This document shows positions 1-64,000 of a stretch of DNA of 64,000 bases, in pieces. The number at the start of each line of letters is the position of its first letter. Position 1 is the stretch's first letter. The notes under the pieces were generated by a model. That model saw only the letters and a list, made by a program, of their open reading frames with translations, did no database searches and was not told the DNA's origin. This stretch comes from Chakrabartia godavariana. GTDB lineage: Bacteria; Pseudomonadota; Alphaproteobacteria; Sphingomonadales; Sphingomonadaceae. The position numbers and the translations under genes were made by a program. The stretch is taken from contig RKSN01000001.1 of NCBI GenBank assembly GCA_005518185.1, forward strand, positions 930,501 to 994,500, in the 5' to 3' direction.

Positions 1-267
1 GTCGCGCCGATTACCGCCGTGCTGATGGGTGTCATCACCGCGTGCGTCGGTGGCATCATCCGCGATGTGTTGGCGGGCGAACCCTCCATCCTGCTGCGCC
101 CGGAAATCTACGTGACGGCGGCGGCGCTCGCGGCAGGGCTGTTCGTGCTTCTGTGGTGGGCGGGTGTTCCGCTGCTCATTGCGGCAGCCCTCGGCACCGC
201 TGCTGGATTTGCGCTGCGCGCCATGGCGATCGTAAAGGGCTGGGCCATCCCTTCCTATAAGGGCTGA
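1..267 (+). CDS. TRIC/YicG family membrane channel protein, 3' end only
   Basis: This is the C-terminal 88 residues of an open frame that enters from the left edge, so its start is outside the window. It carries the GGIIRDVL motif early in the visible part, followed by two or three hydrophobic helices and a short charged tail. Glycine-rich GG-x-x-RD motifs repeated in two halves are characteristic of the trimeric intracellular cation channel / UPF0126 (YicG) family of inner-membrane proteins. The fragment would be the second half of the duplicated three-helix unit. Family members in bacteria conduct monovalent cations in vitro, but their physiological role is poorly defined. Nothing can be said about its promoter. 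The family call rests on the motif and hydropathy alone. Confidence 0.7.
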   Translation, partial: VAPITAVLMGVITACVGGIIRDVLAGEPSILLRPEIYVTAAALAAGLFVLLWWAGVPLLIAAALGTAAGFALRAMAIVKGWAIPSYKG

Positions 268-313
268 TACATATAACGGTTGACCGTGCCGCCCATCGTG
301 GCAGCATCCCGCA

Positions 314-1645
314 ATGACGTCTTCCCTCACCGACATCACCGCCCGTGTCCGCTCCCAAAAGGAATTGCTGCCCGCGCTCTATGACCGGTTCGATTTTGAT
401 CGTCCGCCCGAACGCTTTGCCGACCGGCCTGAGGACGTAACCGAGTTCCGGGTTGGTTCCGCCTTCCCGCGTGAGGAGATGCTGAGGGACAGCGCGCTGG
501 TCGGCCGCTTTCGCGAATATACCAATCTTGGCGACATTACCGGCGATGCCTATGCCGCGCTGATGCCGCAATATGGCTTCCGTCCGCTCGTGGATATGCT
601 GGTGACGGCGTGTGACAAGGGACTGGACGCCGTGCCCAATGCGCCGCCGGAGCTGGTCGCGCTGATCGCCGAGATGGAGCGCGTGCCCGACTGGCTCGAC
701 ATGAAGATGGTGGAGGCCGGGGCCAAGGAAGAGCGCAACAGCGCGGCCAACCTGTCGCCCTTTGCCATTCGCGGCGCGTTCATCGCGACCTTCCTCAATA
801 AATATTCCGCACTCCCCATGGCGCTGACGGGCACCCTGAGCCACGCCACCGCCGCGCGGCGGGTGAAGGAAACCGCGACCTTCTTCACGACGACGATCCT
901 GCCCGGCGCGCTAGAGCGGTTCAGCCCCGGCTTCAAGGCGGCAGCAATGGTGCGGCTGATGCACTCGATGGTGCGCGTCAACGTCCTCTCGCGCCCGGGC
1001 ATGTGGGATGAAAAGACCTATGGTGTGCCCATCCCGCAGCTCGACCAGATGCCCGCTGGCCTCATTCCCATTTATTTTCTGTCGAACGACGTGCTGAAGG
1101 CGGGGCGCAAGAGCTTCACGCCTGCCGAACGTGCGCGTGTGGAACTGGCGCGGTACCGCTGCTATCTGCTCGGGCTTCCCGAAGACCTGCTCGCTGACAC
1201 GCCGGAAGAGATCGTTCGCATCTGGCTGACGCGCAGCGCGACCCTGCGCCATGAATATGATGACAAGATCTGCGGCGGGCTTCTGCGCGCAACGATGGAG
1301 GCTGAGCTGTCGACCGATCGCTCGCTGTCGGGCCGCGCCTTTCGTCTGCTTGAACGGTCCTTTGCGCGCGTCTTCTTCGCAAAGGCCTTTCTGAACGGTG
1401 ATTGGGCAGCGGCAGAGCGCGTCGGGGTAAAGATCACGCGGATGGACAAGTTTCTCTATGCTGCAACGATCGCGGTCATCACCTTCCGCATGGCGGCCTA
1501 TGCCATTGCGGGCAGGCTTCCCGTGCTGGGCGAACTGACCGACCGTCATCTCGTTTCAAAACTGCGCCGCCAGCTCGCAAGCTATGGCCATGCAGAGTTC
1601 ACCACCGATAGCGCGCAGTATCGCCCCGCAACGGCGGCGACCTGA
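314..1645 (+). CDS. MpaB/Lcp-like oxygenase family protein (DUF2236)
   Basis: A 443-residue cytosolic-looking protein that resembles the DUF2236 superfamily (bacterial latex-clearing protein Lcp, fungal MpaB). Members are b-type haem oxygenases that cleave isoprenoid double bonds, though most bacterial relatives have no known substrate. Here R183, T187 and H217 have the same spacing as the R164, T168 and H198 (axial haem ligand) that I recall for Lcp of Streptomyces K30. The lysine expected three residues after the arginine is a glutamate. There is no secretion signal, unlike secreted rubber oxygenases, so an intracellular lipid or isoprenoid substrate is more likely. Residues 370-400 form a hydrophobic stretch that may associate with membrane. 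It stands alone between a channel gene and an opposing membrane protein gene. The substrate is unknown. Confidence 0.7.
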   Translation: MTSSLTDITARVRSQKELLPALYDRFDFDRPPERFADRPEDVTEFRVGSAFPREEMLRDSALVGRFREYTNLGDITGDAYAALMPQYGFRPLVDMLVTACDKGLDAVPNAPPELVALIAEMERVPDWLDMKMVEAGAKEERNSAANLSPFAIRGAFIATFLNKYSALPMALTGTLSHATAARRVKETATFFTTTILPGALERFSPGFKAAAMVRLMHSMVRVNVLSRPGMWDEKTYGVPIPQLDQMPAGLIPIYFLSNDVLKAGRKSFTPAERARVELARYRCYLLGLPEDLLADTPEEIVRIWLTRSATLRHEYDDKICGGLLRATMEAELSTDRSLSGRAFRLLERSFARVFFAKAFLNGDWAAAERVGVKITRMDKFLYAATIAVITFRMAAYAIAGRLPVLGELTDRHLVSKLRRQLASYGHAEFTTDSAQYRPATAAT

Positions 1646-1646
1646 G

Positions 1647-2072
1647 TCAGCCCGCCTTCAGCACGCCGGATCGCAGCAGCGGAACGAGCAGCAGGACAAG
1701 CAGGACGGTGTTCGACACCGCGTTGAGCGCAAAGCCAGTGGCAACCGACAACAGACTGTCCGGGATGAACCAGACGAGCGCGCCTGTGACGATCAGCCGC
1801 CAGATCGGCCGCGCCTGCCCAGCGGGCAGGGCCCAGGCTGCGCGGAAGGCGGCAAGGAAGGTCACGCCCCAGCCCATGGTGACACAGCCCATCAGCCCGA
1901 CGGCAAAACGAAGGTGCGCGTCAGGGTCTGCGGGCACGGAATTGCCGAGAATGTCGAACATCAGACGTCCGGGCGCGTCGGTTGCGGGCAGGGCAAAGGT
2001 GGCGAGCGCCAGCCCGAAAATCACGACACCCCACGCCCAAAGGGTCAGCCAGGTCCGATCACTGTCCTTCAT
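1647..2072 (-). CDS. small four-helix membrane protein, divergent from TetR
   Basis: A 141-residue protein with about four hydrophobic helices and short loops, and no domain I recognise with confidence. I chose the ATG at 2072 because a strong ribosome site (AGAGGAGAGG) ends four bases before it. An in-frame ATG at 2090 has no such site. The gene is divergent from a TetR regulator, and two 16-bp palindromes lie between them, so it is the obvious regulated target. Small tetra-helical proteins of this size in sphingomonads are usually left as hypothetical. A role in membrane stress or small-molecule response would be a guess. Its 3' end lies two bases past the end of the MpaB-like gene, which converges on it. 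Confidence 0.7.
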   Translation of the reverse strand: MKDSDRTWLTLWAWGVVIFGLALATFALPATDAPGRLMFDILGNSVPADPDAHLRFAVGLMGCVTMGWGVTFLAAFRAAWALPAGQARPIWRLIVTGALVWFIPDSLLSVATGFALNAVSNTVLLVLLLVPLLRSGVLKAG

Positions 2073-2097
2073 GGTCCTCTCCTCTCTCATTGATGTG

Positions 2098-2133
2098 TGT
2101 AGCGATTGCTACATCAATGTAGCAGTCGCTACA
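2098..2133. promoter_or_regulatory. two tandem 16-bp palindromes, probable TetR operators
   Basis: Positions 2098-2113 read TGTAGCGATTGCTACA and 2118-2133 read TGTAGCAGTCGCTACA. Both have perfect TGTAGC/GCTACA half-sites around a 4-bp centre, and their centres are 20 bp apart, about two helical turns. They lie between the divergent membrane protein gene (start 2072) and the TetR gene (start 2142). Paired palindromes 20-odd bp apart are the usual layout for cooperative binding by two TetR dimers. That the neighbouring TetR binds here, repressing both genes, is inferred from position and symmetry. Confidence 0.75.
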
Positions 2134-2141
2134 AGAGCCAA

Positions 2142-2669
2142 ATGATGGCTCCTGAAAATCGCCGCGCGCAGATCCTCGACAAGCTGGCCGACCATGTGCT
2201 CGCCCATGGGTTGAGTGCGTCCAGCCTCCGCCCGCTCGCCAAGGCGGCGGCGACGAGTGACCGGATGCTGCTCTATTACTTTGCCGACAAGGGGGAGCTG
2301 ATCTCCGCGGTGCTGCAGCATATTGCCGGGCGGATGGTCACGCTGATGGAGGCCGCGGCCACGCCCGAGCCACTCCCGTACGACGCATTGCTGGCGCGCC
2401 TGTTCGCAGCCCTCTCGGACCCCGGCTTCGCACCCTATATGCGCGTCTTTCTGGAAGTGGCGAGCGGAGCTGCCAATGGCGATGCAGCGCTGGCGCAGAT
2501 CGGCGAGACCATCGGGCGCGGCTTTCTCGACTGGGGCAAAGCACAGCTTCAGAGCGATACGCCCGATGCCGATGCCGCGCGCCTGCTGGTGACTCTGGAA
2601 GGGACCGTGTTCCTCCGCGCCATCGGCATGGGGGATGTCTGCCAGACCGCGCTCGGCCCTACAGGATGA
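2142..2669 (+). CDS. TetR/AcrR family transcriptional regulator
   Basis: A 175-residue regulator with an N-terminal helix-turn-helix: NRRAQILDKLADHVLAHG, then the SASSLRPLAKAA region and the typical LLYYFADKGELI recognition-helix segment ending near residue 55. The remainder is a helical ligand-binding domain with no predictable ligand. A further upstream in-frame ATG at 2106 would put the first codons inside the palindromic operators, so the ATG at 2142 (or 2145 immediately after it) is preferred. The gene is divergent from a small membrane protein and should control that gene and itself. Its last 11 bases overlap the end of the converging SDR gene. Confidence 0.85.
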   Translation: MMAPENRRAQILDKLADHVLAHGLSASSLRPLAKAAATSDRMLLYYFADKGELISAVLQHIAGRMVTLMEAAATPEPLPYDALLARLFAALSDPGFAPYMRVFLEVASGAANGDAALAQIGETIGRGFLDWGKAQLQSDTPDADAARLLVTLEGTVFLRAIGMGDVCQTALGPTG

Positions 2670-3495
2670 AGTGATCCCCCGCACCGCGCACGGTGATGTC
2701 GCCAATGGAGACGCCCCAGGGCTGGTTGATCACGTGCATGATGGCATCGGCAATGTGCTCCGGCGCCAGGCTCGCATAGTCGATGTTTTCGGGGTCGAGC
2801 CGCTCGGGCGGGAAGGTGCCTGCGCCCATCTGTTCGACCATCGACAGGAACTCAGGCGCATTCTGGCCGAGGATGCCGATGCTCGCGGACTGATTGATGA
2901 TTGTACCCGACAGGCCGGTTGCGGGCACGCCCGTCGGCTTCACCGTCGTCACCTTGATCTTGCCGCGCGATTCCACGCGCAGGCTCTCTGAAAGGAAGCT
3001 GACCGCCGCCTTGGTCGCGCCATAGATGCCCGCGCCGGCAACGGGGAAATTCCCGTAGATGCTGGCAATGTTGACGACCTGACCGCGACCCTGGCTGATC
3101 ATCTGGTCATGGACCGCGATGATACCGTGCATGATGCCCTTCAGGTTGATGTCGATGCACCGGTTCCAGGCATCGAGCGCGGCCTCATGGTCCGCCCAGA
3201 AGGCGAGCGGCATGATGCCTGCATTGTTGACCATGACGTCGATGGCGCCGAACTCCGCCACGGTCGCCGTCGCAAGCCCCTTCATCTGGCCGATGTCGCG
3301 GACGTCGACGGCCTGCGCACGGGCGACACCACCATTGGTGCGAATGCCTGCCGCAACGGCTTCGGCCGCTGCGGCGTCAATGTCGGCACACGTGATCTTC
3401 GCGCCGAGGGCGGCGGCCTTTTCGGATACAAGCTTGCCAAAGCCGCCGCCTGCACCGGTGATGATGATCGATTTGCCTTCGACATGGCTGGTCAT
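2659..3495 (-). CDS. SDR family oxidoreductase
   Basis: A 278-residue classical short-chain dehydrogenase/reductase. The Rossmann nucleotide motif GAGGGFGKL lies near residue 14, the NNAG motif near residue 88, the catalytic serine in NIASIYG, and the YGATK active-site Tyr/Lys near residue 156. The D-I-D after the second beta strand suggests NAD rather than NADP preference, but this is weak. The ATG at 3495 gives the expected N-terminus. The frame stays open upstream only because it runs into the intergenic inverted repeat, so the longer version is rejected. No substrate can be assigned, and neighbours do not suggest one. Confidence 0.85.
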   Translation of the reverse strand: MTSHVEGKSIIITGAGGGFGKLVSEKAAALGAKITCADIDAAAAEAVAAGIRTNGGVARAQAVDVRDIGQMKGLATATVAEFGAIDVMVNNAGIMPLAFWADHEAALDAWNRCIDINLKGIMHGIIAVHDQMISQGRGQVVNIASIYGNFPVAGAGIYGATKAAVSFLSESLRVESRGKIKVTTVKPTGVPATGLSGTIINQSASIGILGQNAPEFLSMVEQMGAGTFPPERLDPENIDYASLAPEHIADAIMHVINQPWGVSIGDITVRGAGDHFIL

Positions 3496-3531
3496 GCTTG
3501 CGTCCTCTCTTATCCGTCGCAACCCCCATAA

Positions 3532-3606
3532 CCGTTCGTGTCGAGCGAAGTCGAGACACCTGTGGCGTGTGGTGCTCCGTCCCTCGACGTCGCTCGGGAC
3601 GAACGG
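3532..3606. repeat. imperfect inverted repeat, REP-like intergenic element
   Basis: Left arm 3532-3559 and right arm 3579-3606 match as reverse complements at about 23 of 28 positions, with a loop of about 19 bases. The arms contain the CGAGCGAAGTCGAGAC word that I recognise as a recurrent intergenic repeat in sphingomonad genomes. It sits between the SDR start (3495) and the end of the GNAT gene (3636), both on the minus strand. The transcript would form a long hairpin. It lacks a strong T run, so it looks like a dispersed repeat rather than a simple terminator. Confidence 0.7.
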
Positions 3607-3635
3607 ATATCCGCACGAACGGGAATTTTTGCGCC

Positions 3636-4187
3636 TTACCCGCGCACCACGCCCGTTTCGCTGAACGGCTTTAATTCGGCGGGCGGGTTGGCCGGTTCGG
3701 AAAGCTCGCGCTGCCACAGGCCAATGTCGCTCCATTGGCCATTCTTGTAGCAGACCTCGCGATAGGCGCCGGCGCGCCGGAAGCCGACCGACTCGTATAG
3801 CTGGATCAGCTTGTCATTGGGCGTCATCAGCGTGCAGATGGCCTGCGTGAAGTTCTGCTCGGTCAGCGTCGCGACGAGCGCCTGAAGAAGGCTGCGGCGG
3901 ATGCCTTTGCCTTCCAGTTCCCCCGCCGCATAGACCGCGACTTCAACACCAAAACGATGCGTTTCGCCGGGGCGAAACGGCTTGGCATAGGCATAGCCGA
4001 GGACAACATCACCTTCGGCGGCGACGATCCAGGGATAGAGCCCGTCACTGTTCTCAATGCGCGTGCGCATCTGCCGTGCATTGGGGGCCGCCGTTTCGAA
4101 AGAGACGGCATTGGTCACGACATAGGGCGCGTAAATGGCCGCGATGGCCGAGGCGTCGTCGGGAGTGGCGGCGCGAAGTTCGATCAT
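3636..4187 (-). CDS. GNAT acetyltransferase, phosphinothricin acetyltransferase-like
   Basis: A 183-residue GNAT enzyme. The N-terminus MIELRAATPDDASAIAAIY, the YAYAKPF strand, the GKGIRRSLLQAL acetyl-CoA loop (a G-x-G-I-R/G variant) and the terminal YESVGFRRAGAYREV segment match the Pat/YwnH group that acetylates small amino-acid-like substrates. The ATG at 4187 shares the four bases ATGA with the stop of sppA (4184), so the two genes are translationally coupled. The C-terminal extension rich in proline is unusual and not part of the fold. Acetylation of methionine sulfoximine or phosphinothricin-like compounds is common in this group, but the native substrate is unknown. Confidence 0.8.
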   Translation of the reverse strand: MIELRAATPDDASAIAAIYAPYVVTNAVSFETAAPNARQMRTRIENSDGLYPWIVAAEGDVVLGYAYAKPFRPGETHRFGVEVAVYAAGELEGKGIRRSLLQALVATLTEQNFTQAICTLMTPNDKLIQLYESVGFRRAGAYREVCYKNGQWSDIGLWQRELSEPANPPAELKPFSETGVVRG

Positions 4188-6043
4188 GAAATCACCTTGT
4201 TCAACCAGCTTTTGATGAAAGTCTCCCGCGCGCCCAGTCGCGGGACTGCAGGGCAGGATAGGCACCGGACCTGAACAGCAGGCCCGGACAGGACGTGAAG
4301 GCCATCGGCCAATCCTGTTGCGAGCTGCGCCTGTTGCAGCAGGATCAGGCGTGACCAGGCATCGTGCGCGCGCGTCGCGGGTTCTTCAGAGAACCAGCCC
4401 TGCGCCAGCAACTCCATCCAGGAAGGGATGCGGTCCAGATAGACCGGGCGGACCTTTTCCGGATCAAGCTTGGCGCGCCGTGCAGCTTCCGCGACGGCCT
4501 CATCAAGCGACCCAAAGGCGTCCACAAGTCCGATCTGGCGCGCCGTGCCACCGTCCCATACCCGGCCCTGTGCGATTTCCTGAACCCGGGGGAGGGGGAG
4601 CTTGCGCGAAGTCGCAACAAGGCCCGTAAAGCGCCGATAAATGTCCTCGACCCCGCCCTGCATCAGCTGATCGGTGACGGCATTGGTGCCGCGAAGGATA
4701 TCCGGCTGTCCCGAGAGCGGCGTCGTCGCGATCCCGTCGCCGGAAATGCCAATCTTCGCCGCCGTGTTTTCAAAGGTCGGCAGAATGCCAAACACGCCGA
4801 TCGACCCGGTCACGGTGGCAGGCTCGGCAAAGACCTTGTCGCCCGCCGTGGCGATCCAGTAGCCCCCCGAGGCTGCGACATTGCCCATAGAGACAATGAC
4901 GGGGAGCTTGGCCCGCTTGGCTTCGAGAAGGGCAAGGCGGATGCGCTCGGCAGCCAGCGCTGACCCGCCGGGCGAGTCGATCCGCACGACGAGGGCGTCG
5001 AGATCGCCTTGGGCGACCGCATCGAGGATCAGGCGGGAGAGCGTTTCACCGCCAGCCGTCCCGGCGGGTGCCTCGCCGTCAACGATGTTGCCCGCGACAG
5101 TGACGACCCCAACCTTGCCGCCATGCGAGGCATAAGGATGGGCGGCGAGATAGTCGGCAAACTCGGTGCCGCGGAAACTGTCTGCGGCCGCGTCGCTGTC
5201 GGTCCCCGCAATTTCGGCGATCCGTTTGGACCAGGCGATCCGATCGCCAAGCCGATCAACCAGTCCGGCAGTAAGCGCGGCCTGTGAATAGCTGCCAAGC
5301 GCCGCCGTGCTTTGCGGGTTGGCGATATAGGCCTCGACCTTTGCCTTGGGGCGTGCCGCCTTCACATTGCCTTTCCAGGCCGTGAACAGGGCGTCGGCCA
5401 GCGCTTGCCCCGCCGCCTTGGCCTCGGGCGACTGTTCGGTGCGGGTATAAGGCTCGACAAAGGATTTGAACTTGCCGACGCGATAGACGTGGACGTTGAC
5501 GCCCAGCTTGTCGATCAGACCCTTGAAATAGGGCTGGGTGCCGCCGGGCCCGGCGATGAAGGCCATGCCCATCGGGTCGAGCCAGACCTCGCTGGCGTGG
5601 GCCGCCAGTAGATAGCTGTCATCCGAATAGGCAGTTGCAAAGGCGACGACGGGCTTGCCTGATTTGCGAAAGGTGTCGAGCGCCTGACCGACGCGCTGAA
5701 GCGCGACCTGTCCGCCCCCCCAGAAGCTGTCGAGATCGAGCGCAATTGCCTTCACGCGGTGGTCCGTTGCAGCCGTCTCAATCCCGTGGACGACGTCGCG
5801 CAGGCGGTTCTCGCGCACTTCGTTGGTGGCACCCGACAGCAGTTCGGTCGGGCTGCGGCTCTGCGGCTGTTCGACAATCGAACCGTCGAGCGCGACGAGC
5901 AACGCACCGTCCTCCACGCGCGCAGCGTTGGGGGAACTGGAGAGCAGCATGTAGATCGCGCCGAAGAAGAGCAGCATGAACACAAGGACCAGCGCGTCCT
6001 TGACGCCGACCAGAAAACGCCATGCCTTGCCGAGAAATACCAT
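4184..6043 (-). CDS. sppA: signal peptide peptidase SppA, 67K type
   Basis: A 619-residue inner-membrane serine protease of family S49 that degrades signal peptides left in the membrane. One N-terminal helix spans about residues 15-35. The long type has two tandem S49-like halves. K193, in the VGKFKSFVEPY segment, corresponds to the catalytic lysine in the N-terminal half, and S392, in the NVAASGGYW segment, to the nucleophile in the C-terminal half. Thus both members of the Ser/Lys dyad are present. The length agrees with the 618-residue Escherichia coli protein. It is the first gene of a two-gene unit with the GNAT, with a 4-nt overlap. The promoter should lie in the 114-bp divergent spacer before 6158. 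Confidence 0.93.
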   Translation of the reverse strand: MVFLGKAWRFLVGVKDALVLVFMLLFFGAIYMLLSSSPNAARVEDGALLVALDGSIVEQPQSRSPTELLSGATNEVRENRLRDVVHGIETAATDHRVKAIALDLDSFWGGGQVALQRVGQALDTFRKSGKPVVAFATAYSDDSYLLAAHASEVWLDPMGMAFIAGPGGTQPYFKGLIDKLGVNVHVYRVGKFKSFVEPYTRTEQSPEAKAAGQALADALFTAWKGNVKAARPKAKVEAYIANPQSTAALGSYSQAALTAGLVDRLGDRIAWSKRIAEIAGTDSDAAADSFRGTEFADYLAAHPYASHGGKVGVVTVAGNIVDGEAPAGTAGGETLSRLILDAVAQGDLDALVVRIDSPGGSALAAERIRLALLEAKRAKLPVIVSMGNVAASGGYWIATAGDKVFAEPATVTGSIGVFGILPTFENTAAKIGISGDGIATTPLSGQPDILRGTNAVTDQLMQGGVEDIYRRFTGLVATSRKLPLPRVQEIAQGRVWDGGTARQIGLVDAFGSLDEAVAEAARRAKLDPEKVRPVYLDRIPSWMELLAQGWFSEEPATRAHDAWSRLILLQQAQLATGLADGLHVLSGPAVQVRCLSCPAVPRLGARETFIKSWLNKVIS

Positions 6044-6096
6044 AGGAATATCACCAGAATGAACGGTCTTTCGAGCTAGCCGTTCGGGCCCACCCT

Positions 6097-6132
6097 GTAA
6101 ATCGACCTTTGGGGAAACAGTAAATCAACCTT
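6097..6132. promoter_or_regulatory. tandem direct repeat GTAAATCRACCTT in divergent spacer
   Basis: GTAAATCGACCTT at 6097-6109 and GTAAATCAACCTT at 6120-6132 differ at one base and are 23 bp apart, start to start. They lie between the divergent sppA and ICMT-like genes, close to the start at 6158. The second copy continues into TTAACC, and GTAA-N7-TTAAC there is one mismatch from the CtrA TTAA-N7-TTAA box. Whether a protein binds here is unknown. Confidence 0.4.
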
Positions 6133-6157
6133 AACCGGCCTGGGCTAGAAACGCCCT

Positions 6158-7462
6158 ATGGAAGCGCAGTCCCGTCCGGTCCGCCCGCCAAGGCCGACAT
6201 CCGCTGTGTCCGCAGGCGTGGGGCTTGCCGGGCTCGCGGGACTGTTCGCATGGATCTCCGTCGCCCGCACGTTCGGCATGGATGGCAGCTGGTCGGCGCT
6301 GGCAAATCTGTTCGCGTGTGGTCTGCCGATGGCGCTCTGGTCGCTTTTCGTGGACAAGGTGCACCTGCGCCCATCGACAGGGCTGGATTGGTCCCGGGCG
6401 CGCCCGATGCGAGACATTGTCGACATTTCGCTCGTCAAGATTGCGGGGCTGTGGGCGACCTGGGGTGCGATCGGTGTCGTCTACTGCCTTGGTCGTTGGT
6501 ATTGGCGCGGCAACTATCTGTTCGCCATGGAATTGTTCGAAACCATGGTGCCGTTTCTGCTCCTCCTCTCCATTCCCTATGTCCTCTGGATAGACCGTCA
6601 TCTGGTCGAGCCGCGCGATGGCGCGTGGCATTTCGGAACCTGGCTGATCGGGCAGGACGGGTGGGAGGGCGAAGAGATACGCCATCATCTGCGCGCGTGG
6701 GCCGTGAAGGGTTTCTTCCTCGCCTTCATGTTCTCGATCGTGCCCGGCGGCTTTGGGGATGTCGTGCGTTGGGCGCGGACTGACCTGCTGTCCGATCCCG
6801 TCGCGCTGGCAAGCTGGCTCATCAGCTTCATGTTTGTGATCGACGTCGCCTTTGCGACCGTCGGCTATCTGCTGACGATGAAGCCGCTGGATGCACACAT
6901 CCGTACCGCCAATCCGCATATGCAGGGCTGGGTGGCCGCACTCATCTGTTATCCGCCCTTTGTCCTGATGGTGGAGGGGGGCGTTCTCTATTATCAGGTC
7001 GGGACATGGGGTGATAACAGCTGGCACCATTGGCTGGAGGGTTCGCCTGTCCTCTTTTCGCTCTGGGGTGGCGTGCTCGTTTTGCTGACCGCCGCTTATG
7101 CCTGGGCGACCGTTGCGTTCGGGCTGCGCTTCTCAAACCTCACACATCGCGGCGTCATCACGAACGGGCCCTATGCCTTCACCAAGCATCCGGCCTATCT
7201 GGCAAAGAACAGCTATTGGTGGCTGGCGACGCTGCCCTTCCTCGTCACGACGGACAATATGGTCGATGCCGTCCGCAACACGGTGACGCTGGCTCTGGTG
7301 AGCGCCGTCTATTACTGGCGCGCCCGCACGGAGGAGATGCATCTGTTCTCTGACCCGGCGTACATTGCCTATGCCGCGTGGATGGAGGCCTATGCGCCCA
7401 TACCCCGTTTTGTCCGATGGCTCACCGGACGGGCACCGAAGGTTGCTGTCCCGGCGGAATAA
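6158..7462 (+). CDS. ICMT/PEMT-like membrane methyltransferase family protein
   Basis: A 434-residue polytopic protein with about eight hydrophobic helices. The C-terminal third contains the isoprenylcysteine carboxyl methyltransferase/phospholipid methyltransferase signature: GVITNGPYAFTKHPAYLAKNS followed by the RARTEEMHL motif and a closing AY..Y..PRF segment. These residues bind S-adenosylmethionine at the membrane face. Stand-alone bacterial ICMT-like proteins are only 150-220 residues long. Here about 290 extra residues precede the domain and contain additional membrane helices plus a conserved-looking cytosolic stretch. The substrate could be a lipid, a protein carboxylate or an isoprenoid. 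Nothing nearby decides this. Confidence 0.75.
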   Translation: MEAQSRPVRPPRPTSAVSAGVGLAGLAGLFAWISVARTFGMDGSWSALANLFACGLPMALWSLFVDKVHLRPSTGLDWSRARPMRDIVDISLVKIAGLWATWGAIGVVYCLGRWYWRGNYLFAMELFETMVPFLLLLSIPYVLWIDRHLVEPRDGAWHFGTWLIGQDGWEGEEIRHHLRAWAVKGFFLAFMFSIVPGGFGDVVRWARTDLLSDPVALASWLISFMFVIDVAFATVGYLLTMKPLDAHIRTANPHMQGWVAALICYPPFVLMVEGGVLYYQVGTWGDNSWHHWLEGSPVLFSLWGGVLVLLTAAYAWATVAFGLRFSNLTHRGVITNGPYAFTKHPAYLAKNSYWWLATLPFLVTTDNMVDAVRNTVTLALVSAVYYWRARTEEMHLFSDPAYIAYAAWMEAYAPIPRFVRWLTGRAPKVAVPAE

Positions 7463-7487
7463 GTCCGCTTCCCGGGGCCAAATTTGA

Positions 7488-8846
7488 CTAAGGGGCCCCT
7501 TGTCCCGGCGGGACGTTTGCACCCACCGCCGGCGTCCCGGCCTTCGTCGCGGGCACTGGCGCAGTCGCTGGCACGACCCGCTGTTTCATGCACTGATTGG
7601 GATCGGGACGCGGAAAGACGTCACAATTCCATAGCACCTTGTCGAGCCCGTTGGATCGGTTGCGCAGATAGCTGACGGACATCGCCGCCAGCTGATCATC
7701 GCTGACGGGCATCTTGGTCGGCGCGCGGCGGTTGTCGGTCCAGACCAGCACCTTGCAATATGGCTTCACCGAACAGGAGGCGAGAACGAGGTTGAGCAAC
7801 TGCCCGGGGTCGGTTGTCTTGGGCACGACAAAGGCAATGAAATCCCCCGAGGGACTCTGCAGGCGCGGCTTGAACCCATAAGGGTTGGGCGGCACGCCTG
7901 TTCCAGCACTGGCCCCGCTGGCAACTGCGGGATCGGCGCCCGGCAGCGGCGCACCTGGATCCAGCGGCGCCAGATCACCAAGGATGGTATCTCCCGGCGC
8001 AATCTGGGCGTGCGCGGGCGAAAGCATGACGAGCTTCTGCACGGCGGGCTCGACGCCTGCATAGCGCCCCCGGAACGCGGCTGGCGTGCCCCAGAAGCCC
8101 ATCCAGCGGAAGAAAAGGTGCGTTGCCTCCTTGTGGACCTTGTCGAGCTTGCCGCTCCATGCGGGGACGACCCAATCGGTGTGATAGTGCGTGGCAACGC
8201 CGACTGGCTTGAACACCTCGCCATTGAGCATGATCTTGGCCAGGCCGCGCGCCTGTGCCCAGGCGGCAAGGCTCGGGATGCGGATCATGGCGCCATCGCA
8301 CGTGAAGGTGAACTGGCACCCCGTGGCGCGCTCCTGCCCCTGAAACACGACCCCGCAGACCGATTTGGGGAAAGCCGGATGGCGGACGCGGTTCAGAACA
8401 ACCTGGGCGACGGCCTTCTTCCCGGCGAGCGTTTCGGCACCTGCCTCATACCAGATGGCCGCCGCCAGACAGTCGGTCGCACGCGCGATGTCATTGGCTG
8501 CGCCGGTGATCCGGAAAGGCTTGGCGGGTGGCACCGGCTCCTTGGTGAAGGGCGTGGCGTCATTGATTTTCTTGGCAAGTTCAACGGGGACTTGCTTGAG
8601 TTCGAGCGGTTCGACCGTCGGCACATTGGCTGGCAGGCTTATCGAATATTCATCGACCGGGCTCTGGCGAAGCCCGACGATGCCGACGTTCAGCCAGCCA
8701 GATGACCAGGCCCAGATACCGAACGCGACTACCGCCAAAAGACAGACCGCAATAATGGGTCCGGGCCGGACACCCTTGGTCTCCGCGTCCTTGACCGCAT
8801 CGACGATCGCGTCGTGCGTCAGATGGTATAGGTCCTTGTCAGGCAC
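7488..8846 (-). CDS. SleB-type cell wall hydrolase with N-terminal anchor
   Basis: A 452-residue envelope protein. One helix at about residues 28-48 anchors it, leaving the rest in the periplasm. Residues 120-245 carry the Hydrolase_2 (SleB/CwlJ) domain, with the hallmark AAAIWYEAGAE (E134 as the predicted catalytic acid), VLNRVRHP and the C-x-F-T/C cysteine pair, and the THYHTDWVVPAW segment. Such enzymes are lytic transglycosylase-like peptidoglycan hydrolases used in wall remodelling in non-sporulating proteobacteria. The C-terminal 190 residues are a proline-rich linker and an unassigned domain. The start is GTG with a poor ribosome site, so expression may depend on cysK, which ends 17 bases upstream. 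Confidence 0.82.
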   Translation of the reverse strand: MPDKDLYHLTHDAIVDAVKDAETKGVRPGPIIAVCLLAVVAFGIWAWSSGWLNVGIVGLRQSPVDEYSISLPANVPTVEPLELKQVPVELAKKINDATPFTKEPVPPAKPFRITGAANDIARATDCLAAAIWYEAGAETLAGKKAVAQVVLNRVRHPAFPKSVCGVVFQGQERATGCQFTFTCDGAMIRIPSLAAWAQARGLAKIMLNGEVFKPVGVATHYHTDWVVPAWSGKLDKVHKEATHLFFRWMGFWGTPAAFRGRYAGVEPAVQKLVMLSPAHAQIAPGDTILGDLAPLDPGAPLPGADPAVASGASAGTGVPPNPYGFKPRLQSPSGDFIAFVVPKTTDPGQLLNLVLASCSVKPYCKVLVWTDNRRAPTKMPVSDDQLAAMSVSYLRNRSNGLDKVLWNCDVFPRPDPNQCMKQRVVPATAPVPATKAGTPAVGANVPPGQGAP

Positions 8847-8863
8847 GGGCTGGAGACGAGGGC

Positions 8864-9784
8864 TTACGCCTCCGGCAGGAAGTCCGGGACCGACAGGTAA
8901 CGCTCGCCCGTGTCATAATTGAAGCCGAGCACGCGCGCGTCAGCGGGCAGTTCGGCCAGCTTCTGACGAATGGCCGCAAGCGTTGCCCCTGACGAGATGC
9001 CGACCAGCATCCCTTCTTCTGTGGCGGAGCGCCGCGCCATTTCCTTGGCGTCCGCCGGATCCACCTGCACCACGCCATCGAGAAGATTGGTGTGCAGGTT
9101 GGCCGGAATGAAGCCGGCCCCGATGCCCTGGATCGGGTGCGGGGCAGGGGCGCCACCCGAAATGACAGGCGAGAGCGTTGGTTCGACGGCAAACACCTTC
9201 ATGTTCGGCCAGTGCTTCTTCAGCACCTGCGCGCAGCCGGTGATGTGCCCGCCCGTGCCGACGCCGGTGATGAGCGCATCGAGCGGCTTGTCCGAAAAGT
9301 CGGCGAGAATTTCCTCGGACGTCGTGCGGACATGGACGTCGATATTGGCGGGATTTTCGAACTGCTGCGGCATCCACGCACCGGGCGTGGAAGCAACGAT
9401 TTCGAGGGCGCGTTCAATGGCGCCCTTCATGCCCTTTTCGCGCGGGGTCAGATCGAACGTCGCGCCGTAAGCGAGCATCAGGCGGCGGCGCTCAATCGAC
9501 ATGCTCTCGGGCATCACGAGGATGAGCTTATATCCCTTGACCGCCGCGACCATCGCCAGCCCGATGCCGGTGTTGCCAGAGGTCGGTTCGACGATCGTCC
9601 CGCCGGGCAGGAGTGCGCCGGAGCGTTCGGCATCTTCGATCATCGCAAGGCCGATGCGATCCTTGATCGATCCGCCAGGGTTGGACCGTTCCGACTTGAT
9701 CCAGACGTCATGGTCCGGGAACAAGCGCGAGACGCGGATATGCGGGGTCTGGCCAATGGTCGCGAGGATCGAATCGAACTTCAT
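8864..9784 (-). CDS. cysK: cysteine synthase A
   Basis: O-acetylserine sulfhydrylase, 306 residues, a PLP enzyme that makes cysteine from O-acetylserine and sulfide in the cytosol. K41 in the [10 protein letters not shown] motif forms the Schiff base. The [11 protein letters not shown] loop binds substrate, GTGGHITG binds the phosphate of PLP, and VGISSGA is the C-terminal loop found in CysK. The length matches CysK (about 310-320). The start codon overlaps the end of the upstream MFS gene (shared ATGA at 9781-9784), so the pair is coupled. That suggests the transporter may export cysteine or a related metabolite, but this is only context. Confidence 0.92.
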
Positions 9785-11055
9785 TGTGATGTCTTTCTGA
9801 ATTGCGGTTCGAATGTCTTGGCGTTCTTGAGTTCCGGGAACAGCCGGGACCAGAGCGCCGTAACAAAGATAGCCCCGACGCCGCCAAAGACAACTGCCCC
9901 CACCGGGCCGAGCAGTGCGGCGGCAAGGCCGGACTGCATTTCGCCCAGTTCATTGGAGCCCGAGATCGCCAAAGTGGACACGGCGGAGACGCGCCCGCGC
10001 ATGTCATCCGGCGTGTTGAGCTGGACGAGCGAGGAGCGCACATAGACCGAGAGCATGTCAGCCGCGCCAAGCACGGCCATGGCACCGAGCGACAGCCAGT
10101 AGTTCTTGGAGATCCCGAACACGATTGTGGCGATGCCGAAGACCACGACTGCCCAGAGCATCTTGACGCCGACATTGTGCTGAAGTGGACGGACTGTGAA
10201 CCAGAGCGCCATCAGCGTGGCGCCCGCCGCCGGCGCACCACGCAGCCAGCCAAGGCCTTCCGGACCGACCATCAGGATGTCGCGCGCGTACACCGGCAGA
10301 AGCGCCGTCGCCCCGGCGAGCAGCACGGCAAAGAGATCAAGCGTGATCGCGCCGAGCAGGAAGCGCTCATTCCAGGTGTAATGCAGCCCGTCGATCATCT
10401 GGCGGAACGGATGCGCGTTCCCCTTGATCTCGACCTTGGGCAGCGGCCTGATCTGTGACACGGCAAGCGTTGCAATGGCCAGAAGCACTGCTGCCGACCA
10501 ATAGGGGGCCGACTGGACCATGCCGAACAGGATGCCGCCTATGCCCGGGCCGATGACGGTGCCGGTCTGCCACGCCATCGAATTGAAGGCGATGGCGCGC
10601 GGCAGGACATTGGCAGGCACGATATTGGGAACGATCGACGACATGGATGGGCCGACGAACACGCGTGCCACGCCGTGCAGCGCCGCCATCAGATACAGCA
10701 GCGGCAAGGTGAGCGCGTCATTGGCGGTCATGACGGCAAGAATGAGGGCGACAGAGGCGTCGATGCTGTTGGCGAGCATGGCGACATGCCGCCGGTCAAA
10801 CCGGTCCGCCACCCATCCGGCGACGGGCGTCAGCACGGCGAGCGGCACGAATTGGGCGAGGCCCAAAAGGCCTAGCTGGAACGACGCTTCCTTGATCGAC
10901 ATGCCATAATCGGTGCGGGCGACGTCATAGAACTGATAGCCCAGCACCACGACGATGCCCGTCGTCGCCAGCACCGCGGAAAAGCGGGCAATCCAGAACA
11001 GGCGATAGTCGCGATAGCCGAGCGGGTGGGTGGGGGCGGGCAGGATCTCAGTCAC
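9781..11055 (-). CDS. MFS transporter, DHA3/EntS-like exporter
   Basis: About 424 residues with twelve predicted membrane helices. The loop between helices 2 and 3 has the MFS motif [11 protein letters not shown], and the [16 protein letters not shown] region is typical of the EntS/DHA3 drug and siderophore exporter group. A TTG at 11091 is also possible, but the GTG at 11055 has AAGGA seven bases upstream and begins just before the conserved [14 protein letters not shown] segment, so it is preferred. It overlaps cysK by four bases. The exported compound is unknown. A link to sulfur metabolism is suggested only by the coupling. Confidence 0.82.
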
Positions 11056-11142
11056 GGGATAGTCCTTGGCGCGGCGCGCGCGCTGGTGCAACCTTTGTGG
11101 ACATACCGAGTCGAATAGAAAATCTTGCCGGGAGTTATCTCT

Positions 11143-12897
11143 ATGAAATCACAGCGTGTTGCGCTCACATTGTCGGTCGCGCTCAGCGCGCTGTCGCTTG
11201 CTGGCTGCGCGGCGAAGATGGAGACAGCGGCGGCACCCGTTGCCGAAGCGCCTCCGGCGCCCGCTGCGCCCGCCATTCGCCCCTGGCAGGCTTTTTCGGA
11301 TCGCTTCATCGAGGATTATTTCCGCCTGAACCCCAGCTTCGCCGTCTATCAGGGCCGTCACGAATATGATGGCGTGTTGCCGGACTGGACCACCGACGGG
11401 ATCGCGGCACGGATCGCCTTCCTCAAGAACACGATTTCCGTCGCACAGGCGATGGATGTGTCCGGCATGACCGCGGATGAGAAGTTTGAGCATGATTATC
11501 TGATCCATGTTGCCCGCAAGGACCTGTTCTGGCTGGAGGACGCCGACGCGCCGCACACCAATGTAACCTGGTATTTTGACAACGGGCTCGATCCCAATGT
11601 CTATATCGCGCGGCCCTATGCCGATCCCGAAACTCGGATGAAGGCGTTCATCAAATATGCGCGCGCCATTCCGCAGGCGGTTCAGCAGATTCGTGACAAT
11701 CTGAAAACGCCGATGCCGGCAAGCTTCGTCAACTATGCGATCCCCGGCTTCAAGGGCTTTGCGGATTACTACACGAGTGACGCCAAGGCCGCCTTTGCCA
11801 GCGTCAAGGATCCCGCCCTACAAGCCGAATTCGATGCCGCGGCCAAAGATGCCGCCGCCGCCATGAACGACATGGCGACCTGGCTGCAAGGGCAGAGGAA
11901 GACCGCCACGACCAACTTCGCGCTTGGGCCCGAGCGTTTCTCGCGCATGTTGTCGGCCACCGAAGGCGTCGATGTGTCGCTGGATGAGCTGGAGGCCGTG
12001 GGCCGGGCCGACCTGAAGCGCAATCAGGATGCATTGAAGGTGGAATGCGCCAAGTTTGCGCCGGGCAAGTCGATCACGGCCTGCATGGACAAGATGAATT
12101 CCAAGAAGGGACCGTCCGGCCCGGTCGCCGAGGCACGCGAGCAGTTGCCGATGCTCCGCCAGTTCCTCGTTGACAACAATATCGTGTCGATCCCCGGTAC
12201 CGAGCAGGCGCAGGTCGAGGAATCGCCGCCCTATAACCGGCAGAACTCGGCTTATATCGATATTCCGGGGCCGTATGAGAAAGGCCTGCCGTCCGTCTAT
12301 TACATCTCCCCGCCCGATCCGGCCTGGGATGCAAAGACCCGCAACGAATATGTGCCCGGATCAAAGGACCTTCTGTTCACGTCCACGCACGAGGTCTGGC
12401 CGGGGCACTTCCTCAATTTCCTCCACGCCAACCGCGCCAAATCCATCTTCGGACGCGTGTTCGTCGGCTATGCGTTTGCCGAAGGCTGGGCGCATTATAC
12501 CGAGGAAATGATGTGGGATGCGGGCCTCAACAAGGGTGATCCGGAGACGCATATCGGGCAACTCTCCAACGCGCTGCTGCGCGACTGCCGCTATCTCTCT
12601 GCCATCGGGATGCACGCGCGCGGCATGACGCAGGACCAGTCGCGCCGGATGTTCATCCAGCAATGCTATCAGGATGAAGGCAATGCCCGCCAGCAATCGG
12701 CGCGCGGCACCTATGATCCGGCCTATCTCAACTACACGATGGGCAAGCTGATGATCCGCAAGCTGCGTGACGACTGGACCGGTGGTGACCGTTCCAAGTG
12801 GAAGGCCTTCCATGACACTTTTCTGGGCTTTGGCGGTCCGCCGATCCCGATGGTGCGAGGTGCCATGATGGGCACCGAAGCCAAGGCGGTGTTCTAA
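11143..12897 (+). CDS. DUF885 family lipoprotein, predicted metallopeptidase-like
   Basis: A 584-residue protein with a lipoprotein signal ending in LAGC (residues 17-20), so it should be anchored by lipidation in the envelope. The ATG at 11143 is chosen because GGGAG lies just upstream and it begins the signal peptide directly. The HEVWPGHF motif, with EGWAHYTEEM about 35 residues later, is the zinc-site pattern of DUF885 proteins, which share a fold with M2/M32-type peptidases. Family members are abundant in alphaproteobacteria and Xanthomonadales, and few are characterised. It lies alone between an MFS gene and uvrD. Peptidase activity is likely given the intact motif, but the substrate is unknown. 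Confidence 0.82.
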   Translation: MKSQRVALTLSVALSALSLAGCAAKMETAAAPVAEAPPAPAAPAIRPWQAFSDRFIEDYFRLNPSFAVYQGRHEYDGVLPDWTTDGIAARIAFLKNTISVAQAMDVSGMTADEKFEHDYLIHVARKDLFWLEDADAPHTNVTWYFDNGLDPNVYIARPYADPETRMKAFIKYARAIPQAVQQIRDNLKTPMPASFVNYAIPGFKGFADYYTSDAKAAFASVKDPALQAEFDAAAKDAAAAMNDMATWLQGQRKTATTNFALGPERFSRMLSATEGVDVSLDELEAVGRADLKRNQDALKVECAKFAPGKSITACMDKMNSKKGPSGPVAEAREQLPMLRQFLVDNNIVSIPGTEQAQVEESPPYNRQNSAYIDIPGPYEKGLPSVYYISPPDPAWDAKTRNEYVPGSKDLLFTSTHEVWPGHFLNFLHANRAKSIFGRVFVGYAFAEGWAHYTEEMMWDAGLNKGDPETHIGQLSNALLRDCRYLSAIGMHARGMTQDQSRRMFIQQCYQDEGNARQQSARGTYDPAYLNYTMGKLMIRKLRDDWTGGDRSKWKAFHDTFLGFGGPPIPMVRGAMMGTEAKAVF

Positions 12898-12955
12898 GAA
12901 CGCTGATGGACCTGTGCGCCGGCACTTGCCGGGCACAGGCACCATTTTCGCGGCC

Positions 12956-15223
12956 TCAGTCTATCGTGACGAACGTGTCGAGCACGCGCTTGCGGCCCGA
13001 CAGTTCAAAGTCGATCTCCAGCTTGTTGCCTTCGATCTCTGCGATCTGGCCGTACCCGAACTTCTGATGAAAGACGCGTTGGCCGACGGACAGATCGCTG
13101 CGCCCCTTATTGCCCAGGCTGACCGCACTGGCGCGCGCCTCGACGATCCGGGTCGGGGCGGTCGAATAGCTCGTGGCGGCACGCTGCCACCCGGGTCCGC
13201 GCCCGGTGCCGCGATTGACGTGCGCGAACGGGTCCGAGGCCTGTGCCCAGTTGGCCCGCCAAAGGCTCTCGCCGCCTGACAGAGAACTTTCCTGCGATAC
13301 ATGCTCGGCGGGCAGCTCGGCAATGAAGCGTGAGGGGATGCTCGACGTCCACTGGCCGTAGATCCGTCGGTTGGCCGCATGGAGGATCGTGCATTTCCTG
13401 CGCGCGCGGGTGATTGCGACATAAGCGAGCCGCCGTTCTTCCTCGAGACTGGCCAGTCCGCCCTCATCCAGCGACCGCTGTGACGGGAATACGCCTTCCT
13501 CCCATCCGGCGAGGAACGTTTGCTCAAATTCCAGTCCCTTGGCGGCATGGATCGTCATCATCGTGATCTTTTCGCCATCGGCCTGCGCCTCATTGTCCAT
13601 CACCAGGCTGACATGCTCAAGGAAGGCGCCCAGCGTTTCATATTCTTCCATCGCGCGGACGAGTTCGTTGAGGTTTTCGAGGCGCCCGGCGCTTTCGGCG
13701 GATTTGTCGGCCTGCAACATCGCAGTATATCCGCTCTCATCCAGGATCTGGCGGGCAAGCTCATAGTGCGGCACGCTGGACGCGAGATCGCGCCAGCGGG
13801 CGATGTCGCCGATGAAGCTGCCGAGCGCGCGGCGGGCCTGCGGGGTCAATTCGTCGCTGTCGAGGATAGCCGCCGCCGCGTGAGACAATGGCTGGCCCAT
13901 GCCCCGTGCAAAGGTCTGGACCTTCGCCAACGCCTTGTCGCCCAGCCCGCGCTTGGGCTGGTTCACGATCCGCTCAAAGGCCAGGTCATCGGCAGGCTGG
14001 TTGACGAGCCGAAGATAGGCGAGGGCGTCCCGGATTTCGGCGCGCTCATAGAAGCGGAACCCCCCGACGATCCGATAGGGCAGGCCGATCGAAATGAAGC
14101 GGTCCTCAAACTCGCGGGTCTGGAACTGGGCGCGCACGAGGATGGCCATGTCGTCCAGCGAACCACCCGCGCGCTGATAGTCCTCGGCCAGTTCGCCGAC
14201 GCGGCGGGCCTCCTCGGGGCCATCCCACACGCCGATGATCTCAACCTTGTCGCCCGCGTCGACCTCGGTCCACAGTGTCTTGCCCAGTCGCCCGCCATTT
14301 CTCGCGATCAGCCCGGACGCCGCGCCAAGAATGTGCGGTGTGGACCGATAATTCTGTTCAAGCCGGATGACGGCGGCCCCTGGAAAGTCCTTTTCAAAGC
14401 GCAGAATATTCGCCACCTCGGCACCGCGCCACGAATAGATCGACTGATCGTCATCGCCGACAACGCAGATATTCTTGCGGGACTGGGCGAGCAGCCGGAG
14501 CCAGAGATACTGGCTGGCATTGGTATCCTGATATTCATCGACGAGGATATATTTGAACCGCTCCTGATAGCTTTCGAGCACATTGCGGTGCGTTTTCAGG
14601 ATGGTCAGCATATGGAGCAGGAGATCGCCAAAGTCGCAGGCGTTGAGGGCCTTCAGCCGCTCCTGATAAATGGTGTAAAGTTTGGCTCCCTGACCGTCGG
14701 CGAACCGCGCACTTTCGCCGGCATCGATATCTGACGGTGTCAGACCCTTGTTCTTCCATTGATCGATCAGCCCGGCGAGCTGCCGCGCGGGCCAGCGCTT
14801 CTCGTCCAGATCAGCCGCCACAAGGATCTGCTTGAGGAGACGGAGCTGATCATCGGTATCAAGAATTGTAAAATTCGATTGCAAACCAACGAGTTCAGCA
14901 TGCCTTCTGAGCATCTTTGCGCAGATGGAATGGAACGTGCCAAGCCAGGGCATGCCTTCCACGGCATCGCCGATGATGCGCCCCACGCGCTCCTTCATCT
15001 CGCGGGCGGCCTTGTTGGTGAACGTCACCGCGAGGATCTCGGACGGCCAGGCCCGCCGCGTGGCGATCAGATGCGCTAGCCGCGCGGTCAGCGCTGCCGT
15101 TTTTCCCGTTCCCGCACCCGCAAGCATCAGAACCGGGCCGTCCGAGGTCAGGACGGCTTTGCGCTGCGGGGCATTGAGGCCCTGGATATACGCGGGTTCA
15201 TGCGGGTTTACGGGCAGTGTCAT
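12956..15223 (-). CDS. uvrD: UvrD/PcrA-type ATP-dependent DNA helicase
   Basis: A 755-residue superfamily 1A 3'-5' helicase for nucleotide excision and mismatch repair and for clearing RecA filaments. The Walker A motif AGAGTGKT is at residues 35-42. The DEYQDTN Walker B, GDDDQSIYSWRGA motif III, QNYRST motif IV and MTIHAAKGLEF motif V follow in order. The C-terminal GQRVFHQKFGYGQI segment is the Tudor-like RNA-polymerase-interacting domain of PcrA/UvrD. The ATG at 15223 has no clear ribosome site. A LexA-type box ends six bases before it, so the message may be leaderless and SOS-controlled. The gene stands alone. Confidence 0.93.
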   Translation of the reverse strand: MTLPVNPHEPAYIQGLNAPQRKAVLTSDGPVLMLAGAGTGKTAALTARLAHLIATRRAWPSEILAVTFTNKAAREMKERVGRIIGDAVEGMPWLGTFHSICAKMLRRHAELVGLQSNFTILDTDDQLRLLKQILVAADLDEKRWPARQLAGLIDQWKNKGLTPSDIDAGESARFADGQGAKLYTIYQERLKALNACDFGDLLLHMLTILKTHRNVLESYQERFKYILVDEYQDTNASQYLWLRLLAQSRKNICVVGDDDQSIYSWRGAEVANILRFEKDFPGAAVIRLEQNYRSTPHILGAASGLIARNGGRLGKTLWTEVDAGDKVEIIGVWDGPEEARRVGELAEDYQRAGGSLDDMAILVRAQFQTREFEDRFISIGLPYRIVGGFRFYERAEIRDALAYLRLVNQPADDLAFERIVNQPKRGLGDKALAKVQTFARGMGQPLSHAAAAILDSDELTPQARRALGSFIGDIARWRDLASSVPHYELARQILDESGYTAMLQADKSAESAGRLENLNELVRAMEEYETLGAFLEHVSLVMDNEAQADGEKITMMTIHAAKGLEFEQTFLAGWEEGVFPSQRSLDEGGLASLEEERRLAYVAITRARRKCTILHAANRRIYGQWTSSIPSRFIAELPAEHVSQESSLSGGESLWRANWAQASDPFAHVNRGTGRGPGWQRAATSYSTAPTRIVEARASAVSLGNKGRSDLSVGQRVFHQKFGYGQIAEIEGNKLEIDFELSGRKRVLDTFVTID

Positions 15224-15228
15224 CGCGT

Positions 15229-15243
15229 GAACGATTAGGGAAC
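15229..15243 (-). promoter_or_regulatory. predicted LexA box upstream of uvrD
   Basis: On the minus strand the sequence reads GTTC-CCTAATC-GTTC, an exact GTTC-N7-GTTC direct repeat, the LexA recognition form described for alphaproteobacteria. It ends six bases before the uvrD ATG and overlaps a TAATC stretch that could be part of a -10 element, a position suited to repression. UvrD is a classic SOS gene in other bacteria. Two such matches are expected by chance in both strands of 64 kb, but not in this position. Confidence 0.65.
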
Positions 15244-15354
15244 ATTGGCGCGCGGGGCAAGTATGCGCCTGCTTGACGGTTAACTTCTATGGGCATGGTG
15301 GCATCCATGTAGGTTCGACGTCTCATTTTGGGACTTCTGCTTGAAATTGGCTGT

Positions 15355-15383
15355 TTGACGCCTTCAAAAACCGTGATTAACAA
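15355..15383 (+). promoter_or_regulatory. possible promoter of the PEPxxWA gene
   Basis: TTGACG at 15355-15360, a 17-bp spacer and TAACAA at 15378-15383 lie about 50 bp upstream of the ATG at 15436. The -35 is good and the -10 is poor. The 212-bp space between uvrD and this gene holds no other gene that I can see. Weak call. Confidence 0.3.
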
Positions 15384-15435
15384 ACTGTAACCAATATGGT
15401 GCGTTATTCCACCACCATGAAAATACGGGATTTTT

Positions 15436-16146
15436 ATGCGACTCACCTCCTCCCTCATCGCGGTAACGGCCGTAGCACTGGCGGCTCCGGCATCAGCAGG
15501 CGTCGTGTTCACCGACAACTTCGACGCTGAGGCGGGTGGTAACTCTGCGCTGAATTATGCTGGTTTTGCCAATTTCACTGTCTCGGGCAACGTCGACGTG
15601 GTCAAGAGCGGCGACTACGGCATCACCTGCAGCGGGTCCTGCGTTGATCTCGACGGTTCGTCTGGTCCCGGCAGCATCACCAGCCTCGCTTCCTTTGCAT
15701 TCAATGCTGGTGATACCGTGCGGTATACGGCGACGCTCGGAGGCAGTCAGCGGAGCGGAAATTCTGACGGGTTTGCCCTGGGCTTCACGTTTGGTTCTGC
15801 CGTTAACATGCTGAATTATGGCTATAACTTTGCCAACTTGGGAGCCGTGGATCAGATTGTTTTTCCGTCGGTTTCCACGACGGGTGTGTCCACGTCCTAC
15901 GTCATTGGCGGCGCGCAGGGCTTTGGCTCCTATTCGCTGTTCTTCACTGCGGGTAGCGCTGGTACGCTCAAGTTCTTCGCTAGCACGTCAAGCGCCGACA
16001 ATGTCGGACCGCTCTTGGACAGCGTGAAGCTGACCATCGATGCGCGCGTGCCGGAACCCGCCACGTGGGGCCTGATGCTTGCAGGCTTCGGCCTGGTTGG
16101 CGCAGCCATGCGGCGTCGCCAGAAGGTGTCAGTCACCTTCGCCTGA
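15436..16146 (+). CDS. secreted PEPxxWA-CTERM sorting domain protein
   Basis: A 236-residue exported protein. Residues 1-21 are a Sec signal peptide ending ASA. The body is a beta-rich, Gly/Ser-rich domain with a Cys pair (CSGSC, residues 57-61) that may form a disulfide. It resembles the jelly-roll domains common in such proteins, but I cannot name one. The tail has PEPATWG (residues 206-212), then a hydrophobic helix and an arginine cluster: the PEPxxWA form of the PEP-CTERM sorting signal, frequent in Sphingomonadales and processed by an exosortase-like enzyme. No exosortase is in the window. The gene is monocistronic, ending in a strong terminator. Its function is unknown. Confidence 0.85.
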   Translation: MRLTSSLIAVTAVALAAPASAGVVFTDNFDAEAGGNSALNYAGFANFTVSGNVDVVKSGDYGITCSGSCVDLDGSSGPGSITSLASFAFNAGDTVRYTATLGGSQRSGNSDGFALGFTFGSAVNMLNYGYNFANLGAVDQIVFPSVSTTGVSTSYVIGGAQGFGSYSLFFTAGSAGTLKFFASTSSADNVGPLLDSVKLTIDARVPEPATWGLMLAGFGLVGAAMRRRQKVSVTFA

Positions 16147-16170
16147 CCTGGCGCAAACACGCCTTCAAGA

Positions 16171-16199
16171 CGGCCCCGGAGCGATCCGGGGCCGTTTTT
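16171..16199 (+). terminator. rho-independent terminator after the PEPxxWA gene
   Basis: A perfect 10-bp stem (16171-16180 with 16185-16194, CGGCCCCGGA/TCCGGGGCCG) with a GCGA tetraloop is followed by five T at 16195-16199. It is 24 bp past the stop of the PEPxxWA gene. Confidence 0.9.
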
Positions 16200-16288
16200 C
16201 TTTGGGCAAGCGGGCATTATCCCGCTGGACAAGGACGCACTGTCTCGCCAGATGCGAATCGTTCTCAATTAAAAATGGCGACCTCCCC

Positions 16289-16783
16289 ATGAATGATGTG
16301 CTCAACCGCTATGCAACCCCGTTCACCGTGGGGCTTTTTCTCGTCACGACCATTTCCGGCGTCGCGCTGTTCTTCCATCTGGGGTCGAAATATTTTCACG
16401 GGATGCACGAATGGCTGAGCATGCTGTTCTTGCTGCCGGTCGTCTTGCATATCCAGAAGAACTGGTCGGGCATGAAAGGCTATTTCCGGCGCAAGACGAT
16501 CTGGATGCCGACCTTGCTGTCGGTCGCGGGTGGATTGGTGTTTGTGGTGATGGCCGTGAATAGCCCCGGCCGTCCGCCGTCGCCGGCCGCCAAGCTCTTG
16601 GGCGCGCAGCCCGTGGCAGCTCTGGCACCAATGATGGGCCTGACGCCTGCCAGCCTCGACGCAAAGCTCGCTGCAAAGGGCTATGCCGCCGCTCCGGGCG
16701 AGACACTGGCCACCGTTGCCAAGAAATCGGGCAAGTCTCTCGACGCTGTCATTGGCGATATCGTCGGGACGGAACGCGACTGA
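16289..16783 (+). CDS. DUF4405 family membrane protein
   Basis: A 164-residue protein with three hydrophobic helices in its first 100 residues. H40 in the HEWLSMLF segment and H54 in VVLHIQKNW are spaced as in DUF4405, a cytochrome b-like four-helix family. In several lineages such proteins hold haem next to flavinylated electron-transfer systems. No FMN transferase or other redox partner is adjacent. The C-terminal 60 residues are soluble and alanine-rich, with an ETLATVAKKSG segment that loosely resembles LysM. The ATG at 16289 is the first in frame after the terminator region. Haem binding is inferred, not shown. Confidence 0.7.
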   Translation: MNDVLNRYATPFTVGLFLVTTISGVALFFHLGSKYFHGMHEWLSMLFLLPVVLHIQKNWSGMKGYFRRKTIWMPTLLSVAGGLVFVVMAVNSPGRPPSPAAKLLGAQPVAALAPMMGLTPASLDAKLAAKGYAAAPGETLATVAKKSGKSLDAVIGDIVGTERD

Positions 16784-16858
16784 TCCTCTCCAAAGAGGGC
16801 GCTCGACAGGCCGCGTTTTTGCGGACATTGGGTGGCGCAATCTTTGGGGGAGCAGCGC

Positions 16859-18115
16859 ATGTCCACACCGGTTTCACACAGGCGGGTTCTGGCCGCGTCG
16901 CTGGTGGGCACAGCCGTCGAGTTTTACGACTTCTACATTTACGCGACGGCCGCCGCGCTCGTCTTCGGGCCTCTCTTCTTCCCTTCGGATGAGCCCGGCC
17001 TGCAGTTGCTTGCCAGCTATGCGAGCTTTTCCGTTGCCTTCTTCGCACGGCCATTGGGGGCCATTGCATTCGGTCATTTTGGCGATCGCATCGGGCGGAA
17101 GTCGACGCTTGTCACCTCGCTCCTCATCATGGGGCTGTCGACGTTTCTGATCGCATTCCTACCGACGCATGCGGCGATTGGGTGGGGCGCGCCGGTGCTG
17201 CTGTGCCTGTTGCGTTTCGGGCAAGGCTTTGGCCTTGGGGGCGAGTGGGGCGGCGCGGCGTTGCTGGCCGTCGAGAATGCACCCGCAGGCAAGACAGCGC
17301 GCTACGGGATGTTCCCGCAACTTGGTGCGCCTGTCGGGTTCATCGCATCCAACGGCCTGTTCCTGTTGCTCGGCCTGTTTCTGTCGGGGGACGACTTCAA
17401 GGAATGGGGCTGGCGGATTCCCTTCCTCGGCAGTGCCCTCTTGGTCGGAATTGGCCTGTGGGTGCGGCTGAAGCTCACCGAAACGCCCGCCTTTGCGGCT
17501 GCCCTTGCAGAAGCACCGCCGCCCAAGGTGCCGTTGCGGGAGCTGATGCGCGGGCATTGGCGCGAGGTGCTGGGCGGGACATTCGCGGCGATTGCCTGCT
17601 TTGCGATCTTCTATCTCGCGACCGCCTTTGCGCTTGGCTACGGCACGACGAAACTTGGCATGGCGCGGGAGGCGTTCCTTGGCCTGCAACTGTTCGCCAT
17701 CCTGTTTCTGGCAGGGGGCATCATCGTTTCGGGCTATGCCGCCGACCGCTTCGGCGCGGGTAATGTCCTGATGGCGGGCTGCGCGCTGACGATGGTCGTC
17801 GCGCTCACCATTGTCCCGACGCTCGGCAGCGGAGTTCCGTTTCTGGTCGCGACGTTCCTCGCGATGGCCTTGTTTGCGATGGGGCTGACCTATGGCCCGC
17901 TTGGTGCCTGGCTGCCGAGCCTGTTTCCGGCGCGCGTCCGCTATTCGGGGGCGTCTGTGGCGTTCAACGTCGCGGGCATTCTGGGCGGTGGCCTTGCGCC
18001 GCTGATCGCCCAGCGCCTGTCCGACAGTGCGGGCCTTTGGGCAGTCGGCGCCTATCTGGCCGTCTGCTCTGGCCTCAGCCTTGTGGGTCTGCTGGCGTTG
18101 CGCGCAAAAGGGTGA
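16859..18115 (+). CDS. MFS transporter, metabolite:H+ symporter family
   Basis: A 418-residue transporter with twelve predicted helices. EFYDFYIYATAAALVFG in helix 1, GHFGDRIGRKSTL between helices 2 and 3, and RFGQGFGLGGEWGGAALL in helix 4 are the signatures of the MHS (ShiA/ProP/KgtP) family, which imports organic acids, osmolytes or shikimate with protons. The substrate cannot be read from the sequence. The ATG at 16859 follows GGGGAG. The last 41 bases overlap the 3' end of the converging rsmD gene, so the two transcripts are antisense to each other there. Confidence 0.88.
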   Translation: MSTPVSHRRVLAASLVGTAVEFYDFYIYATAAALVFGPLFFPSDEPGLQLLASYASFSVAFFARPLGAIAFGHFGDRIGRKSTLVTSLLIMGLSTFLIAFLPTHAAIGWGAPVLLCLLRFGQGFGLGGEWGGAALLAVENAPAGKTARYGMFPQLGAPVGFIASNGLFLLLGLFLSGDDFKEWGWRIPFLGSALLVGIGLWVRLKLTETPAFAAALAEAPPPKVPLRELMRGHWREVLGGTFAAIACFAIFYLATAFALGYGTTKLGMAREAFLGLQLFAILFLAGGIIVSGYAADRFGAGNVLMAGCALTMVVALTIVPTLGSGVPFLVATFLAMALFAMGLTYGPLGAWLPSLFPARVRYSGASVAFNVAGILGGGLAPLIAQRLSDSAGLWAVGAYLAVCSGLSLVGLLALRAKG

Positions 18116-18632
18116 TGCGCGCCTTGCCATAATCGCGCTGCGCGTCGATCTCAAAGCCGGCAACATCAACGGTTTCGGTCCGCGAGGTCTCGATGCTCAC
18201 CAGAGTCGCTAGGCCGATCCAGCCCAAACGCCCCAGCTTGTCGAGCGCGACTGAACCGGCGCCGCTGGCATAAGGCGGGTCCATCATCACGAGATCAAGG
18301 GGCGCACGGGCAGGGGGCAGCGACAGGACCGAGCCCTGCCGGACCTCGGCCCCCTTGGCGCCGAGCTTGGCGATGTTGGTCTTGAGCGCGTCAATCGCCG
18401 CCCGGTCCTGTTCCACGAAGAGGCAGCTCGCCGCGCCCCGAGACAAAGCTTCCAGCCCGAGCGCACCCGATCCTGCAAAAAAGTCCCCGACACTGAGCCC
18501 CTCAAAACTGCCCAACCGGCTGACGAGCATGGAAAACAGCGCCTCCCGCGTCCGGTCGGCGGTGGGGCGCGTAGCATCTCCCTTGGGCGCGACGAGAGGG
18601 CGTCCGCGCCAGTCTCCGGCGATAATCCTCAT
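18075..18632 (-). CDS. rsmD: 16S rRNA (guanine(966)-N2)-methyltransferase
   Basis: A 185-residue class I methyltransferase that methylates G966 of 16S rRNA in the assembling 30S subunit. The MRIIAGDWRGRPL start, the RPTADRTREALF segment, the DFFAGSGALGLEALSRGA SAM-binding motif and the catalytic MMDPPY motif (DPPY) are all diagnostic of RsmD. Its ATG overlaps the stop of the upstream pseudouridine synthase (18629-18632, ATGA), so two rRNA-modification genes form one unit. The 3' end runs 41 bp into the opposing MFS gene. Confidence 0.92.
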   Translation of the reverse strand: MRIIAGDWRGRPLVAPKGDATRPTADRTREALFSMLVSRLGSFEGLSVGDFFAGSGALGLEALSRGAASCLFVEQDRAAIDALKTNIAKLGAKGAEVRQGSVLSLPPARAPLDLVMMDPPYASGAGSVALDKLGRLGWIGLATLVSIETSRTETVDVAGFEIDAQRDYGKARITLLRATPADPQG

Positions 18633-19498
18633 GGACGACGCGTCGGCCGCGATGGCGACCGCTTCGACGGTGCAGGGGCGGCGCGATCACTGCGCGGCGC
18701 CGGGCGAGCGGGACGGGGTTTGTCCGAAGGCCGCTCATCGGATGCGGGGCGTGGTTTTGGGCCGCCCTGTTTGGACAGCGCCTGACGGAAAGTGAACAGC
18801 TGGTTGCGGTCCACTTCGGCGACCTGCCCGCGTTCCAGATCGCCGAGCACGAACGGGCCATAGCTGGTCCGGATCAAGCGCGAGACGCGCAGACCGAGAT
18901 GCTCCAGCACACGGCGGACCTCGCGGTTCTTGCCCTCGGTCAGGCGCATTTCGACCCAAGTGTTGGCGCCGGTGCGGCGTTCCAGATTGGCATCGATCGA
19001 GCCATAGCGGACGCCATCGATCTCGATGCCATGAATGAGGTCTTCCAGCTGTGCCTGGCTGACATTGCCATAAGCCCGCGCGCGATAGGACCGGACGACG
19101 CCCGTGGCGGGCAGTTCCAGCTGCCGCTTCAGTTCGCCATCGGTGGTAAGGAGCAACAGTCCTTCGGTATTGAGGTCGAGCCGCCCGACCGGGACGAGGC
19201 GCGGCAGGCCCTTGGGCAGCACGTCATAGATCGTCTTGCGGCCCTTGGGGTCGCGCTCTGCTGTCAGGACACCGGCGGGCTTGTGAAAGCGGAAAAGCTT
19301 GGCCGCCTTTGGCGGCGCGACGGGCTTTCCGTCCACAGTCACGCCGTTCAGGCTGGTCAGGATGGTGGCAGGCGTTTCGACCGGCACGTCGTTGATCGCG
19401 ATGCGGCGCTCTTCGATCATCCGCTCGATCTCGCGCCGCGAGGCGACGCCCGCCCGGGCCAGGAGTTTCGCGATGCGTTGCGGTTCGTGCGTGCTCAT
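18629..19498 (-). CDS. RsuA/RluB family pseudouridine synthase
   Basis: A 289-residue enzyme that isomerises uridine to pseudouridine in rRNA. Residues 8-55 are an S4 RNA-binding domain (RIAKLLARAGVASRREIERM). The catalytic motif GRLDLNTEGLLLLT holds the essential aspartate. The GKNREVRRVLEHLG segment and the IRTSYGPF element match RluB/RluE/RsuA. The presence of the S4 domain and the length favour RluB (23S U2605) over RluE. The last 45 residues are a Pro/Arg/Ser-rich basic tail, which probably contacts RNA non-specifically. It is coupled to rsmD by a 4-nt overlap. Confidence 0.87.
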   Translation of the reverse strand: MSTHEPQRIAKLLARAGVASRREIERMIEERRIAINDVPVETPATILTSLNGVTVDGKPVAPPKAAKLFRFHKPAGVLTAERDPKGRKTIYDVLPKGLPRLVPVGRLDLNTEGLLLLTTDGELKRQLELPATGVVRSYRARAYGNVSQAQLEDLIHGIEIDGVRYGSIDANLERRTGANTWVEMRLTEGKNREVRRVLEHLGLRVSRLIRTSYGPFVLGDLERGQVAEVDRNQLFTFRQALSKQGGPKPRPASDERPSDKPRPARPAPRSDRAAPAPSKRSPSRPTRRP

Positions 19499-19527
19499 TG
19501 GGGCGCCCTAGACGGAATTGGACCACA

Positions 19528-19635
19528 CGTCATGCTGAACTTGTTTCAGCAGCCATCAGCACCGCGTTACCCGGATCGAGGAACCTGCATTCATTTCGTG
19601 CCGCCAATGGATCCTGAAAAAAGTTCAGGATGACG
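19528..19635. repeat. inverted repeat of the CATGCTGAAC..GTTCAGCATG type
   Basis: The left arm begins at 19528 (CGTCATGCTGAACTTGTTTC) and the right arm ends at 19635 (AAGTTCAGGATGACG). The arms are complementary over about 25 bp with a few mismatches, around a spacer of nearly 60 bp. The GTCATGCTGAACTTGTTTCAGCA word is one I know as a recurring intergenic repeat in sphingomonad genomes. It fills most of the space between the pseudouridine synthase start (19498) and the end of the Rieske gene. The right arm supplies the stop codon of the latter (TGA at 19625-19627). Confidence 0.75.
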
Positions 19636-20770
19636 GACAAGAACCGAGCCGCGCCTCGATCTCGTCATGAAAGCGGCGAATGCCTGTTTCCAGCGTCCCG
19701 AGCGTCAGATGATCGAGCGCACCTGAAGCGAGCCCTTGCTGACCCAGCGCAGCGGCGCGGAAGTCTTCTGAGGCGAAGACGCCGCCATCGAGCAATTCCC
19801 AGCTGCGCTGCCAGTGGGAAATGGCCTTTTCGGTCTTGGGTTCTTCCGGGATGAGCATGAAATCCTCGACCAAGGTGCGCCCCTCGGACTGGGGCATGAG
19901 GACCATCAAATTCACATAATCGGGGCTCACGACCATCACGGTCGCAGGGAAGAGCTGATAGGCGAAGGTCACGGCAGCGCGGAGCTGGGGCCAGTCTTCC
20001 AGATCCATCGAGGCGAGATCCGCCGCGCGGCCGACGGCGGAGCGCTGGTGTGGACCGATGCAGTCGCCGGATGTCACGCCATCCTTGAAGAAGGGGCCGA
20101 TGGTCGACGCGTGGAGGCGCGCGACATGGTAGCTTTCCAGAAACGCGTCCATGATCAGCTTCCAGTTGGAAGCCACGTCATGCGTCCGCCGGTTGAAGAG
20201 GTGCAGGTCGCGCATCCCGAAGGCGTCAAAATCTGCGCCCAGGGCGTCTGCCTCGCGAAAGTCTGCACCTTCGTCCGGCGCGTACCAGATAAGGCCGCCA
20301 GCCTCACGGCTCGGAAGCTCCCGCAGACCATGCGTGGATTTATCGAAGCCGGGAAAGGTGTCCGGGCGCGGGAGGCCGACGAGCGCCCCGTCCATCGCAT
20401 AGCTCCACGCGTGATAGGGGCAGACCATGCGGGCAGCGCAGACACGCTCCTGACCCTCGACCAGCCGCGTGCCGCGATGGCGGCAGACATTGAGGAATAC
20501 ATGCGCCTTGCCGTCCCTGTCGCGCGTGATCAGGAGCGGGCGGCCAAAGCCGTCATGCGGCACCGCCATGTTCGGTTCGGGCACTAGGGCGGAAGGGGCA
20601 ATGACCTGCGGCAGGCGATCAAAAAGCGCCGCCTTTTCCTGCGCGAACCATTCGGGGTCGGTATAGTGGCGCGCCGGAACCGTGGTGATGCCGCGCGGCG
20701 CGGCCACGGTGCCATCCGCAATCTGGCGGGCGAGCGCGACCTGACCCGGCGTGGGCGTCATCATGTTCAT
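19625..20770 (-). CDS. Rieske [2Fe-2S] ring-hydroxylating oxygenase, alpha subunit-like
   Basis: A 381-residue oxygenase. The Rieske cluster is ligated by C96/H98 (CRHRG) and C117/H120 (CPYHAW). The mononuclear iron site is in the ESYHVARLH segment (H215, H220). Such enzymes hydroxylate aromatic, sterol or quaternary-amine substrates with electrons from a ferredoxin/reductase. No beta subunit, ferredoxin or reductase gene is adjacent, so it is either a homo-oligomeric type or served by distant partners. The last codons and the stop lie in an inverted repeat, so the C-terminus may have been altered by repeat insertion. It is divergent from the AmpG-like transporter. The substrate is unknown. 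Confidence 0.85.
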
Positions 20771-20835
20771 GACGGGACTATCCTTCTCCGTTTATGGCGC
20801 TACGTTCGCGCGAAATTGAGTGGGGAGCAAGTTGC

Positions 20836-22179
20836 GTGCGTGAAACCAGCCAAACCGTAACGGCAGGCGATGCGGGCATGTGGGGTGCCCTGAAGCCCTA
20901 TCTGGAAAAGGAATCACTCGCGGCCTTCTTCGTCGGCGTGTCTTCGGGCTTTCCCTATGCCATGATCGGCGCGACGCTGACGACGCGGCTCGCGCAGGAC
21001 GGCATCGACAAGAAGACGGTGACCGCCTTCACGCTCGCCTTTCTGGTGTACAATCTGAAAGTATTCTGGGCGTGGATCGTTGACGGCGTCCGCCTGCCGC
21101 TGATCGGGCATCTGGGGCAACGCGTCTCCTGGCTGCTGGTGTCCGGGCTGGCGGTCATCGCTGCGGTTATCAATCTGGCATTGGTTGATCCTTCGGCAGA
21201 CATCGGCGCGACCGTATTGGCCGCCGTTCTGGTCGGGGTTGCCGGGGCCACGTTCGACATTGTCATCGATGCATATCGGATCGAGACTCTGAAGCCCTAT
21301 CAGCTCGGCGTCGGATCGGGCATGTCGCAATATGGCTGGCGGATAGGATCGGCGGGCGCTGGCGCGCTGGCGCTGGTGGTCGCGGACCGGATGGGCTGGT
21401 CGGCGGCCTATATGGCCTGCGCCGCATTTGCGCTGCCTGCGATGCTGACAGGGCTTTGGCTTGGCGAGCCCAAGCGTCATGTCGTGACCAATGAAAAGCG
21501 GGCTTTGGGTGAAGTCATCGCGTCGGTTGTCGGGCCTTTCACCGAGTTCTTCCAGCGGTCGGGCGCGATGCTCGTTCTGCTGTTCATCCTCGTGCACAAG
21601 ATTGGCGATACGCTGGCAAATCTGACGTTCCGCCTGCTGTTCGATGACCTTGGCTATTCCAATGACGAGATCGCAATTTACGACGTCGGGGTGGGCTTCT
21701 GGGCCTATCTCATTGGCATCTTCATCGGCGGCGTCGCCTTTACCCGACTGGGCCTGAAGCGCTCCGTTCTGGTCGCGCTGGTGTTGATGGCGCTCTCGAA
21801 CCTCAGCTTTGCGGGTCTTGCAGCGTCTGGGCACAGCAATCTGGCGATGGCTGGCGCGATCGGCTTTGAAAATCTGGCGAGCGGCTTCGGCGGTGTCGTC
21901 GTGGTCGCCTACTTCTCTGCACTTTGCGATCTGCGGTTCACCGGCGCCCAATATGCGCTGATCTCGGCAGGGGCGAGCGTGGTGGGTCGGTTCCTGACCG
22001 GCACGACCGCAGGCGCGTTGATCGAGTCGCTGGGCTACGTCAATTTCTACCTGCTGACGACGGTCGCCGCGCTGCCGGGCATTGTGATCTTCTGGATCAT
22101 GATGCGGACGGGCCTGGTCGATGCCGCAATGGGAACGGCTGGCGGGGGGACGGATGGTGATCCCGAGACGCCGCACTGA
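20836..22179 (+). CDS. AmpG-like MFS transporter (PAT family)
   Basis: About 447 residues with 12 or more membrane helices. The first loop region SSGFPYAMIGATLTTRLAQDGI, the LKVFWAWIVDGVRLP segment and the DIVIDAYRIETL motif are typical of AmpG permeases, which import anhydro-muropeptides for recycling. The GTG at 20836 has GGGGAG nine bases upstream and is preferred. An ATG at 20794 has no ribosome site, and an ATG at 20878 is a shorter alternative. No beta-lactamase or recycling gene is adjacent, so the substrate is inferred from family only. Its stop abuts that of folC with no gap and no visible terminator. Confidence 0.82.
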   Translation: MRETSQTVTAGDAGMWGALKPYLEKESLAAFFVGVSSGFPYAMIGATLTTRLAQDGIDKKTVTAFTLAFLVYNLKVFWAWIVDGVRLPLIGHLGQRVSWLLVSGLAVIAAVINLALVDPSADIGATVLAAVLVGVAGATFDIVIDAYRIETLKPYQLGVGSGMSQYGWRIGSAGAGALALVVADRMGWSAAYMACAAFALPAMLTGLWLGEPKRHVVTNEKRALGEVIASVVGPFTEFFQRSGAMLVLLFILVHKIGDTLANLTFRLLFDDLGYSNDEIAIYDVGVGFWAYLIGIFIGGVAFTRLGLKRSVLVALVLMALSNLSFAGLAASGHSNLAMAGAIGFENLASGFGGVVVVAYFSALCDLRFTGAQYALISAGASVVGRFLTGTTAGALIESLGYVNFYLLTTVAALPGIVIFWIMMRTGLVDAAMGTAGGGTDGDPETPH

Positions 22180-23517
22180 TCAGTCGGGCAGCGGACCGTT
22201 TTCCTTGAGAACGACGCCCGCAAGATAGAGCGAGCCGAGGATAGCAATCCGTCGGGCGCCGCCGTCTTCGGCTATCTGGCTCAATGCTGACTCGACATCT
22301 GGCGCCGTTTTTGTTGACCCAATTCCGGCGGCCAGTGCCATTTCCGCGAGCGCTTCCGGCGCATGGCACTCATGCCCGGGAATGGGAACAGCCGTGACGC
22401 TGCGGACCACGGGTGCGATGATCCGCAGAAATTCAGCTGCATCCTTGTTGGCGAGCATGCCGATCACGATGTCGACCGGCGCACCACGCCGGAATGTCGA
22501 TAAAATGGCTTCGGCCGCATTGGGGTTATGGCCACCGTCCAGCCAGAGCTGCGCGGGTGCGACCACATCCTCGAGGGGCCCGGACGACAGGCGCTGCATC
22601 CGAGCCGGCCATTGGGTCTTCGCCATCGCCGATGCAAAGGCCGTCTCCCGAAAGGAAATATAGTCCTGGTGCCGGAGCATGGCGATGGCCAGACCGGCAT
22701 TGGCGACCTGATGATCCCCCGCCATTTGCGGCAGCGGAAGGCGCAATTGCCCCTTGCTGTCGCGATAGGCGATCATGTCGCCCTTCAACTGGCAGTGCCA
22801 GTCGCGGCCTTGCACGATTGTGGCCGTGCCTGCGGTGGCGGCGACCGCTTCGATCCGCCCTGCCACGGCGTCGGGATAGGCCATGGTGACGAGCGGCGCG
22901 CCCGCCTTGGCGATCCCTGCTTTTTCAAAGGCGATCCGCTCGAGCGGCGGGAAGTCCGGGCCATTCTCCGGATCGAGGAGGAACGCCTCATGGTCGATCC
23001 CCAATTGGGCAATGCCGCAGATGAGCGGGGCCGGGATGACGTTGGTAGCGTCCAGTCGCCCGCCTAGGCCAACTTCAATGATGGCGGCATTGGCCGGAGT
23101 GCGCGCAAAGGCGAGGAACGCAGCCGCCGTTGTTGCTTCGAAAAAGCTCGGCGCAAGCCCATCGGCTTCGGCTGCATCCAGCACTTCGGCAAGGAGCGGG
23201 GCCAATGCCTTGTCTGAAATCAGCTCGCCTGCGACGCGGATACGCTCATTGAACCGCACAAGATGCGGGCTTGAATAGACATGGACTTTTCGACCGGCGG
23301 CTTCGAGAATCGACCTCAGAAAGGCGCAGGTTGAGCCCTTGCCGTTGGTGCCCGCGACATGAAAGACAGGGGGCATGTCGAGATGCGGATTGCCCAGCAG
23401 GGCAAGCAGGCGCTCGATCCGTTCCAGCCCCAATATGTCGCGACCGGGCGACAATTGCGCGAAACGGTCCAGCTGCGCCTGAACCGCAGGGTCATCGGAA
23501 TGGGCGTGGTCTGCCAC
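22180..23517 (-). CDS. folC: dihydrofolate/folylpolyglutamate synthase
   Basis: A 445-residue bifunctional ligase that adds glutamate to dihydropteroate and then extends folates in the cytosol. The P-loop GTNGKGSTCAFL lies near residue 50, the SPHLVRFNERI segment follows, and GLGGRLDATNVI with the GIDHE motif completes the Mur-ligase core. LDGGHNPNAAEA marks the C-terminal domain. It is the last gene of the lapA-pyrF-trpFBA-accD run, six bases after accD. The accD-folC pair is a long-known conserved arrangement. Confidence 0.93.
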   Translation of the reverse strand: MADHAHSDDPAVQAQLDRFAQLSPGRDILGLERIERLLALLGNPHLDMPPVFHVAGTNGKGSTCAFLRSILEAAGRKVHVYSSPHLVRFNERIRVAGELISDKALAPLLAEVLDAAEADGLAPSFFEATTAAAFLAFARTPANAAIIEVGLGGRLDATNVIPAPLICGIAQLGIDHEAFLLDPENGPDFPPLERIAFEKAGIAKAGAPLVTMAYPDAVAGRIEAVAATAGTATIVQGRDWHCQLKGDMIAYRDSKGQLRLPLPQMAGDHQVANAGLAIAMLRHQDYISFRETAFASAMAKTQWPARMQRLSSGPLEDVVAPAQLWLDGGHNPNAAEAILSTFRRGAPVDIVIGMLANKDAAEFLRIIAPVVRSVTAVPIPGHECHAPEALAEMALAAGIGSTKTAPDVESALSQIAEDGGARRIAILGSLYLAGVVLKENGPLPD

Positions 23518-23523
23518 GTGCGG

Positions 23524-24378
23524 TCAGGCCGCAGCCTTTTCCGGCATCAGATAGCCGATCAGCCGGGCAAGCGTCTGGCGCAGGTCCTTCCGCTCCACGA
23601 CCATGTCGAGCATGCCGTGATCGAGCAGATACTCGGCCCGCTGGAAGCCTTCGGGGAGCTTTTCGCGGATCGTATCCTGAATGACGCGCTGGCCGGCAAA
23701 GCCGATGAGCGCGTTGGGCTCGGCCATCTGCACGTCGCCGAGCATGGCATAGCTTGCCGTCACGCCGCCCGTGGTCGGGTCCGTCATGACGACGATATAG
23801 GGCAGGCCGGCCTCGCGGAGCTGCGCGATGGCAACGGTCGTGCGCGGCATCTGCATCAACGACAGAATGCCTTCCTGCATGCGGGCACCGCCAGCGGCCG
23901 TGAAGATGATGTAGGGCACTTTGTCGGCCAAGGCTGCCTGTGCGCCTGCGATAAAGGCTTCGCCGACACCGACGCCCATTGAGCCGCCCATGAAGGCGAA
24001 GTCCTGAACACCTACGACGACGCCCTGACCCTCAATCTTGCCGCGCGCATTCAGCAGCGCATCATGCTCGCCAGTGGCGGTACGCGCGGCCTTGATACGG
24101 TCGACATATTTCTTGGAATCGCGGAACTTCAGCGGGTCTTCGGCGACGCGGGGCGTCGGCAGCATGGACCAGCCGTTGTCATCGAAAATCTGTTGAAAGC
24201 GCGCCTTGGGCCCGATGCGGCCATGATGGCCACACACCGTGCAGACCGACAGGTTTTCCTCATATTCCTTGATGAAGATCATCTGCGAACAGGACGGGCA
24301 CTTGTTCCAGAGATTGCCTTCGGTTTCGCGCTTGGCGATGAAGGGCATCGCATTGCGGACGCGGCTCAGCCAGTTCAT
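23524..24378 (-). CDS. accD: acetyl-CoA carboxylase carboxyltransferase subunit beta
   Basis: A 284-residue subunit that pairs with AccA (encoded 16 kb away at 40270) to transfer CO2 from carboxybiotin to acetyl-CoA, the first step of fatty-acid synthesis. The N-terminal zinc ribbon has C27, C30, C46 and C49 (CPSC and CTVC). The crotonase-fold core has [12 protein letters not shown] and [16 protein letters not shown], as in all AccD proteins. The start overlaps trpA by four bases (24375-24378). Coupling to trpA and folC is normal in alphaproteobacteria. Confidence 0.95.
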
Positions 24379-25178
24379 GCGCTCTTCTCCTTCGAAACAG
24401 CATCCATCGCGGTGCGCAGCGACCGGACGAAATCGCGGACCTTGGCGGGCGAGGCCGCACCTTCTTCCGCGATGATATCGATGATTGCCGAGCCGACGAC
24501 CACGCCATCGGCGACCTTGGCAATGTCGGCCGCTTGTTCCGGCGTGCGGACGCCGAAGCCGACGGCGACGGGGATATCTGTTGCCGCCTTGAGCCGTGCG
24601 ACGGCCTCTTCAATCGAAGCCTGGGCCGCCTGCTGAAGACCGGTGATCCCGGCGACCGAAACGTAGTAGAGGAAGCCGGATGACCCTTCGAGCACGGCGG
24701 GGAGCCGCGCCGCATCTGTGGTCGGTGTTGCCAGCCGGATCAGCGAGATGCCCTTTTCCCGCAGGGCGGGGCCGAGTTCGGGGTCTTCTTCCGGCGGAAT
24801 GTCGACACAGATGACGCCGTCGACGCCGGCCTTGGTGCATTCTGCCGCAAACCAGTCCGCGCCACGGATCGTCATTGGATTGGCATAGCCCATCAGAACG
24901 AGCGGAACGTTGGGGTGCCGTGCCCTGAAGCCGGTTGCGATGGCGAACAGATTGGCTGTCCTGGTGCCCGCCGCGAGGCTGCGCAGGTTCGCCTTCTGGA
25001 TTGCGGGCCCGTCCGCCATGGGGTCGGTGAACGGCATGCCGAGTTCGATCACGTCGGCGCCGCCTTCGACAAGCGCATCAAGGATCGCAGGCGTCGCGTC
25101 GGGCGTCGGATCGCCGCCTGTGACGAAACAGACGAGGGCGGACCGACCCGGCTGGAATGCGGTGGTAAAACGGGACAT
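24375..25178 (-). CDS. trpA: tryptophan synthase alpha subunit
   Basis: A 267-residue TIM barrel that cleaves indole-3-glycerol phosphate and passes indole to TrpB through the channel of the alpha2beta2 complex. The catalytic E45 is in the [14 protein letters not shown] segment and D56 follows in the same motif. The phosphate-binding [10 protein letters not shown] loop is near the C-terminus. The ATG shares one base with the trpB stop (TGATG at 25178), which gives the equimolar translation typical of this pair. Confidence 0.95.
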
Positions 25179-26386
25179 CAGAGCTTCACCCCAAGATGCT
25201 CCGCCACCGAGAAGATGTCCTTGTCGCCGCGACCGCAGAGGTTGACGAGGATGATCTCATCCTTGCGCATCGTCGGTGCAACCTTCGCGACAGCAGCGAT
25301 GGCGTGGCTGGGTTCAAGTGCGGGGATTATCCCTTCGGTGCGGCACAATAGCTGGAAGCCGTCCAGCGCCTCGGTGTCGGTGACCGAGGTATAGTCAACG
25401 CGGCCGATTTCCTTGAGCCAGCTATGCTCCGGTCCGATGCCCGGATAGTCGAGACCTGCCGAGATGGAATGGCCCTCGGTGATCTGACCGTCCTCATCCT
25501 GCAGCAGATAGGTCTTGTTGCCATGCAGAATGCCGGGGCGCCCGCCGGCGAGCGAAGCCGCATGTTCCTTGTCCAGACCATGACCCGCCGCTTCGACGCC
25601 AAGCATCTTGACCGACGGATCATCGAGGAAGGGATGGAACAGGCCGATGGCGTTTGAGCCGCCACCGATAGCAGCCACGAGCAAGTCGGGCAGGCGACCG
25701 GTGCGCGCCATCATCTGCGCGCGGGCTTCCTTGCCGATCACGCTCTGAAAATCGCGGACCAGTTCGGGGTAGGGGTGCGGCCCGGCAGCGGTGCCGATGA
25801 TGTAGAAGGTGTCATGCACGTTCGCGACCCAGTCGCGAAGTGCCTCATTCATGGCGTCCTTGAGCGTCGCCGCGCCCGAAGTGACCGGCACGACTTCGGC
25901 GCCAAGCAGCTTCATGCGGAAGACATTGGGTGCCTGACGCGCGACGTCGGTCGCACCCATATAGACGACGCAGGGCAGGCCGAAGCGCGCGCAGACCGTT
26001 GCGGTTGCCACGCCATGCTGGCCGGCACCGGTTTCGGCGATGATCCGCGTCTTGCCCATCCGGATGGCGAGCAGGATCTGTCCGATGCAATTGTTGATCT
26101 TGTGCGCGCCAGTGTGGTTCAGTTCATCCCGCTTGAACCAGATCTGTGCGCCGCCCAGCTCTTCGGTCAGGCGCGGCGCAAAATAGAGCGGGCTCGGGCG
26201 GCCGACATAATGTTCAAGCAGATCGTCAAATTCGGCGTGGAAGGCCGGGTCAGCTTTCGCCTTCCGATATTCCTTTTCGAGATCAAGGACGAGCGGCATC
26301 AGCGTTTCAGCGACATAACGTCCGCCGAACTGGCCAAAATGCCCGCGGTCGTCGGGCTGCGTACGGTAGGAGTTGGTGCGTGTCAT
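25178..26386 (-). CDS. trpB: tryptophan synthase beta subunit
   Basis: A 402-residue PLP enzyme that condenses indole with serine. K96 in the HTGAHKINN motif holds PLP. The [17 protein letters not shown] stretch and the [13 protein letters not shown] phosphate loop are canonical of TrpB1. The length (about 400) and a strict trpF-trpB-trpA order agree. The start overlaps trpF by four bases. TrpC, D, E and G are not in the window, so the pathway is split. Confidence 0.95.
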
Positions 26387-27012
26387 AGGTCGGCTGCCGC
26401 TTTAAGGAATGCGGCGATCTTGTCCACATCCTTGATGCCCGGCGCGGACTCAACGCCAGAGGCGACGTCAACAAAGTGCGCGCCCGTCCGGCCTACTGCT
26501 TCAGCGAGGTTGTCGGCATCCAGTCCCCCAGCGAGCAGCCAGGGCAGGGGATGCGCAAAGCCGTCGAGCAAGGTCCAGTCAAAGCGCATGCCGGTGCCGC
26601 CGGGCAGATCGGCGCCCTTGGGAGGCTTGGCATCGTAAAGAAGATGGCTGACGGCGCCGACGAACTGAGGGGCGAGGGCAAGATCCTCCAGCGTCTTGAC
26701 CGGGATGGCCTTCCACACATCCCCGCCCAACGAAGCGGCAAAGGCCGGGCTTTCGTCGCCGTGTAGCTGCACGGTCGCGATACCGGTCTGGGTGCGGATG
26801 GCGTCAATCCGCGCGCGGTCTTCATTGACGACGAGTGCAACCGGCAGGACATGGGGTGGCAAGCGCCGCACAAGCGCGGCGGCCCGGTCCAGCGCCACGC
26901 TGCGCGGGCTCTTGGCAAAGAAATTGAAGCCGATGTGTGTGGCGCCGCCGACGACAGCGGCGTCAAGCGCCGCTTCGGTCGAGACGCCGCAGATTTTGAC
27001 TTTGACCGGCAT
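26383..27012 (-). CDS. trpF: phosphoribosylanthranilate isomerase
   Basis: A 209-residue TIM barrel catalysing the Amadori rearrangement before indole-glycerol phosphate formation. The [15 protein letters not shown] start holds the general-base cysteine (C8). [17 protein letters not shown] and [14 protein letters not shown] follow, and the D-V-A-S-G-V-E phosphate-site segment is near the end. The gene lies between pyrF (2 bp gap) and trpB (4 bp overlap) in a single transcription unit. Confidence 0.94.
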
Positions 27013-27014
27013 GG

Positions 27015-27689
27015 CTAAAGCGTCGCGTCGATGGCCCGGGCTGCGGCGTCGGGATCGGCGGCCTGCGTGATGGGGCGCCCGATCACAAGGATCGACGCTC
27101 CATTGTCGAGCGCCTGTCGTGGCGTCACGACACGCTTCTGGTCCCCAATCTTGCCGTCATTCGGACGGACGCCGGGGACGACAAAAAAGCCGCCCGGCCA
27201 AAGCTTGCGTGCTGCAGCGACTTCATTGCCCGAGCAGACAACACCGTCGAGACCCGCTTCCTTGGCGAGTAGCGTCAGCCGCTCGACCTGATCGTGCGGT
27301 GTACCTTCGACGCCGATCGACTGAAGATCGGTCGCATCAAGGCTGGTGAGCACCGTCACGGCGACGACTTTGGTTCCTGTGGGCGCTGCCGCCTTGGCAT
27401 CTTCCATCATCGCGCGTCCACCGGCGGCATGGACGGTCAGGATGGCGGGCTTCAAAGGTGCGAGCGCCTGCACGGCCTTGCCAACGGTGTTGGGAATATC
27501 GTGCAGTTTCAGGTCGAGAAAGATCGGCAGGCCAAGGTGCGCCATTTCGCGCACGCCGGCGCGGCCATTGGCTGAGAAAAACTCAAGGCCAAGCTTGATG
27601 CCGCCGACATGGTGTTTGACTTTGGCGACGATGTCACGGGCCTTTTCAAGGTCCGGCGTGTCGATGGCGACGTAGATAGGGCTGGTCAT
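27015..27689 (-). CDS. pyrF: orotidine 5'-phosphate decarboxylase
   Basis: A 224-residue TIM barrel that converts OMP to UMP. The catalytic D-x-K-x-x-D triad is D59, K61 and D64 in the DLKLHDIPNTV motif. The VPGVRPND loop near the end binds phosphate. The length is typical for the short bacterial form. It is sandwiched between lapA (4-nt overlap) and trpF, a link between pyrimidine and tryptophan genes, both of which draw on PRPP-derived precursors. Confidence 0.94.
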   Translation of the reverse strand: MTSPIYVAIDTPDLEKARDIVAKVKHHVGGIKLGLEFFSANGRAGVREMAHLGLPIFLDLKLHDIPNTVGKAVQALAPLKPAILTVHAAGGRAMMEDAKAAAPTGTKVVAVTVLTSLDATDLQSIGVEGTPHDQVERLTLLAKEAGLDGVVCSGNEVAAARKLWPGGFFVVPGVRPNDGKIGDQKRVVTPRQALDNGASILVIGRPITQAADPDAAARAIDATL

Positions 27690-28024
27690 GATACCCCCGG
27701 TGGCACGGCAATGGGCGCAGCGGAAGGGGGAATCGTACCCGGCACGGGCGCTTCGGCAGGCTTGGGATCGAGGATGGCGCGCGCCTCGCTCAACTGCCGC
27801 TCAAGCTGGCTCACCCGCCGCTGCAAGCTCCAGCGGGTAGCGCGGTGCAGCAGGAAATAGGGGACGAGCCCGAGGAGAAAGGCGCCGAACATCACCACAG
27901 GAAGGTACGTCTGCAGCACCAGATCGCTCCAGAGGATGATCGAGATGCTGGTCCAGTTGCTGGTCGCAAAGACCACAAGAATGACGGCAATGACGACCCA
28001 GAAGATGGTTCTCAGAAATTGCAT
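27686..28024 (-). CDS. LapA/DUF1049 family inner-membrane protein
   Basis: A 112-residue protein with two membrane helices at about residues 4-25 and 42-62, followed by a short coiled-coil (residues 65-90, LQRRVSQLERQLSEAR) and a proline-rich tail. This matches the LapA (DUF1049) family. In E. coli LapA works with LapB in control of lipopolysaccharide synthesis through LpxC turnover, but LapB is not adjacent here. The ATG at 28024 has an AGGAGCGG ribosome site. The upstream extension of the frame is rejected. It heads the pyrF-trp-accD-folC unit. Confidence 0.82.
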   Translation of the reverse strand: MQFLRTIFWVVIAVILVVFATSNWTSISIILWSDLVLQTYLPVVMFGAFLLGLVPYFLLHRATRWSLQRRVSQLERQLSEARAILDPKPAEAPVPGTIPPSAAPIAVPPGVS

Positions 28025-28055
28025 GGCGCTTTCCGCTCCTGTTGGACGGTTGACC

Positions 28056-30359
28056 TTAGGGCAGGGTAACAAATTTTGCCAGCGGACCATTGCGAAGCTC
28101 TTCGCGCAGGACGGAAAAGAGCCCCGGCACGTTGCTCAGTCGGGCCTCTTCCTCATCCAATATCGCGGACAGCAGGCGGAATTTGAACTTGGCGGCCTCC
28201 TCTTCCGGAGGCCGCTGCATGGTGGACAGGACGATGTCGACCATCCGCTCCGCTCCGTGCAGGCGTCCCCAGAGATAGTCGTTTTCGCGGTAGGACCGGC
28301 TGAAGAAGGCGCCGAAGCTGTTGAACTCAATGCCCTTCAGCGTGGCGGCTGCACCGCCTGACCGGATGGAGTGCGCATCATCGGGCGAAATCCGATCGAC
28401 CTTGATCGGGTTGAATTCGTCGAGCCCCTCACCCTGAAGCATCGGGAGCGTGCTGACATCGTAAAAGGGAAAGCCAAGATAGGCCAGCAGCGGTCGCCGA
28501 CAGAGCGCCTTCGGGCAGGCGGACAGCGCGGCAGCGAGCGCGGCATCGGTTTCTTCATCCAGGCGCATCAGGGCCCGTCTGTCCATCATGTCATCCAGAA
28601 ACGATGCCGGAGACCCGATCTGGACGTCCTTGTAGGATTGCGCGTTCTGGAGATCGATCAGTGGAGCAAGACGGTCGTAGATCGTTTTGCGAAGTGCAAC
28701 GAGGTCCGCATCACCCGCTTCGCCCATGTCGACCATGGCGGTCACGTCGCGCGCCAGAAATCTGAGGCGACGGATGCGAAAGCCAAGGTCCAGTTGCCGG
28801 AAGAAGGCGACCGACGGGGCCTTCGCCTTCTGGCTGCCGGTGTCGATCTGGTCGATCCCGCGCGCCCGGACCTCCGCCCAGAGGTCGCGCCGGAAGGTGT
28901 GGGCATCGAAGCCGGGGTTGCCCGCCGAAATCCGCGCCGCGAGGTCCGCCGATTCCTCGACCACGTTGGAGAGCTTCAGATGCGCATAGGCGGCATAGGT
29001 AAAACCGGCTTCGGCGGCGGACCGTTCATGAGCCTTGGTGCGCCAGGCGGCGATGCGTTTGGGCGTGGGCCGGTCCAGAAAGAAGGTGCGACCGAACAGC
29101 GATTGGATGGTCTCCTCGACCTGCGGCGAAAGCGCGTCGACGATATGCTGCATGCGCCGAATGCGCGTCGACCGGGCGTCGATTGCATCCAGATTGTCAC
29201 GGATCGGCTGTTCGCGCGGCAATTCGGAAAGGGCGCCGATGATGGTGGTGAAGAAACCCGGTCGATCGGCATGGCCTTGCCGTCGCAGGGAAATGGCGCG
29301 GATGCCCGGCTTGGGGTCAATATAGACGAAGCGGCGATCCACCTCGCGCCGGGCAGGACGATCTTTCAGCCGGTCGCTTGCGGCGCGGAAGGGGGCGTTG
29401 GCGAGAACGGAGCCGTCGATCAGCGTCAGCTCATCGATATTGGCGATGGATTTGGGAAAGGCCGTTCGCACGAACTCGCCGCGGTCGCCCCAGGCCTCGC
29501 CGCGTTCGACGACCAGCTGGTCCATTTCCGACAGGGTGAGCGGCGGAAAGGCGCCGGGAAAGCTTGAGGTCGCCCGCGCGGCAAAGGCGAGCGATACTCT
29601 GCTGCCGAGTTCCACGTCCTGTTCCGGATCGTGGCGGAAAGACAAGACGAGGCGGTGCTCATTCTCCACGACCTGCGGCGGCGAGTTGAGCCGCAGCGGC
29701 TCGGGATGCCCGCGAAAGTCGGTGACGGTGACGGCAAGGTCGAGCGGCTGCCCGGGCGGCAGGAGGGGCGGTTCAGCAGGCGCGCGTTCCATCGCGCACA
29801 AGGCATCGAGCACCATGCCTCCCAAGACTTTGCCACCGAACGGCGGTTCAAACCAGCGCGCACGCACGAAGCGCGTCAGCTTGGCGCGCACTTCCTCACG
29901 GGCTTCGCTGGCCACGGTTGTCTCAATCGTGCCACCAGACCGGTTTGCGTAAAACCAGGCGACCGGCGTCGCCCAGAATTTGGTCAGGCGGGACAGAGGG
30001 CGCGCATCCGGATCAAGCAGCCGATCGACATCCGCTTCCTCCAGCCAGAGCTGGGTCAGCGGTTCAAGCGACTGTCCGCTGGCAATGGCCTTGCCCAGAA
30101 AGATGCCGTTGATGCCGCCCGCGCTCGCCCCGGCAATGATGTCGGTCAGGACGCGGAGTTTGACTTGCTCGGCGGCCTCAACATGGGCGAGAAGGTCTCG
30201 ATAGAGGACTTCGGAAGCCGCCGTCGGCGTTTCCCCCGCGTGAAAAGCGCGGCTTGCCCGGGTGAGCTTCCAGATCTCTTTGGTGATGCCGTGCATGTAG
30301 ACAGCAAGGCTGATCCCGCCGTAACAAACGAGTGCCAGCCGCAATTCCTTTTCGCGCAT
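28056..30359 (-). CDS. DUF3376 patatin-like phospholipase family protein
   Basis: A 767-residue protein. The patatin domain has GGISLAVYMHG as oxyanion loop near residue 14, the nucleophile elbow GASAGG with S79, and the catalytic aspartate in LTLIDGSVLANAPF near residue 343, so the Ser/Asp dyad is intact. The rest is a long helical C-terminal region typical of DUF3376 patatin-related proteins of actinobacteria and alphaproteobacteria. Patatins hydrolyse acyl chains of phospholipids. Members of this long type are essentially uncharacterised. It lies 31 bp upstream of lapA and is transcribed in the same direction. It is divergent from a Crp/Fnr gene, which may control it. Confidence 0.83.
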   Translation of the reverse strand: MREKELRLALVCYGGISLAVYMHGITKEIWKLTRASRAFHAGETPTAASEVLYRDLLAHVEAAEQVKLRVLTDIIAGASAGGINGIFLGKAIASGQSLEPLTQLWLEEADVDRLLDPDARPLSRLTKFWATPVAWFYANRSGGTIETTVASEAREEVRAKLTRFVRARWFEPPFGGKVLGGMVLDALCAMERAPAEPPLLPPGQPLDLAVTVTDFRGHPEPLRLNSPPQVVENEHRLVLSFRHDPEQDVELGSRVSLAFAARATSSFPGAFPPLTLSEMDQLVVERGEAWGDRGEFVRTAFPKSIANIDELTLIDGSVLANAPFRAASDRLKDRPARREVDRRFVYIDPKPGIRAISLRRQGHADRPGFFTTIIGALSELPREQPIRDNLDAIDARSTRIRRMQHIVDALSPQVEETIQSLFGRTFFLDRPTPKRIAAWRTKAHERSAAEAGFTYAAYAHLKLSNVVEESADLAARISAGNPGFDAHTFRRDLWAEVRARGIDQIDTGSQKAKAPSVAFFRQLDLGFRIRRLRFLARDVTAMVDMGEAGDADLVALRKTIYDRLAPLIDLQNAQSYKDVQIGSPASFLDDMMDRRALMRLDEETDAALAAALSACPKALCRRPLLAYLGFPFYDVSTLPMLQGEGLDEFNPIKVDRISPDDAHSIRSGGAAATLKGIEFNSFGAFFSRSYRENDYLWGRLHGAERMVDIVLSTMQRPPEEEAAKFKFRLLSAILDEEEARLSNVPGLFSVLREELRNGPLAKFVTLP

Positions 30360-30388
30360 GGCGAAAGGGTATCGCGGCTGGCACCAAA

Positions 30389-30409
30389 GTCGAGCCATTT
30401 AAGCTCGAC
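30389..30409. promoter_or_regulatory. 7-7-7 inverted repeat between patatin and Crp/Fnr genes
   Basis: GTCGAGC (30389-30395) and its perfect complement GCTCGAC (30403-30409) flank a 7-bp AT-rich centre. The site is 30 bp upstream of the patatin start and 70 bp upstream of the divergent regulator. It could be an operator. It does not match the E. coli CRP or FNR consensus. Confidence 0.4.
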
Positions 30410-30479
30410 GCCCCCATTTCCTGAATGCGACCCAGGACACGTAAAGAAAGGGCCGAACAGCCTTCGGGGTCGCGCTGTA

Positions 30480-31253
30480 ATGATATTGACTTCCGAAGAC
30501 TGTAAAACGCTGTACATTCCCCCAACTATTTCAACGGTGGGGCCCTTGAGCGCGGATGTCACACCAGAACGCGGAATCCTCTCGAGGCTGAGCCCAAAGG
30601 CTCGGTCGCGGCTGCAGGCGGTCGCGACGCGCAAGACCTATGTTCATGGCCAATTGATCCACCAGCGCGGCGACCGGCGGGCAGGGGTCGATTTCATCAT
30701 CTCCGGGCTTGTGCGTCTGGGTGCGGTGGGACGTTCAGGGCAGGTCATTTCCGCAGGTCTGCTGAGTGCGGGTGACATGTTCGGAGAAATCACGGTCTTT
30801 GCCCGCTTGCCCCGGATGCAGGATGCCCATGCGCATGGCGCTGTCGTCATCGACCACGTGTCCGCTGCGCGCTTTCGTCTGTTTCTGGAGGAATTTCCCG
30901 AGGTTACCGAGCTCATCCTCGAAGTCATGGCCCGGCGGCAGGCCCGCGCGATTGTCGCCATAGATGAGATCCTGCGCCTGCCGCTGATCGACCGGCTTGG
31001 GCGACAATTGCTGGATCTGGATCGGGTGAGCGGTCGGACCGGAACCGTGCCCGTTGCCAAGAATGATTTGGCTGAACGTCTCGGGGCCTCGCGCGTGGCG
31101 GTGAGCAATGCGCTGGCGCAACTGGCGGCAGCTGGCTTTGTCCGATCGGGCTATAGTCGGGTCGACATCATTGAACGGGATGCGTTGCGGCACTGGTTGG
31201 CGGGACGCAACGATGCACACGCCTTTGGCAGCCTCTCTCCTGAGGCCGATTGA
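30480..31253 (+). CDS. Crp/Fnr family transcriptional regulator
   Basis: A 257-residue regulator with a cyclic-nucleotide-binding-like N-terminal domain (about residues 30-140; the GDMFGEITVFA phosphate-loop-like segment is present) and a C-terminal winged helix-turn-helix (VAKNDLAERLGASRVAVSNALAQL). The GE of the loop is kept, but the arginine that contacts the cAMP phosphate in Crp is not evident, so it may not bind cAMP. Cysteines for an FNR iron-sulfur cluster are lacking. The start is uncertain: ATG 30480 is used, but a TTG at 30546 preceded by a G-rich stretch would give a more usual N-terminus. The divergent patatin gene is a candidate target. Confidence 0.8.
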   Translation: MILTSEDCKTLYIPPTISTVGPLSADVTPERGILSRLSPKARSRLQAVATRKTYVHGQLIHQRGDRRAGVDFIISGLVRLGAVGRSGQVISAGLLSAGDMFGEITVFARLPRMQDAHAHGAVVIDHVSAARFRLFLEEFPEVTELILEVMARRQARAIVAIDEILRLPLIDRLGRQLLDLDRVSGRTGTVPVAKNDLAERLGASRVAVSNALAQLAAAGFVRSGYSRVDIIERDALRHWLAGRNDAHAFGSLSPEAD

Positions 31254-31275
31254 CGTCGCAGGTCACCGCACTTAT

Positions 31276-31290
31276 GTTCCCATTTCGTTC
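31276..31290 (+). promoter_or_regulatory. predicted LexA box upstream of radA
   Basis: GTTC-CCATTTC-GTTC is an exact GTTC-N7-GTTC direct repeat, the alphaproteobacterial LexA form. It ends 18 bp before the radA ATG in the 55-bp space after the Crp/Fnr gene. A second exact match lies before uvrD in this window. Confidence 0.6.
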
Positions 31291-31308
31291 ACGTTACGGA
31301 GATGAGGG

Positions 31309-32682
31309 ATGGCGCGCGCCCAGAAGCGCTTTGTTTGCCAGAACTGCGGCAGTGTCAGTTCGAAATGGGCGGGCCAGTGCGTGGACTGCAACGAATGGAA
31401 TTGCATCGTGGAGGATGCGGGCGCCGTCGTCACGCCGTTTCGGGCAAAGCATGATCTTCAAGGCGGGGGCCAATGGATCGATCTCGTCGGGCTCGACACC
31501 CAGACGGCGCTTCCAGATCGTCTGTCGAGCGGGATCCGGGAACTCGACCGCGCGCTGGGCGGCGGCTTTGTGGCGGGGTCGGCAACGCTGATTGGCGGGG
31601 ACCCTGGCATCGGGAAGTCGACCCTCTTGCTGCAGGCGGCCGCACGGCTCGCGAAATCGGGACGGCCCGTCGCCTATATTTCGGGCGAAGAGGCCTCCGA
31701 TCAGGTCCGGTTGCGCGCGCGACGTCTCGGGCTCGCTGATGCGCCGGTCATGCTAGGCGCTGCGACGTCGGTGCGCGACATCCTGACAACTTTGGGGGCG
31801 TCTGCGCCGCCCGCGCTGGCCATCATCGATTCCATCCAGACGATGCACAGCGACCTCATTGAGGGGGCGCCGGGCACGGTGAGCCAGGTGCGTGCCTCCG
31901 CGCAGGAGTTGATCCGCTTCGCCAAGGAACGGGGCACGGCGCTGGTCCTCGTCGGCCATGTCACCAAGGATGGCTCGATTGCAGGGCCACGCGTGCTTGA
32001 ACATATGGTCGACACCGTGCTGAGTTTTGAGGGCGAGCGCAGCCACCAATATCGCCTCCTGCGCGCGATCAAGAACCGCTTTGGCGGGACAGACGAGATC
32101 GGCGTCTTCGCAATGGAGGCGAGCGGCCTGTCGGAGGTGGGCAATCCGTCGTCACTGTTTCTGACCGCGCGCGATGAGACGGTGACGGGGACGACGGTTT
32201 TTCCTGCCCTGGAGGGCACGCGACCGGTGCTGCTGGAGGTACAGGCGCTGACCGTGCGGCTGGCCAGCGGGGCCACGCCACGTCGCGCGGTGGTCGGCTG
32301 GGACAATGGGCGGCTGGCGATGATTCTAGCTGTGCTGGAGGCACGCTGCGGCCTCTCGCTCTCATCGGCCGAAGTTTATCTGAACATTGCGGGCGGCTAT
32401 CGGCTGTCGGACCCGGCGGCCGACCTTGCCGTGGCCGCAGCGCTGATTTCGTCGTGGACGGAACGGCCCGTGCCCATCGACACGATCGCCTTTGGGGAGG
32501 TGGCCCTGTCCGGGGAGATCCGGCCCGTGTCGCATGCCGCGCTTCGGCTGAAGGAGGCCGCCAAGCTGGGCTTTGAGCGTGCCTTGTGCCCCGCCGGCAT
32601 TGACGCGCCATCTGACGGCATCAAGCGTCAAACATTCCGCACACTTGGCCAGTTCGTTGACCATATCCTTGCACGCGGATAG
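31309..32682 (+). CDS. radA: DNA repair protein RadA
   Basis: A 457-residue RecA-family helicase that drives branch migration in homologous recombination. The N-terminal zinc finger is C-x2-C-x(n)-C-x2-C in the first 30 residues (QNCGSVSSKWAGQCVDCNEW). The Walker A GGDPGIGKST follows near residue 90, and the RadA-specific KNRFGG motif lies in the middle. The C-terminal Lon-like domain starts around residue 300 (LNIAGGYRLSDPAADLAVA). The length matches RadA. A LexA-type box precedes it. CvpA follows 9 bp downstream, a conserved arrangement in alphaproteobacteria. Confidence 0.94.
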   Translation: MARAQKRFVCQNCGSVSSKWAGQCVDCNEWNCIVEDAGAVVTPFRAKHDLQGGGQWIDLVGLDTQTALPDRLSSGIRELDRALGGGFVAGSATLIGGDPGIGKSTLLLQAAARLAKSGRPVAYISGEEASDQVRLRARRLGLADAPVMLGAATSVRDILTTLGASAPPALAIIDSIQTMHSDLIEGAPGTVSQVRASAQELIRFAKERGTALVLVGHVTKDGSIAGPRVLEHMVDTVLSFEGERSHQYRLLRAIKNRFGGTDEIGVFAMEASGLSEVGNPSSLFLTARDETVTGTTVFPALEGTRPVLLEVQALTVRLASGATPRRAVVGWDNGRLAMILAVLEARCGLSLSSAEVYLNIAGGYRLSDPAADLAVAAALISSWTERPVPIDTIAFGEVALSGEIRPVSHAALRLKEAAKLGFERALCPAGIDAPSDGIKRQTFRTLGQFVDHILARG

Positions 32683-32691
32683 CGAAGCATC

Positions 32692-33192
32692 ATGACTGCG
32701 CTTGATGTGTTCGTATTGGTGCTGATGGGTGGCGCCGGGCTGCTTGGGTTCAAGCGGGGGTTTGTCACCGAATGCCTGTCTTTGGGCGCCTGGGTGCTGG
32801 CCATTGCTGCCGTCAAGGTGCTGCATGGCCCGATCGCGGGTCGATTGACCGGCGTCGTCGGCACCGAATCCGGCGCATCCGCGCTCGCCTTCGTCCTAGT
32901 CTTCGGCGCAGCACTCTTCGCCGGGCGCATGGTTGCGCGCAAGATTGGGTCGGAAACCAAAAGCTCCTTCATCGGTTCTTTTGACCGCGTCCTCGGGCTA
33001 GGGTTCGGGACAGTGAAGGGGCTCATTCTGGCAACCGTCATCTTTCTCCTCTTCGCTCTCGTGTCTGACTTTGTGCGCGGCGGCGCGCATCGTCCGGACT
33101 GGATGACGCAATCCCGCACCTATCCCCTGCTGCGGGCGAGTGGCGATGCGCTGGTCAGCTTCGTCAACGAACGCCGTCATCAGGGCAAGTGA
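32692..33192 (+). CDS. cvpA: CvpA family inner-membrane protein
   Basis: A 166-residue protein with four hydrophobic helices and a C-terminal soluble tail. The start TALDVFVLVLMGGAGLLGFKRG and the FVLVFGAALFAGRMVARKIG segment match CvpA (colicin V production) proteins, which act in envelope homeostasis and purF-linked processes in enterobacteria. Their molecular role is uncertain. Here the gene follows radA by 9 bp and is 1 bp from the start of the NifU-like gene, so it is probably co-transcribed with both. Confidence 0.85.
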   Translation: MTALDVFVLVLMGGAGLLGFKRGFVTECLSLGAWVLAIAAVKVLHGPIAGRLTGVVGTESGASALAFVLVFGAALFAGRMVARKIGSETKSSFIGSFDRVLGLGFGTVKGLILATVIFLLFALVSDFVRGGAHRPDWMTQSRTYPLLRASGDALVSFVNERRHQGK

Positions 33193-33193
33193 G

Positions 33194-33625
33194 GTGGCCA
33201 GCGCACTCTACACGACTGACATCCTGCGGCTGGCAACGACGATCCCGCATCTCGGGCGGCTTGCCGATGCGCACGGCACGTCGGAGCGCCGGTCGCCCCT
33301 GTGCGGGAGCCGGATAACGGTTGATGTCCGAACCGACGCGCAGGGCCGGGTGACGGACCTTGGACAAGTCGTCAGCGCCTGCGCACTGGGGCAGGCGGCG
33401 GCAAACCTGATGGCCAGCCGCGTCATCGGACACAGCGCGACTGAACTTGAAGATGTTGCACGCGCGCTTGCCGATTGGCTGGCGGGGAGGGACGCGCGGC
33501 CCGCTGACTGGCCGGAATTGGCGGTGTTTGAGGCGGCCGTCGACTATCCCGCCCGGCATGGGGCGATCTGTCTGCCGTTCGAAGCGGCGGCCGAAGCCGC
33601 TGGCAGGGCAACAAACCATGCATGA
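33194..33625 (+). CDS. NifU/IscU-like iron-sulfur scaffold protein
   Basis: A 143-residue protein of the SufU/IscU/NifU-N fold. Conserved features are the SPLCGSRITVDV strand with a Cys, the GQVVSACALGQAAANLMASR helix with the second Cys, and the TELEDVARALADWL region. The third conserved Cys of IscU (usually near the C-terminus) is not seen. The GTG at 33194 begins one base after the cvpA stop and is the only sensible start. A frame start at 33140 lies inside cvpA. The end overlaps the next gene by eight bases. No iscS or sufS is near. It may be a dedicated scaffold or a degenerate homologue. Confidence 0.7.
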   Translation: MASALYTTDILRLATTIPHLGRLADAHGTSERRSPLCGSRITVDVRTDAQGRVTDLGQVVSACALGQAAANLMASRVIGHSATELEDVARALADWLAGRDARPADWPELAVFEAAVDYPARHGAICLPFEAAAEAAGRATNHA

Positions 33626-35354
33626 GTCGCTCCTCGCCGAAGCGGTGGTGCTGCTGGGCGCGGGGCTTGCGATGGTCTTGCTGTTTCGCCGCTTCGGGCT
33701 CGGCGCGGTCCTTGGCTATCTCGTTGCAGGCGCGCTGATCGGCCCGCACGGCCTGCAACTCGCCGGTGGCGGCGAATCGAAGCTCGCCATCGCTGAAATC
33801 GGGATCGCGCTGCTCCTGTTTCTCGTGGGGCTGGAACTCAATCCCGCGCGGCTCTGGCATTTGAAGCGCGATATCTTCGGGCTGGGGCTGGTGCAGGTGC
33901 TCGCCTGTGGACTGGCGCTGGCCGTCGCCATTGGCGCGGTTGCGGGCTTCACCTGGGGGGCGGCGCTTGCCCTTGGCCTGCCACTGGCGCTGTCGTCTAC
34001 CGCGCAGGTGCTGCCGAGCCTCAAATCATCTGGGCGCATAAACACGCCTTTTGGCGAGCGCGCTTTTTCGATCTTGCTGTTTCAGGACCTCGCGATCGTG
34101 CCGCTCATCACGATCATTGCCGCCTTGTCGCGGGCACCCGCCGATCCCGCGACGCCGCCGGGCTACATGCTCGCTGTCTACACGGTGCTGGCGGTTGCCG
34201 GTCTGGTGGCGGCGGGCCGTTTCCTGATCCGACCGCTGCTCCGCGTCACCGGGCGCATGGGTGAGCGCGAGATGTTCGTCGTGGTCGGGCTGTTCACCGT
34301 CCTTGGCGCGGCGGCTCTGATGGAGGCGCTGCACCTGTCGACTGCGCTCGGCGCCTTTGTCGCCGGCGTCATGCTCGCCGACTCGCCCTACCGGCATGAG
34401 ATTGAAAGCGATGTCGAGCCGTTCCGATCGATCCTGCTCGGGCTGTTCTTCCTCGCCGTGGGGATGGTCCTCGATATCCCGGCGATCCTCGCCAATCCGG
34501 GCTTCGTCTTCGGGATTGCGGCCATGCTCGTCCTCATGAAGACCGGCATCATCTGGGCCGTGGCACGGGCGTTCGGCGTGGGCGGGCGACAGGCGCTTGG
34601 GCTTGGCCTTCTGCTCAGCCAGGGCGGCGAGTTCGGTTTCGTGCTTTTCGCGCAGGCGCAGCAGGCCATGCTGATCGAGCCGGAAGCGGCGAGCCTCTTC
34701 AGCGCCATCGTGACGCTGTCGATGGCGACCACCCCCTTCCTTTTGATGGTGGCGCGCCGGTTTGAGTTTTCGCAGGAGGAGGGGCAGGGCGACCACGATG
34801 GCCCGGAACATGCGTCGCAGGCCAAGGCGATCATCGTCGGGTTCGGCCGCTTTGGGCAGACGGTGGCCCAGATGCTCATGTCGCGCGGCCTTTCAGTCAC
34901 GCTGATCGATGTGAAGCCGGCGCAGATTGAGCGCAGCGGGACTTTTGGTTCCAAGGTCTATTACGGGGACGGACGGCGGATCGACATTTTGCGCAAGGCG
35001 GGGGCCGAAGAGGCGCGGCTCATCCTGTTCTGCACTGACGACGCAGACATTGGTCCCGCGCAGATCGGGCCGGTGCTGGAGGCCTTCCCACAGGCGGCTG
35101 TCATGGTGCGGGCCTATGACCGGCGTCAGGTGATCGCGCTCAGCGACTTCGATCTCGCCGGTGTCGTGCGCGAGGTCCACGAATCGGCCATTCGCATGGG
35201 GGCCGAGGCCTTGGGCCGGGCGGGCTTTAGTGATGAGGACGTCGCCGAAACCGAGCGTGATTATCGCAACCGCGACAGGATGCGGCTGGAGGCGCAGATC
35301 GAAACGGGCGATCTCCATGCGCTCAAGGAAATCTACTACCGGAGCAAAGGCTGA
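33618..35354 (+). CDS. monovalent cation:proton antiporter-2 (Kef type)
   Basis: A 578-residue protein: an N-terminal CPA2 antiporter domain with about 12 helices (residues 1-385) followed by an RCK/TrkA-N domain (KAIIVGFGRFGQTVAQML, Rossmann GxGxxG at about residue 400). GYLVAGALIGPHGL and FLVGLELNP are KefB/KefC signatures. The RCK domain in Kef proteins binds NAD(H) or glutathione adducts and gates K+ efflux. No kefF/kefG ancillary gene is adjacent. The ATG at 33618 overlaps the NifU-like gene. The terminal stop shares one base with the DUF423 start. Confidence 0.88.
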   Translation: MHESLLAEAVVLLGAGLAMVLLFRRFGLGAVLGYLVAGALIGPHGLQLAGGGESKLAIAEIGIALLLFLVGLELNPARLWHLKRDIFGLGLVQVLACGLALAVAIGAVAGFTWGAALALGLPLALSSTAQVLPSLKSSGRINTPFGERAFSILLFQDLAIVPLITIIAALSRAPADPATPPGYMLAVYTVLAVAGLVAAGRFLIRPLLRVTGRMGEREMFVVVGLFTVLGAAALMEALHLSTALGAFVAGVMLADSPYRHEIESDVEPFRSILLGLFFLAVGMVLDIPAILANPGFVFGIAAMLVLMKTGIIWAVARAFGVGGRQALGLGLLLSQGGEFGFVLFAQAQQAMLIEPEAASLFSAIVTLSMATTPFLLMVARRFEFSQEEGQGDHDGPEHASQAKAIIVGFGRFGQTVAQMLMSRGLSVTLIDVKPAQIERSGTFGSKVYYGDGRRIDILRKAGAEEARLILFCTDDADIGPAQIGPVLEAFPQAAVMVRAYDRRQVIALSDFDLAGVVREVHESAIRMGAEALGRAGFSDEDVAETERDYRNRDRMRLEAQIETGDLHALKEIYYRSKG

Positions 35355-35677
35355 TGTTGGACATTCTCGCACCCCTGACGGCCGCGCTCGCCATTGCGGC
35401 AGGCGCCTTTGGCGCGCATGGGGCGGAAGGACAGGCGGCGGAATGGCTGAAGACCGGGGCCGGCTATCAGCTTGTTCATGCGCTTGCGGTGCTGATGCTG
35501 GCCAAGCAGGCGCCAGGTCCGGCCTGGTCGCTCCTTGTCGGGGCCGCCATTTTTGCAGGGACGCTCTACGCCATGGCGCTTGGCGCACCGCGCTGGTTCG
35601 GGGCGATCACGCCGATTGGAGGCGTGCTCATGATCGCAGGCTGGCTCTGGCTCGCCTGGCAGGCGTGGCGTCGTTAG
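35354..35677 (+). CDS. DUF423 family membrane protein
   Basis: A 107-residue, four-helix membrane protein with the family hallmark AAGAFGAHG near the N-terminus and GYQLVHALAVL in helix 2. DUF423 (YwdK/YgdD) proteins have no known function. The TGATG overlap at 35354 couples it to the Kef-type antiporter. The 3' end overlaps the end of aroB on the opposite strand by four bases. Confidence 0.86.
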   Translation: MLDILAPLTAALAIAAGAFGAHGAEGQAAEWLKTGAGYQLVHALAVLMLAKQAPGPAWSLLVGAAIFAGTLYAMALGAPRWFGAITPIGGVLMIAGWLWLAWQAWRR

Positions 35678-36771
35678 GCCTGTTCGTCATCCAGAAACGC
35701 GGCAATATCGGCCAGATCGACCCCATGATCGACATAGGCCGCGCCGATCCCGGCGGACAGGATGAAGGGCAGGTGCCCGCCCGACATCTTCTTGTCGTGG
35801 AGCATGTGGTCGACCAGCTTTTGACCGTCCGCGCGCACATGCGCCGCTGAAAGCGAGGCGGGAAGCCCGACCGATTCCAGATGCGCCCGCACGCGCTTCG
35901 CCGCGTCTGCGGGGAGCCGACCAACACGCGCCGAATATCCATGGGCAAGCGCCATGCCCGCCGCGACGCCTTCGCCATGGAGCAGCTTGTCCGAGAAACC
36001 CGTTTCCGCCTCAAGGGCGTGACCAAAGGTGTGACCAAGATTGAGCAGCGCGCGGTAATCCTTGGTCTCGCGCTCGTCCGCCGCCACAATCGCGGCCTTG
36101 GCCCGCACGCTGTGCTCGATGGCTTTGACCAACGTGTGCGGATCGCGGGCGAGGAGCTTTGCCGCATGGGCTTCGCACCACTCAAAGAAGGCGGCGTCAT
36201 TGATCAGGCCGTATTTGACGACTTCCGCATAGCCAGCACGCATCGCGCGGTCAGGAAGGGTTTCGAGAACGGTCGGGTCGATCACCACCAGCGCGGGCTG
36301 GTGGAAGCTGCCGACAAGGTTCTTGCCCGCCCTCACATTGATCGCGGTCTTGCCGCCGACCGACGAATCGACCTGGGCCAGAAGCGTGGTCGGCACCTGG
36401 ATGAAGCCGCAGCCGCGCTTCAGGATGGAGGCTGCAAAGCCGACGAGGTCGCCGATGACGCCGCCACCGAGCGCGATGACCTTGTCGTTCCGCTCGACCC
36501 CCAGATCCAGCAAGGCATCGATCAGAAATTCCAGCTGTGCCCAACTCTTGGTGGTTTCGCCTGCGGGCAGGATGATGGATCGGCTGTCCTTGCCCAACGC
36601 CTTTTCCAGACGGGGCAGCTGTGATTTGGCGACGGTTTCGTCAGTCACGATGATCGGCGGCCGTCCCGCAAGAACCGGCGCGATGCTGTGGTCTGCGCGA
36701 TCGAGCAGGCCGTTGCCGATCAGAATGTCGTAGCTGCGGGCGCCAAGCCCGACATTGACGGTTGCCTTCAT
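35674..36771 (-). CDS. aroB: 3-dehydroquinate synthase
   Basis: A 365-residue NAD- and zinc-dependent enzyme that makes 3-dehydroquinate from DAHP, step 2 of the shikimate pathway. GGGVIGDLVGFAAS holds the NAD-binding glycines. FIQVPTTLLAQVDSSVGGKTAIN is the central signature, and NLGHTFGHALE contains zinc-binding histidines. The length is typical. The start overlaps aroK by four bases (36768-36771), so kinase and synthase are coupled. Confidence 0.95.
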   Translation of the reverse strand: MKATVNVGLGARSYDILIGNGLLDRADHSIAPVLAGRPPIIVTDETVAKSQLPRLEKALGKDSRSIILPAGETTKSWAQLEFLIDALLDLGVERNDKVIALGGGVIGDLVGFAASILKRGCGFIQVPTTLLAQVDSSVGGKTAINVRAGKNLVGSFHQPALVVIDPTVLETLPDRAMRAGYAEVVKYGLINDAAFFEWCEAHAAKLLARDPHTLVKAIEHSVRAKAAIVAADERETKDYRALLNLGHTFGHALEAETGFSDKLLHGEGVAAGMALAHGYSARVGRLPADAAKRVRAHLESVGLPASLSAAHVRADGQKLVDHMLHDKKMSGGHLPFILSAGIGAAYVDHGVDLADIAAFLDDEQA

Positions 36772-37304
36772 GCAAGTGCCTTCAAGATGGATTCGAGTGT
36801 TGCCTCGTGCGGGTTGGACTGGCTCTTCACGTGGATGTGTGCCTGCGCGTAGAGCGGATTGCGCTCTGCGGCGAGACGAGTGAGGATGTCGCGGGCATTT
36901 CCGTTTGCGAGGAGGGGTCGTTCGCCCTTGCGCGCGGTTCGCTCGACCAGCGTGTCGATATCGGCATCAAGCCAGATCACAACTGCGCGGTCGAGCATCA
37001 GGCGCCGCGTTTCGGCATTCACGAAGGCGCCGCCGCCCGTCGCGATGACCTTGCGCGTTCCGTCAAACAGGCGTGCGATCACCCGGCGCTCTCCATCCCG
37101 AAAATGGGCTTCTCCGAACCGTTCGAAGATTTCGGGGATGGATAGACCAGCGGCGTCCACAATTTCCTGATCTGCGTCAACAAATGGAATGTGGAGCTTT
37201 TGCGCGAGCCTGCGGCCAATGCTGGTTTTGCCAACACCCATCATGCCGACAAGCGCAATCGGCTTGGTGGCTTTGTCGTATGAAGAGGGTGGCGCGGCGT
37301 TCAT
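36768..37304 (-). CDS. aroK: shikimate kinase
   Basis: A 178-residue P-loop kinase that phosphorylates shikimate at O3. Walker A GMMGVGKTS lies near residue 20, the DADQEIVDAAG segment with the shikimate-binding D, the FRDGERRVI motif and GGGAF follow, and the LID region is RKGERPLLA. The N-terminal 13 residues are a short extension usual in alphaproteobacteria. The ATG at 37304 is preferred. The frame remains open far upstream, but that part is antisense to the 37501 gene. It is divergent from the microprotein gene at 37383. Confidence 0.94.
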   Translation of the reverse strand: MNAAPPSSYDKATKPIALVGMMGVGKTSIGRRLAQKLHIPFVDADQEIVDAAGLSIPEIFERFGEAHFRDGERRVIARLFDGTRKVIATGGGAFVNAETRRLMLDRAVVIWLDADIDTLVERTARKGERPLLANGNARDILTRLAAERNPLYAQAHIHVKSQSNPHEATLESILKALA

Positions 37305-37382
37305 TGGCGGGGGGCTATACACAGGCCGTCGCGTTCGGGCAAAAGGGGACAATTCCTTCTTGAAGAGGCCGGACGGACGTTT

Positions 37383-37511
37383 ATGGGCAGAGCGATCAAA
37401 TTCGGGGTCTTGTTGCTGGGAATTGCGGGGTTGCTGGTGTTTCTGGCGAGCCTCGACAGCACCAAACCCATCAAGGTCGTGGAAAAACCGGTCAATGTTC
37501 ATGCGTCCTGA
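37383..37511 (+). CDS. 42-residue membrane microprotein upstream of secreted protein gene
   Basis: A short open frame MGRAIKFGVLLLGIAGLLVF followed by a polar tail (KPIKVVEKPVNVHAS). It has a single predicted membrane helix at about residues 6-22 after a basic start, so it is type I/III-like with the tail probably outside. Its last 11 bases overlap the start of the next gene (ATG at 37501), which suggests coupling. The strong hydropathy pattern and the overlap argue that it is real, though it could be a leader peptide. I know no family for it. It begins 79 bp from the aroK start. Confidence 0.55.
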   Translation: MGRAIKFGVLLLGIAGLLVFLASLDSTKPIKVVEKPVNVHAS

Positions 37512-39351
37512 CGTTCGTGTTTCCCGCCTGGCGCTGCTGGGCGCGGCGGGTCTCGCGATTGCGGCGATCCCGGCGCTGAGCCAGGACCGGCCCGAATCGA
37601 TCCTGCCACCCGGTTTTGGCGACACGCCGGAACAGACCCCCGCCCGTCGGGCGGAGTCTGAAGCGCCGCGTCCGCGTACGACGCCGGAGGCTGTGCCAAG
37701 CGCGTCGCCCGTAAATGGGTTGCCTGTTGCTCCGACGGCTTCAGACAGTGCGGTGCCGTCAGACGATATGGTGACGGCCGATGCGACCACGGCGGCTGAC
37801 GAGGCGACCGATACGCCCGTTCTTCTCGTCGACATTCCGCCGCAGGTCCGCCGTTCGACTGAGGTTGTCGGCCTGCTCGGCGCGACGGATGGCGATATGG
37901 GCCTTTCGGCCTTTGCCGGGATCAACGGCCAGTATCTGGCGAAGGTCCTCAACCGGATTGACGCGCCCATCGCCTCACGCTGGGCATCGATTGTTCTCCG
38001 GCGCGCGTTGCTGAGCAGGGCGCAGACGCCCACGGGCATTTCCGGGGCGGATTGGGTCGCGGCGCGCGCCAGCCTGCTCGTCCGCATGGGCGAGGCCGGG
38101 GCCGCCCGCAATCTCGTGCAGGCGGTCGACGTCGATCAATATTCGCCAAACCTCTTCAACACAGGGCTTCAGGCGGCGCTGGCGTCCTCGGACCCGTCGG
38201 CCCTGTGCCCGATGACCGAGGGCGTCGATCGGGACAATAAAGACACGCGCTGGACGATGGCGCGCGCGATCTGCTCAGCCTTTGCCGGTGAATCCTCGCT
38301 TTCCTCGGCGCAGCTTGACCGCGCTCGCAGCCGAAAGGGTGACACCAATCCCGACGTCGTCCTTGCGGAAAAGGTGGTCGGGGCGGCCTCCAACACGCGG
38401 CGCGCCGTGACGGTGAACTGGGAAGAAATCGACTCGGTTGACCCCTGGCGGTTCGGCATGGCGACCGCGACCGGGCTTGAGATTCCGGAACGGCTTCTGC
38501 AGCCGCTCAATCCCCGGATGCGGGCATGGCGCGCACAGGCGCCGCTTCTGACCTTCTCAAGCCGTCTGCCAGATGCGGAACGCGCGGCAGCGATGGGCAT
38601 CCTGTCGAGCAGCGCGCTCGTCGACTTTTACGGCGCGGCCTATGACGAAGCCGACCCCAACGAGCGCGCGGGTAAGCCCGCAGACGTGCTGCGGCAGGCG
38701 TTTATCGGCACGTCTCCTTCCGATCAGGTCAGCGCTTTGTGGCAGTTCTGGGCGCTGGATTCGCTTGGCGAATGGCAGAATTATGCGCGGGTGGTCGCGA
38801 CGGCGCGACTGGCCGCGCAGATCCGCCCAAGCGATGACTTTGCCGATGAAGCGCCGCAGCTGATCGCGTCGATGTTCGCAGCAGGGCTGGACACCTATGC
38901 TGCGAAATGGACGCCCGTCGTGCGCCAGGCCGATATTCCCGGCGCCTGGGGCTATCTGTCGGTCGGCGCGCCCAAGCCTCTCGGGGATGTGTCGGCGAGC
39001 GCAATCGACAATTTTGCGGGGGCAGGCGAGGGCGATGCGACGCTGCGGGGCCGGTTCCTCTTTGCCGGGCTTGCCGGCCTTGGCCGCGTTGCCGGATCGG
39101 ACATGACGTCGATGGCGGACCGCTTTGAAGTGCCGCTAGGCCGCCGCTCGGCCTGGTCGGATGCGCTTGAGGAGGCGGTGCGGCGCAAATCGGTGGGTGC
39201 CGTGGCGGTGCTTTGCGCGGTTGGCCTCCAGTCGGGCCGCTGGGCCGATATTCCGCCGTCACACCTCTATCACGTCGTCTCGGCGCTGCGCCGCGTGGGG
39301 CTGGAGCCCGAGGCGCGCATGATCGCCGTAGAGGCCATTTCGCGCGTCTGA
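37501..39351 (+). CDS. secreted protein of unknown function, helical-repeat-like
   Basis: A 616-residue protein with a Sec signal of about 26 residues (hydrophobic AALGLAIAAIPALS-like stretch ending ALSQ). Residues 30-120 are low-complexity (Pro/Ala/Thr/Glu-rich). The remaining about 500 residues are alanine-rich and helical, with many LxxAL-type segments that resemble solenoid (TPR/HEAT-like) repeats, but I see no named domain. A Cys at about residue 240 (ALCPMTE) is one of very few. The gene overlaps the microprotein by 11 bp and ends two bases before the xerD start. Similar hypothetical genes lie next to xerD in sphingomonads. It could be a periplasmic cell-envelope factor. Function unknown. 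Confidence 0.7.
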   Translation: MRPDVRVSRLALLGAAGLAIAAIPALSQDRPESILPPGFGDTPEQTPARRAESEAPRPRTTPEAVPSASPVNGLPVAPTASDSAVPSDDMVTADATTAADEATDTPVLLVDIPPQVRRSTEVVGLLGATDGDMGLSAFAGINGQYLAKVLNRIDAPIASRWASIVLRRALLSRAQTPTGISGADWVAARASLLVRMGEAGAARNLVQAVDVDQYSPNLFNTGLQAALASSDPSALCPMTEGVDRDNKDTRWTMARAICSAFAGESSLSSAQLDRARSRKGDTNPDVVLAEKVVGAASNTRRAVTVNWEEIDSVDPWRFGMATATGLEIPERLLQPLNPRMRAWRAQAPLLTFSSRLPDAERAAAMGILSSSALVDFYGAAYDEADPNERAGKPADVLRQAFIGTSPSDQVSALWQFWALDSLGEWQNYARVVATARLAAQIRPSDDFADEAPQLIASMFAAGLDTYAAKWTPVVRQADIPGAWGYLSVGAPKPLGDVSASAIDNFAGAGEGDATLRGRFLFAGLAGLGRVAGSDMTSMADRFEVPLGRRSAWSDALEEAVRRKSVGAVAVLCAVGLQSGRWADIPPSHLYHVVSALRRVGLEPEARMIAVEAISRV

Positions 39352-39352
39352 G

Positions 39353-40258
39353 ATGACCAGCTCGTCCGATCATGGCCTGATCGCGCGCTTTCTGGAGATG
39401 ATGTCGGCCGAAGCGGGCGCCGCGCGCAACAGTCTGCTTGCCTATCAGTCGGACCTGCGTTCCGCCTCGTCGATGCTCGGTGGTCAGCTTGTGACGGCAG
39501 ATGCCGAGGCCATCCATCGATTGGCCGACCAATGGTCTGATTTGGCGGCCTCATCCGTCGCACGTAAGGCGTCCGCCCTGCGGCGCTTTTTCGGCTTTCT
39601 GGCGGATGAAGGGCATCGTGCGGATGATCCGTCGCACGCTCTGCCAAAGCCGGGGCAGGGACGGCGCCTGCCCAAGACGCTGAGCCATGCCGATATCGAG
39701 GCGCTGTTTCTCGAGATTGAACGCCGGCGGGCCGCCGCCAATCCGCGGCCAACCGACATCCGGCTCCATGCCCTGCTTGAGCTGCTCTACGGATCAGGCC
39801 TGCGCGCCACGGAGGCGGTCTCGCTCCATGTACGGGCGATCGTCCCGGATCGTCCCTTTGCCATCCTGAAGGGCAAGGGCGAAAAGGAACGTCTCGTGCC
39901 GGTGTCCGACCGCGCCCGTGCAGCGGTGACGGACTGGATGGTCGTGCGGCCTGCCGGGTCCCACTGGCTGTTTCCGTCGGGCAAGACGCATCTCAGCCGC
40001 GTCCGGCTGTTCCAGCTGATCAAGCAACTGGCGGGCGAGGCTGGCCTGTCCCCCGACCGGATCAGCCCCCATGTGCTTCGCCATGCCTTTGCCACGCATC
40101 TGCTGGAAGGCGGCGCTGATCTACGTGCGCTGCAGATGCTGCTGGGCCATGCGGACATCTCCACGACCGAAATTTACACGCATGTGGACAGCCGCCGACT
40201 GGTCGAGCTGGTCAATGCGCGCCATCCTCTCGTTGACGCGCGGCGTCGTCGCTCGTAA
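39353..40258 (+). CDS. xerD: tyrosine recombinase XerD
   Basis: A 301-residue site-specific recombinase that, with XerC, resolves chromosome dimers at dif. The core SAM-like domain (residues 1-95) is followed by the catalytic domain with R151, K175, H240, R243, H266 and the nucleophile Y275 ([14 protein letters not shown] and [15 protein letters not shown] segments). All six catalytic residues are present. XerD is preferred over XerC or phage integrases from the length, the lack of phage genes nearby and the accA neighbourhood. XerC cannot be excluded from sequence alone. It starts two bases after the secreted protein gene. Confidence 0.88.
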
Positions 40259-40269
40259 CCGCTTGGCGC

Positions 40270-41211
40270 ATGGTAGCCCTGCTTGAATTTGAAAAGCCCG
40301 TCGCCGAACTGCTCGCGCGCATTGCCGAATTGCGCGAAAGCGCCGGCGCCACCGATATCGATCCCGAGATCGCGAAGCTGGAAGCCAAGGCCGACCGGCT
40401 TTTGCACGACACCTATGCCAAGCTCTCGCCCTGGCAGAAGACGCAGGTCGCGCGGCATCCCGACCGGCCCCATTTCAAGCATTATGTCGGACAGCTGATC
40501 GACGATTTCATGCCGCTCGCCGGTGACCGCGCCTTTGGCGACGATCAGGCCATTCTTGGCGGGCTTGGACGCCTTGGCGGGCGCCGGGTCATGGTCATTG
40601 GCCATGAGAAGGGCGACGATACCGCGACACGCATCCGGCACAATTTCGGCATGGGCAAGCCCGAGGGGTATCGCAAGGCCATCCGCCTGATGGAATTGGC
40701 TGACCGTTTCAACGTGCCGGTCGTCACGCTGGTGGACACGTCGGGCGCGTTTCCGGGTGTGCAGGCTGAAGAACGCGGACAGGCAGAGGCGATTGCCCGT
40801 TCCACCGAGAAATGTCTGGAACTCGGCGTGCCGATTGTGGCGGCCGTCGTTGGTGAGGGTGGCTCGGGTGGTGCAGTGGCGCTTGCCGCGGCCAACCGCG
40901 TCCTGATGTTCGAACATGCCGTTTATTCGGTGATTTCGCCCGAAGGGTGCGCCTCGATCCTCTGGCGGACGGCCGAGAAGGCGGCGGATGCTGCCGAAGC
41001 CATGCGAATCACAGCGCAGGATCTGAAGCGACTGGGCGTGATTGACGAAATCATCGCCGAACCTGTGGGCGGTGCCCATCGTTCCCCCGCTATTGCGATC
41101 GATGCTTTGGGGGCGGCGATCGGCAAGTCGCTGGATTCATTGAACGGTCTTGGCCGCGACAAGATCAAGCAGCAGCGGCGCGAGAAATTTCTTGCGATGG
41201 GCGGACTGTAA
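40270..41211 (+). CDS. accA: acetyl-CoA carboxylase carboxyltransferase subunit alpha
   Basis: A 313-residue partner of AccD (encoded at 23524). The N-terminal helical part is [17 protein letters not shown]. The catalytic core includes [45 protein letters not shown] and [19 protein letters not shown], all signatures of AccA. It lies 11 bp after xerD and may share its transcript. Fatty-acid initiation is thus split between two loci in the window. Confidence 0.95.
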
Positions 41212-41255
41212 ACCCAACTTCCGCGTTATCCCCGTCGTGGGATGAATGGAGTTGG

Positions 41256-42737
41256 ATGATGAAAAAGCTTGTCTTGGCCGGTTCGGCTGTTGCGTTTCTC
41301 TTTGCTCAGGGTCTGTCGACGCCGAGCGAGGCCAAGAAGTCCCCGGTTTCCGTACCCCAGGCCATGACCGCCAAGGACAAGGCGGCAGGTGCCAAGGCGC
41401 ATCCCGAATTACTGGCCGAATTTGGCGGCCTGTATGAAGGGCGTCAGGCGGCTTATGTGACGACAGTGGGCCGCAAGGTGGCCTCGCAGTCGGGGCTGTC
41501 CAACCAGCCGACCGAATTCACGATCTCTCTGCTCAACTCGCCCGTGAACAACGCCTTCGCCATTCCCGGCGGCTATGTCTATGTGACGCGCCAGCTGATG
41601 GGGCTGATGAACAATGAGGCGGAACTCGCCTCGGTTCTCGGCCATGAGGTGGGCCACGTTGCGGCCCGCCATTCCCAGAAGCGGAACAGCCGTGCAACGC
41701 AGGCCGGGCTTGGCGCTGTCCTTGCAACCGTGCTCGGCGGGGTTCTCCTCGGGGGCGATGGGGCCAAGCTGGGCCAGCAGCTCGGCGGGGCCATCGCCCA
41801 GCGTTACGTGCTCAGCTATTCGCGCGCGCAGGAATATGAGGCGGATGACCTTGGCGTGACCTATCTCGCCCGGAGCGGCTATGATCCTGTCGCCGCATCA
41901 ACCATGCTGGCCTCACTCGCTGCGCAGACGTCGCTCGACGCGCGACGGTCGGGACGCTCTGACAATGCCTTGCCCGAATGGGCGAGCACGCACCCCGATC
42001 CGGCCAGCCGCGTTGCGCGGTCCCGCCAGAAGGCGCTGGCGACCAATGCGACGGGGAAGCTCACCAATCGCGACGGCTTCCTGCAGATGCTGGACGGCAT
42101 GATGTATGATGATGATCCCAAGCAGGGCGTCATTGAGGGCAGCGACTTCCGCCATCCCGATCTTAAGCTAGGCTTCACGGCGCCGTCGGGCTTTGTCATG
42201 TCCAACAGTCCGCAGGCCGTTTCGATCACCGGCACGGGGGGACAGGCGCAGTTTTCGGGCGGTCCCTATAATGGCAGCCTCGACGCCTACATCGCAGCCG
42301 TCTTCAAATCGGTTGGCGGGGAACAGGCGCAGATCGATTATGGATCGGTGCAGCGCACGACCATCAACGGAATTGAGACGGGCTATGCCGTCGCCCGCGC
42401 CAATACCCAGTCGGGGCCGGTGGATGTCACCGTCTATGCCTATGTCTTTGGACCATCGACCGCTTACCATATCGTGGCGATCAACCCTGTCGGTGCGGGA
42501 ACGTTCTCGTCGCTGTTTCAGAGCGTGCGGCGGCTAAGCGCCTCAGAAATCGCGGCCATCCGTCCGCGCCGGATTGATGTCGTCACCGTGCGCGCAGGGG
42601 ACACGCCACGCACTCTTGCCGAGCGCATGGCCTATCCGGACTATAAGCTGGAGCGCTTCCGCGTGCTCAATGGATTGGGCGCGGACGATGCGCTCCGGCC
42701 CGGTCAGAAGGTGAAGATTATCGTCTTGGGGTCATGA
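41256..42737 (+). CDS. M48 family metalloprotease with C-terminal LysM-like domain
   Basis: A 493-residue exported zinc protease. A signal peptide covers about residues 1-26. The HEVGH site (H130, E131, H134) is followed by the third ligand in the EYEADDLG segment. This resembles BepA/YfgC-type periplasmic proteases that survey outer-membrane protein assembly. It lacks the TPR tail of BepA. Instead it has a middle unknown domain and a C-terminal segment (RAGDTPRTLAERM...FRVLNGLGADD..LRPGQKVKI) that looks like LysM. The start ATG 41256 follows GGAGTTGG, and ATG 41259 is equally possible. It is transcribed with or after accA. Confidence 0.86.
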   Translation: MMKKLVLAGSAVAFLFAQGLSTPSEAKKSPVSVPQAMTAKDKAAGAKAHPELLAEFGGLYEGRQAAYVTTVGRKVASQSGLSNQPTEFTISLLNSPVNNAFAIPGGYVYVTRQLMGLMNNEAELASVLGHEVGHVAARHSQKRNSRATQAGLGAVLATVLGGVLLGGDGAKLGQQLGGAIAQRYVLSYSRAQEYEADDLGVTYLARSGYDPVAASTMLASLAAQTSLDARRSGRSDNALPEWASTHPDPASRVARSRQKALATNATGKLTNRDGFLQMLDGMMYDDDPKQGVIEGSDFRHPDLKLGFTAPSGFVMSNSPQAVSITGTGGQAQFSGGPYNGSLDAYIAAVFKSVGGEQAQIDYGSVQRTTINGIETGYAVARANTQSGPVDVTVYAYVFGPSTAYHIVAINPVGAGTFSSLFQSVRRLSASEIAAIRPRRIDVVTVRAGDTPRTLAERMAYPDYKLERFRVLNGLGADDALRPGQKVKIIVLGS

Positions 42738-42777
42738 CGCGCTGGTGACGTGCGCCGCGCGGTGACGATGTGGGGCC

Positions 42778-42984
42778 TCAGGCGACAGCCATGTAGTTGC
42801 TGGCGACCAGATTCCACATGTTGCTGACGGTATCGCCGATCGATCCGAGCGTCGTCATCATCGCAACCACGATCAGCGCCACGATCAGCCCATATTCAAT
42901 GGCTGTGGCTCCCCGCTCATCGCGCCAGAGGCGGCGCGCAAATTCGCTCCACATGGATGTGTTCCAGTCCCAAGTGTTCCCCAT
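42778..42984 (-). CDS. Flp family type IVb pilin, orphan
   Basis: A 68-residue protein whose core RDERGATAIEYGLIVALIVV is the Flp pilin motif: prepilin cleavage G/A, E5-like glutamate, Y and a hydrophobic helix. It would be processed by a TadV-type prepilin peptidase and assembled into Tad pili for surface attachment. The ATG at 42984 follows TAAGGA at good spacing. The ATG at 42954 would give 58 residues, nearer the usual leader length. No tad/cpa genes are in the window, so this is either a second pilin or one separated from its machinery. Its first bases lie 36 bp from mutT, which is divergent. Confidence 0.82.
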   Translation of the reverse strand: MGNTWDWNTSMWSEFARRLWRDERGATAIEYGLIVALIVVAMMTTLGSIGDTVSNMWNLVASNYMAVA

Positions 42985-43020
42985 GGCATCCTTAGGGCAA
43001 TCGGGGTTAAGGAAATGTCT

Positions 43021-43443
43021 ATGACGCAACGTTACTCCGACGCTAACCGGTTATTGCTCATTACCGCTGCCGCGCTCATCGATGATGAGCAGCGCGTGCT
43101 TGTGCAGCTGCGGCCCGAAGGGCGGCCCATGGCCGGGCTTTGGGAATTCCCCGGTGGAAAGGTGGAGCCGGGTGAGACGCCCGTGTCCGCTCTCGTCCGG
43201 GAATTGTGCGAGGAGCTCGACATCGGGGTCGCTGTGGACGCGCTCGAGGCGCTGACCTTTGCGAGCGAGCCACTTGGTGACCGGGACCTCTTGCTCCTCC
43301 TGTTTGTGTGCCGACACTGGACGGGTGATCCGAAGCCGCTCGTGGCGTCGGATCTTCGCTGGTGCCGCATGGACGAGCTGCGGACGCTCGAGATGCCGCC
43401 CGCTGATATCCCCTTGGTGGAGCGCCTCAGTAGGCTCCTTTGA
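43021..43443 (+). CDS. mutT: (deoxy)nucleoside triphosphate pyrophosphohydrolase, MutT family
   Basis: A 140-residue Nudix hydrolase. The Nudix box is complete (GGKVEPGETPVSALVRELCE then EL, residues about 40-60). The N-terminal ITAAALIDDEQRVLVQLRPEG strand and the EFPGG approach to the box fit MutT (8-oxo-dGTPase) best. The ATG at 43021 has AAGGA seven bases upstream. The ATG at 43015 is too close to it. It ends inside the methyltransferase frame on the other strand (17 bp convergent overlap). Confidence 0.84.
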   Translation: MTQRYSDANRLLLITAAALIDDEQRVLVQLRPEGRPMAGLWEFPGGKVEPGETPVSALVRELCEELDIGVAVDALEALTFASEPLGDRDLLLLLFVCRHWTGDPKPLVASDLRWCRMDELRTLEMPPADIPLVERLSRLL

Positions 43444-44206
43444 CCGGTCCTGCGGGGCGGGCTTCGCCGGGGGCAGGGGCCCATCCCGTCAGATAGAGAA
43501 TACCGAACTGGTCCTCGAAATCGCCTTCCTTAAGCAGGGAACGGCCGACGGCACCCGATAGGGGACGGACGGCAGGCAGGGCATTGCCGGATATCGCCCG
43601 CACGTCAGCAAGGAGGTTGGTCATCCTCGAATAGCGGACATTCACAAGATCAAGGTCGGCAACAGGCGTTGAAAATCCGGCTCGGAACAGAAGGTCACCA
43701 GCCGCGCGGACATCCACCTGCGGATGGAAGCGGGCAGCGCCGCCTTTCCCTGCCGCAGCTTCCCGCTCAGCGACTTTGGCACGCAGGCTGGCGACCGATC
43801 CGCCACCCAGCATAGCGCCAAGGAACAGTCCGCCCGGACGCAGCGCGCGACGGATGAGGAGAAGCGCACCAGGCAAGTCATGCACGCTGTCCAGATTGCC
43901 AATGGCAATGACCAGATCGACCGCATTGTCTGCAATAGGCAGACGATCTTCTTCCCCGACAAAATCCACCCCATCCGACGGAGCGAGGTCCATCCGGTAG
44001 ATCGCAGCGTCGGGAAAGGCCGCTGTCGCGATGTCAGAGCCGTCCCCAATGACCAGGATGTGGCGGGCTTGAAGCGACATGTACGACAGGCGGTCTGCCA
44101 GTTCTTCGGCCATACGAAGCGAGAGCCAACGCGAGTCGGAGGTCGCACGAAGTGCCCGCGCCCGGTTCAAACGTCTGCGCGGCCTTGAGAAAATTTCGTC
44201 GGACAT
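43427..44206 (-). CDS. SAM-dependent methyltransferase domain protein
   Basis: A 259-residue class I methyltransferase-like protein. HILVIGDGSDIATAAF replaces the usual E/DxGxGxG motif I, so SAM binding is less certain. The IADNAVDLVIAIGNLDSVHDLPGALLLIRRALRPGGLFLGAMLGG region is motif II-III and is well kept. The overall pattern is that of the BioC/NDUFAF5-like group found in alphaproteobacteria. NDUFAF5 hydroxylates an arginine of complex I rather than methylating. It is divergent from comF with a 41-bp gap, a pairing seen in alphaproteobacteria. Function open. Confidence 0.72.
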   Translation of the reverse strand: MSDEIFSRPRRRLNRARALRATSDSRWLSLRMAEELADRLSYMSLQARHILVIGDGSDIATAAFPDAAIYRMDLAPSDGVDFVGEEDRLPIADNAVDLVIAIGNLDSVHDLPGALLLIRRALRPGGLFLGAMLGGGSVASLRAKVAEREAAAGKGGAARFHPQVDVRAAGDLLFRAGFSTPVADLDLVNVRYSRMTNLLADVRAISGNALPAVRPLSGAVGRSLLKEGDFEDQFGILYLTGWAPAPGEARPAGPVKGAY

Positions 44207-44247
44207 CGCGGCCTTGTGCCTGCGCGCCCGATTGCGGACAAGAGGGG

Positions 44248-44970
44248 ATGGCTGCATGGCGGAAGTTCGTTCAGGCCCCCCTTGATTTCGCCCTGCCGCG
44301 GCGATGCGCGGGCTGTGGCCGGATCGTGAGCGACGACGGGCAATTCTGCGCGCCGTGCTGGCAACAGCTGGAATTGCTGCCGGATACGGGCTGCGTGCTT
44401 TGTAATGTGCCGGTCCCGATTGCCGGCGGGGTGTGCGCGCCCTGCATGGCCGCCCCGCCGCGCCATGACGGCGTGCTGGCAGCCGTTGCCTATGACGAGA
44501 TGGCGCGTGATCTGGCACTCAAGCTCAAATATGGCCGCAAGCCTGCCATTGCCCGCGTCATGGCCGCCTTTCTGGCCCGGCATGCGCGGCGGGTTCCGGA
44601 TGGTCTTCTTGTTCCAGTCCCGCTCCATCGCTGGCGGATATGGAATCGCGGATTCAATCAGTCGCTGCTGATCGGGCGGGAGGTTTCGCGCCTGACCGGC
44701 CAGATAGTCCTGCAAGCCCCTCTTCTGCGCGTGCGGCGGACGTCGCCGCTCGGGGGCCTCAACCCGTCCGCGCGCAGCAGGGAGGTTCAGGGCGCGTTCC
44801 GGATGGCCGAGGACAAGGCGGAACTGGTCAAGGGGCAGGCCATCCTTCTCGTCGACGATGTCTATACGACCGGGGCGACGGCCAATGCGTGCGCGCAGGT
44901 GCTGAAACGCGCTGGGGCAGCCTCGGTCCATGTCCTGTGTTGGGCCCGCGTCATCCGGGAGACCGCCTGA
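44248..44970 (+). CDS. ComF family phosphoribosyltransferase-like protein
   Basis: A 240-residue ComF protein: an N-terminal zinc ribbon with CxxC pairs (CAGC, CAPC, and the CNV...CAPC set) and a C-terminal type I phosphoribosyltransferase fold whose PRPP loop ILLVDDVYTTGATANAC is intact. ComF is needed for DNA uptake in naturally competent species and is widely retained elsewhere. The enzymatic reaction is not known. The ATG at 44248 was chosen because it lies just before the first zinc-ribbon segment. The frame upstream is antisense to the methyltransferase. It leads a plus-strand run with grxC, a nitrilase and DUF1178. Confidence 0.83.
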   Translation: MAAWRKFVQAPLDFALPRRCAGCGRIVSDDGQFCAPCWQQLELLPDTGCVLCNVPVPIAGGVCAPCMAAPPRHDGVLAAVAYDEMARDLALKLKYGRKPAIARVMAAFLARHARRVPDGLLVPVPLHRWRIWNRGFNQSLLIGREVSRLTGQIVLQAPLLRVRRTSPLGGLNPSARSREVQGAFRMAEDKAELVKGQAILLVDDVYTTGATANACAQVLKRAGAASVHVLCWARVIRETA

Positions 44971-45021
44971 CGTTGACAATTGGCCGGGGCGGCACCAATT
45001 CCGATTTCAAAGGAAAACATC

Positions 45022-45279
45022 ATGGCCAAAGTCGAAATCTACACGAAAGCCTTTTGTCCCTATTGCTCGCGGGCGCTGGCCTTGCTGCGCTCCAAAGGCG
45101 TTGAGCCGGAAGACATTGATATCACGATGGATTCGGCACGTCGTCAGGAAATGATCGGACGCGCCAGCGGTCGCATGACTGTCCCGCAGGTCTTCATCGA
45201 CGGACAGCATATTGGCGGCTCGGATGATCTTGCCGCGCTCGATGCGCGCGGCGGGCTGGACCCCTTGCTCGCGGCCTGA
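45022..45279 (+). CDS. grxC: glutaredoxin 3
   Basis: An 85-residue glutaredoxin with a dithiol CPYC active site (C12, C15) and the TVPQVFIDGQHIGGSDDL glutathione-binding cis-proline segment. It reduces disulfides with glutathione in the cytosol. The length and active site match GrxC. The ATG at 45022 follows AAAGGA. Downstream, the nitrilase starts only 3 bp after its stop, so the two are probably co-expressed. Confidence 0.92.
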   Translation: MAKVEIYTKAFCPYCSRALALLRSKGVEPEDIDITMDSARRQEMIGRASGRMTVPQVFIDGQHIGGSDDLAALDARGGLDPLLAA

Positions 45280-45282
45280 AGC

Positions 45283-46104
45283 GTGCGCATTGCCCTTCTG
45301 CAGATGACGTCGGGGATTGACCCCGTGGCGAACGGCGCAGTGCTGACCAATGCTGTGCGCGATGCGGCCGCGGGTGGCGCGCAGATGCTGTTCACACCCG
45401 AGATGTCGGGCCTGCTCGATTCGGACCGCACGCGCGCGACGCCGCATGTCCTTGCCGAGGCAGAGAATGCGCAATTGGCGCAGGTTCGTGCGGCCGCGCG
45501 GGACGCCGGTATCTGGGTGCATCTCGGATCGCTTGCCGTCGACGCCGGTGACCGTTGGGCCAATCGCGGGTTCCTCATCGATCCTGAGGGGAAAATCCGC
45601 GCGCGTTACACCAAGCTGCATCTGTTCGACGTCGATCTGCCGACCGGGGAGAGCTGGCGCGAGTCGAACGCTTATGAGCCGGGAGCCGGCGCCGTCGTTG
45701 CGTCCACGCCCGCAGGGCCGCTCGGCCTGTCGATCTGTTACGACATCCGCTTCCCCGCGCTGTTTCAGGCGCTGTCCGGGGCAGGGGCCACGCTCATCTC
45801 CCTTCCGGCCGCGTTCACCGTGCCCACAGGCGAAGCGCACTGGCATGTCCTGTTGCGCGCGCGCGCGATTGAAAATGCCTGCTGGATCGTTGCTGCTGCG
45901 CAGACGGGCACACACGAAGACGGGCGCAAGACCTATGGCCATTCTCTGGTGATCGATCCCTGGGGTCGGATCGTGCTCGACATGGGCACCGCGCCAGGGT
46001 TGGGCTTTGCCGAGATCGACCCCGCAATGGTCGACGAGGTGCGAGGCCGTATTCCCGTGCTGACGCATCGTCGGGCCATTCCCTCGGTCGAGACCATCGC
46101 ATGA
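45283..46104 (+). CDS. nitrilase-superfamily amidohydrolase, Nit1-like
   Basis: A 273-residue carbon-nitrogen hydrolase with the triad E40 (LFTPEM), K111 (RYTKLHLFD) and C152 (SICYDIRFP). The YDIRFP and GEAHWHVLLRARAIEN segments match the Nit1/deaminated-glutathione amidase group. In this family the enzyme removes amide from deaminated glutathione, a metabolite-repair role. Adjacency to grxC fits glutathione metabolism. The start is GTG at 45283. The stop overlaps the DUF1178 start by four bases. Confidence 0.86.
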   Translation: MRIALLQMTSGIDPVANGAVLTNAVRDAAAGGAQMLFTPEMSGLLDSDRTRATPHVLAEAENAQLAQVRAAARDAGIWVHLGSLAVDAGDRWANRGFLIDPEGKIRARYTKLHLFDVDLPTGESWRESNAYEPGAGAVVASTPAGPLGLSICYDIRFPALFQALSGAGATLISLPAAFTVPTGEAHWHVLLRARAIENACWIVAAAQTGTHEDGRKTYGHSLVIDPWGRIVLDMGTAPGLGFAEIDPAMVDEVRGRIPVLTHRRAIPSVETIA

Positions 46105-46559
46105 TCGTCTTTGATCTCAAATGCGGGGACGGCCATGTGTTCGAAGCGTGGTTTGCCAGTTCTGACGCCTATGAGGATCAGAAGCGGCGCAACCTCGTTG
46201 CCTGTCCCTTCTGTGGTTCGACTGATGCCGAAAAAGCGGTGATGGCCCCCAATGTTGCGCGAAAGGGCAATCAGAACGGCGGCCAGCAGATCTCCCTTGC
46301 CAGCGAAAGTGCGGCGCTCCCTGCCGACTTCAAGGCGATGGTCGAAAAGGTCGCGGCGATGCAGGCCGAAATACTCAAGAAGTCCGAATGGGTTGGCCCT
46401 GATTTCGCAGTAAAGGCGCGGGCAATGGATGCAGGCGAGATTGATCCAGCGCTGATCCATGGGCAGGCCTCGCTGGATGAAGCGCGCGAATTGATTGAGG
46501 ATGGCATTTCCGTCATGCCGTTGCTGCTGCCGGTCGTTCCGCCGGACAAGCAGAATTGA
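46101..46559 (+). CDS. DUF1178 family protein
   Basis: A 152-residue protein with the N-terminal MIVFDLKCGDGHVFEAWF segment and CPFCGS, so one cysteine precedes a CxxC pair, as expected for a small zinc ribbon. The middle is polar and low in structure. The end (SEWVGPDFAVKARAMDAGEID) resembles other DUF1178 members. Its function is unknown, but the family typically follows the nitrilase-like gene in alphaproteobacteria. It overlaps that gene by four bases. The tRNA-Arg gene follows 35 bp downstream. Confidence 0.83.
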   Translation: MIVFDLKCGDGHVFEAWFASSDAYEDQKRRNLVACPFCGSTDAEKAVMAPNVARKGNQNGGQQISLASESAALPADFKAMVEKVAAMQAEILKKSEWVGPDFAVKARAMDAGEIDPALIHGQASLDEARELIEDGISVMPLLLPVVPPDKQN

Positions 46560-46594
46560 CCTGCTTTCCCACGCGGCCTAGGCAGCGCAGGGAC

Positions 46595-46671
46595 GCACCC
46601 GTAGCTCAGCAGGATAGAGCATCAGATTCCTAATCTGGGGGCCACTGGTTCGAATCCAGTCGGGTGCACCA
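46595..46671 (+). tRNA. tRNA-Arg (anticodon CCT)
   Basis: A complete cloverleaf of 77 bases. The 7-bp acceptor stem is GCACCCG/CGGGTGC (46595-46601 with 46661-46667), followed by A and CCA (encoded, 46669-46671). The D-stem is GCTC/GAGC. The anticodon stem is TCAGA/TCTGG with loop TTCCTAA, anticodon CCT. The T arm is ACTGG-TTCGAAT-CCAGT. It reads AGG. There is no sign of an integrated element at its 3' end: argC ends four bases later. Confidence 0.97.
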
Positions 46672-46674
46672 CGC

Positions 46675-47598
46675 TTAAAGGCGCAGGCCAGCCGTCTCGG
46701 GCAAACCGGCCATCAGGTTGAGTGACTGCACAGCAGCGCCGCCCGCGCCCTTGCCCAGATTGTCGAGCGCCGCGACGAGGCGGACCTGACCGCCATCTTC
46801 CCGGCCAAAGACGAACAGGTCGAGCCGGTCGGTATTCGCGCAACGCTCAATGGTGAGGTTGGCCTCATCAAAATCATCGACCACGCGGACGATCGGGGAG
46901 CCATCATAGGCCGAATGGAGCGCCTCACGGATCGCCGCCAAGCGCGGCTGGCCGGGCATGGCCGCTGTCATCAGCGGCACATCCACGATCATGCCGCGAT
47001 GCGTCGGGGCAACCGATGGTGCGAACAGCGGCGGATGTGCGAGGCCGCAGCGCACCTGCATTTCGGGCACATGCTTGTGCGACAGCGACAGGGCATAGGT
47101 CCGCCACGCGGTAGCGGCCGCACCGCTTTCAAATTCGGCGATCATCGCCTTGCCGCCGCCGGAATAGCCCGACACGGCGTTGCAGACATAGGGCCAGTCA
47201 GCGGGAAGCACGCCGGCCTTTACCAGCGGCGCGACGAGCGCGATGAACCCGGTTGAATAGCAACCGGGGTTGGAGACGAAGCGGGCCTGGGCAACGGCGT
47301 CCCGCCCAACAACTTCGGGCAGACCAAAGACCCAGTCAGGGTCCGTCCGGTGCGCGGTCGACGCGTCGATGACGCGCGTTGTCGCGTTCTGAATGAGGGC
47401 GACCGATTCCCGCGCAGCGTCGTCGGGCAGGCACAAGATGACAACGTCGGCGCCGTTGATCGCTTCTGCGCGCGCGCCGGTGTCCTTGCGGCGGTCGTCA
47501 TCCAGCGTGATCATCGAAAGCTCGGGGCGCCCCGCGAGCCGCTCAGCGATTTCAAGGCCGGTGGTGCCGTGCCCGCCGTCGATGAAGACGCGTGTCAC
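46675..47598 (-). CDS. argC: N-acetyl-gamma-glutamyl-phosphate reductase, type 2
   Basis: A 307-residue NADPH-dependent reductase of arginine synthesis. The nucleotide motif FIDGGHGTTGLEIAERL at the N-terminus and the active-site C113 in SNPGCYSTGFIAL, followed by SGYSGGGK, identify it. The short form (about 310 residues, without the long insertion of the 340-residue type) is the type 2 enzyme common in alphaproteobacteria. The start is GTG at 47598, sharing GTGA with the stop of the SH3 protein gene. Other arg genes are absent here. Confidence 0.93.
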   Translation of the reverse strand: MTRVFIDGGHGTTGLEIAERLAGRPELSMITLDDDRRKDTGARAEAINGADVVILCLPDDAARESVALIQNATTRVIDASTAHRTDPDWVFGLPEVVGRDAVAQARFVSNPGCYSTGFIALVAPLVKAGVLPADWPYVCNAVSGYSGGGKAMIAEFESGAAATAWRTYALSLSHKHVPEMQVRCGLAHPPLFAPSVAPTHRGMIVDVPLMTAAMPGQPRLAAIREALHSAYDGSPIVRVVDDFDEANLTIERCANTDRLDLFVFGREDGGQVRLVAALDNLGKGAGGAAVQSLNLMAGLPETAGLRL

Positions 47599-47927
47599 TG
47601 CCCGTTGTCCAGAACAGCTTTCGGAACATAGCCGACGAGATGATCGGCCTTGCGGAAGCCCCAGGCCCAATCGCCTGCCATGTCGACAACCAGGAACGCA
47701 GCGCCCGCGTCCAGCGGGGCAACGACGGCGCTGTCGACATCCGCGCCTTCGTGGATCGAAACACCTGCGGTGGTGCAGACCATTTCCATCGGACGGGCAT
47801 AATGCGGCACGAACAGCTTTCCGGCGAGCGCAATATCCGCAAGGTCGCCGCGCACGGCGTGGGTGCGCGCATCGAGTGCGATCGACGGGCCCGTCAGGCC
47901 GAATTGGGGGCGTTCAGATTGTGTCAT
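47595..47927 (-). CDS. SH3-like (SH3_16) domain protein, no catalytic domain
   Basis: A 110-residue protein with no signal peptide. The fold looks like the bacterial SH3 (SH3_16) domain that precedes the NlpC/P60 peptidase domain in alphaproteobacterial wall enzymes: the ALDARTHAVRGDLADIALAGKL start and the GAAFLVVDMAGDWAWGFRKADHLVGYV strand. It ends there, with no cysteine peptidase domain, so it is a stand-alone or truncated version. The ATG at 47927 is used. A TTG at 47939 is less likely. It is coupled to argC. In related genomes the M17 peptidase is followed by NlpC/P60 proteins, so loss of the catalytic part is plausible. Confidence 0.7.
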   Translation of the reverse strand: MTQSERPQFGLTGPSIALDARTHAVRGDLADIALAGKLFVPHYARPMEMVCTTAGVSIHEGADVDSAVVAPLDAGAAFLVVDMAGDWAWGFRKADHLVGYVPKAVLDNGQ

Positions 47928-47987
47928 TGCGCGGCGCAATAGCCGAGCAATCGGGCATTACGCAATGGTGACAGATTCGGACCGTTC

Positions 47988-49376
47988 TCAGGCTGCAGGG
48001 TACCGACGCCGCAGCAGCTCAAAAACCGCGCGCAATCCCATGGCTTCGCCACCCTTGGGCCGTCCCGGGAGTGTCGAGGGACGCCACGCAAAGGTATCCA
48101 GATGCAGCCAAGGTGTCCCTTCCGGCACGAAGCGCCGCAGGAAGAGCGCGGCCGTGACGGCGCCTGCCATGCCGCCTTCGGCCGAATTGACCATGTCGGC
48201 GATGTCGGACTTCAGCATTTCGTCATAGCGGTCCCACAAGGGCATCCGCCACAGAGGGTCCTGCACCTCTTCAGAGGCCGCGCAGATATCCGCCGCGAGC
48301 GCCTCGTCATTTGCGAACAGCGCCGGCAGGTCGGGGCCAAGCGCCACGCGCGCCGCACCCGTCAGGGTTGCGAAGTCGAGCATCAGCTCGGGCTTGTCCT
48401 CGGCGGCCTTGGCGATGGCATCGCCCAGGATCAGGCGACCTTCGGCATCGGTGTTATCAATCTCGACCGTAAGGCCCTTGCGGCTCTTCAGGATGTCGCC
48501 GGGACGCATCGCATTGCCGGAAATTGCATTCTCAACCGCCGGGATAAGGAGATGCAGGTGCACCGGCAGGCGATTTTCCAAGATCAGCCGCGAAAGGGCG
48601 AGAGCGTGTGCCGCACCGCCCATGTCCTTCTTCATCAGCCGCATGAAGGAGCCGGTCTTGATGTTGAGGCCGCCCGTATCGAATGCGACGCCCTTGCCGA
48701 TGACGGCGATCCTCGGATGCTTGGGATTGCCCCAGACGAGTTCGATCAGGCGCGGCGCGCGATGCTTCTCCGCGGCCTGGCCAACGGCGTGCACCATCGG
48801 ATAGCCGACTTCGAGCTCATGACCCTTGGTCACGTGGAGCTTGGCATCAAACTCGCTTGCCATCGCTTCGACGGCGGCCTGTATCCCTGCAGGCCCAAGA
48901 TCGGCGGCGGGTGTGTTGACGAGGTCGCGGACAATGGCGGTCGCTTCGGCCTGACGGATGACGTCAACGATCAGCCCCGGTTCGCTGACCAGGAGGATGC
49001 GGTCGCCTGCGGCATCGGCGGATGAGAGGAAGCGGTCAAACCGGTATTGCGCCAGAAGCCAGCCCAGACCTGATGTGCCAACGCTGGCATCAGCCAAACG
49101 GTAGGTTGCGGCAGGCAGTCTCTGCGCGGCAGGGGCGAGATCCCAGACAGTTTTTTTGTCGGGCACGCCGAGTGCGGCGCTCCAGTCACCCGGCTTGTCG
49201 CCCGGAAGGATGACCGTTTCGCCCGGCTTGCCCGAAAAGCCGGCGACCAGCACCGCAGTCCGCTCGCGTTCCGGCAGACGCTTGATCCAGTCCTCGAAAC
49301 CCGCCTTGGTCACGTAAGTGATGGTGCGCGCGTCCTGGCCCTGATCGGGCTGGATGAGATGGGCAAAGCGGCTCAT
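47988..49376 (-). CDS. leucyl aminopeptidase family protein (M17)
   Basis: A 462-residue cytosolic aminopeptidase. The VIGKGVAFDTGGLNIK zinc site and the NTDAEGRLILGDA signature of family M17 are present, and the second lysine and arginine positions look intact. The N-terminal 140 residues are the macro-like domain, shorter and divergent from E. coli PepA. It probably releases N-terminal residues of peptides. The SH3 protein gene lies 60 bp downstream on the same strand. The upstream neighbour is rimO, 62 bp away. Confidence 0.88.
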   Translation of the reverse strand: MSRFAHLIQPDQGQDARTITYVTKAGFEDWIKRLPERERTAVLVAGFSGKPGETVILPGDKPGDWSAALGVPDKKTVWDLAPAAQRLPAATYRLADASVGTSGLGWLLAQYRFDRFLSSADAAGDRILLVSEPGLIVDVIRQAEATAIVRDLVNTPAADLGPAGIQAAVEAMASEFDAKLHVTKGHELEVGYPMVHAVGQAAEKHRAPRLIELVWGNPKHPRIAVIGKGVAFDTGGLNIKTGSFMRLMKKDMGGAAHALALSRLILENRLPVHLHLLIPAVENAISGNAMRPGDILKSRKGLTVEIDNTDAEGRLILGDAIAKAAEDKPELMLDFATLTGAARVALGPDLPALFANDEALAADICAASEEVQDPLWRMPLWDRYDEMLKSDIADMVNSAEGGMAGAVTAALFLRRFVPEGTPWLHLDTFAWRPSTLPGRPKGGEAMGLRAVFELLRRRYPAA

Positions 49377-49438
49377 GGTCGGACTCCGTCAATCATGTGG
49401 CGATGCGCTGGCGGCAGATGCGCAGGGAGGGAAGAAGA

Positions 49439-50776
49439 TCAGCCGGCGAGCGGGACGCCGTACAGATCATGGTCGTCGGCATCCTCCACCCGGATGCGCA
49501 CGATGTCGCCCGGTTGCAGGTGGCCTGCGTCACGCAGCAAGACATGGCCGTCAATGTCGGGCGCGTCTGCCTTCGACCGCGCATTGGCCCCGCCCGTATC
49601 GTCGACAATGTCGATGATGACGTCGAGGTCGCGACCGACCTTTGCAGCCAGCTTTGCGGCCGAGATGGCGGCCGTGCGTTCCATGAGGCGCGCATAGCGT
49701 TCTTCCTTGACCTCTTCGGGCACGGGATCAGGCAGCGCGTTGGCCGCAGCACCCTCGACTGGCTCGAACCGGAAGGCACCGACCCGGTCGAGCTGCGCTT
49801 CATCCAGCCAGTCGAGCAGATATTGGAAGTCCGCTTCGGTCTCGCCCGGAAAGCCGACGACAAAACTGGAGCGGATCGTGATGTCGGGGGCGATCTCACG
49901 CCACTGCCGGATGCGCTCCAAAACCTTGGCTTCGTTGGCGGGGCGCTTCATCGCCTTCAGAACCGAGGGGGCGGCGTGCTGGAACGGGATGTCGAGATAC
50001 GGCAGCACCAGCCCTTCGGCCATCAGCGGGATGACCTGATCAACATGGGGATAGGGATAGACATAGTGCAGGCGGACCCAGGCACCGAGCTTGCCGAGTT
50101 CGCGGGCAAGGTCGGTCATGTGTGCGCGCACATCCTGCCCCTTCCACGGGCGGGACTGGTGCTTGATGTCCACGCCATAGGCTGAGGTGTCCTGGCTGAT
50201 GACCAGCAGCTCGCGCGTGCCGGCTTCAATCAGCTTTTCCGCCTCGCGCAGGATGGCGTCGGGCCGACGTGAGACCAGATCGCCGCGGATGGAGGGAATG
50301 ATGCAGAAGGCACAGCGATGGTTGCAGCCCTCTGAGATCTTCAGATAGCTGTAATGCTTCGGCGTGAGCTTGAGCCCGGCTTCGGGCACCAGATCGACAA
50401 AGGCGTGCGGGATTGGCGGTGCTGCTGCGTGCACAGCTTCGACGACAGCTTCATACTGGTGCGGGCCGGAGATGGCGAGCACCTCGGGAAAGCGGGCCCG
50501 GATAACGTCGGCTTCATTGCCCATGCAGCCGGTGACGATGACGCGGCCATTTTCGGCAATGGCCTCGCCAATGGCTTCAAGGCTCTCTTCCTTGGCGCTG
50601 TCGAGGAAACCGCACGTATTCACAAGGACGACATCGGCGCCCTCATAGTCGCCGGACAGGCCGTAGCCGTCGGCGCGCAATTTCGTCAGGATCCGCTCGC
50701 TGTCGACGAGAGCCTTGGGGCAGCCGAGCGACACCATGCCGACCTTGGGCTGGGCAGGAAGTTTTGTCGTTGTCAT
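49439..50776 (-). CDS. rimO: ribosomal protein S12 methylthiotransferase
   Basis: A 445-residue radical SAM enzyme that adds a methylthio group to the conserved aspartate of S12. The N-terminal domain has C19, C55 and C84 for the auxiliary 4Fe-4S cluster. The radical SAM motif is CNHRCAFC. The TRAM domain is at the end ([28 protein letters not shown], split in positions). The absence of the MiaB C-terminal features and the [11 protein letters not shown] segment favour RimO. The ATG at 50776 is preferred to one 39 bases upstream. Confidence 0.91.
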
Positions 50777-50829
50777 GATCCGCGCGCCCATAAGCGAATT
50801 GGGCGGCGAAGTCACGAAAAAGACATGGA

Positions 50830-52104
50830 TCAGGCCGAGATGCGTTCCGTTCCGCCCAGATAGGGCCGCAGCACCTCTGGCACCGTCACGCTGCCGTCGG
50901 CATTCTGGTAATTTTCCAGCACAGCCACCAGCGTGCGACCAACCGCCAGACCTGATCCATTGAGCGTGTGCACAAAGCGCGTGCCCTTTTCGCCCTGCGG
51001 ACGATAGCGCGCGTTCATGCGGCGGGCCTGGAAGTCACCGCAATTGGAGCAGCTCGAGATTTCACGATACGCTTTCTGGCCCGGAAGCCAGACCTCGAGA
51101 TCATACGTCTTGCGCGCGGTGAAGCCCATGTCGCCGGAACAGAGCAGCATCCGGCGAAAGTGCAGGCCAAGCCGCTTGAGCACTGTTTCTGCCGCCTCGG
51201 TCATGCGTTCATGCTCGGCGTCGGATTGTTCGGGCGTCGTGATCGACACGAGCTCAACCTTTTCGAACTGATGCTGACGGATGAAGCCGCGCGTGTCGCG
51301 TCCTGCCGAGCCGGCCTCGGAGCGGAAGCACTGGGTGAGGGCGGTCAGGCGGATGGGAAGCTCCGTGTCCGACAGAATCTTTTCGCGCACCATGTTGGTC
51401 AGCGACACTTCCGCCGTCGGGATCAGCCAACGGCCGTCGGTCGTGCGGAACTGGTCTTCGGCAAATTTGGGAAGCTGGCCGGTGCCGAACAGGGCGTCGT
51501 CCCGGACGAGAACCGGCGGCATGACTTCTTCATAGCCAAATTCGCGCGTGTGCAGATCGAGCATGAACTGGCCGATCGCGCGATTGAGGCGGGCAATGCC
51601 GCCGCGCAGATAAGCAAAGCGCGCGCCGGAGACCGCCGCTGCGGTTTCAAAGTCCAGACCGAGGCCGGCATCGAGCCGGTCATGTTCCAGAACCTCAAAG
51701 TCGAATGCGGGCTTTTCCCCGAAGTCGGAGACGAAGGCATTTGCTGTCTCGTCTGCGCCGGTCGGCACGTCATCCACAGGGATGTTGGGCAGTGCGGCCA
51801 GCGCGGTGCGCAGGTCCGCCGCACGGTCCTTGGCATCGGCCTCCAGAGCGGGCAGGCTCGACTTGATTTCGGCGACTTCCGCTTTCAGCCGTTCGGCTTC
51901 ATCGCGGTCGCCCTTGCCCATGGCCGCGCCGATGGCCTTGGCGGCGGCATTGGCCTTGGACTGGAGCTCTTCCGACTGGCGGATGGCGGCACGGGCCTGC
52001 TCGTCCAGATCGAGCAAACGGGCCGACTGGGGCGCAAGGCCACGGCGCGCCAGACCGGCGTCAAAAGCCTCGGGATTGTCGCGGATGAAACGAATGTCGT
52101 GCAT
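50830..52104 (-). CDS. serS: seryl-tRNA synthetase
   Basis: A 424-residue class II synthetase. The N-terminal coiled-coil arm (about residues 30-100, [22 protein letters not shown]) binds the long variable arm of tRNA-Ser. Motif 2 lies at [24 protein letters not shown] and motif 3 at [20 protein letters not shown], both given here in part. The length matches the bacterial enzyme. It is transcribed 54 bp upstream of rimO on the same strand, probably as one unit. A terminator for the preceding gene ends just upstream of its start. Confidence 0.94.
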
Positions 52105-52143
52105 GGCCGCGCTATGGCGCGCAGGTGCGGCCTTGCCAAGGGC

Positions 52144-52183
52144 AAAGAAAAAGGACGCTGCCGGGTCGCGTGGCAGCGTCCTT
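52144..52183 (-). terminator. rho-independent terminator between repeat protein gene and serS
   Basis: A perfect 12-bp stem, AAGGACGCTGCC (52151-52162) paired with GGCAGCGTCCTT (52172-52183), has a 9-bp loop. Read on the minus strand it is followed by TTTTTCTTT (complement of 52144-52152). It ends transcription of the Ser/Gly-rich gene before serS (start 52104). Confidence 0.9.
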
Positions 52184-52212
52184 CAAGATGACTACGGTAT
52201 TACGCAATACAC

Positions 52213-53304
52213 TTACGAAACAGGCGCGGTTTGAACCTTCCGCGCAGCACGGGTGCGGGCGACCAGACCGGCCGCCGCACCTCCAAACAGAAGCAGCATC
52301 GGCGGGGCGGGGACATCGTTCCCGCTGGAGCCACCGTTGCTGCTCGATCCGTTCGAAGACGAAGAGGACGATGTCGACGAAGAGGTGGAAGACGATGTTG
52401 ACGAAGATGTCGACGTCGACGTGGAAGTGGACGTCGAGCTGGTCGAGCCGCCGAAACTTGAGGAGGTGCTGGTGCTGCTCGACACATTGCCGGACGAACT
52501 CGAGCTGCTCGAAACGTTGCCGGAAGAGCTCGACGTGCTCGAAACTGTGCCGCTCGACGTGGAGGAGGAGGATCCGCCTGTGGAGGATGTGCTAGATACC
52601 GTGCCCGAGGAGGTCGAGCTGGACGACCCGCCGGTCGAGGACGTGCTGGAGACCGATCCCGAAGAGGTGGAGGAGCCCCCCGTCGACGAAGTGCTCGACA
52701 CCGTCCCCGAGGACGTCGAAGATCCGCCCGTTGACGATGTGCTGGAAACATTCCCCGACGATGACCCGCCGGTGGACGATGTGCTCGACACATTCCCCGA
52801 GGATGATCCGCCCGTTGACGTCGACGAACCGCCCGAAGAGGTCGAGCTAGATCCGCCGCTGCTGGTCGAGGAGACGACAATGCTGCCGCCGCCGCTGCCG
52901 CCGCCGAAGAAGCCGCCCCCGATAAAGCCACCGCCGAAGCCGCCGATGGGACCGCCGCCAATCACGACGGGCACGGTGCCGCCACCGCCGTTCATGACAG
53001 GCTGTGCCTCGGACTGGCGGGAGCGCATGGGTTCCGCACCGGCCGACGCGAGGCGGATCGTCTGCGGTGCGCAGGACATGGACGACGTGGTGGTCGTCAC
53101 GCGCTTGATCCGCTTGACCACGCGCCCCCCCTTTTTGGGGGCCATGGCCAGGCGCTGCCGCATCGGCTTCTTCACTTTCGGGGCAGGCGCGGAATAGGCG
53201 CTGCGCATCGGCTGGGCCTGCGTTGCGTGCATCGCGCCCCCGCCGATGACCGCCCCCCCACACGCACAGGCGCAAAGCTTGGTAAGTGCCATCCGAACCG
53301 ACAT
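52213..53304 (-). CDS. Ser/Gly/Thr repeat surface protein with PEP-CTERM-like tail
   Basis: A 363-residue exported protein. A signal-like N-terminus (about residues 1-30, Cys/Gly/Ala-rich, ending ATQA) is followed by a basic segment (residues 42-70, KVKKPMRQR and KKGGRVVKRIKR), a glycine-rich part (residues 105-140) and, from about 144 to 328, repeats of Ser, Thr and Gly such as GNVSSTSSTGGSS. The tail (from residue 331) is VPAPP, a hydrophobic helix (LLLFGGAAAGLV) and ARTRAARK: a VPxP-type PEP-CTERM sorting signal. Low-complexity Ser/Thr regions in such proteins are usually glycosylated. The ATG at 53304 follows AAGGGG. Strong terminator downstream. Function unknown. Confidence 0.75.
   Translation of the reverse strand: MSVRMALTKLCACACGGAVIGGGAMHATQAQPMRSAYSAPAPKVKKPMRQRLAMAPKKGGRVVKRIKRVTTTTSSMSCAPQTIRLASAGAEPMRSRQSEAQPVMNGGGGTVPVVIGGGPIGGFGGGFIGGGFFGGGSGGGSIVVSSTSSGGSSSTSSGGSSTSTGGSSSGNVSSTSSTGGSSSGNVSSTSSTGGSSTSSGTVSSTSSTGGSSTSSGSVSSTSSTGGSSSSTSSGTVSSTSSTGGSSSSTSSGTVSSTSSSSGNVSSSSSSSGNVSSSTSTSSSFGGSTSSTSTSTSTSTSSSTSSSTSSSTSSSSSSNGSSSNGGSSGNDVPAPPMLLLFGGAAAGLVARTRAARKVQTAPVS
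52455..52845. repeat. tandem coding repeats, roughly 42-bp period
   Basis: Within the Ser/Gly gene the DNA consists of imperfect direct repeats with a period near 42 bp (plus-strand reading GACGATGTGCTGGA, GACGATGTGCTCGA and relatives). Each encodes a GNVSSTSSTGGSS-like unit. Units differ by a few bases and in length by multiples of three, so slippage would keep the frame and change copy number. Confidence 0.75.
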
Positions 53305-53661
53305 GGCGTACAACCCCTTTTACTCGTCACGCGGCAACCTGTTTTCGCCGGGCGACAGAAACGATGCGTCGGGATTGCGCACGCAACCGGGGGTCCGCAA
53401 CCGCGTTTACCGTGTTTGCAGCCAAGTTTTGGACTTTGTTGGAACCCCGGCCGAAATGGTTATGGTTAATGTGCCAAATAGGGGCTGTTTTCCTGTGTCA
53501 GGGGAAGCGCCCAAGTCCTGCTTTCATCAAAATGACCTGAAAATGGCGGCATGGCGCGCATGTGATTCGCGCGCTTGTGCCTCCGAAATGGGGTCATTAT
53601 AGCGCGCCTCAATACCGGACCGGCAGAGGCCGGGTTCGTGGCCGAGCCAGGGAGTTTTGTT
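53305..53661. other. 357-bp intergenic region between repeat protein gene and dksA
   Basis: This divergent spacer should hold the promoters of the Ser/Gly repeat protein (minus strand) and dksA (plus strand). It contains a short open frame (53246-53602, plus strand) with no ribosome site, no known motif and poor codon use, which I do not accept as a gene. I found no confident promoter, operator or small RNA signature. A G-rich, T-rich stretch around 53420-53480 is less GC-rich than the rest and may include the dksA promoter. Confidence 0.5.
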
Positions 53662-54108
53662 ATGGCGAATGCGATCAGCGGTCAGACCCAATCAGCGGAC
53701 GCTGTCGACATCGATTATCGGCCGAGCGAAGACGAAGACTTCATGAATCCCCGGCAGCTGGCCTATTTCCGCAAGAAGCTGACCGACTGGAAAGAGGAAA
53801 TCCTCCGCGAGTCGCAGGATACGCTCAACACCCTCCAGAACGAGCCGCTGCGGGAACCCGATCTGACGGACCGCGCGTCGAGCGAGACCGACTGGTCGAT
53901 CGAGCTTCGGACACGCGACCGTCAGCGCAAGCTGATCTCCAAGATCGACGCCGCGCTGCGTCGGATCGAGGAAGGGGAATATGGCTATTGCGAAGTGACT
54001 GGCGAGCCGATCTCGCTGGGACGTCTGGAAGCCCGCCCCATTGCCACAATGACCGTCGAGGCGCAGGAAGCGCATGAACGCCAGGAAAAGATTTCGCGCG
54101 ACGAATAG
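53662..54108 (+). CDS. dksA: RNA polymerase-binding transcription factor DksA
   Basis: A 148-residue DksA-type factor that enters the secondary channel of RNA polymerase and, with ppGpp, adjusts rRNA and amino-acid promoters. The coiled-coil tip has D67-x-x-D70-x-A72 (PDLTDRASS), the two aspartates needed for function. The zinc-finger region retains one Cys (C110 in YCEVTGEP). The other three Cys positions are V/T-x-E residues (MTVEAQEAHER), which is normal for the zinc-less alphaproteobacterial variant. The ATG at 53662 follows GGGAG. Confidence 0.92.
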   Translation: MANAISGQTQSADAVDIDYRPSEDEDFMNPRQLAYFRKKLTDWKEEILRESQDTLNTLQNEPLREPDLTDRASSETDWSIELRTRDRQRKLISKIDAALRRIEEGEYGYCEVTGEPISLGRLEARPIATMTVEAQEAHERQEKISRDE

Positions 54109-54159
54109 GATTTTCACCGCGTTTACCGATTGAAAAACAATTTGGGGTATCGCGTCGCT

Positions 54160-54552
54160 ATGGCCAGTGTACCAAATTCCAGCGACGAAAACGCGTTGAA
54201 CGCGCGGGGACAGCGGTCCACGAACCGTTCGAGCCTGTTTCTGTTGGGCAAGATGGGCGTTGACGGTGGCGTTTCCAGCGAAGCGATCCGCATTCGCAAC
54301 CTCTCACCGACCGGATTGATGGCCGAGGCACCGACGATGCTTGCGGTCGGTACGGCAGTTGTCGTTGAAATGAAGAACATGGCCCCGGTCAAGGGCAAGG
54401 TCGTCTGGGCGACCGATGGCCGGATGGGCGTTGCGTTCAACGCCGAGATTGATCCCGCAAAGGTCCGTCAGCCCGTTGGCAAGGCGGAGGATCCGACGCC
54501 GGATTTCCTGAAAGTCCCGACGTCGCGTCGGCCCGGTCTCAAAATTTCCTGA
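54160..54552 (+). CDS. PilZ domain protein
   Basis: A 130-residue protein with the PilZ fold, usually a c-di-GMP binder. The N-terminal arginine region (GQRSTNRSS) and the NLSPTGLMAEAP strand with the D/N-x-S-x-x-G motif (NLSPTG) are present. The first R-x3-R is written R-S-T-N-R, so the c-di-GMP contact pair is plausible. The start at 54160 (ATG) replaces a TTG 30 bases upstream. It lies 51 bp after dksA, on the same strand. Its partner is unknown. Confidence 0.8.
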   Translation: MASVPNSSDENALNARGQRSTNRSSLFLLGKMGVDGGVSSEAIRIRNLSPTGLMAEAPTMLAVGTAVVVEMKNMAPVKGKVVWATDGRMGVAFNAEIDPAKVRQPVGKAEDPTPDFLKVPTSRRPGLKIS

Positions 54553-54606
54553 TTTCGGATGCCGGCCTGAGGCGAAGCGCCCCAGGACAGCAGTCCGACA
54601 TGCTGG

Positions 54607-54762
54607 TCAGTGTTGGGCCAGCGCTTCCTTGATGCGGAGTTTTTCCTTCTTCATGCGGCTCAGCGTCAGCTGGTCGGGGTGTGGCCGCAATTCCTCTTCG
54701 TGAATCTTCTGGTCGAGCATGGCGTGCTTGGCTTCGAGTGCGAAAACATGGTTATGTTCCAT
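54607..54762 (-). CDS. DUF465/YdcH family small protein (unannotated, 51 residues)
   Basis: A 51-residue protein that reads MEHNHVFALEAKHAMLDQKI, a polar segment and TLSRMKKEKLRIKEALAQH, ending TGA at 54607. It has two helices joined by a turn, the DUF465 (YdcH) hairpin, with conserved L-x-x-x-H/K and the MKKEKL basic motif. The ATG at 54762 is preceded by GGAGAG at good spacing. It is below common gene-length cutoffs and so easily missed. It is divergent, by 189 bp, from a second DUF465 gene. The function of the family is unknown. Confidence 0.82.
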   Translation of the reverse strand: MEHNHVFALEAKHAMLDQKIHEEELRPHPDQLTLSRMKKEKLRIKEALAQH

Positions 54763-54951
54763 AAGCGACTCTCCAGTAGTTTTCTGAGGCGTCGAGTAGA
54801 ACAGGAACGACAGGGCCTGTCTCGCGGATATTGAAGTTGCTGCGATAATGGAGCATTTTTTGGCGGCGAATGGCGCGGGGAAATAAGAAAGTTTCGTGAC
54901 AGTTGGCGGTGATGTCCCGCTACATGCACTTTATGTTGTCGAGGGGTCGGG

Positions 54952-55149
54952 ATGGAGCAGCAACTGATGCAATTGCGACTCGAATCGCTCCGGGAGGAGC
55001 ACCGCGATCTCGATGCCGCGATTGACGCGCTGCGCGACACGCCGCTGCCCGACCAGATCCGTCTTGCCCGCATGAAGAAGCGCAAGCTCGCCCTGCGCGA
55101 TGAGATCGCAGCGCTCGAATCCGAACTGATCCCGGATATTATCGCCTGA
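54952..55149 (+). CDS. DUF465/YdcH family small protein, second copy
   Basis: A 65-residue protein of the same helical-hairpin family as the gene at 54607-54762. The DQIRLARMKKRKLALRDEIA segment matches its MKKEKL counterpart. The first helix (EQQLMQLRLESLREEHRDLD) is longer and more charged. The start ATG at 54952 is preceded by GGTCGGG. Two paralogs facing away from each other, each with its own promoter in the 189-bp spacer, suggest different expression. Function unknown. Confidence 0.82.
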   Translation: MEQQLMQLRLESLREEHRDLDAAIDALRDTPLPDQIRLARMKKRKLALRDEIAALESELIPDIIA

Positions 55150-55166
55150 CGGCGCGTTAACGCCGT
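55149..55166 (+). terminator. possible weak terminator hairpin after second DUF465 gene
   Basis: ACGGCG (55149-55154) pairs with CGCCGT (55161-55166) around CGTTAA, followed by only TT before C. It could be a weak terminator or a mere symmetrical site. Confidence 0.3.
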
Positions 55167-55209
55167 TTCCAACTGTTCCGCACCAGATCGCGCCGCCATA
55201 AGCGGAACC

Positions 55210-55674
55210 ATGGAAGCGGTCGCAATCGCCGATACAAAAGTGACGGCAAAGGTCATTGACGCCCTGTATGTGGAGGCGATGGTCCTAGCCGATGATGCGC
55301 GGGCCTATTTCGACACGTTCAGCCGGGAAGAGCGCGATCGCCTAGGCCCGGTGTTGCGTGTCGCCTTTTCCTGTGAATCGCTGAAGGTCACGACACGGCT
55401 CATGCATGTGATCGCCTGGCTGCTCGCGCATCGGAGCCAGCGCCCGACGGGCGCGGGAGAAGTGATCGATATGCGCGGCCCGTTCCGGCTGGGCGGGCCG
55501 ACCGAGACCGATCCTGATGCGGTGGCCGCATTGCCAGAAGGGGCACGCACGCGCATCGCCGCAAGTCTGGATCTCTACGCCCGCGTTGCCCGCCTGGAAG
55601 CGGAAATGACGCGCGCCGATACCCCGACAAGCCCCGCCCGCGAACTGCTCGACCGCCTGTCCCGGTCGCTCTAG
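55210..55674 (+). CDS. DUF1465 family protein
   Basis: A 154-residue cytosolic protein with no known motif beyond the family pattern: a short N-terminal helix, LVDALYVEAM-like segment (here VIDALYVEAMVLADDARAYF), a central region RVAFSCESLKVTTRLMHVIAWLL, and a C-terminal coiled coil (ARVARLEAEMTR). DUF1465 proteins occur in alphaproteobacteria next to cell-cycle and peptidoglycan genes, and some are cell-cycle regulated. No enzymatic role is known. The 3' end overlaps the end of the cupin gene by four bases. Confidence 0.78.
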   Translation: MEAVAIADTKVTAKVIDALYVEAMVLADDARAYFDTFSREERDRLGPVLRVAFSCESLKVTTRLMHVIAWLLAHRSQRPTGAGEVIDMRGPFRLGGPTETDPDAVAALPEGARTRIAASLDLYARVARLEAEMTRADTPTSPARELLDRLSRSL

Positions 55675-56525
55675 CTGCCCAGTCCGATAGTGGACCGGGC
55701 GCGCCGCAAGACCCGGTAGGCAGTCGACTTCACAATATTCTGCCTCGGATAACGCCCTGGTGCCGCGGGGGAGAGGCCAAGCGAGCGCAGCGCTGCATTG
55801 AATCCCCGCGCATCGGCTTCCCGATAGCTCCAGTTGGAACGCCATGTGATCGACAGGGAGATGGAGAGCGTTTCGCCGACCTTCACCCAATGGGGCGCCT
55901 TGACGGGGACATAGATGGCATCGCCCGGCGCGAGCGGGACTGCCTTGCCCTTGGCCGCGAAATCGTCGCGCCAGGGCAGGTTGCGATGGCCGCCAACATG
56001 GTAGCGCTCATGGTCCTGATCCGAGAGCAGCTCTGGGTCGACCTGTGGAAAGACGGTCATCGTCTTTGTGCCCCGGATCTGGAGCAGGATATTGTGTTCC
56101 GGGTCCATGTGATAGGGCGTGACCGCGCCGGGTGACGACACGAAGATGAAGCCCTGCAACGTCATCATCTCGCCCGTCACAGGTTCGACAACCGCACGCA
56201 GCGGGGCCAGGGCCTCTTCCAGCAAGACCCGATAGGCGGGATCATTCTCGATCCATTTGAGGACCATCCACGATCCATTGTCCTCAATGGAGCGGATGGT
56301 CTCGGTGATGCTCAGCCCGTTGCCGGGCACGGCCTCTGGGTCGATCCCGACAGGTAGCTGGCCGCTATTATATTCGACGTGCGCGGGGTCGGTCCGCGCT
56401 GCCAGCTCGGCAAGGCGCTCCAGAGTGAGCAGCGGGTGCGCCGTCAATCCATGGTGCAGGCGTCCGCTCGCCTCGGGGTAAAGTGTCCTGAACTCGGCCA
56501 GCCCGGCCGCGTCAAAGCTCGTCAT
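55671..56525 (-). CDS. JmjC-like cupin (cupin_8) family oxygenase-like protein
   Basis: A 284-residue protein with a cupin fold. TPYHMDPEHNILLQIRGTKTMTVF has the H-x-D pair of the iron site, and PHWVKVGETLSISLSITW the second histidine. So the 2-His-1-Asp facial triad of Fe(II)/2-oxoglutarate oxygenases is complete. The RGTKTMTVF segment could bind 2-oxoglutarate through K/R. JmjC-like bacterial members hydroxylate proteins or small molecules. The gene overlaps the acyltransferase gene by 14 bases and is the third gene of a three-gene operon. Substrate unknown. Confidence 0.72.
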   Translation of the reverse strand: MTSFDAAGLAEFRTLYPEASGRLHHGLTAHPLLTLERLAELAARTDPAHVEYNSGQLPVGIDPEAVPGNGLSITETIRSIEDNGSWMVLKWIENDPAYRVLLEEALAPLRAVVEPVTGEMMTLQGFIFVSSPGAVTPYHMDPEHNILLQIRGTKTMTVFPQVDPELLSDQDHERYHVGGHRNLPWRDDFAAKGKAVPLAPGDAIYVPVKAPHWVKVGETLSISLSITWRSNWSYREADARGFNAALRSLGLSPAAPGRYPRQNIVKSTAYRVLRRARSTIGLGS

Positions 56526-57687
56526 GGTCCCGTAGCCTCTGATCCTTAGGTTTCGATTGGCGGAACTGCTTGATGGCGGACCATCCCGCCTCGGCGAGGC
56601 GCACGGCGCGGAAGAGCATGGTCGTGCGGACGCCCCGACGGGGGAGGGCGATGCGCACCATTTCCCGCCGGTCGCGCCACAGGCTGTTGATCATCGGGTG
56701 ATCTTCAACCGCGCAACTGTCCATCCAGCAAAAAGCTGGGTCTGAAAGGCGCTGCAAATTTGCCTTTTCAATGAGAATGCCCGGCGAGAAGCGGGCATAG
56801 CTCTCGTCATAAGCGATCTTGAAGGAAAGAGCGCCGTCACCCGCCAGCAGGTTGACGAGCATGGCGACCACGTCCTGGCCCACGCGCAGCCGCAGCATCT
56901 CGGCCTTTCCGGTCGCAAGCCCTGTCGACAGAGCCTCCTCGAAAAAGGAACGGCGCCCGGTTTCGAGGGCAAGGGCTGCGCCATCCTGACCTTTCCAGCC
57001 AGCGGCCTCAAGCGTCAGAAAGTCCTCGATCCAATCGGCTGCGCCGTCACTGGACCGGAGTATTTCGAACCGCACCTCGCCCAGTTCAGCAAGTCGGTTC
57101 TCGAGCCGGGCGATTTCCTTGCGCTTCTTCTTGCGGACCGTGGCCGCCCAATAATGCTCAGGCGTGTCGCCGGCGCACAGGAGCGCGCGCGAATATCGGT
57201 GGACGACGGCGCTCGGGCGTCGCGTCGCCCGGCAGACATCGAGGAGCGCGCGCGTGACGGCGCTGACCGCCGGCATCTCGGACAGGTACAGGATATCGGT
57301 GCCCGGCCAGTCCCGATCAAAGCACGCAAGTGTCGCCGTCCAGAACTCATGCTCCGCGCCACGCGCCACCAGCGGCACGCCCAGAAACTGGTTGTAGTGC
57401 AGCCAGTTTTCGAGCGCGGGCAGGGGGCTGCGTCCATAAGTCTGGCCGCTGCGCACCGGCATCAGGCCGATCAGCGACCCGTTGGCATCACGGACGGTCA
57501 GGATCTTGAGGCTTCGCGGCGTGTCGAGGTGGTGCAGGCTTGGCTCCAGAAACCAGCGCTCATAAAAGCTGTTGGCGTCGCTGGCGTGTGCGGCGAGCCT
57601 GTCCCACTCCGGAGCGAGCCGGGATACATCTTCGGGATTGAGGAGTTCTGCCCCGGCCACCGATGCGAGGCGTGATGGCGCGCTCAT
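56512..57687 (-). CDS. GNAT-like acyltransferase (BioF2/CelD type)
   Basis: A 391-residue protein with a double GNAT-like (FemAB/BioF2-like) fold. RKKKRKEIARLENRL (residue about 180) and the GWKGQDGAALALETGRRSFFEEAL segment are typical of the group that N-acylates amino sugars or polysaccharide amines. The C-terminal IAYDESYARFSPGILIEKANLQ segment is the usual acyl-CoA-dependent core. It has no membrane helix. It overlaps the deacetylase by four bases and the cupin by 14 bases, so the three products are made together. Substrate unknown. Confidence 0.76.
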   Translation of the reverse strand: MSAPSRLASVAGAELLNPEDVSRLAPEWDRLAAHASDANSFYERWFLEPSLHHLDTPRSLKILTVRDANGSLIGLMPVRSGQTYGRSPLPALENWLHYNQFLGVPLVARGAEHEFWTATLACFDRDWPGTDILYLSEMPAVSAVTRALLDVCRATRRPSAVVHRYSRALLCAGDTPEHYWAATVRKKKRKEIARLENRLAELGEVRFEILRSSDGAADWIEDFLTLEAAGWKGQDGAALALETGRRSFFEEALSTGLATGKAEMLRLRVGQDVVAMLVNLLAGDGALSFKIAYDESYARFSPGILIEKANLQRLSDPAFCWMDSCAVEDHPMINSLWRDRREMVRIALPRRGVRTTMLFRAVRLAEAGWSAIKQFRQSKPKDQRLRDHDEL

Positions 57688-58724
57688 GGGGCTGCAACCA
57701 GCTCGCGTTCCAGCTCGGCATAGCGCACCGGCGTCACCCCGAGTGTATCGAAGGCCTCAAACACAGCGTCCCACCAGCCCCAGAAGCGATCCAGATCGGC
57801 TTGCGACTGGACATAGGGCGTGTGCCCCATGGCCAGCGTGGGGGAGTGAAAGGAGAGGCTGAAGATGTCGAGCCCGTCCGACACCATGGCGCGGATTGCT
57901 TCGATCGCATGCTCTACGGGCGTGCCCTCTGGCGTCAGCGGGACGCGCGTCAGCATGGCCGATCGCGCGAGCGGCCCGCGCAGTCCAGCCGAACGGTAAA
58001 GTCCCGGAAAGCGCCGCAAATGGCCCGTCCAGCCGCTGGACAGAGGCATCTGGACAATGCCTTCGGACGAGCGCCAGGGCCAGAGCGGGCAGGACGAATA
58101 ATCCGGCCCTTCTTCGTTCGAATAATCGAACAGGGAACGAACCGAGACGTCCATCCGGTATCCAAGCGCGCGCAGATGGGCCATCGTGCTTGACCCAAGG
58201 CCGTAGCGCCCGGCCCGAAACACCGTGGGCGGCGCGCCGAGAAGGTCCGACAGGGCCGCCGTCAGCGTCGCCAGTTTCTCGAACTGCAGGTCTTCTGGCA
58301 GGTTTCCCGTGAAGCTGTTGGGGATGTTGACGGCCTCGCGGTGGGGCGGGGTGACCCAGGGGTGAAGATGGGCGCCCACATCGCAGGCCCCCGAACGTGC
58401 CAGCTCACCGATGATGGGCGCACTGTCCGCATTGGTTACGACCGGATAGTCGCACAGGTAGACGGGGTGCACGCCCATATCATTGAAGCGCGCGGTCGCG
58501 GCAGGCAGGGCCGCAATGGCGCGGGTCGATTGCGACGCGCGGGAAAAGTCGGCGCTCCAGTCAAACTCTTCTTCGGTATCGACGAAGATGATGAACCTGC
58601 GGCCAAATTCCGGGCGCGGATGTAGACGCGCGCCGGGCAGGACCGGGCATCGGGGCGCCGGGCTCTCCATCGTTGGCGCGCCTGCGACCTTGGGTTCAAT
58701 ATAGGTCATGACAGGGTTGCGCAT
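57684..58724 (-). CDS. polysaccharide deacetylase family protein (WalW-like)
   Basis: A 346-residue NodB-fold protein. FVDTEEEFDW carries the D-x-E/D residues (a typical metal DD pair is replaced in part by DTEE), and VGAHLHPWVTPP holds the H-x3-H metal-binding histidines. The long pattern, with a late D-V-S-V-R-S-L-F-D-Y motif and SFHSPTLAMGH, fits the WalW-type deacetylases found near cell-surface glycan genes. No signal peptide is seen. It is the first gene of the deacetylase-acyltransferase-cupin operon and divergent from recO, with a 43-bp gap. Substrate unknown. Confidence 0.8.
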   Translation of the reverse strand: MRNPVMTYIEPKVAGAPTMESPAPRCPVLPGARLHPRPEFGRRFIIFVDTEEEFDWSADFSRASQSTRAIAALPAATARFNDMGVHPVYLCDYPVVTNADSAPIIGELARSGACDVGAHLHPWVTPPHREAVNIPNSFTGNLPEDLQFEKLATLTAALSDLLGAPPTVFRAGRYGLGSSTMAHLRALGYRMDVSVRSLFDYSNEEGPDYSSCPLWPWRSSEGIVQMPLSSGWTGHLRRFPGLYRSAGLRGPLARSAMLTRVPLTPEGTPVEHAIEAIRAMVSDGLDIFSLSFHSPTLAMGHTPYVQSQADLDRFWGWWDAVFEAFDTLGVTPVRYAELERELVAAP

Positions 58725-58767
58725 AGCGCGGCCATCCTAAGGATTTGCTAAATGCGGTGATCGGCAT

Positions 58768-59382
58768 ATGGGGTCAGCTGTGATCATCCGGACCCCCGCG
58801 ATCGTCTGTTCCGTGCGGCACCATGGCGAGCATGGCGTCATCGTGCGCCTGATGACGCCCGACCATGGACTGGTGGCCGGTTATGTCCGGGGCGGTCGCT
58901 CGCGCACGATGCGGCCCGTCCTGATGCCGGCCAATCTTGTCACGGCCGAATTTCGGGCGCGTCTGGCAGGACAATTGGCGGGGGTGTCCGTCGAACTCGT
59001 TCAGTCGCGCGCGCCGCTGATGTCCGAACCGCTGGCAGCCCTCGCGCTGGAATGGTGCTGCGCGCTGACATCGGTGGCATTGCCCGATGAACAGAATTAT
59101 CCTGCCCTCTTTCAATCACTTGCAGCAGTACTTTCAGCAGTTGAGGCAGGTGATATCGTACGCGACTGGGCAGGGGCGCTGGCGGGGTATGAACTGCTGC
59201 TGCTGCGCGCGCTAGGATATGGCACACAGGTCGGCGCGATGCCGCAAGACTGGCCAGAGACGTTCGCTCTGCTCAATGCGAATGGTGCCAAGCTTGAGCG
59301 CCATATCCTGCAGGGGCGCACGGCTGATCTGCTCTCCGCGCGGGCACGATTGATCGACAGGTTGAAAAGGGCGGTTGCCTAA
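58768..59382 (+). CDS. recO: DNA repair protein RecO
   Basis: A 204-residue protein of recombinational repair: RecO loads RecA on SSB-coated DNA with RecR. The N-terminal OB-fold segment (TPAIVCSVRHHGEHGVIVRLMT, in part) and the helical C-terminal half with LLLLRALGYG fit RecO, but the zinc-site cysteines of some species are not present. The ATG at 58768 is used. A GTG at 58780 is possible. No SOS box is seen in its short upstream space. Confidence 0.85.
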   Translation: MGSAVIIRTPAIVCSVRHHGEHGVIVRLMTPDHGLVAGYVRGGRSRTMRPVLMPANLVTAEFRARLAGQLAGVSVELVQSRAPLMSEPLAALALEWCCALTSVALPDEQNYPALFQSLAAVLSAVEAGDIVRDWAGALAGYELLLLRALGYGTQVGAMPQDWPETFALLNANGAKLERHILQGRTADLLSARARLIDRLKRAVA

Positions 59383-59428
59383 TTGACGGGTTGCCGCCAT
59401 TTGCGCGGCGAAAATGGAGGAATACAGC

Positions 59429-60472
59429 ATGCGCATCGCCCTTTTGCCCGGTGACGGGATCGGTCCGGAAGTTATTGCCCAGGCCAAGCGCGTTCTCGAG
59501 GCACTGGCGATTGAGGGCCTGTCGTTCGAAGAGGCGGCGGTCGGCGGAGCGGCCTATAAGGCGCATGGTCACCCGCTGCCCGCGGCGACACTGGACGTTG
59601 CCCGTCGCGCGGACGCGATCCTGTTCGGTGCGGTTGGTGATCCGGATTGCGATGCGCTGGAACGCCATTTGCGCCCCGAGCAGGCGATCCTGGGCCTCCG
59701 CAAGGAACTTGGCCTCTTTGCCAATCTGCGCCCGGCCAAGCTCTATGCCGAACTTGCCGATGCTTCTGCGCTTCGGCCTGAAGTCGCCTCGCAGATCGAC
59801 ATGGTGATTGTCCGCGAGCTCAATGGTGACGTCTATTTCGGCGAAAAGGGCCACCGCACCACGGCGTCCGGACTGCGCGAAGGCTATGACGTCATGGCGT
59901 ATAACGAAGCCGAAGTGCGCCGCATTGCCAAGGTCGGCTTTGAAACAGCGCGGGCCCGCAAGGGGCGGCTCTGCTCGGTCGACAAGGCCAATGTGCTGGA
60001 AACCTCGCAGCTCTGGCGCGACGTCATCATCGAGACGGCAGCCGACTATCCCGATGTGCAACTGAGCCACATGTATGTCGACAATGCCGCCATGCAGCTG
60101 GTGCGCAATCCCGGACAGTTCGACGTGATCGTCACTGGCAATCTGTTTGGCGATATCCTGTCGGACCAGGCGAGCATGTGTGCAGGGTCGATCGGGATGC
60201 TGCCGTCAGCCTCGCTCGATGACAGCAAGAAGGGGCTTTACGAGCCGATCCATGGGTCGGCGCCCGATATCGCCGGGCAGGGGAAGGCCAACCCGCTGGC
60301 GACGATCCTGTCGGCCGCCATGATGATGCGTTATTCGCTGGACCGTCCGGCAGAGGCCGACCGGATCGAAGCGGCCGTTGCCGCGGCACTCGCCGGTGGC
60401 GCGCGCTCCCCGGATCTCGGTGGGACGATGACGACCGCAGAGATGGGCGATGCGGTCCTTGCCGGTCTTTGA
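59429..60472 (+). CDS. leuB: 3-isopropylmalate dehydrogenase
   Basis: A 347-residue NAD-dependent dehydrogenase for the third step of leucine synthesis. The [11 protein letters not shown] start, the RPAKLY segment, the [13 protein letters not shown] catalytic loop with K, the metal-binding aspartates in [13 protein letters not shown] and [12 protein letters not shown] are all LeuB signatures. The ATG at 59429 follows GGAGGA. LeuA, leuC and leuD are not in the window. It is followed closely by a threonine dehydratase gene (5-bp gap). Confidence 0.94.
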
Positions 60473-60477
60473 GGCCC

Positions 60478-61446
60478 ATGTTCACGCTTGAGGACCTGCG
60501 CCGGGCGGCACAGCGGATCTACCGCGACATGCCGCCATCGCCGCAATATGCATGGCCTTTGCTGGCCGAGCGGACGGGTTGCGAGGTCTGGGTCAAGCAT
60601 GAGAACCACACGCCGACCGGCGCTTTCAAGGTGCGCGGCGCGATCACCTATATCGACTGGCTGCGGGAAACCCATCCCGAGGTCAAAGGGATCATCACCG
60701 CGACGCGCGGCAACCATGGACAGGCGCAAGTGCGCGCGGCCGTCAAAGCGGGGCTGACGGCAACCATTGTCGTTCCCTTTGGCAATGCCCGCGAAAAAAA
60801 TGCCGCCATGCGCGCCTTCGGGGCGGAACTCATCGAGCATGGTCATGACTTTGACAGCGCCAAGGCAGAGGCCGTGGCAAGAGCGGCGCAATATGGCCTT
60901 TACATGGTCCCGTCCTATGACACGGAACTCGTCCGCGGTGTAGCCAGCTACGGCCTTGAGCTATTTGACGCCGTGCCTGATCTTGACACGGTTTATGTCC
61001 CCGTCGGCTGCGGGTCGGGCCTGTGCGGCACGATTGCGGCGCGAGATGCCATGGGACTGAAAACCAAGATTGTCGGCGTGGTGTCCGCCCATGTCGATGC
61101 GGCCAAGCAGTCCTTCGAAGCCGGTCGGCTCATCCAGAATGATACCGCACACACCTTTGCCGACGGGGTCGCGGTGTGCACGCCGGTTCAGGCGGCACTC
61201 GATTATTTTGGCAAAGGGGCCGAACGCTTTGTGGGCGTGACCGATGATGAGGTGGCCGAAGCGATCCGCATCTATTGGCAGGACACGCACAATCTGGCCG
61301 AAGGCGCGGGGGCTGTCGCTCTCGCAGCGCTCCTGCAGGAACGCGAACAGATGAAGGGCAAGCGCGTTGCCGTGATCCTGTCAGGCGGAAACATCGATCA
61401 GAGCCAGGCGGCCGTCGTACTTTCGGGCCAAACACCATTGACCTGA
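60478..61446 (+). CDS. threonine/serine dehydratase, catabolic type
   Basis: A 322-residue fold type II PLP enzyme. K51 in the TPTGAFKVRG motif binds PLP, and GCGSGLCGT is the phosphate-binding glycine loop. It lacks the C-terminal ACT regulatory domain of biosynthetic IlvA (about 500 residues), which suggests the short TdcB-like form. It could also act on serine or other beta-hydroxy amino acids. Following leuB directly, it may feed 2-oxobutanoate to branched-chain synthesis, an inference from adjacency. Start ATG 60478 with GAGG just upstream. Confidence 0.84.
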   Translation: MFTLEDLRRAAQRIYRDMPPSPQYAWPLLAERTGCEVWVKHENHTPTGAFKVRGAITYIDWLRETHPEVKGIITATRGNHGQAQVRAAVKAGLTATIVVPFGNAREKNAAMRAFGAELIEHGHDFDSAKAEAVARAAQYGLYMVPSYDTELVRGVASYGLELFDAVPDLDTVYVPVGCGSGLCGTIAARDAMGLKTKIVGVVSAHVDAAKQSFEAGRLIQNDTAHTFADGVAVCTPVQAALDYFGKGAERFVGVTDDEVAEAIRIYWQDTHNLAEGAGAVALAALLQEREQMKGKRVAVILSGGNIDQSQAAVVLSGQTPLT

Positions 61447-61472
61447 ACGCGCCACGCTAGGAAGAGGCGGGC

Positions 61473-62678
61473 ATGAAAAAGGATACCGGACAGAATCGCG
61501 CCATCACGTCCAAGTGGCGTCCCGCAACGCAGGCCGTGCGCGGCGGCACTTGGCGTTCCGAGCATGGGGAGACGTCCGAAGCGTTGTTCCTGACGTCCGG
61601 CTACACCTATGACGATGCCGAGACGGTTGCCGCGCGGTTCGCGGGCGATCAGCCGGGCATGACTTATTCCCGTTTGCAGAACCCGACGGTCGAAATGCTT
61701 GAGGAACGCATCGCCCTGCTGGAAGGGGCAGATGCCGCACGATGTCAGGCAACAGGCATGGCCGCCATGACGTCGGCCTTGCTGTGCCAGCTGGAACAGG
61801 GCGACCATGTGGTTGCGGCACGGGCCGCTTTCGGGTCGTGCCGCTGGCTGACCGACAGCCTGCTGCCCAAATTCGGCATCACGACGACGACAATCGACAG
61901 CCGCGACAATGCCCAGTGGGAAGCGGCGATCCAGCCCAATACCAAGGTGTTCTTCTTCGAGACGCCGGCCAATCCGACGATGGACATCGTCGATCTCACC
62001 TTCGTCTGCGGTCTGGCGCGCAAGCACGGCATCACGACCGTCGTCGACAACGCCTTTGCAACGTCCGCGCTCCAGCGGCCGATGGATTATGGGGCAGATG
62101 TCGTCGCTTATTCCGCCACCAAGATGATGGACGGTCAGGGCCGCGTCCTTGCCGGGGCAGTCGCTGCGAGCCATGAGTTCATCAATGACAAGCTGCTGCC
62201 GTTCCAGCGCAATACTGGACCCAATCTGTCGCCCTTCAACGCCTGGGTCGTGCTCAAGGGGCTGGAGACGCTCGATCTGCGCATCCGGCGCCAGTCAGAA
62301 AATTCGCTGATGGTTGGCCGCTTCATGGAAGGCCGCGTGAAGTCGATGCTCCATCCGGGGCTTGCCAGCCATCCGCAGCACGCGCTTGCCATGTCGCAAA
62401 TGTCGGCTTGTGGGCCCATTTTCTCCTTCCTTGTCGAAGATCGCAAGCAGGCAATGGCTCTGCTGAATGCCCTGCAACTCATTGATATATCAAATAATAT
62501 TGGCGACTCGCGTTCGCTGATTACTCATCCCGCGACAACGACCCACCACAGCGTGGGGCCTGAGGCGCGTGCGGCGATGGGCGTCGATGAAGGGATGCTG
62601 CGCCTCAATGTCGGCCTTGAAGACCCGCAGGACCTGATTGAGGATATCGATCAGGCCTTGCGCGCGGTCGGCCTGTGA
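61473..62678 (+). CDS. metZ: O-succinylhomoserine sulfhydrylase
   Basis: A 401-residue PLP enzyme that makes homocysteine from O-succinylhomoserine and sulfide (direct sulfhydrylation). K217 in the YSATKMMDGQG motif holds PLP. The T-Q-A-V-R-G-G-T start, TYSRLQNPTVEMLEERIA and FETPANPTMDIVDL are Cys/Met-metabolism signatures, and the overall pattern is MetZ rather than MetB or MetC. It lies 26 bp after the dehydratase gene and shares bases with apaG. No SAM riboswitch fits in this short gap. Confidence 0.88.
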   Translation: MKKDTGQNRAITSKWRPATQAVRGGTWRSEHGETSEALFLTSGYTYDDAETVAARFAGDQPGMTYSRLQNPTVEMLEERIALLEGADAARCQATGMAAMTSALLCQLEQGDHVVAARAAFGSCRWLTDSLLPKFGITTTTIDSRDNAQWEAAIQPNTKVFFFETPANPTMDIVDLTFVCGLARKHGITTVVDNAFATSALQRPMDYGADVVAYSATKMMDGQGRVLAGAVAASHEFINDKLLPFQRNTGPNLSPFNAWVVLKGLETLDLRIRRQSENSLMVGRFMEGRVKSMLHPGLASHPQHALAMSQMSACGPIFSFLVEDRKQAMALLNALQLIDISNNIGDSRSLITHPATTTHHSVGPEARAAMGVDEGMLRLNVGLEDPQDLIEDIDQALRAVGL

Positions 62679-63076
62679 TCGCCGCTCTCTTCCCTTATGT
62701 GGAAGAGACGCGCGGTGTCATCGTGCGCGTGTCGGTCAATTACCTGCCCGAACAGTCGCAGCCGCAGGACGGACGCTGGTTCTGGGCCTATCACATCCGC
62801 ATCGAAAACCATGGTGACATGGCGGTGCAGCTGCTGACCCGGCGCTGGGAAATACGCGATGCCAGAAATGTCCTGCATCTTGTTGAAGGTGAAGGCGTTG
62901 TGGGCGAGCAGCCGGTAGTCAATCTTGGCGGGTCCTATGACTATGTCTCGGGCTGCCCGCTGACAACATCGACGGGCTCCATGGTGGGCACTTACCAGAT
63001 GATCGGTGAGGATGGCTCACGCTTTGACATCGCCATCCCCAAATTTGATCTGCGTGCGCCGGTGGTCAGCGGATGA
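62675..63076 (+). CDS. apaG: ApaG (DUF525) domain protein
   Basis: A 133-residue protein of the ApaG/DUF525 fold, an immunoglobulin-like beta sandwich named for an association with Co2+/Mg2+ efflux, although its role is not settled. The FFWAYHIRIENHGD and RRWEIRDARNVLHLVEGEGVVGEQPVVNLGGSYDYVSGC pattern (parts given) is diagnostic. The start is GTG at 62675, sharing GTGA with the metZ stop. It overlaps the LysR gene by four bases. Confidence 0.88.
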   Translation: MIAALFPYVEETRGVIVRVSVNYLPEQSQPQDGRWFWAYHIRIENHGDMAVQLLTRRWEIRDARNVLHLVEGEGVVGEQPVVNLGGSYDYVSGCPLTTSTGSMVGTYQMIGEDGSRFDIAIPKFDLRAPVVSG

Positions 63077-63873
63077 AGCGGACGCTGCTTCCTTTGAACG
63101 GCCTGCGCGTCTTTGACGCGGCGGCCCGTCATCTGAGCTTCACGCGCGCAGCCGATGAACTGGCGGTCACGCCTGCGGCCGTCGGCCAGCAGATCCGCGC
63201 GCTTGAGGATGTGCTCGGCGTTGTCCTTTTCCGCCGGACGCCCAAGGGGCTGGAACTGACGCCTGAGGCAGAGAACGGGCTGGACGCCCTGCGGGCGGGT
63301 TTTTTGCAGTTCGAGGAATCGGTTCGTGCCATGCAGGCCGGACAGTCTTCAAAGTCACTGACCATTGCGGCACCGCGCGATTTTACAGCGAAGTGGCTCG
63401 CCCCCCGTCTGGCCGCATTTGGGCGGGCGGATCCCGAGACCCGCTTTTCAATCGTTGCCGCGGACGGCCTGCCCGAATTTACCGAGGCTAATCTCGATCT
63501 TGCGGTCATTCTGGCGGATGGGCCGGGTGGGCATGAAGGCCTGCAATTGTCCGACGGCGCCATGGTGACCGTCACGGCGCCGCAGGGCGGCGGGGAGACG
63601 ATGATCGGCTGGCCGGGCAGTCCCGGGGATGATGCGGCGACACTTCGTGTGTCCGATGCGGGCCTCGCCATCGATGCCGCCGCCAATGGCTTTGGCCGCG
63701 CGCGCGTGCCGCTTCTGCTGGCGCAGGCCGATATCGACGCGGGACGCGTGCAGGCAATCGACAATGCCGCACCGGGTGATCTGGCCTATTGGCTGGTCGC
63801 GCCGTTGCCACAGTGGCGGCAAAAGAAGGTCCGGGCGCTTGTCGAGGCGCTATCTGCCGGGATACCTGACTAG
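63073..63873 (+). CDS. LysR family transcriptional regulator, GcvA-like
   Basis: A 266-residue regulator with an N-terminal winged HTH (residues 8-66): LPLNGLRVFDAAARHLSFTR, then ADELAVTPAAVGQQIRALE, the pattern of the GcvA/TrpI-like branch. The effector domain is short (about 180 residues against the usual 230), so the C-terminal half of the binding fold may be reduced. It overlaps apaG, an unusual position for a LysR gene, which is normally divergent from its target. The target could be the metZ-apaG unit or genes beyond the window. Confidence 0.85.
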   Translation: MKRTLLPLNGLRVFDAAARHLSFTRAADELAVTPAAVGQQIRALEDVLGVVLFRRTPKGLELTPEAENGLDALRAGFLQFEESVRAMQAGQSSKSLTIAAPRDFTAKWLAPRLAAFGRADPETRFSIVAADGLPEFTEANLDLAVILADGPGGHEGLQLSDGAMVTVTAPQGGGETMIGWPGSPGDDAATLRVSDAGLAIDAAANGFGRARVPLLLAQADIDAGRVQAIDNAAPGDLAYWLVAPLPQWRQKKVRALVEALSAGIPD

Positions 63874-64000
63874 AAATCGTCCGCGACGGCAATCGCCTTG
63901 CGCAGCTTGGGCGGTGCACAGATACGCCAGCTCTTTGCGAGCCAATCTGCCAAATGGTCCCAGTCATTGCGCCCGAGATCGAGCCGAATGCCGATCCAGC
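63870..64000 (-). CDS. MmcQ/YjbR family DNA-binding protein, 3' part only
   Basis: The C-terminal 43 residues of a minus-strand gene that continues past the right edge. The WIGIRLDLGRNDWDHLADWL stretch and the KSWRICAPPKLRKA ending match YjbR/MmcQ-type proteins (CyaY-like fold). Its stop (TAG, complement of 63870-63872) overlaps the end of the LysR gene. The start is outside the window. Confidence 0.7.
   Translation of the reverse strand, partial: WIGIRLDLGRNDWDHLADWLAKSWRICAPPKLRKAIAVADDF

Follow-up and report, generated by a model that had tools for sequence, protein, structure and literature searches.

Three overlapping minus-strand genes, found in a window of 64,000 nucleotides of Chakrabartia godavariana DNA, encode a NodB-fold deacetylase-like protein, a tandem-GNAT transferase and a JmjC/Cupin_8 oxygenase (Table 1). 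With a modest preference, the trio is read here as an unnamed cytoplasmic tailoring module for the surface polysaccharide linked to the XrtA (exosortase A) system in Sphingomonadales. To our knowledge, little has been learned about the chemistry of polysaccharides linked to XrtA/PEP-CTERM. The transferase and the oxygenase form the tight core of the gene set, and the deacetylase mostly follows the XrtA system in the 60 genomes compared.

Table 1. Coordinates of the trio, its overlaps and the PEP-CTERM-type genes in the window
Feature	Positions	Strand	Details
NodB-fold deacetylase-like gene	57684-58724	-	ORF, ATG, 346 aa
Tandem-GNAT transferase (Acetyltransf_6, FemX-like fold) gene	56512-57687	-	ORF, ATG, 391 aa
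JmjC/Cupin_8 Fe(II)/2-oxoglutarate oxygenase gene	55671-56525	-	ORF, ATG, 284 aa
Overlap, deacetylase-like stop / transferase start	57684-57687	-	4 bases
Overlap, transferase end / oxygenase start	56512-56525	-	14 bases
PEP-CTERM protein gene	~15436-16146	+	clear tail VPEPATWGLMLAGFGLVGAAMRRR
PEP-like variant protein gene	52213-53313	-	no Pfam or NCBIfam hit

The gene trio and its products

The overlapping minus-strand arrangement reported in the initial annotation is confirmed by the ORF coordinates. All three ORFs are taken to be real genes because their relatives conserve the proteins over most of their length, at 28-79% identity; two of the queries (P0001 and P0002) were used without the first Met, their coordinates being one codon short. 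Scans of the operon return one promoter site against a shuffle mean of 0.5 and three terminator sites against a shuffle mean of 2.0. PADLOC gives no match for any of the three proteins, and the trio was rejected as a defence system.

The deacetylase-like protein is recognized by its fold: it matches no significant Pfam family (no Polysacc_deac_1, PF01522, at E<=1), a PDB sequence search finds nothing useful, and a profile search brings up deacetylases with E-values no better than 0.04 and 0.25. Its AlphaFold model (pLDDT 86.3) bears out the NodB fold proposed earlier, the closest PDB structure being the polysaccharide deacetylase 3rxz (Z 22.7, rmsd 2.9, 242 residues), followed by Helicobacter pylori PgdA (3qbu, Z 22.3), ArnD (8t0j, Z 17.6) and WbmS (Z 14.7). 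The Asp-His-His metal site of CE4/NodB deacetylases is made up by motifs 1 and 2. Residues E51, E52, H121, R173, D192 and H293 are invariant in 32 of 32 aligned rows, and D49 is kept in 31; motif 2 departs from its usual form, with H-x-H spacing and Gln in place of H119 in 18 of 32 rows. The trio protein and its relatives share the fold of HpPgdA, ArnD and WbmS but differ from them in reading H/Q-L-H-P-W at this motif. We take this NodB-fold type to be the one named WalW. A hydropathy scan, peaking at 1.22 over 19 residues, reveals no evident signal peptide or membrane stretch.

In the transferase, the C-terminal half matches Acetyltransf_6 (PF13480) at 78 bits, against a cut-off of 22 (E 1.1e-21), and the double-GNAT architecture predicted earlier is upheld by a model (pLDDT 94.0) that is FemX-type over residues 10-364. 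The best fold matches are FemX (Z 20.9), the aminoacyl-tRNA-dependent peptide synthase Sbb17 (Z 19.8) and MprF (Z 17.9); the overall fold is shared with FemX/FemA, Sbb17 and MprF (Z 17 to 21), but only 6-12% of residues are identical in aligned rows, so the likeness is one of fold. Since this is the fold of FemX and of aminoacyl-tRNA-dependent enzymes, the donor may just as well be an amino-acyl compound as an acyl-CoA. We know of no JmjC partner in the FemX/FemA, Sbb17 and MprF family. A PDB sequence search with the transferase gives nothing useful, its ribosomal-protein matches being judged spurious. The sole NCBIfam match at E<=1 is BspF (NF047385), whose 142.2 bits lie far under the cut-off of 775, and orthology to this T4SS effector was rejected on that score.

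The oxygenase matches Cupin_8 (35.9 bits, gathering threshold 27.4; E 9.7e-9) and JmjC_2 (25.9 bits, threshold 22; E 7.6e-6). Its complete cupin triad, noted at the outset, holds up in relatives: H139, D141 and H212 are invariant in 37 of 37 aligned rows, as are N145 and K154. In JmjC enzymes the conserved lysine is the 2-oxoglutarate residue. Among solved structures, the oxygenases nearest in sequence are JMJD5, matched by profile at E 1.1e-8, and FIH, both JmjC 2-oxoglutarate oxygenases that have the H-x-D...H triad in common with the trio protein; the conserved Asn and Lys columns also align with JMJD5. However, only about 100 residues match (positions 130-229 of 284), and the partner genes here are bacterial. 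Searched against plasmids, the oxygenase matches two replicons of Paraburkholderia largidicola and no others, with 29% identity; on the annotated one, no named GNAT or deacetylase stands beside the oxygenase relative, most neighbours being "hypothetical". The stretch around the relative on the second replicon bears no annotation.

Conservation of the pair and the trio

The transferase adjoins the oxygenase (same strand, gap under 300 bases, a limit set by the analyst) at 67 of 80 oxygenase loci, and the two frames overlap in 65 of these 67 pairs, which is more than chance; the overlap is exactly 4 bases in 43 pairs when the start codon nearest the stop is chosen and in 40 with the first ATG. 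The deacetylase lies within 10 kb of the oxygenase at 20 of the 80 loci, in the orders deacetylase-transferase-oxygenase (10), deacetylase-flippase-transferase-oxygenase (6) and transferase-oxygenase-deacetylase (3), with one distant case. Sphingobium boeckii (L109) is among the carriers of an unbroken trio. Neighbourhood genes are codon-score calls with some genes missed, and many of the loci end at a contig edge (L173 starts at the oxygenase), so these neighbour counts are lower bounds. The three-gene operon of the initial annotation thus stands in part: the overlapping trio recurs elsewhere, but the tight unit consists of the transferase and the oxygenase only.

Co-occurrence in other genomes, on which the initial annotation had staked the shared pathway, is found. 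Among 60 genomes, 18 hold the oxygenase, and these hold the deacetylase in 18 of 18 cases and the transferase in 17 (counted as present are the G019 deacetylase, which is broken into pieces, and that of G018, which has an in-frame TGA). The sets are not independent, as eight of the 80 loci (L104-L107, L109, L131, L137 and L141) lie on contigs equal in length to contigs of the 60 genomes. Of the 17 genomes that carry the pair, 7 have all three genes side by side; in 8 the deacetylase is elsewhere, at least 41 kb off or on another contig, and in two (G010 and G011) it sits on another draft contig.

Eight other genera of the family have the pair beside housekeeping genes (hisG, hisD, nusB, thiL and others, in the representatives annotated); their stand-alone deacetylases come after a HisKA-domain gene, and neither kind of locus has XrtA-associated genes. 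Distant oxygenases in seven other Alphaproteobacteria, from genomes without an XrtA hit, have a GNAT neighbour at 7 of 7 loci inspected; at one of these (L239) a flippase and an amidotransferase homologue are nearby.

Link to the XrtA system

The initial annotation likened the trio to XrtA/PEP-CTERM-linked deacetylase and FemAB pairs, and co-location and co-occurrence turn this likeness into a real genomic link. XrtA-associated genes were detected with bit thresholds set by the analyst and reference proteins from five loci (L177, L133, L138, L130 and L069), the first four of which themselves belong to the 80. At least two such genes occur at 21 of the 80 oxygenase loci, and XrtA itself at 16, including 14 of the 16 titled Sphingopyxis. 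Co-location is not confined to a single lineage. Sphingopyxis italica (L177) has the order TIGR03015-TIGR03006-TIGR03019-TIGR03087-XrtA-TIGR03108-transferase-oxygenase; at Sphingopyxis loci with the pair in such a run, the deacetylase is absent within 10 kb. L138 reads TIGR03099-TIGR03098-deacetylase-flippase-transferase-oxygenase-second GNAT-TIGR03101-like-TIGR03100-glycosyltransferase, and at L133 TIGR03013, PrsK and PrsR lie 4-9 kb away. In other families of the order (14 genomes with the deacetylase), 11 deacetylase loci were retrieved, and 8 of them have at least one XrtA-associated gene within 10 kb. In the genome of the window, about 160 kb separate the trio from the XrtA locus. As for the PEP-CTERM-like proteins that had been noted in the window, one has a clear PEP-CTERM tail, but the other carries only a PEP-like variant.

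Across the 60 genomes, the deacetylase and the XrtA system agree in 54: both are present in 36 and neither in 18, while two have the deacetylase only (G024 and G034) and four the XrtA system only (G004, G039, G051 and G056). The association is strong (Fisher 1.2e-9, in a test that ignores relatedness and uses hand-transcribed presence lists), and every one of the 18 oxygenase genomes has both deacetylase and XrtA system. A flagellin control shows no association by the same test (P 0.54 for XrtA, 0.37 for the deacetylase and 0.35 for the oxygenase). Among 200 genomes of the phylum, the deacetylase occurs in 7 of 10 XrtA genomes against 34 of 190 others, and 27 of the 41 genomes that carry this family lack any exosortase hit; 13 of 20 deacetylase loci inspected are away from recognised XrtA-type genes. 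Outside Sphingomonadales the family is thus often found without exosortase.

The trio proteins are distinct from the deacetylase and FemAB proteins of the XrtA system itself. The deacetylase-like protein has no NCBIfam match at E<=1, and so none to TIGR03006 (cut-off 276.2 bits); the transferase, matching BspF only, is likewise rejected as a member of TIGR03019 (cut-off 260.35 bits). A true TIGR03006 member of the genome is a separate gene (G000:C1:1154921, 396.9 bits), with a FemAB-type gene near it at C1:1154016. The two sets have fold classes and genomes in common and share a locus in several lineages, but the trio pair and the XrtA pair are only weakly similar.

Proposed role and alternatives

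In the proposed module, the NodB-fold enzyme would most likely take an N-acyl group off an amino sugar in a precursor linked to a lipid or a nucleotide. The FemX/HfsK-like tandem GNAT would then place a new acyl or amino-acyl group onto the exposed amine, and the JmjC oxygenase would hydroxylate the added group, or its donor, with Fe(II), O2 and 2-oxoglutarate. We infer the substrates, the donor, the order of the steps and the action of all three enzymes on one molecule.

The nearest analogue would be the Caulobacter holdfast system, with a 2-oxoglutarate oxygenase added. According to the parts of the two papers available, the deacetylase HfsH and the tandem-GNAT HfsK probably have the same polysaccharide as their target (PMC5362036; PMC8449245); by this description, a deacetylase and a FemX-like tandem GNAT would act on one exported polysaccharide, as proposed for the trio. 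Unlike the trio, HfsH and HfsK have no oxygenase partner described in those parts (PMC5362036; PMC8449245). HfsK is a c-di-GMP binder. In the same partial texts, HfsK orthologues are found clustered with EPS genes (PMC5362036), Caulobacter hfsK itself sits outside the hfs locus, and deletion of hfsK and its paralogues causes no biofilm defect in H. baltica (PMC8449245).

A narrower form of the proposal, which we consider rather unlikely, holds that a hydroxylated amino acid is attached to the polysaccharide or to its lipid-linked precursor: the deacetylase would free the amine of an amino sugar, the transferase would use aminoacyl-tRNA to load an amino acid there, and the oxygenase would hydroxylate the side chain of that amino acid.

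The chief competitor of the tailoring module, possible though distinctly less probable, is that the transferase and oxygenase form an independent two-enzyme module, making for instance an N-acyl amino acid lipid or other surface lipid, which the deacetylase joined in a few genera only because both serve the cell envelope, the link to XrtA being loose. The conservation of the pair above that of the trio (67 versus 20 of 80 loci), its housekeeping neighbours in the eight other genera and the GNAT partners of distant oxygenases in genomes without XrtA all fit this idea. Against it stand the presence of deacetylase and XrtA system in 18 of 18 oxygenase genomes, the position of the pair, which closes the XrtA gene run of Sphingopyxis and lies beside XrtA-associated genes at other Sphingomonas loci, and the flippase and amidotransferase homologue near a distant pair.

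Modification of proteins, in which the GNAT would acylate protein amines and the oxygenase hydroxylate side chains in the manner of JMJD5 and FIH, seems improbable: the nearest solved oxygenases are JMJD5 and FIH, and the transferase has its one NCBIfam match in BspF, described as a crotonyl transferase, but that score is 142 bits against 775, the best transferase folds are FemX, Sbb17 and MprF, and polysaccharide genes are neighbours in several lineages. The substrates of FemX, Sbb17 and MprF are precursors, small molecules and lipids. Equally improbable is the view that the three genes have unrelated roles and lie together by chance or for operon convenience, to which contiguity in only 7 of 17 pair genomes would point, against the three arrangements with the deacetylase near, the overlapping frames and the nested phylogenetic profile.

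Implications

Among the matches listed in a literature search on exosortase-linked deacetylases, GNATs and JmjC/cupin oxygenases, the gene set is undescribed, an absence that weighs little as subscription papers lie mostly outside such matches. With the tailoring module, the XrtA system gains unannotated candidate enzymes, including an O2- and 2-oxoglutarate-dependent oxygenase. If the amino-acid variant were true, an exported glycan would undergo ribosome-independent amino-acylation and JmjC hydroxylation within the exosortase polysaccharide system. For HfsK-type transferases, a conserved association of GNAT and JmjC oxygenase across Alphaproteobacteria would mean a partnership of a new type, and Sphingopyxis, Sphingomonas and Sphingobium are genera in which the polysaccharide role of the trio genes is open to genetics.

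Gene Layout and Predicted Protein Functions

The initial annotation described three overlapping minus-strand genes, and gene coordinates confirm both the arrangement and the overlaps of 4 and 14 bases in this 3.17 Mb genome.

Coordinates of the genes and loci discussed (window positions unless a contig or locus is named; G000, the window's own genome, in which the window spans G000:C1:930501-994500; L, fetched locus)
Feature	Position	Strand	Details
Deacetylase-like gene	57684-58724	-	346 aa
Transferase gene	56512-57687	-	391 aa; 4-base overlap with deacetylase-like gene
Oxygenase gene	55671-56525	-	284 aa; 14-base overlap with transferase gene
DUF1465 gene	55210-55674	+	Pfam E 5e-36; convergent; stop overlaps oxygenase gene by 4 bases; RcdA protease adaptor match, 70 bits against a cut-off of 170
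recO-like gene	58768-59382	+	Upstream of trio
Secreted-looking protein	15436-16146	+	PEP-CTERM tail, PEPxxW type
Ser/Gly-rich low-complexity protein	52213-53313	-	PEP-like variant tail
XrtA locus	G000:C1:1151765		Same contig as trio, about 160 kb off
Homologues of second Acetyltransf_6 gene	G000:C1:1165102		Within XrtA region
Second, shorter exosortase	G000:C3:405619
Second Acetyltransf_6 gene	L138:10822-11898		After oxygenase
Second Acetyltransf_6 gene	L141:10849-11895		After oxygenase
Second Acetyltransf_6 gene	L133:10843-11904		After oxygenase
Different NodB-type gene	L130:10852-11826		PF01522 by Pfam; 4-base overlap with oxygenase
Stand-alone deacetylase locus	L060:7728-9440		Deacetylase follows a HisKA-type gene

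The 346-aa protein reaches no significant family in Pfam and NCBIfam searches, and its AlphaFold model (21 rows; pLDDT 86.3) matches NodB-fold enzymes: 3rxz is best (Z 22.7, rmsd 2.9, 242 residues), with further matches to H. pylori PgdA 3qbu (Z 22.3), ArnD 8t0j (Z 17.6) and WbmS 3hft (Z 14.7). E51, E52, H121, R173, D192 and H293 are invariant in 32/32 family rows, and D49 is kept in 31. Because position 119 is Gln in 18/32 rows, the metal site appears to differ from the textbook NodB form. The fold and conserved residues suggest a working deacetylase.

The 391-aa protein carries an Acetyltransf_6 domain (Pfam), and its model (pLDDT 94.0) shows a FemX-type tandem GNAT, with Z about 20.9 across about 310 residues against FemX entries, 19.8 against Sbb17, an aminoacyl-tRNA-dependent peptide synthase, and 17.9 against MprF; given the FemX fold, aminoacyl-tRNA is a possible donor. 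The 284-aa protein is a Cupin_8/JmjC member (Pfam) whose nearest PDB sequence is JMJD5, followed by FIH, and its residues H139, D141, N145, K154 and H212 are invariant in 37/37 aligned rows. Hydropathy reveals no membrane or signal segment in any of the three proteins (maximum 19-residue mean 1.57); they therefore likely act in the cytoplasm.

Conservation of the Transferase-Oxygenase Pair

Strong matches were counted in the window's genome together with 59 relatives (60 genomes in all), yielding 38 with the deacetylase, 18 with the oxygenase and 17 with the transferase; weak, paralogue-like matches (transferase in G041, G042, G047, G048 and G058; oxygenase in G034) were left out. Within this set, every transferase genome has the oxygenase (17/17) and every oxygenase genome has the deacetylase (18/18). 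The trio is contiguous in 7/17 transferase genomes (G000, G002, G005, G009, G012, G023 and G033). Eight further genera of the window's family carry the deacetylase away from the pair, with XrtA-associated genes beside neither. A HisKA-type gene precedes stand-alone deacetylases in such genera (L060, L049-L051, L058, L061, L065), HisKA being its sole Pfam match in L060, the locus tested, and an Lrp/AsnC regulator lies nearby in L060 and similar loci.

The genome_contigs collection (84,980 species) was scanned with the oxygenase alignment, and the best 80 of 522 confirmed loci were analyzed; their titles name Sphingomonadales genera or uncultured bacteria, a few labeled only Proteobacteria, Pseudomonadota or Gammaproteobacteria. 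Among these best 80, the transferase adjoins the oxygenase in 67, and the frames overlap in 65 of the 67 adjacent pairs, by exactly 4 bases in 43 or 40 depending on the start-codon rule; the few large overlaps reflect uncertain start codons. The deacetylase lies within 10 kb of the oxygenase in 20 of the best 80: directly before the pair in 10, directly after it in three, about 8 kb off in one, and in six separated from it by an opposite-strand flippase gene (one with an extra small frame). The oxygenase lacks the transferase in 13 of the 80, eight titled Novosphingobium; one of the 13 (L173) is truncated at the oxygenase. Three Novosphingobium loci without the transferase (L130, L139, L176) have a different NodB-type gene after the oxygenase, as if another deacetylase filled the same place.

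Linkage to the XrtA System

The trio had initially been likened to XrtA/PEP-CTERM-linked deacetylase plus FemAB pairs. In Sphingopyxis italica (L177), NCBIfam identifies a run of XrtA-system ATPase, TIGR03006 deacetylase, TIGR03019 FemAB, TIGR03087 glycosyltransferase, exosortase A and TIGR03108 amidotransferase, immediately followed by the transferase and oxygenase. With references from NCBIfam-named loci such as L177, BLAST finds XrtA in 16 of the best 80 of 522 loci (14 of the 16 titled Sphingopyxis, plus L145 and L164) and at least two XrtA-associated genes in 21; of the two Sphingopyxis loci without XrtA, L153 is truncated at the transferase and L180 has a different neighborhood. L138 carries TIGR03099, TIGR03098, the deacetylase, a flippase (Polysacc_synt_3), the transferase and the oxygenase, then a second Acetyltransf_6 gene, a hydrolase resembling TIGR03101 (46 bits, below the cut-off of 202.75), a TIGR03100 hydrolase and a glycosyltransferase. 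The second Acetyltransf_6 gene recurs in several Sphingomonas loci. In L133, TIGR03013, PrsK and PrsR are located at distances of 4 to 9 kb from the pair. In other families of the order, where 14 genomes have a deacetylase homologue, XrtA-associated genes adjoin it in 8/11 loci fetched (L063, L066-L070, L097, L099).

Scoring the XrtA system as present when TIGR03109 or TIGR03006 exceeds its cut-off, 36 of the 60 genomes have both system and deacetylase, 18 neither, two the deacetylase only (G024 and G034, the latter 67% complete) and four the system only (G004, 78% complete, and G039, G051 and G056, of one family). Flagellin, a control, lacks association with the XrtA system (P 0.54), deacetylase (P 0.37) or oxygenase (P 0.35) in Fisher tests, which ignore relatedness. 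The XrtA locus of the window's genome has its own TIGR03006 and FemAB-type genes.

Two window proteins have PEP-CTERM-like ends: the secreted-looking protein ends in VPEPATWGLMLAGFGLVGAAMRRRQK, and the second exosortase is perhaps its partner; the Ser/Gly-rich protein, without a match in Pfam and NCBIfam, ends in VPAPPMLLLFGGAAAGLVARTRAARK.

Across the phylum, the deacetylase family occurs in 41 of 200 genomes, 27 of them without an exosortase match, and in 7/10 genomes with XrtA over cut-off against 34/190 others (P 7e-4, likewise ignoring relatedness). XrtA-type genes adjoin 7/20 deacetylase loci fetched from this set, as checked by NCBIfam for L207, L210, L217 and L218 (the L217 TIGR03019 match slightly under its cut-off, and both TIGR03108 matches in this group under their own) and by BLAST alone for L212, L215 and L222. 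The other 13 lie away from such genes; L204 and L209 have a general amidotransferase homologue as their sole related neighbor. The oxygenase profile matches 11/200 genomes, four of the window's family including its own and seven distant ones of the same class. In all seven distant Alphaproteobacteria loci (L234-L240) an Acetyltransf_6-type gene adjoins the Cupin_8-like oxygenase, on the same strand in six; six neighbors were called by Pfam and that of L234 by our own profile alone. None of these seven genomes has an XrtA match, and the transferase-oxygenase partnership therefore probably predates XrtA and extends beyond it.

A Proposed Pathway and Its Precedent

Predicted fold classes, an intact oxygenase site, conserved pairing and locus linkage are established for the trio. 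By analogy, the predicted deacetylase would deacetylate an amino sugar in the precursor of an XrtA-linked polysaccharide, the transferase would then re-acylate it, and the oxygenase would hydroxylate, all ahead of export. JmjC enzymes often hydroxylate amino-acid side chains; taken with the FemX fold, for which aminoacyl-tRNA is possible, this leads to a bold but possible reading, a polysaccharide bearing hydroxy-amino-acyl groups.

As in the trio, Caulobacter combines a deacetylase, HfsH, with a tandem GNAT, HfsK, whose closest solved homologue is FemX; the holdfast polysaccharide has been proposed as their shared target, HfsK perhaps acylating amines exposed by HfsH (PMC5362036). For H. baltica adhesion, HfsH is reported to matter, and hfsK deletion to have no effect (PMC8449245).

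The component enzymes are of known kinds. The apparently new element is a JmjC oxygenase joined to a deacetylase/FemX-like pair and placed in the XrtA system: no NCBIfam model reached by the trio proteins describes the JmjC addition or the XrtA placement, and no description of this combination appears among the titles and abstract openings listed by our literature search. The trio is of fair interest because it lets the chemistry of a poorly known glycan be tested gene by gene.
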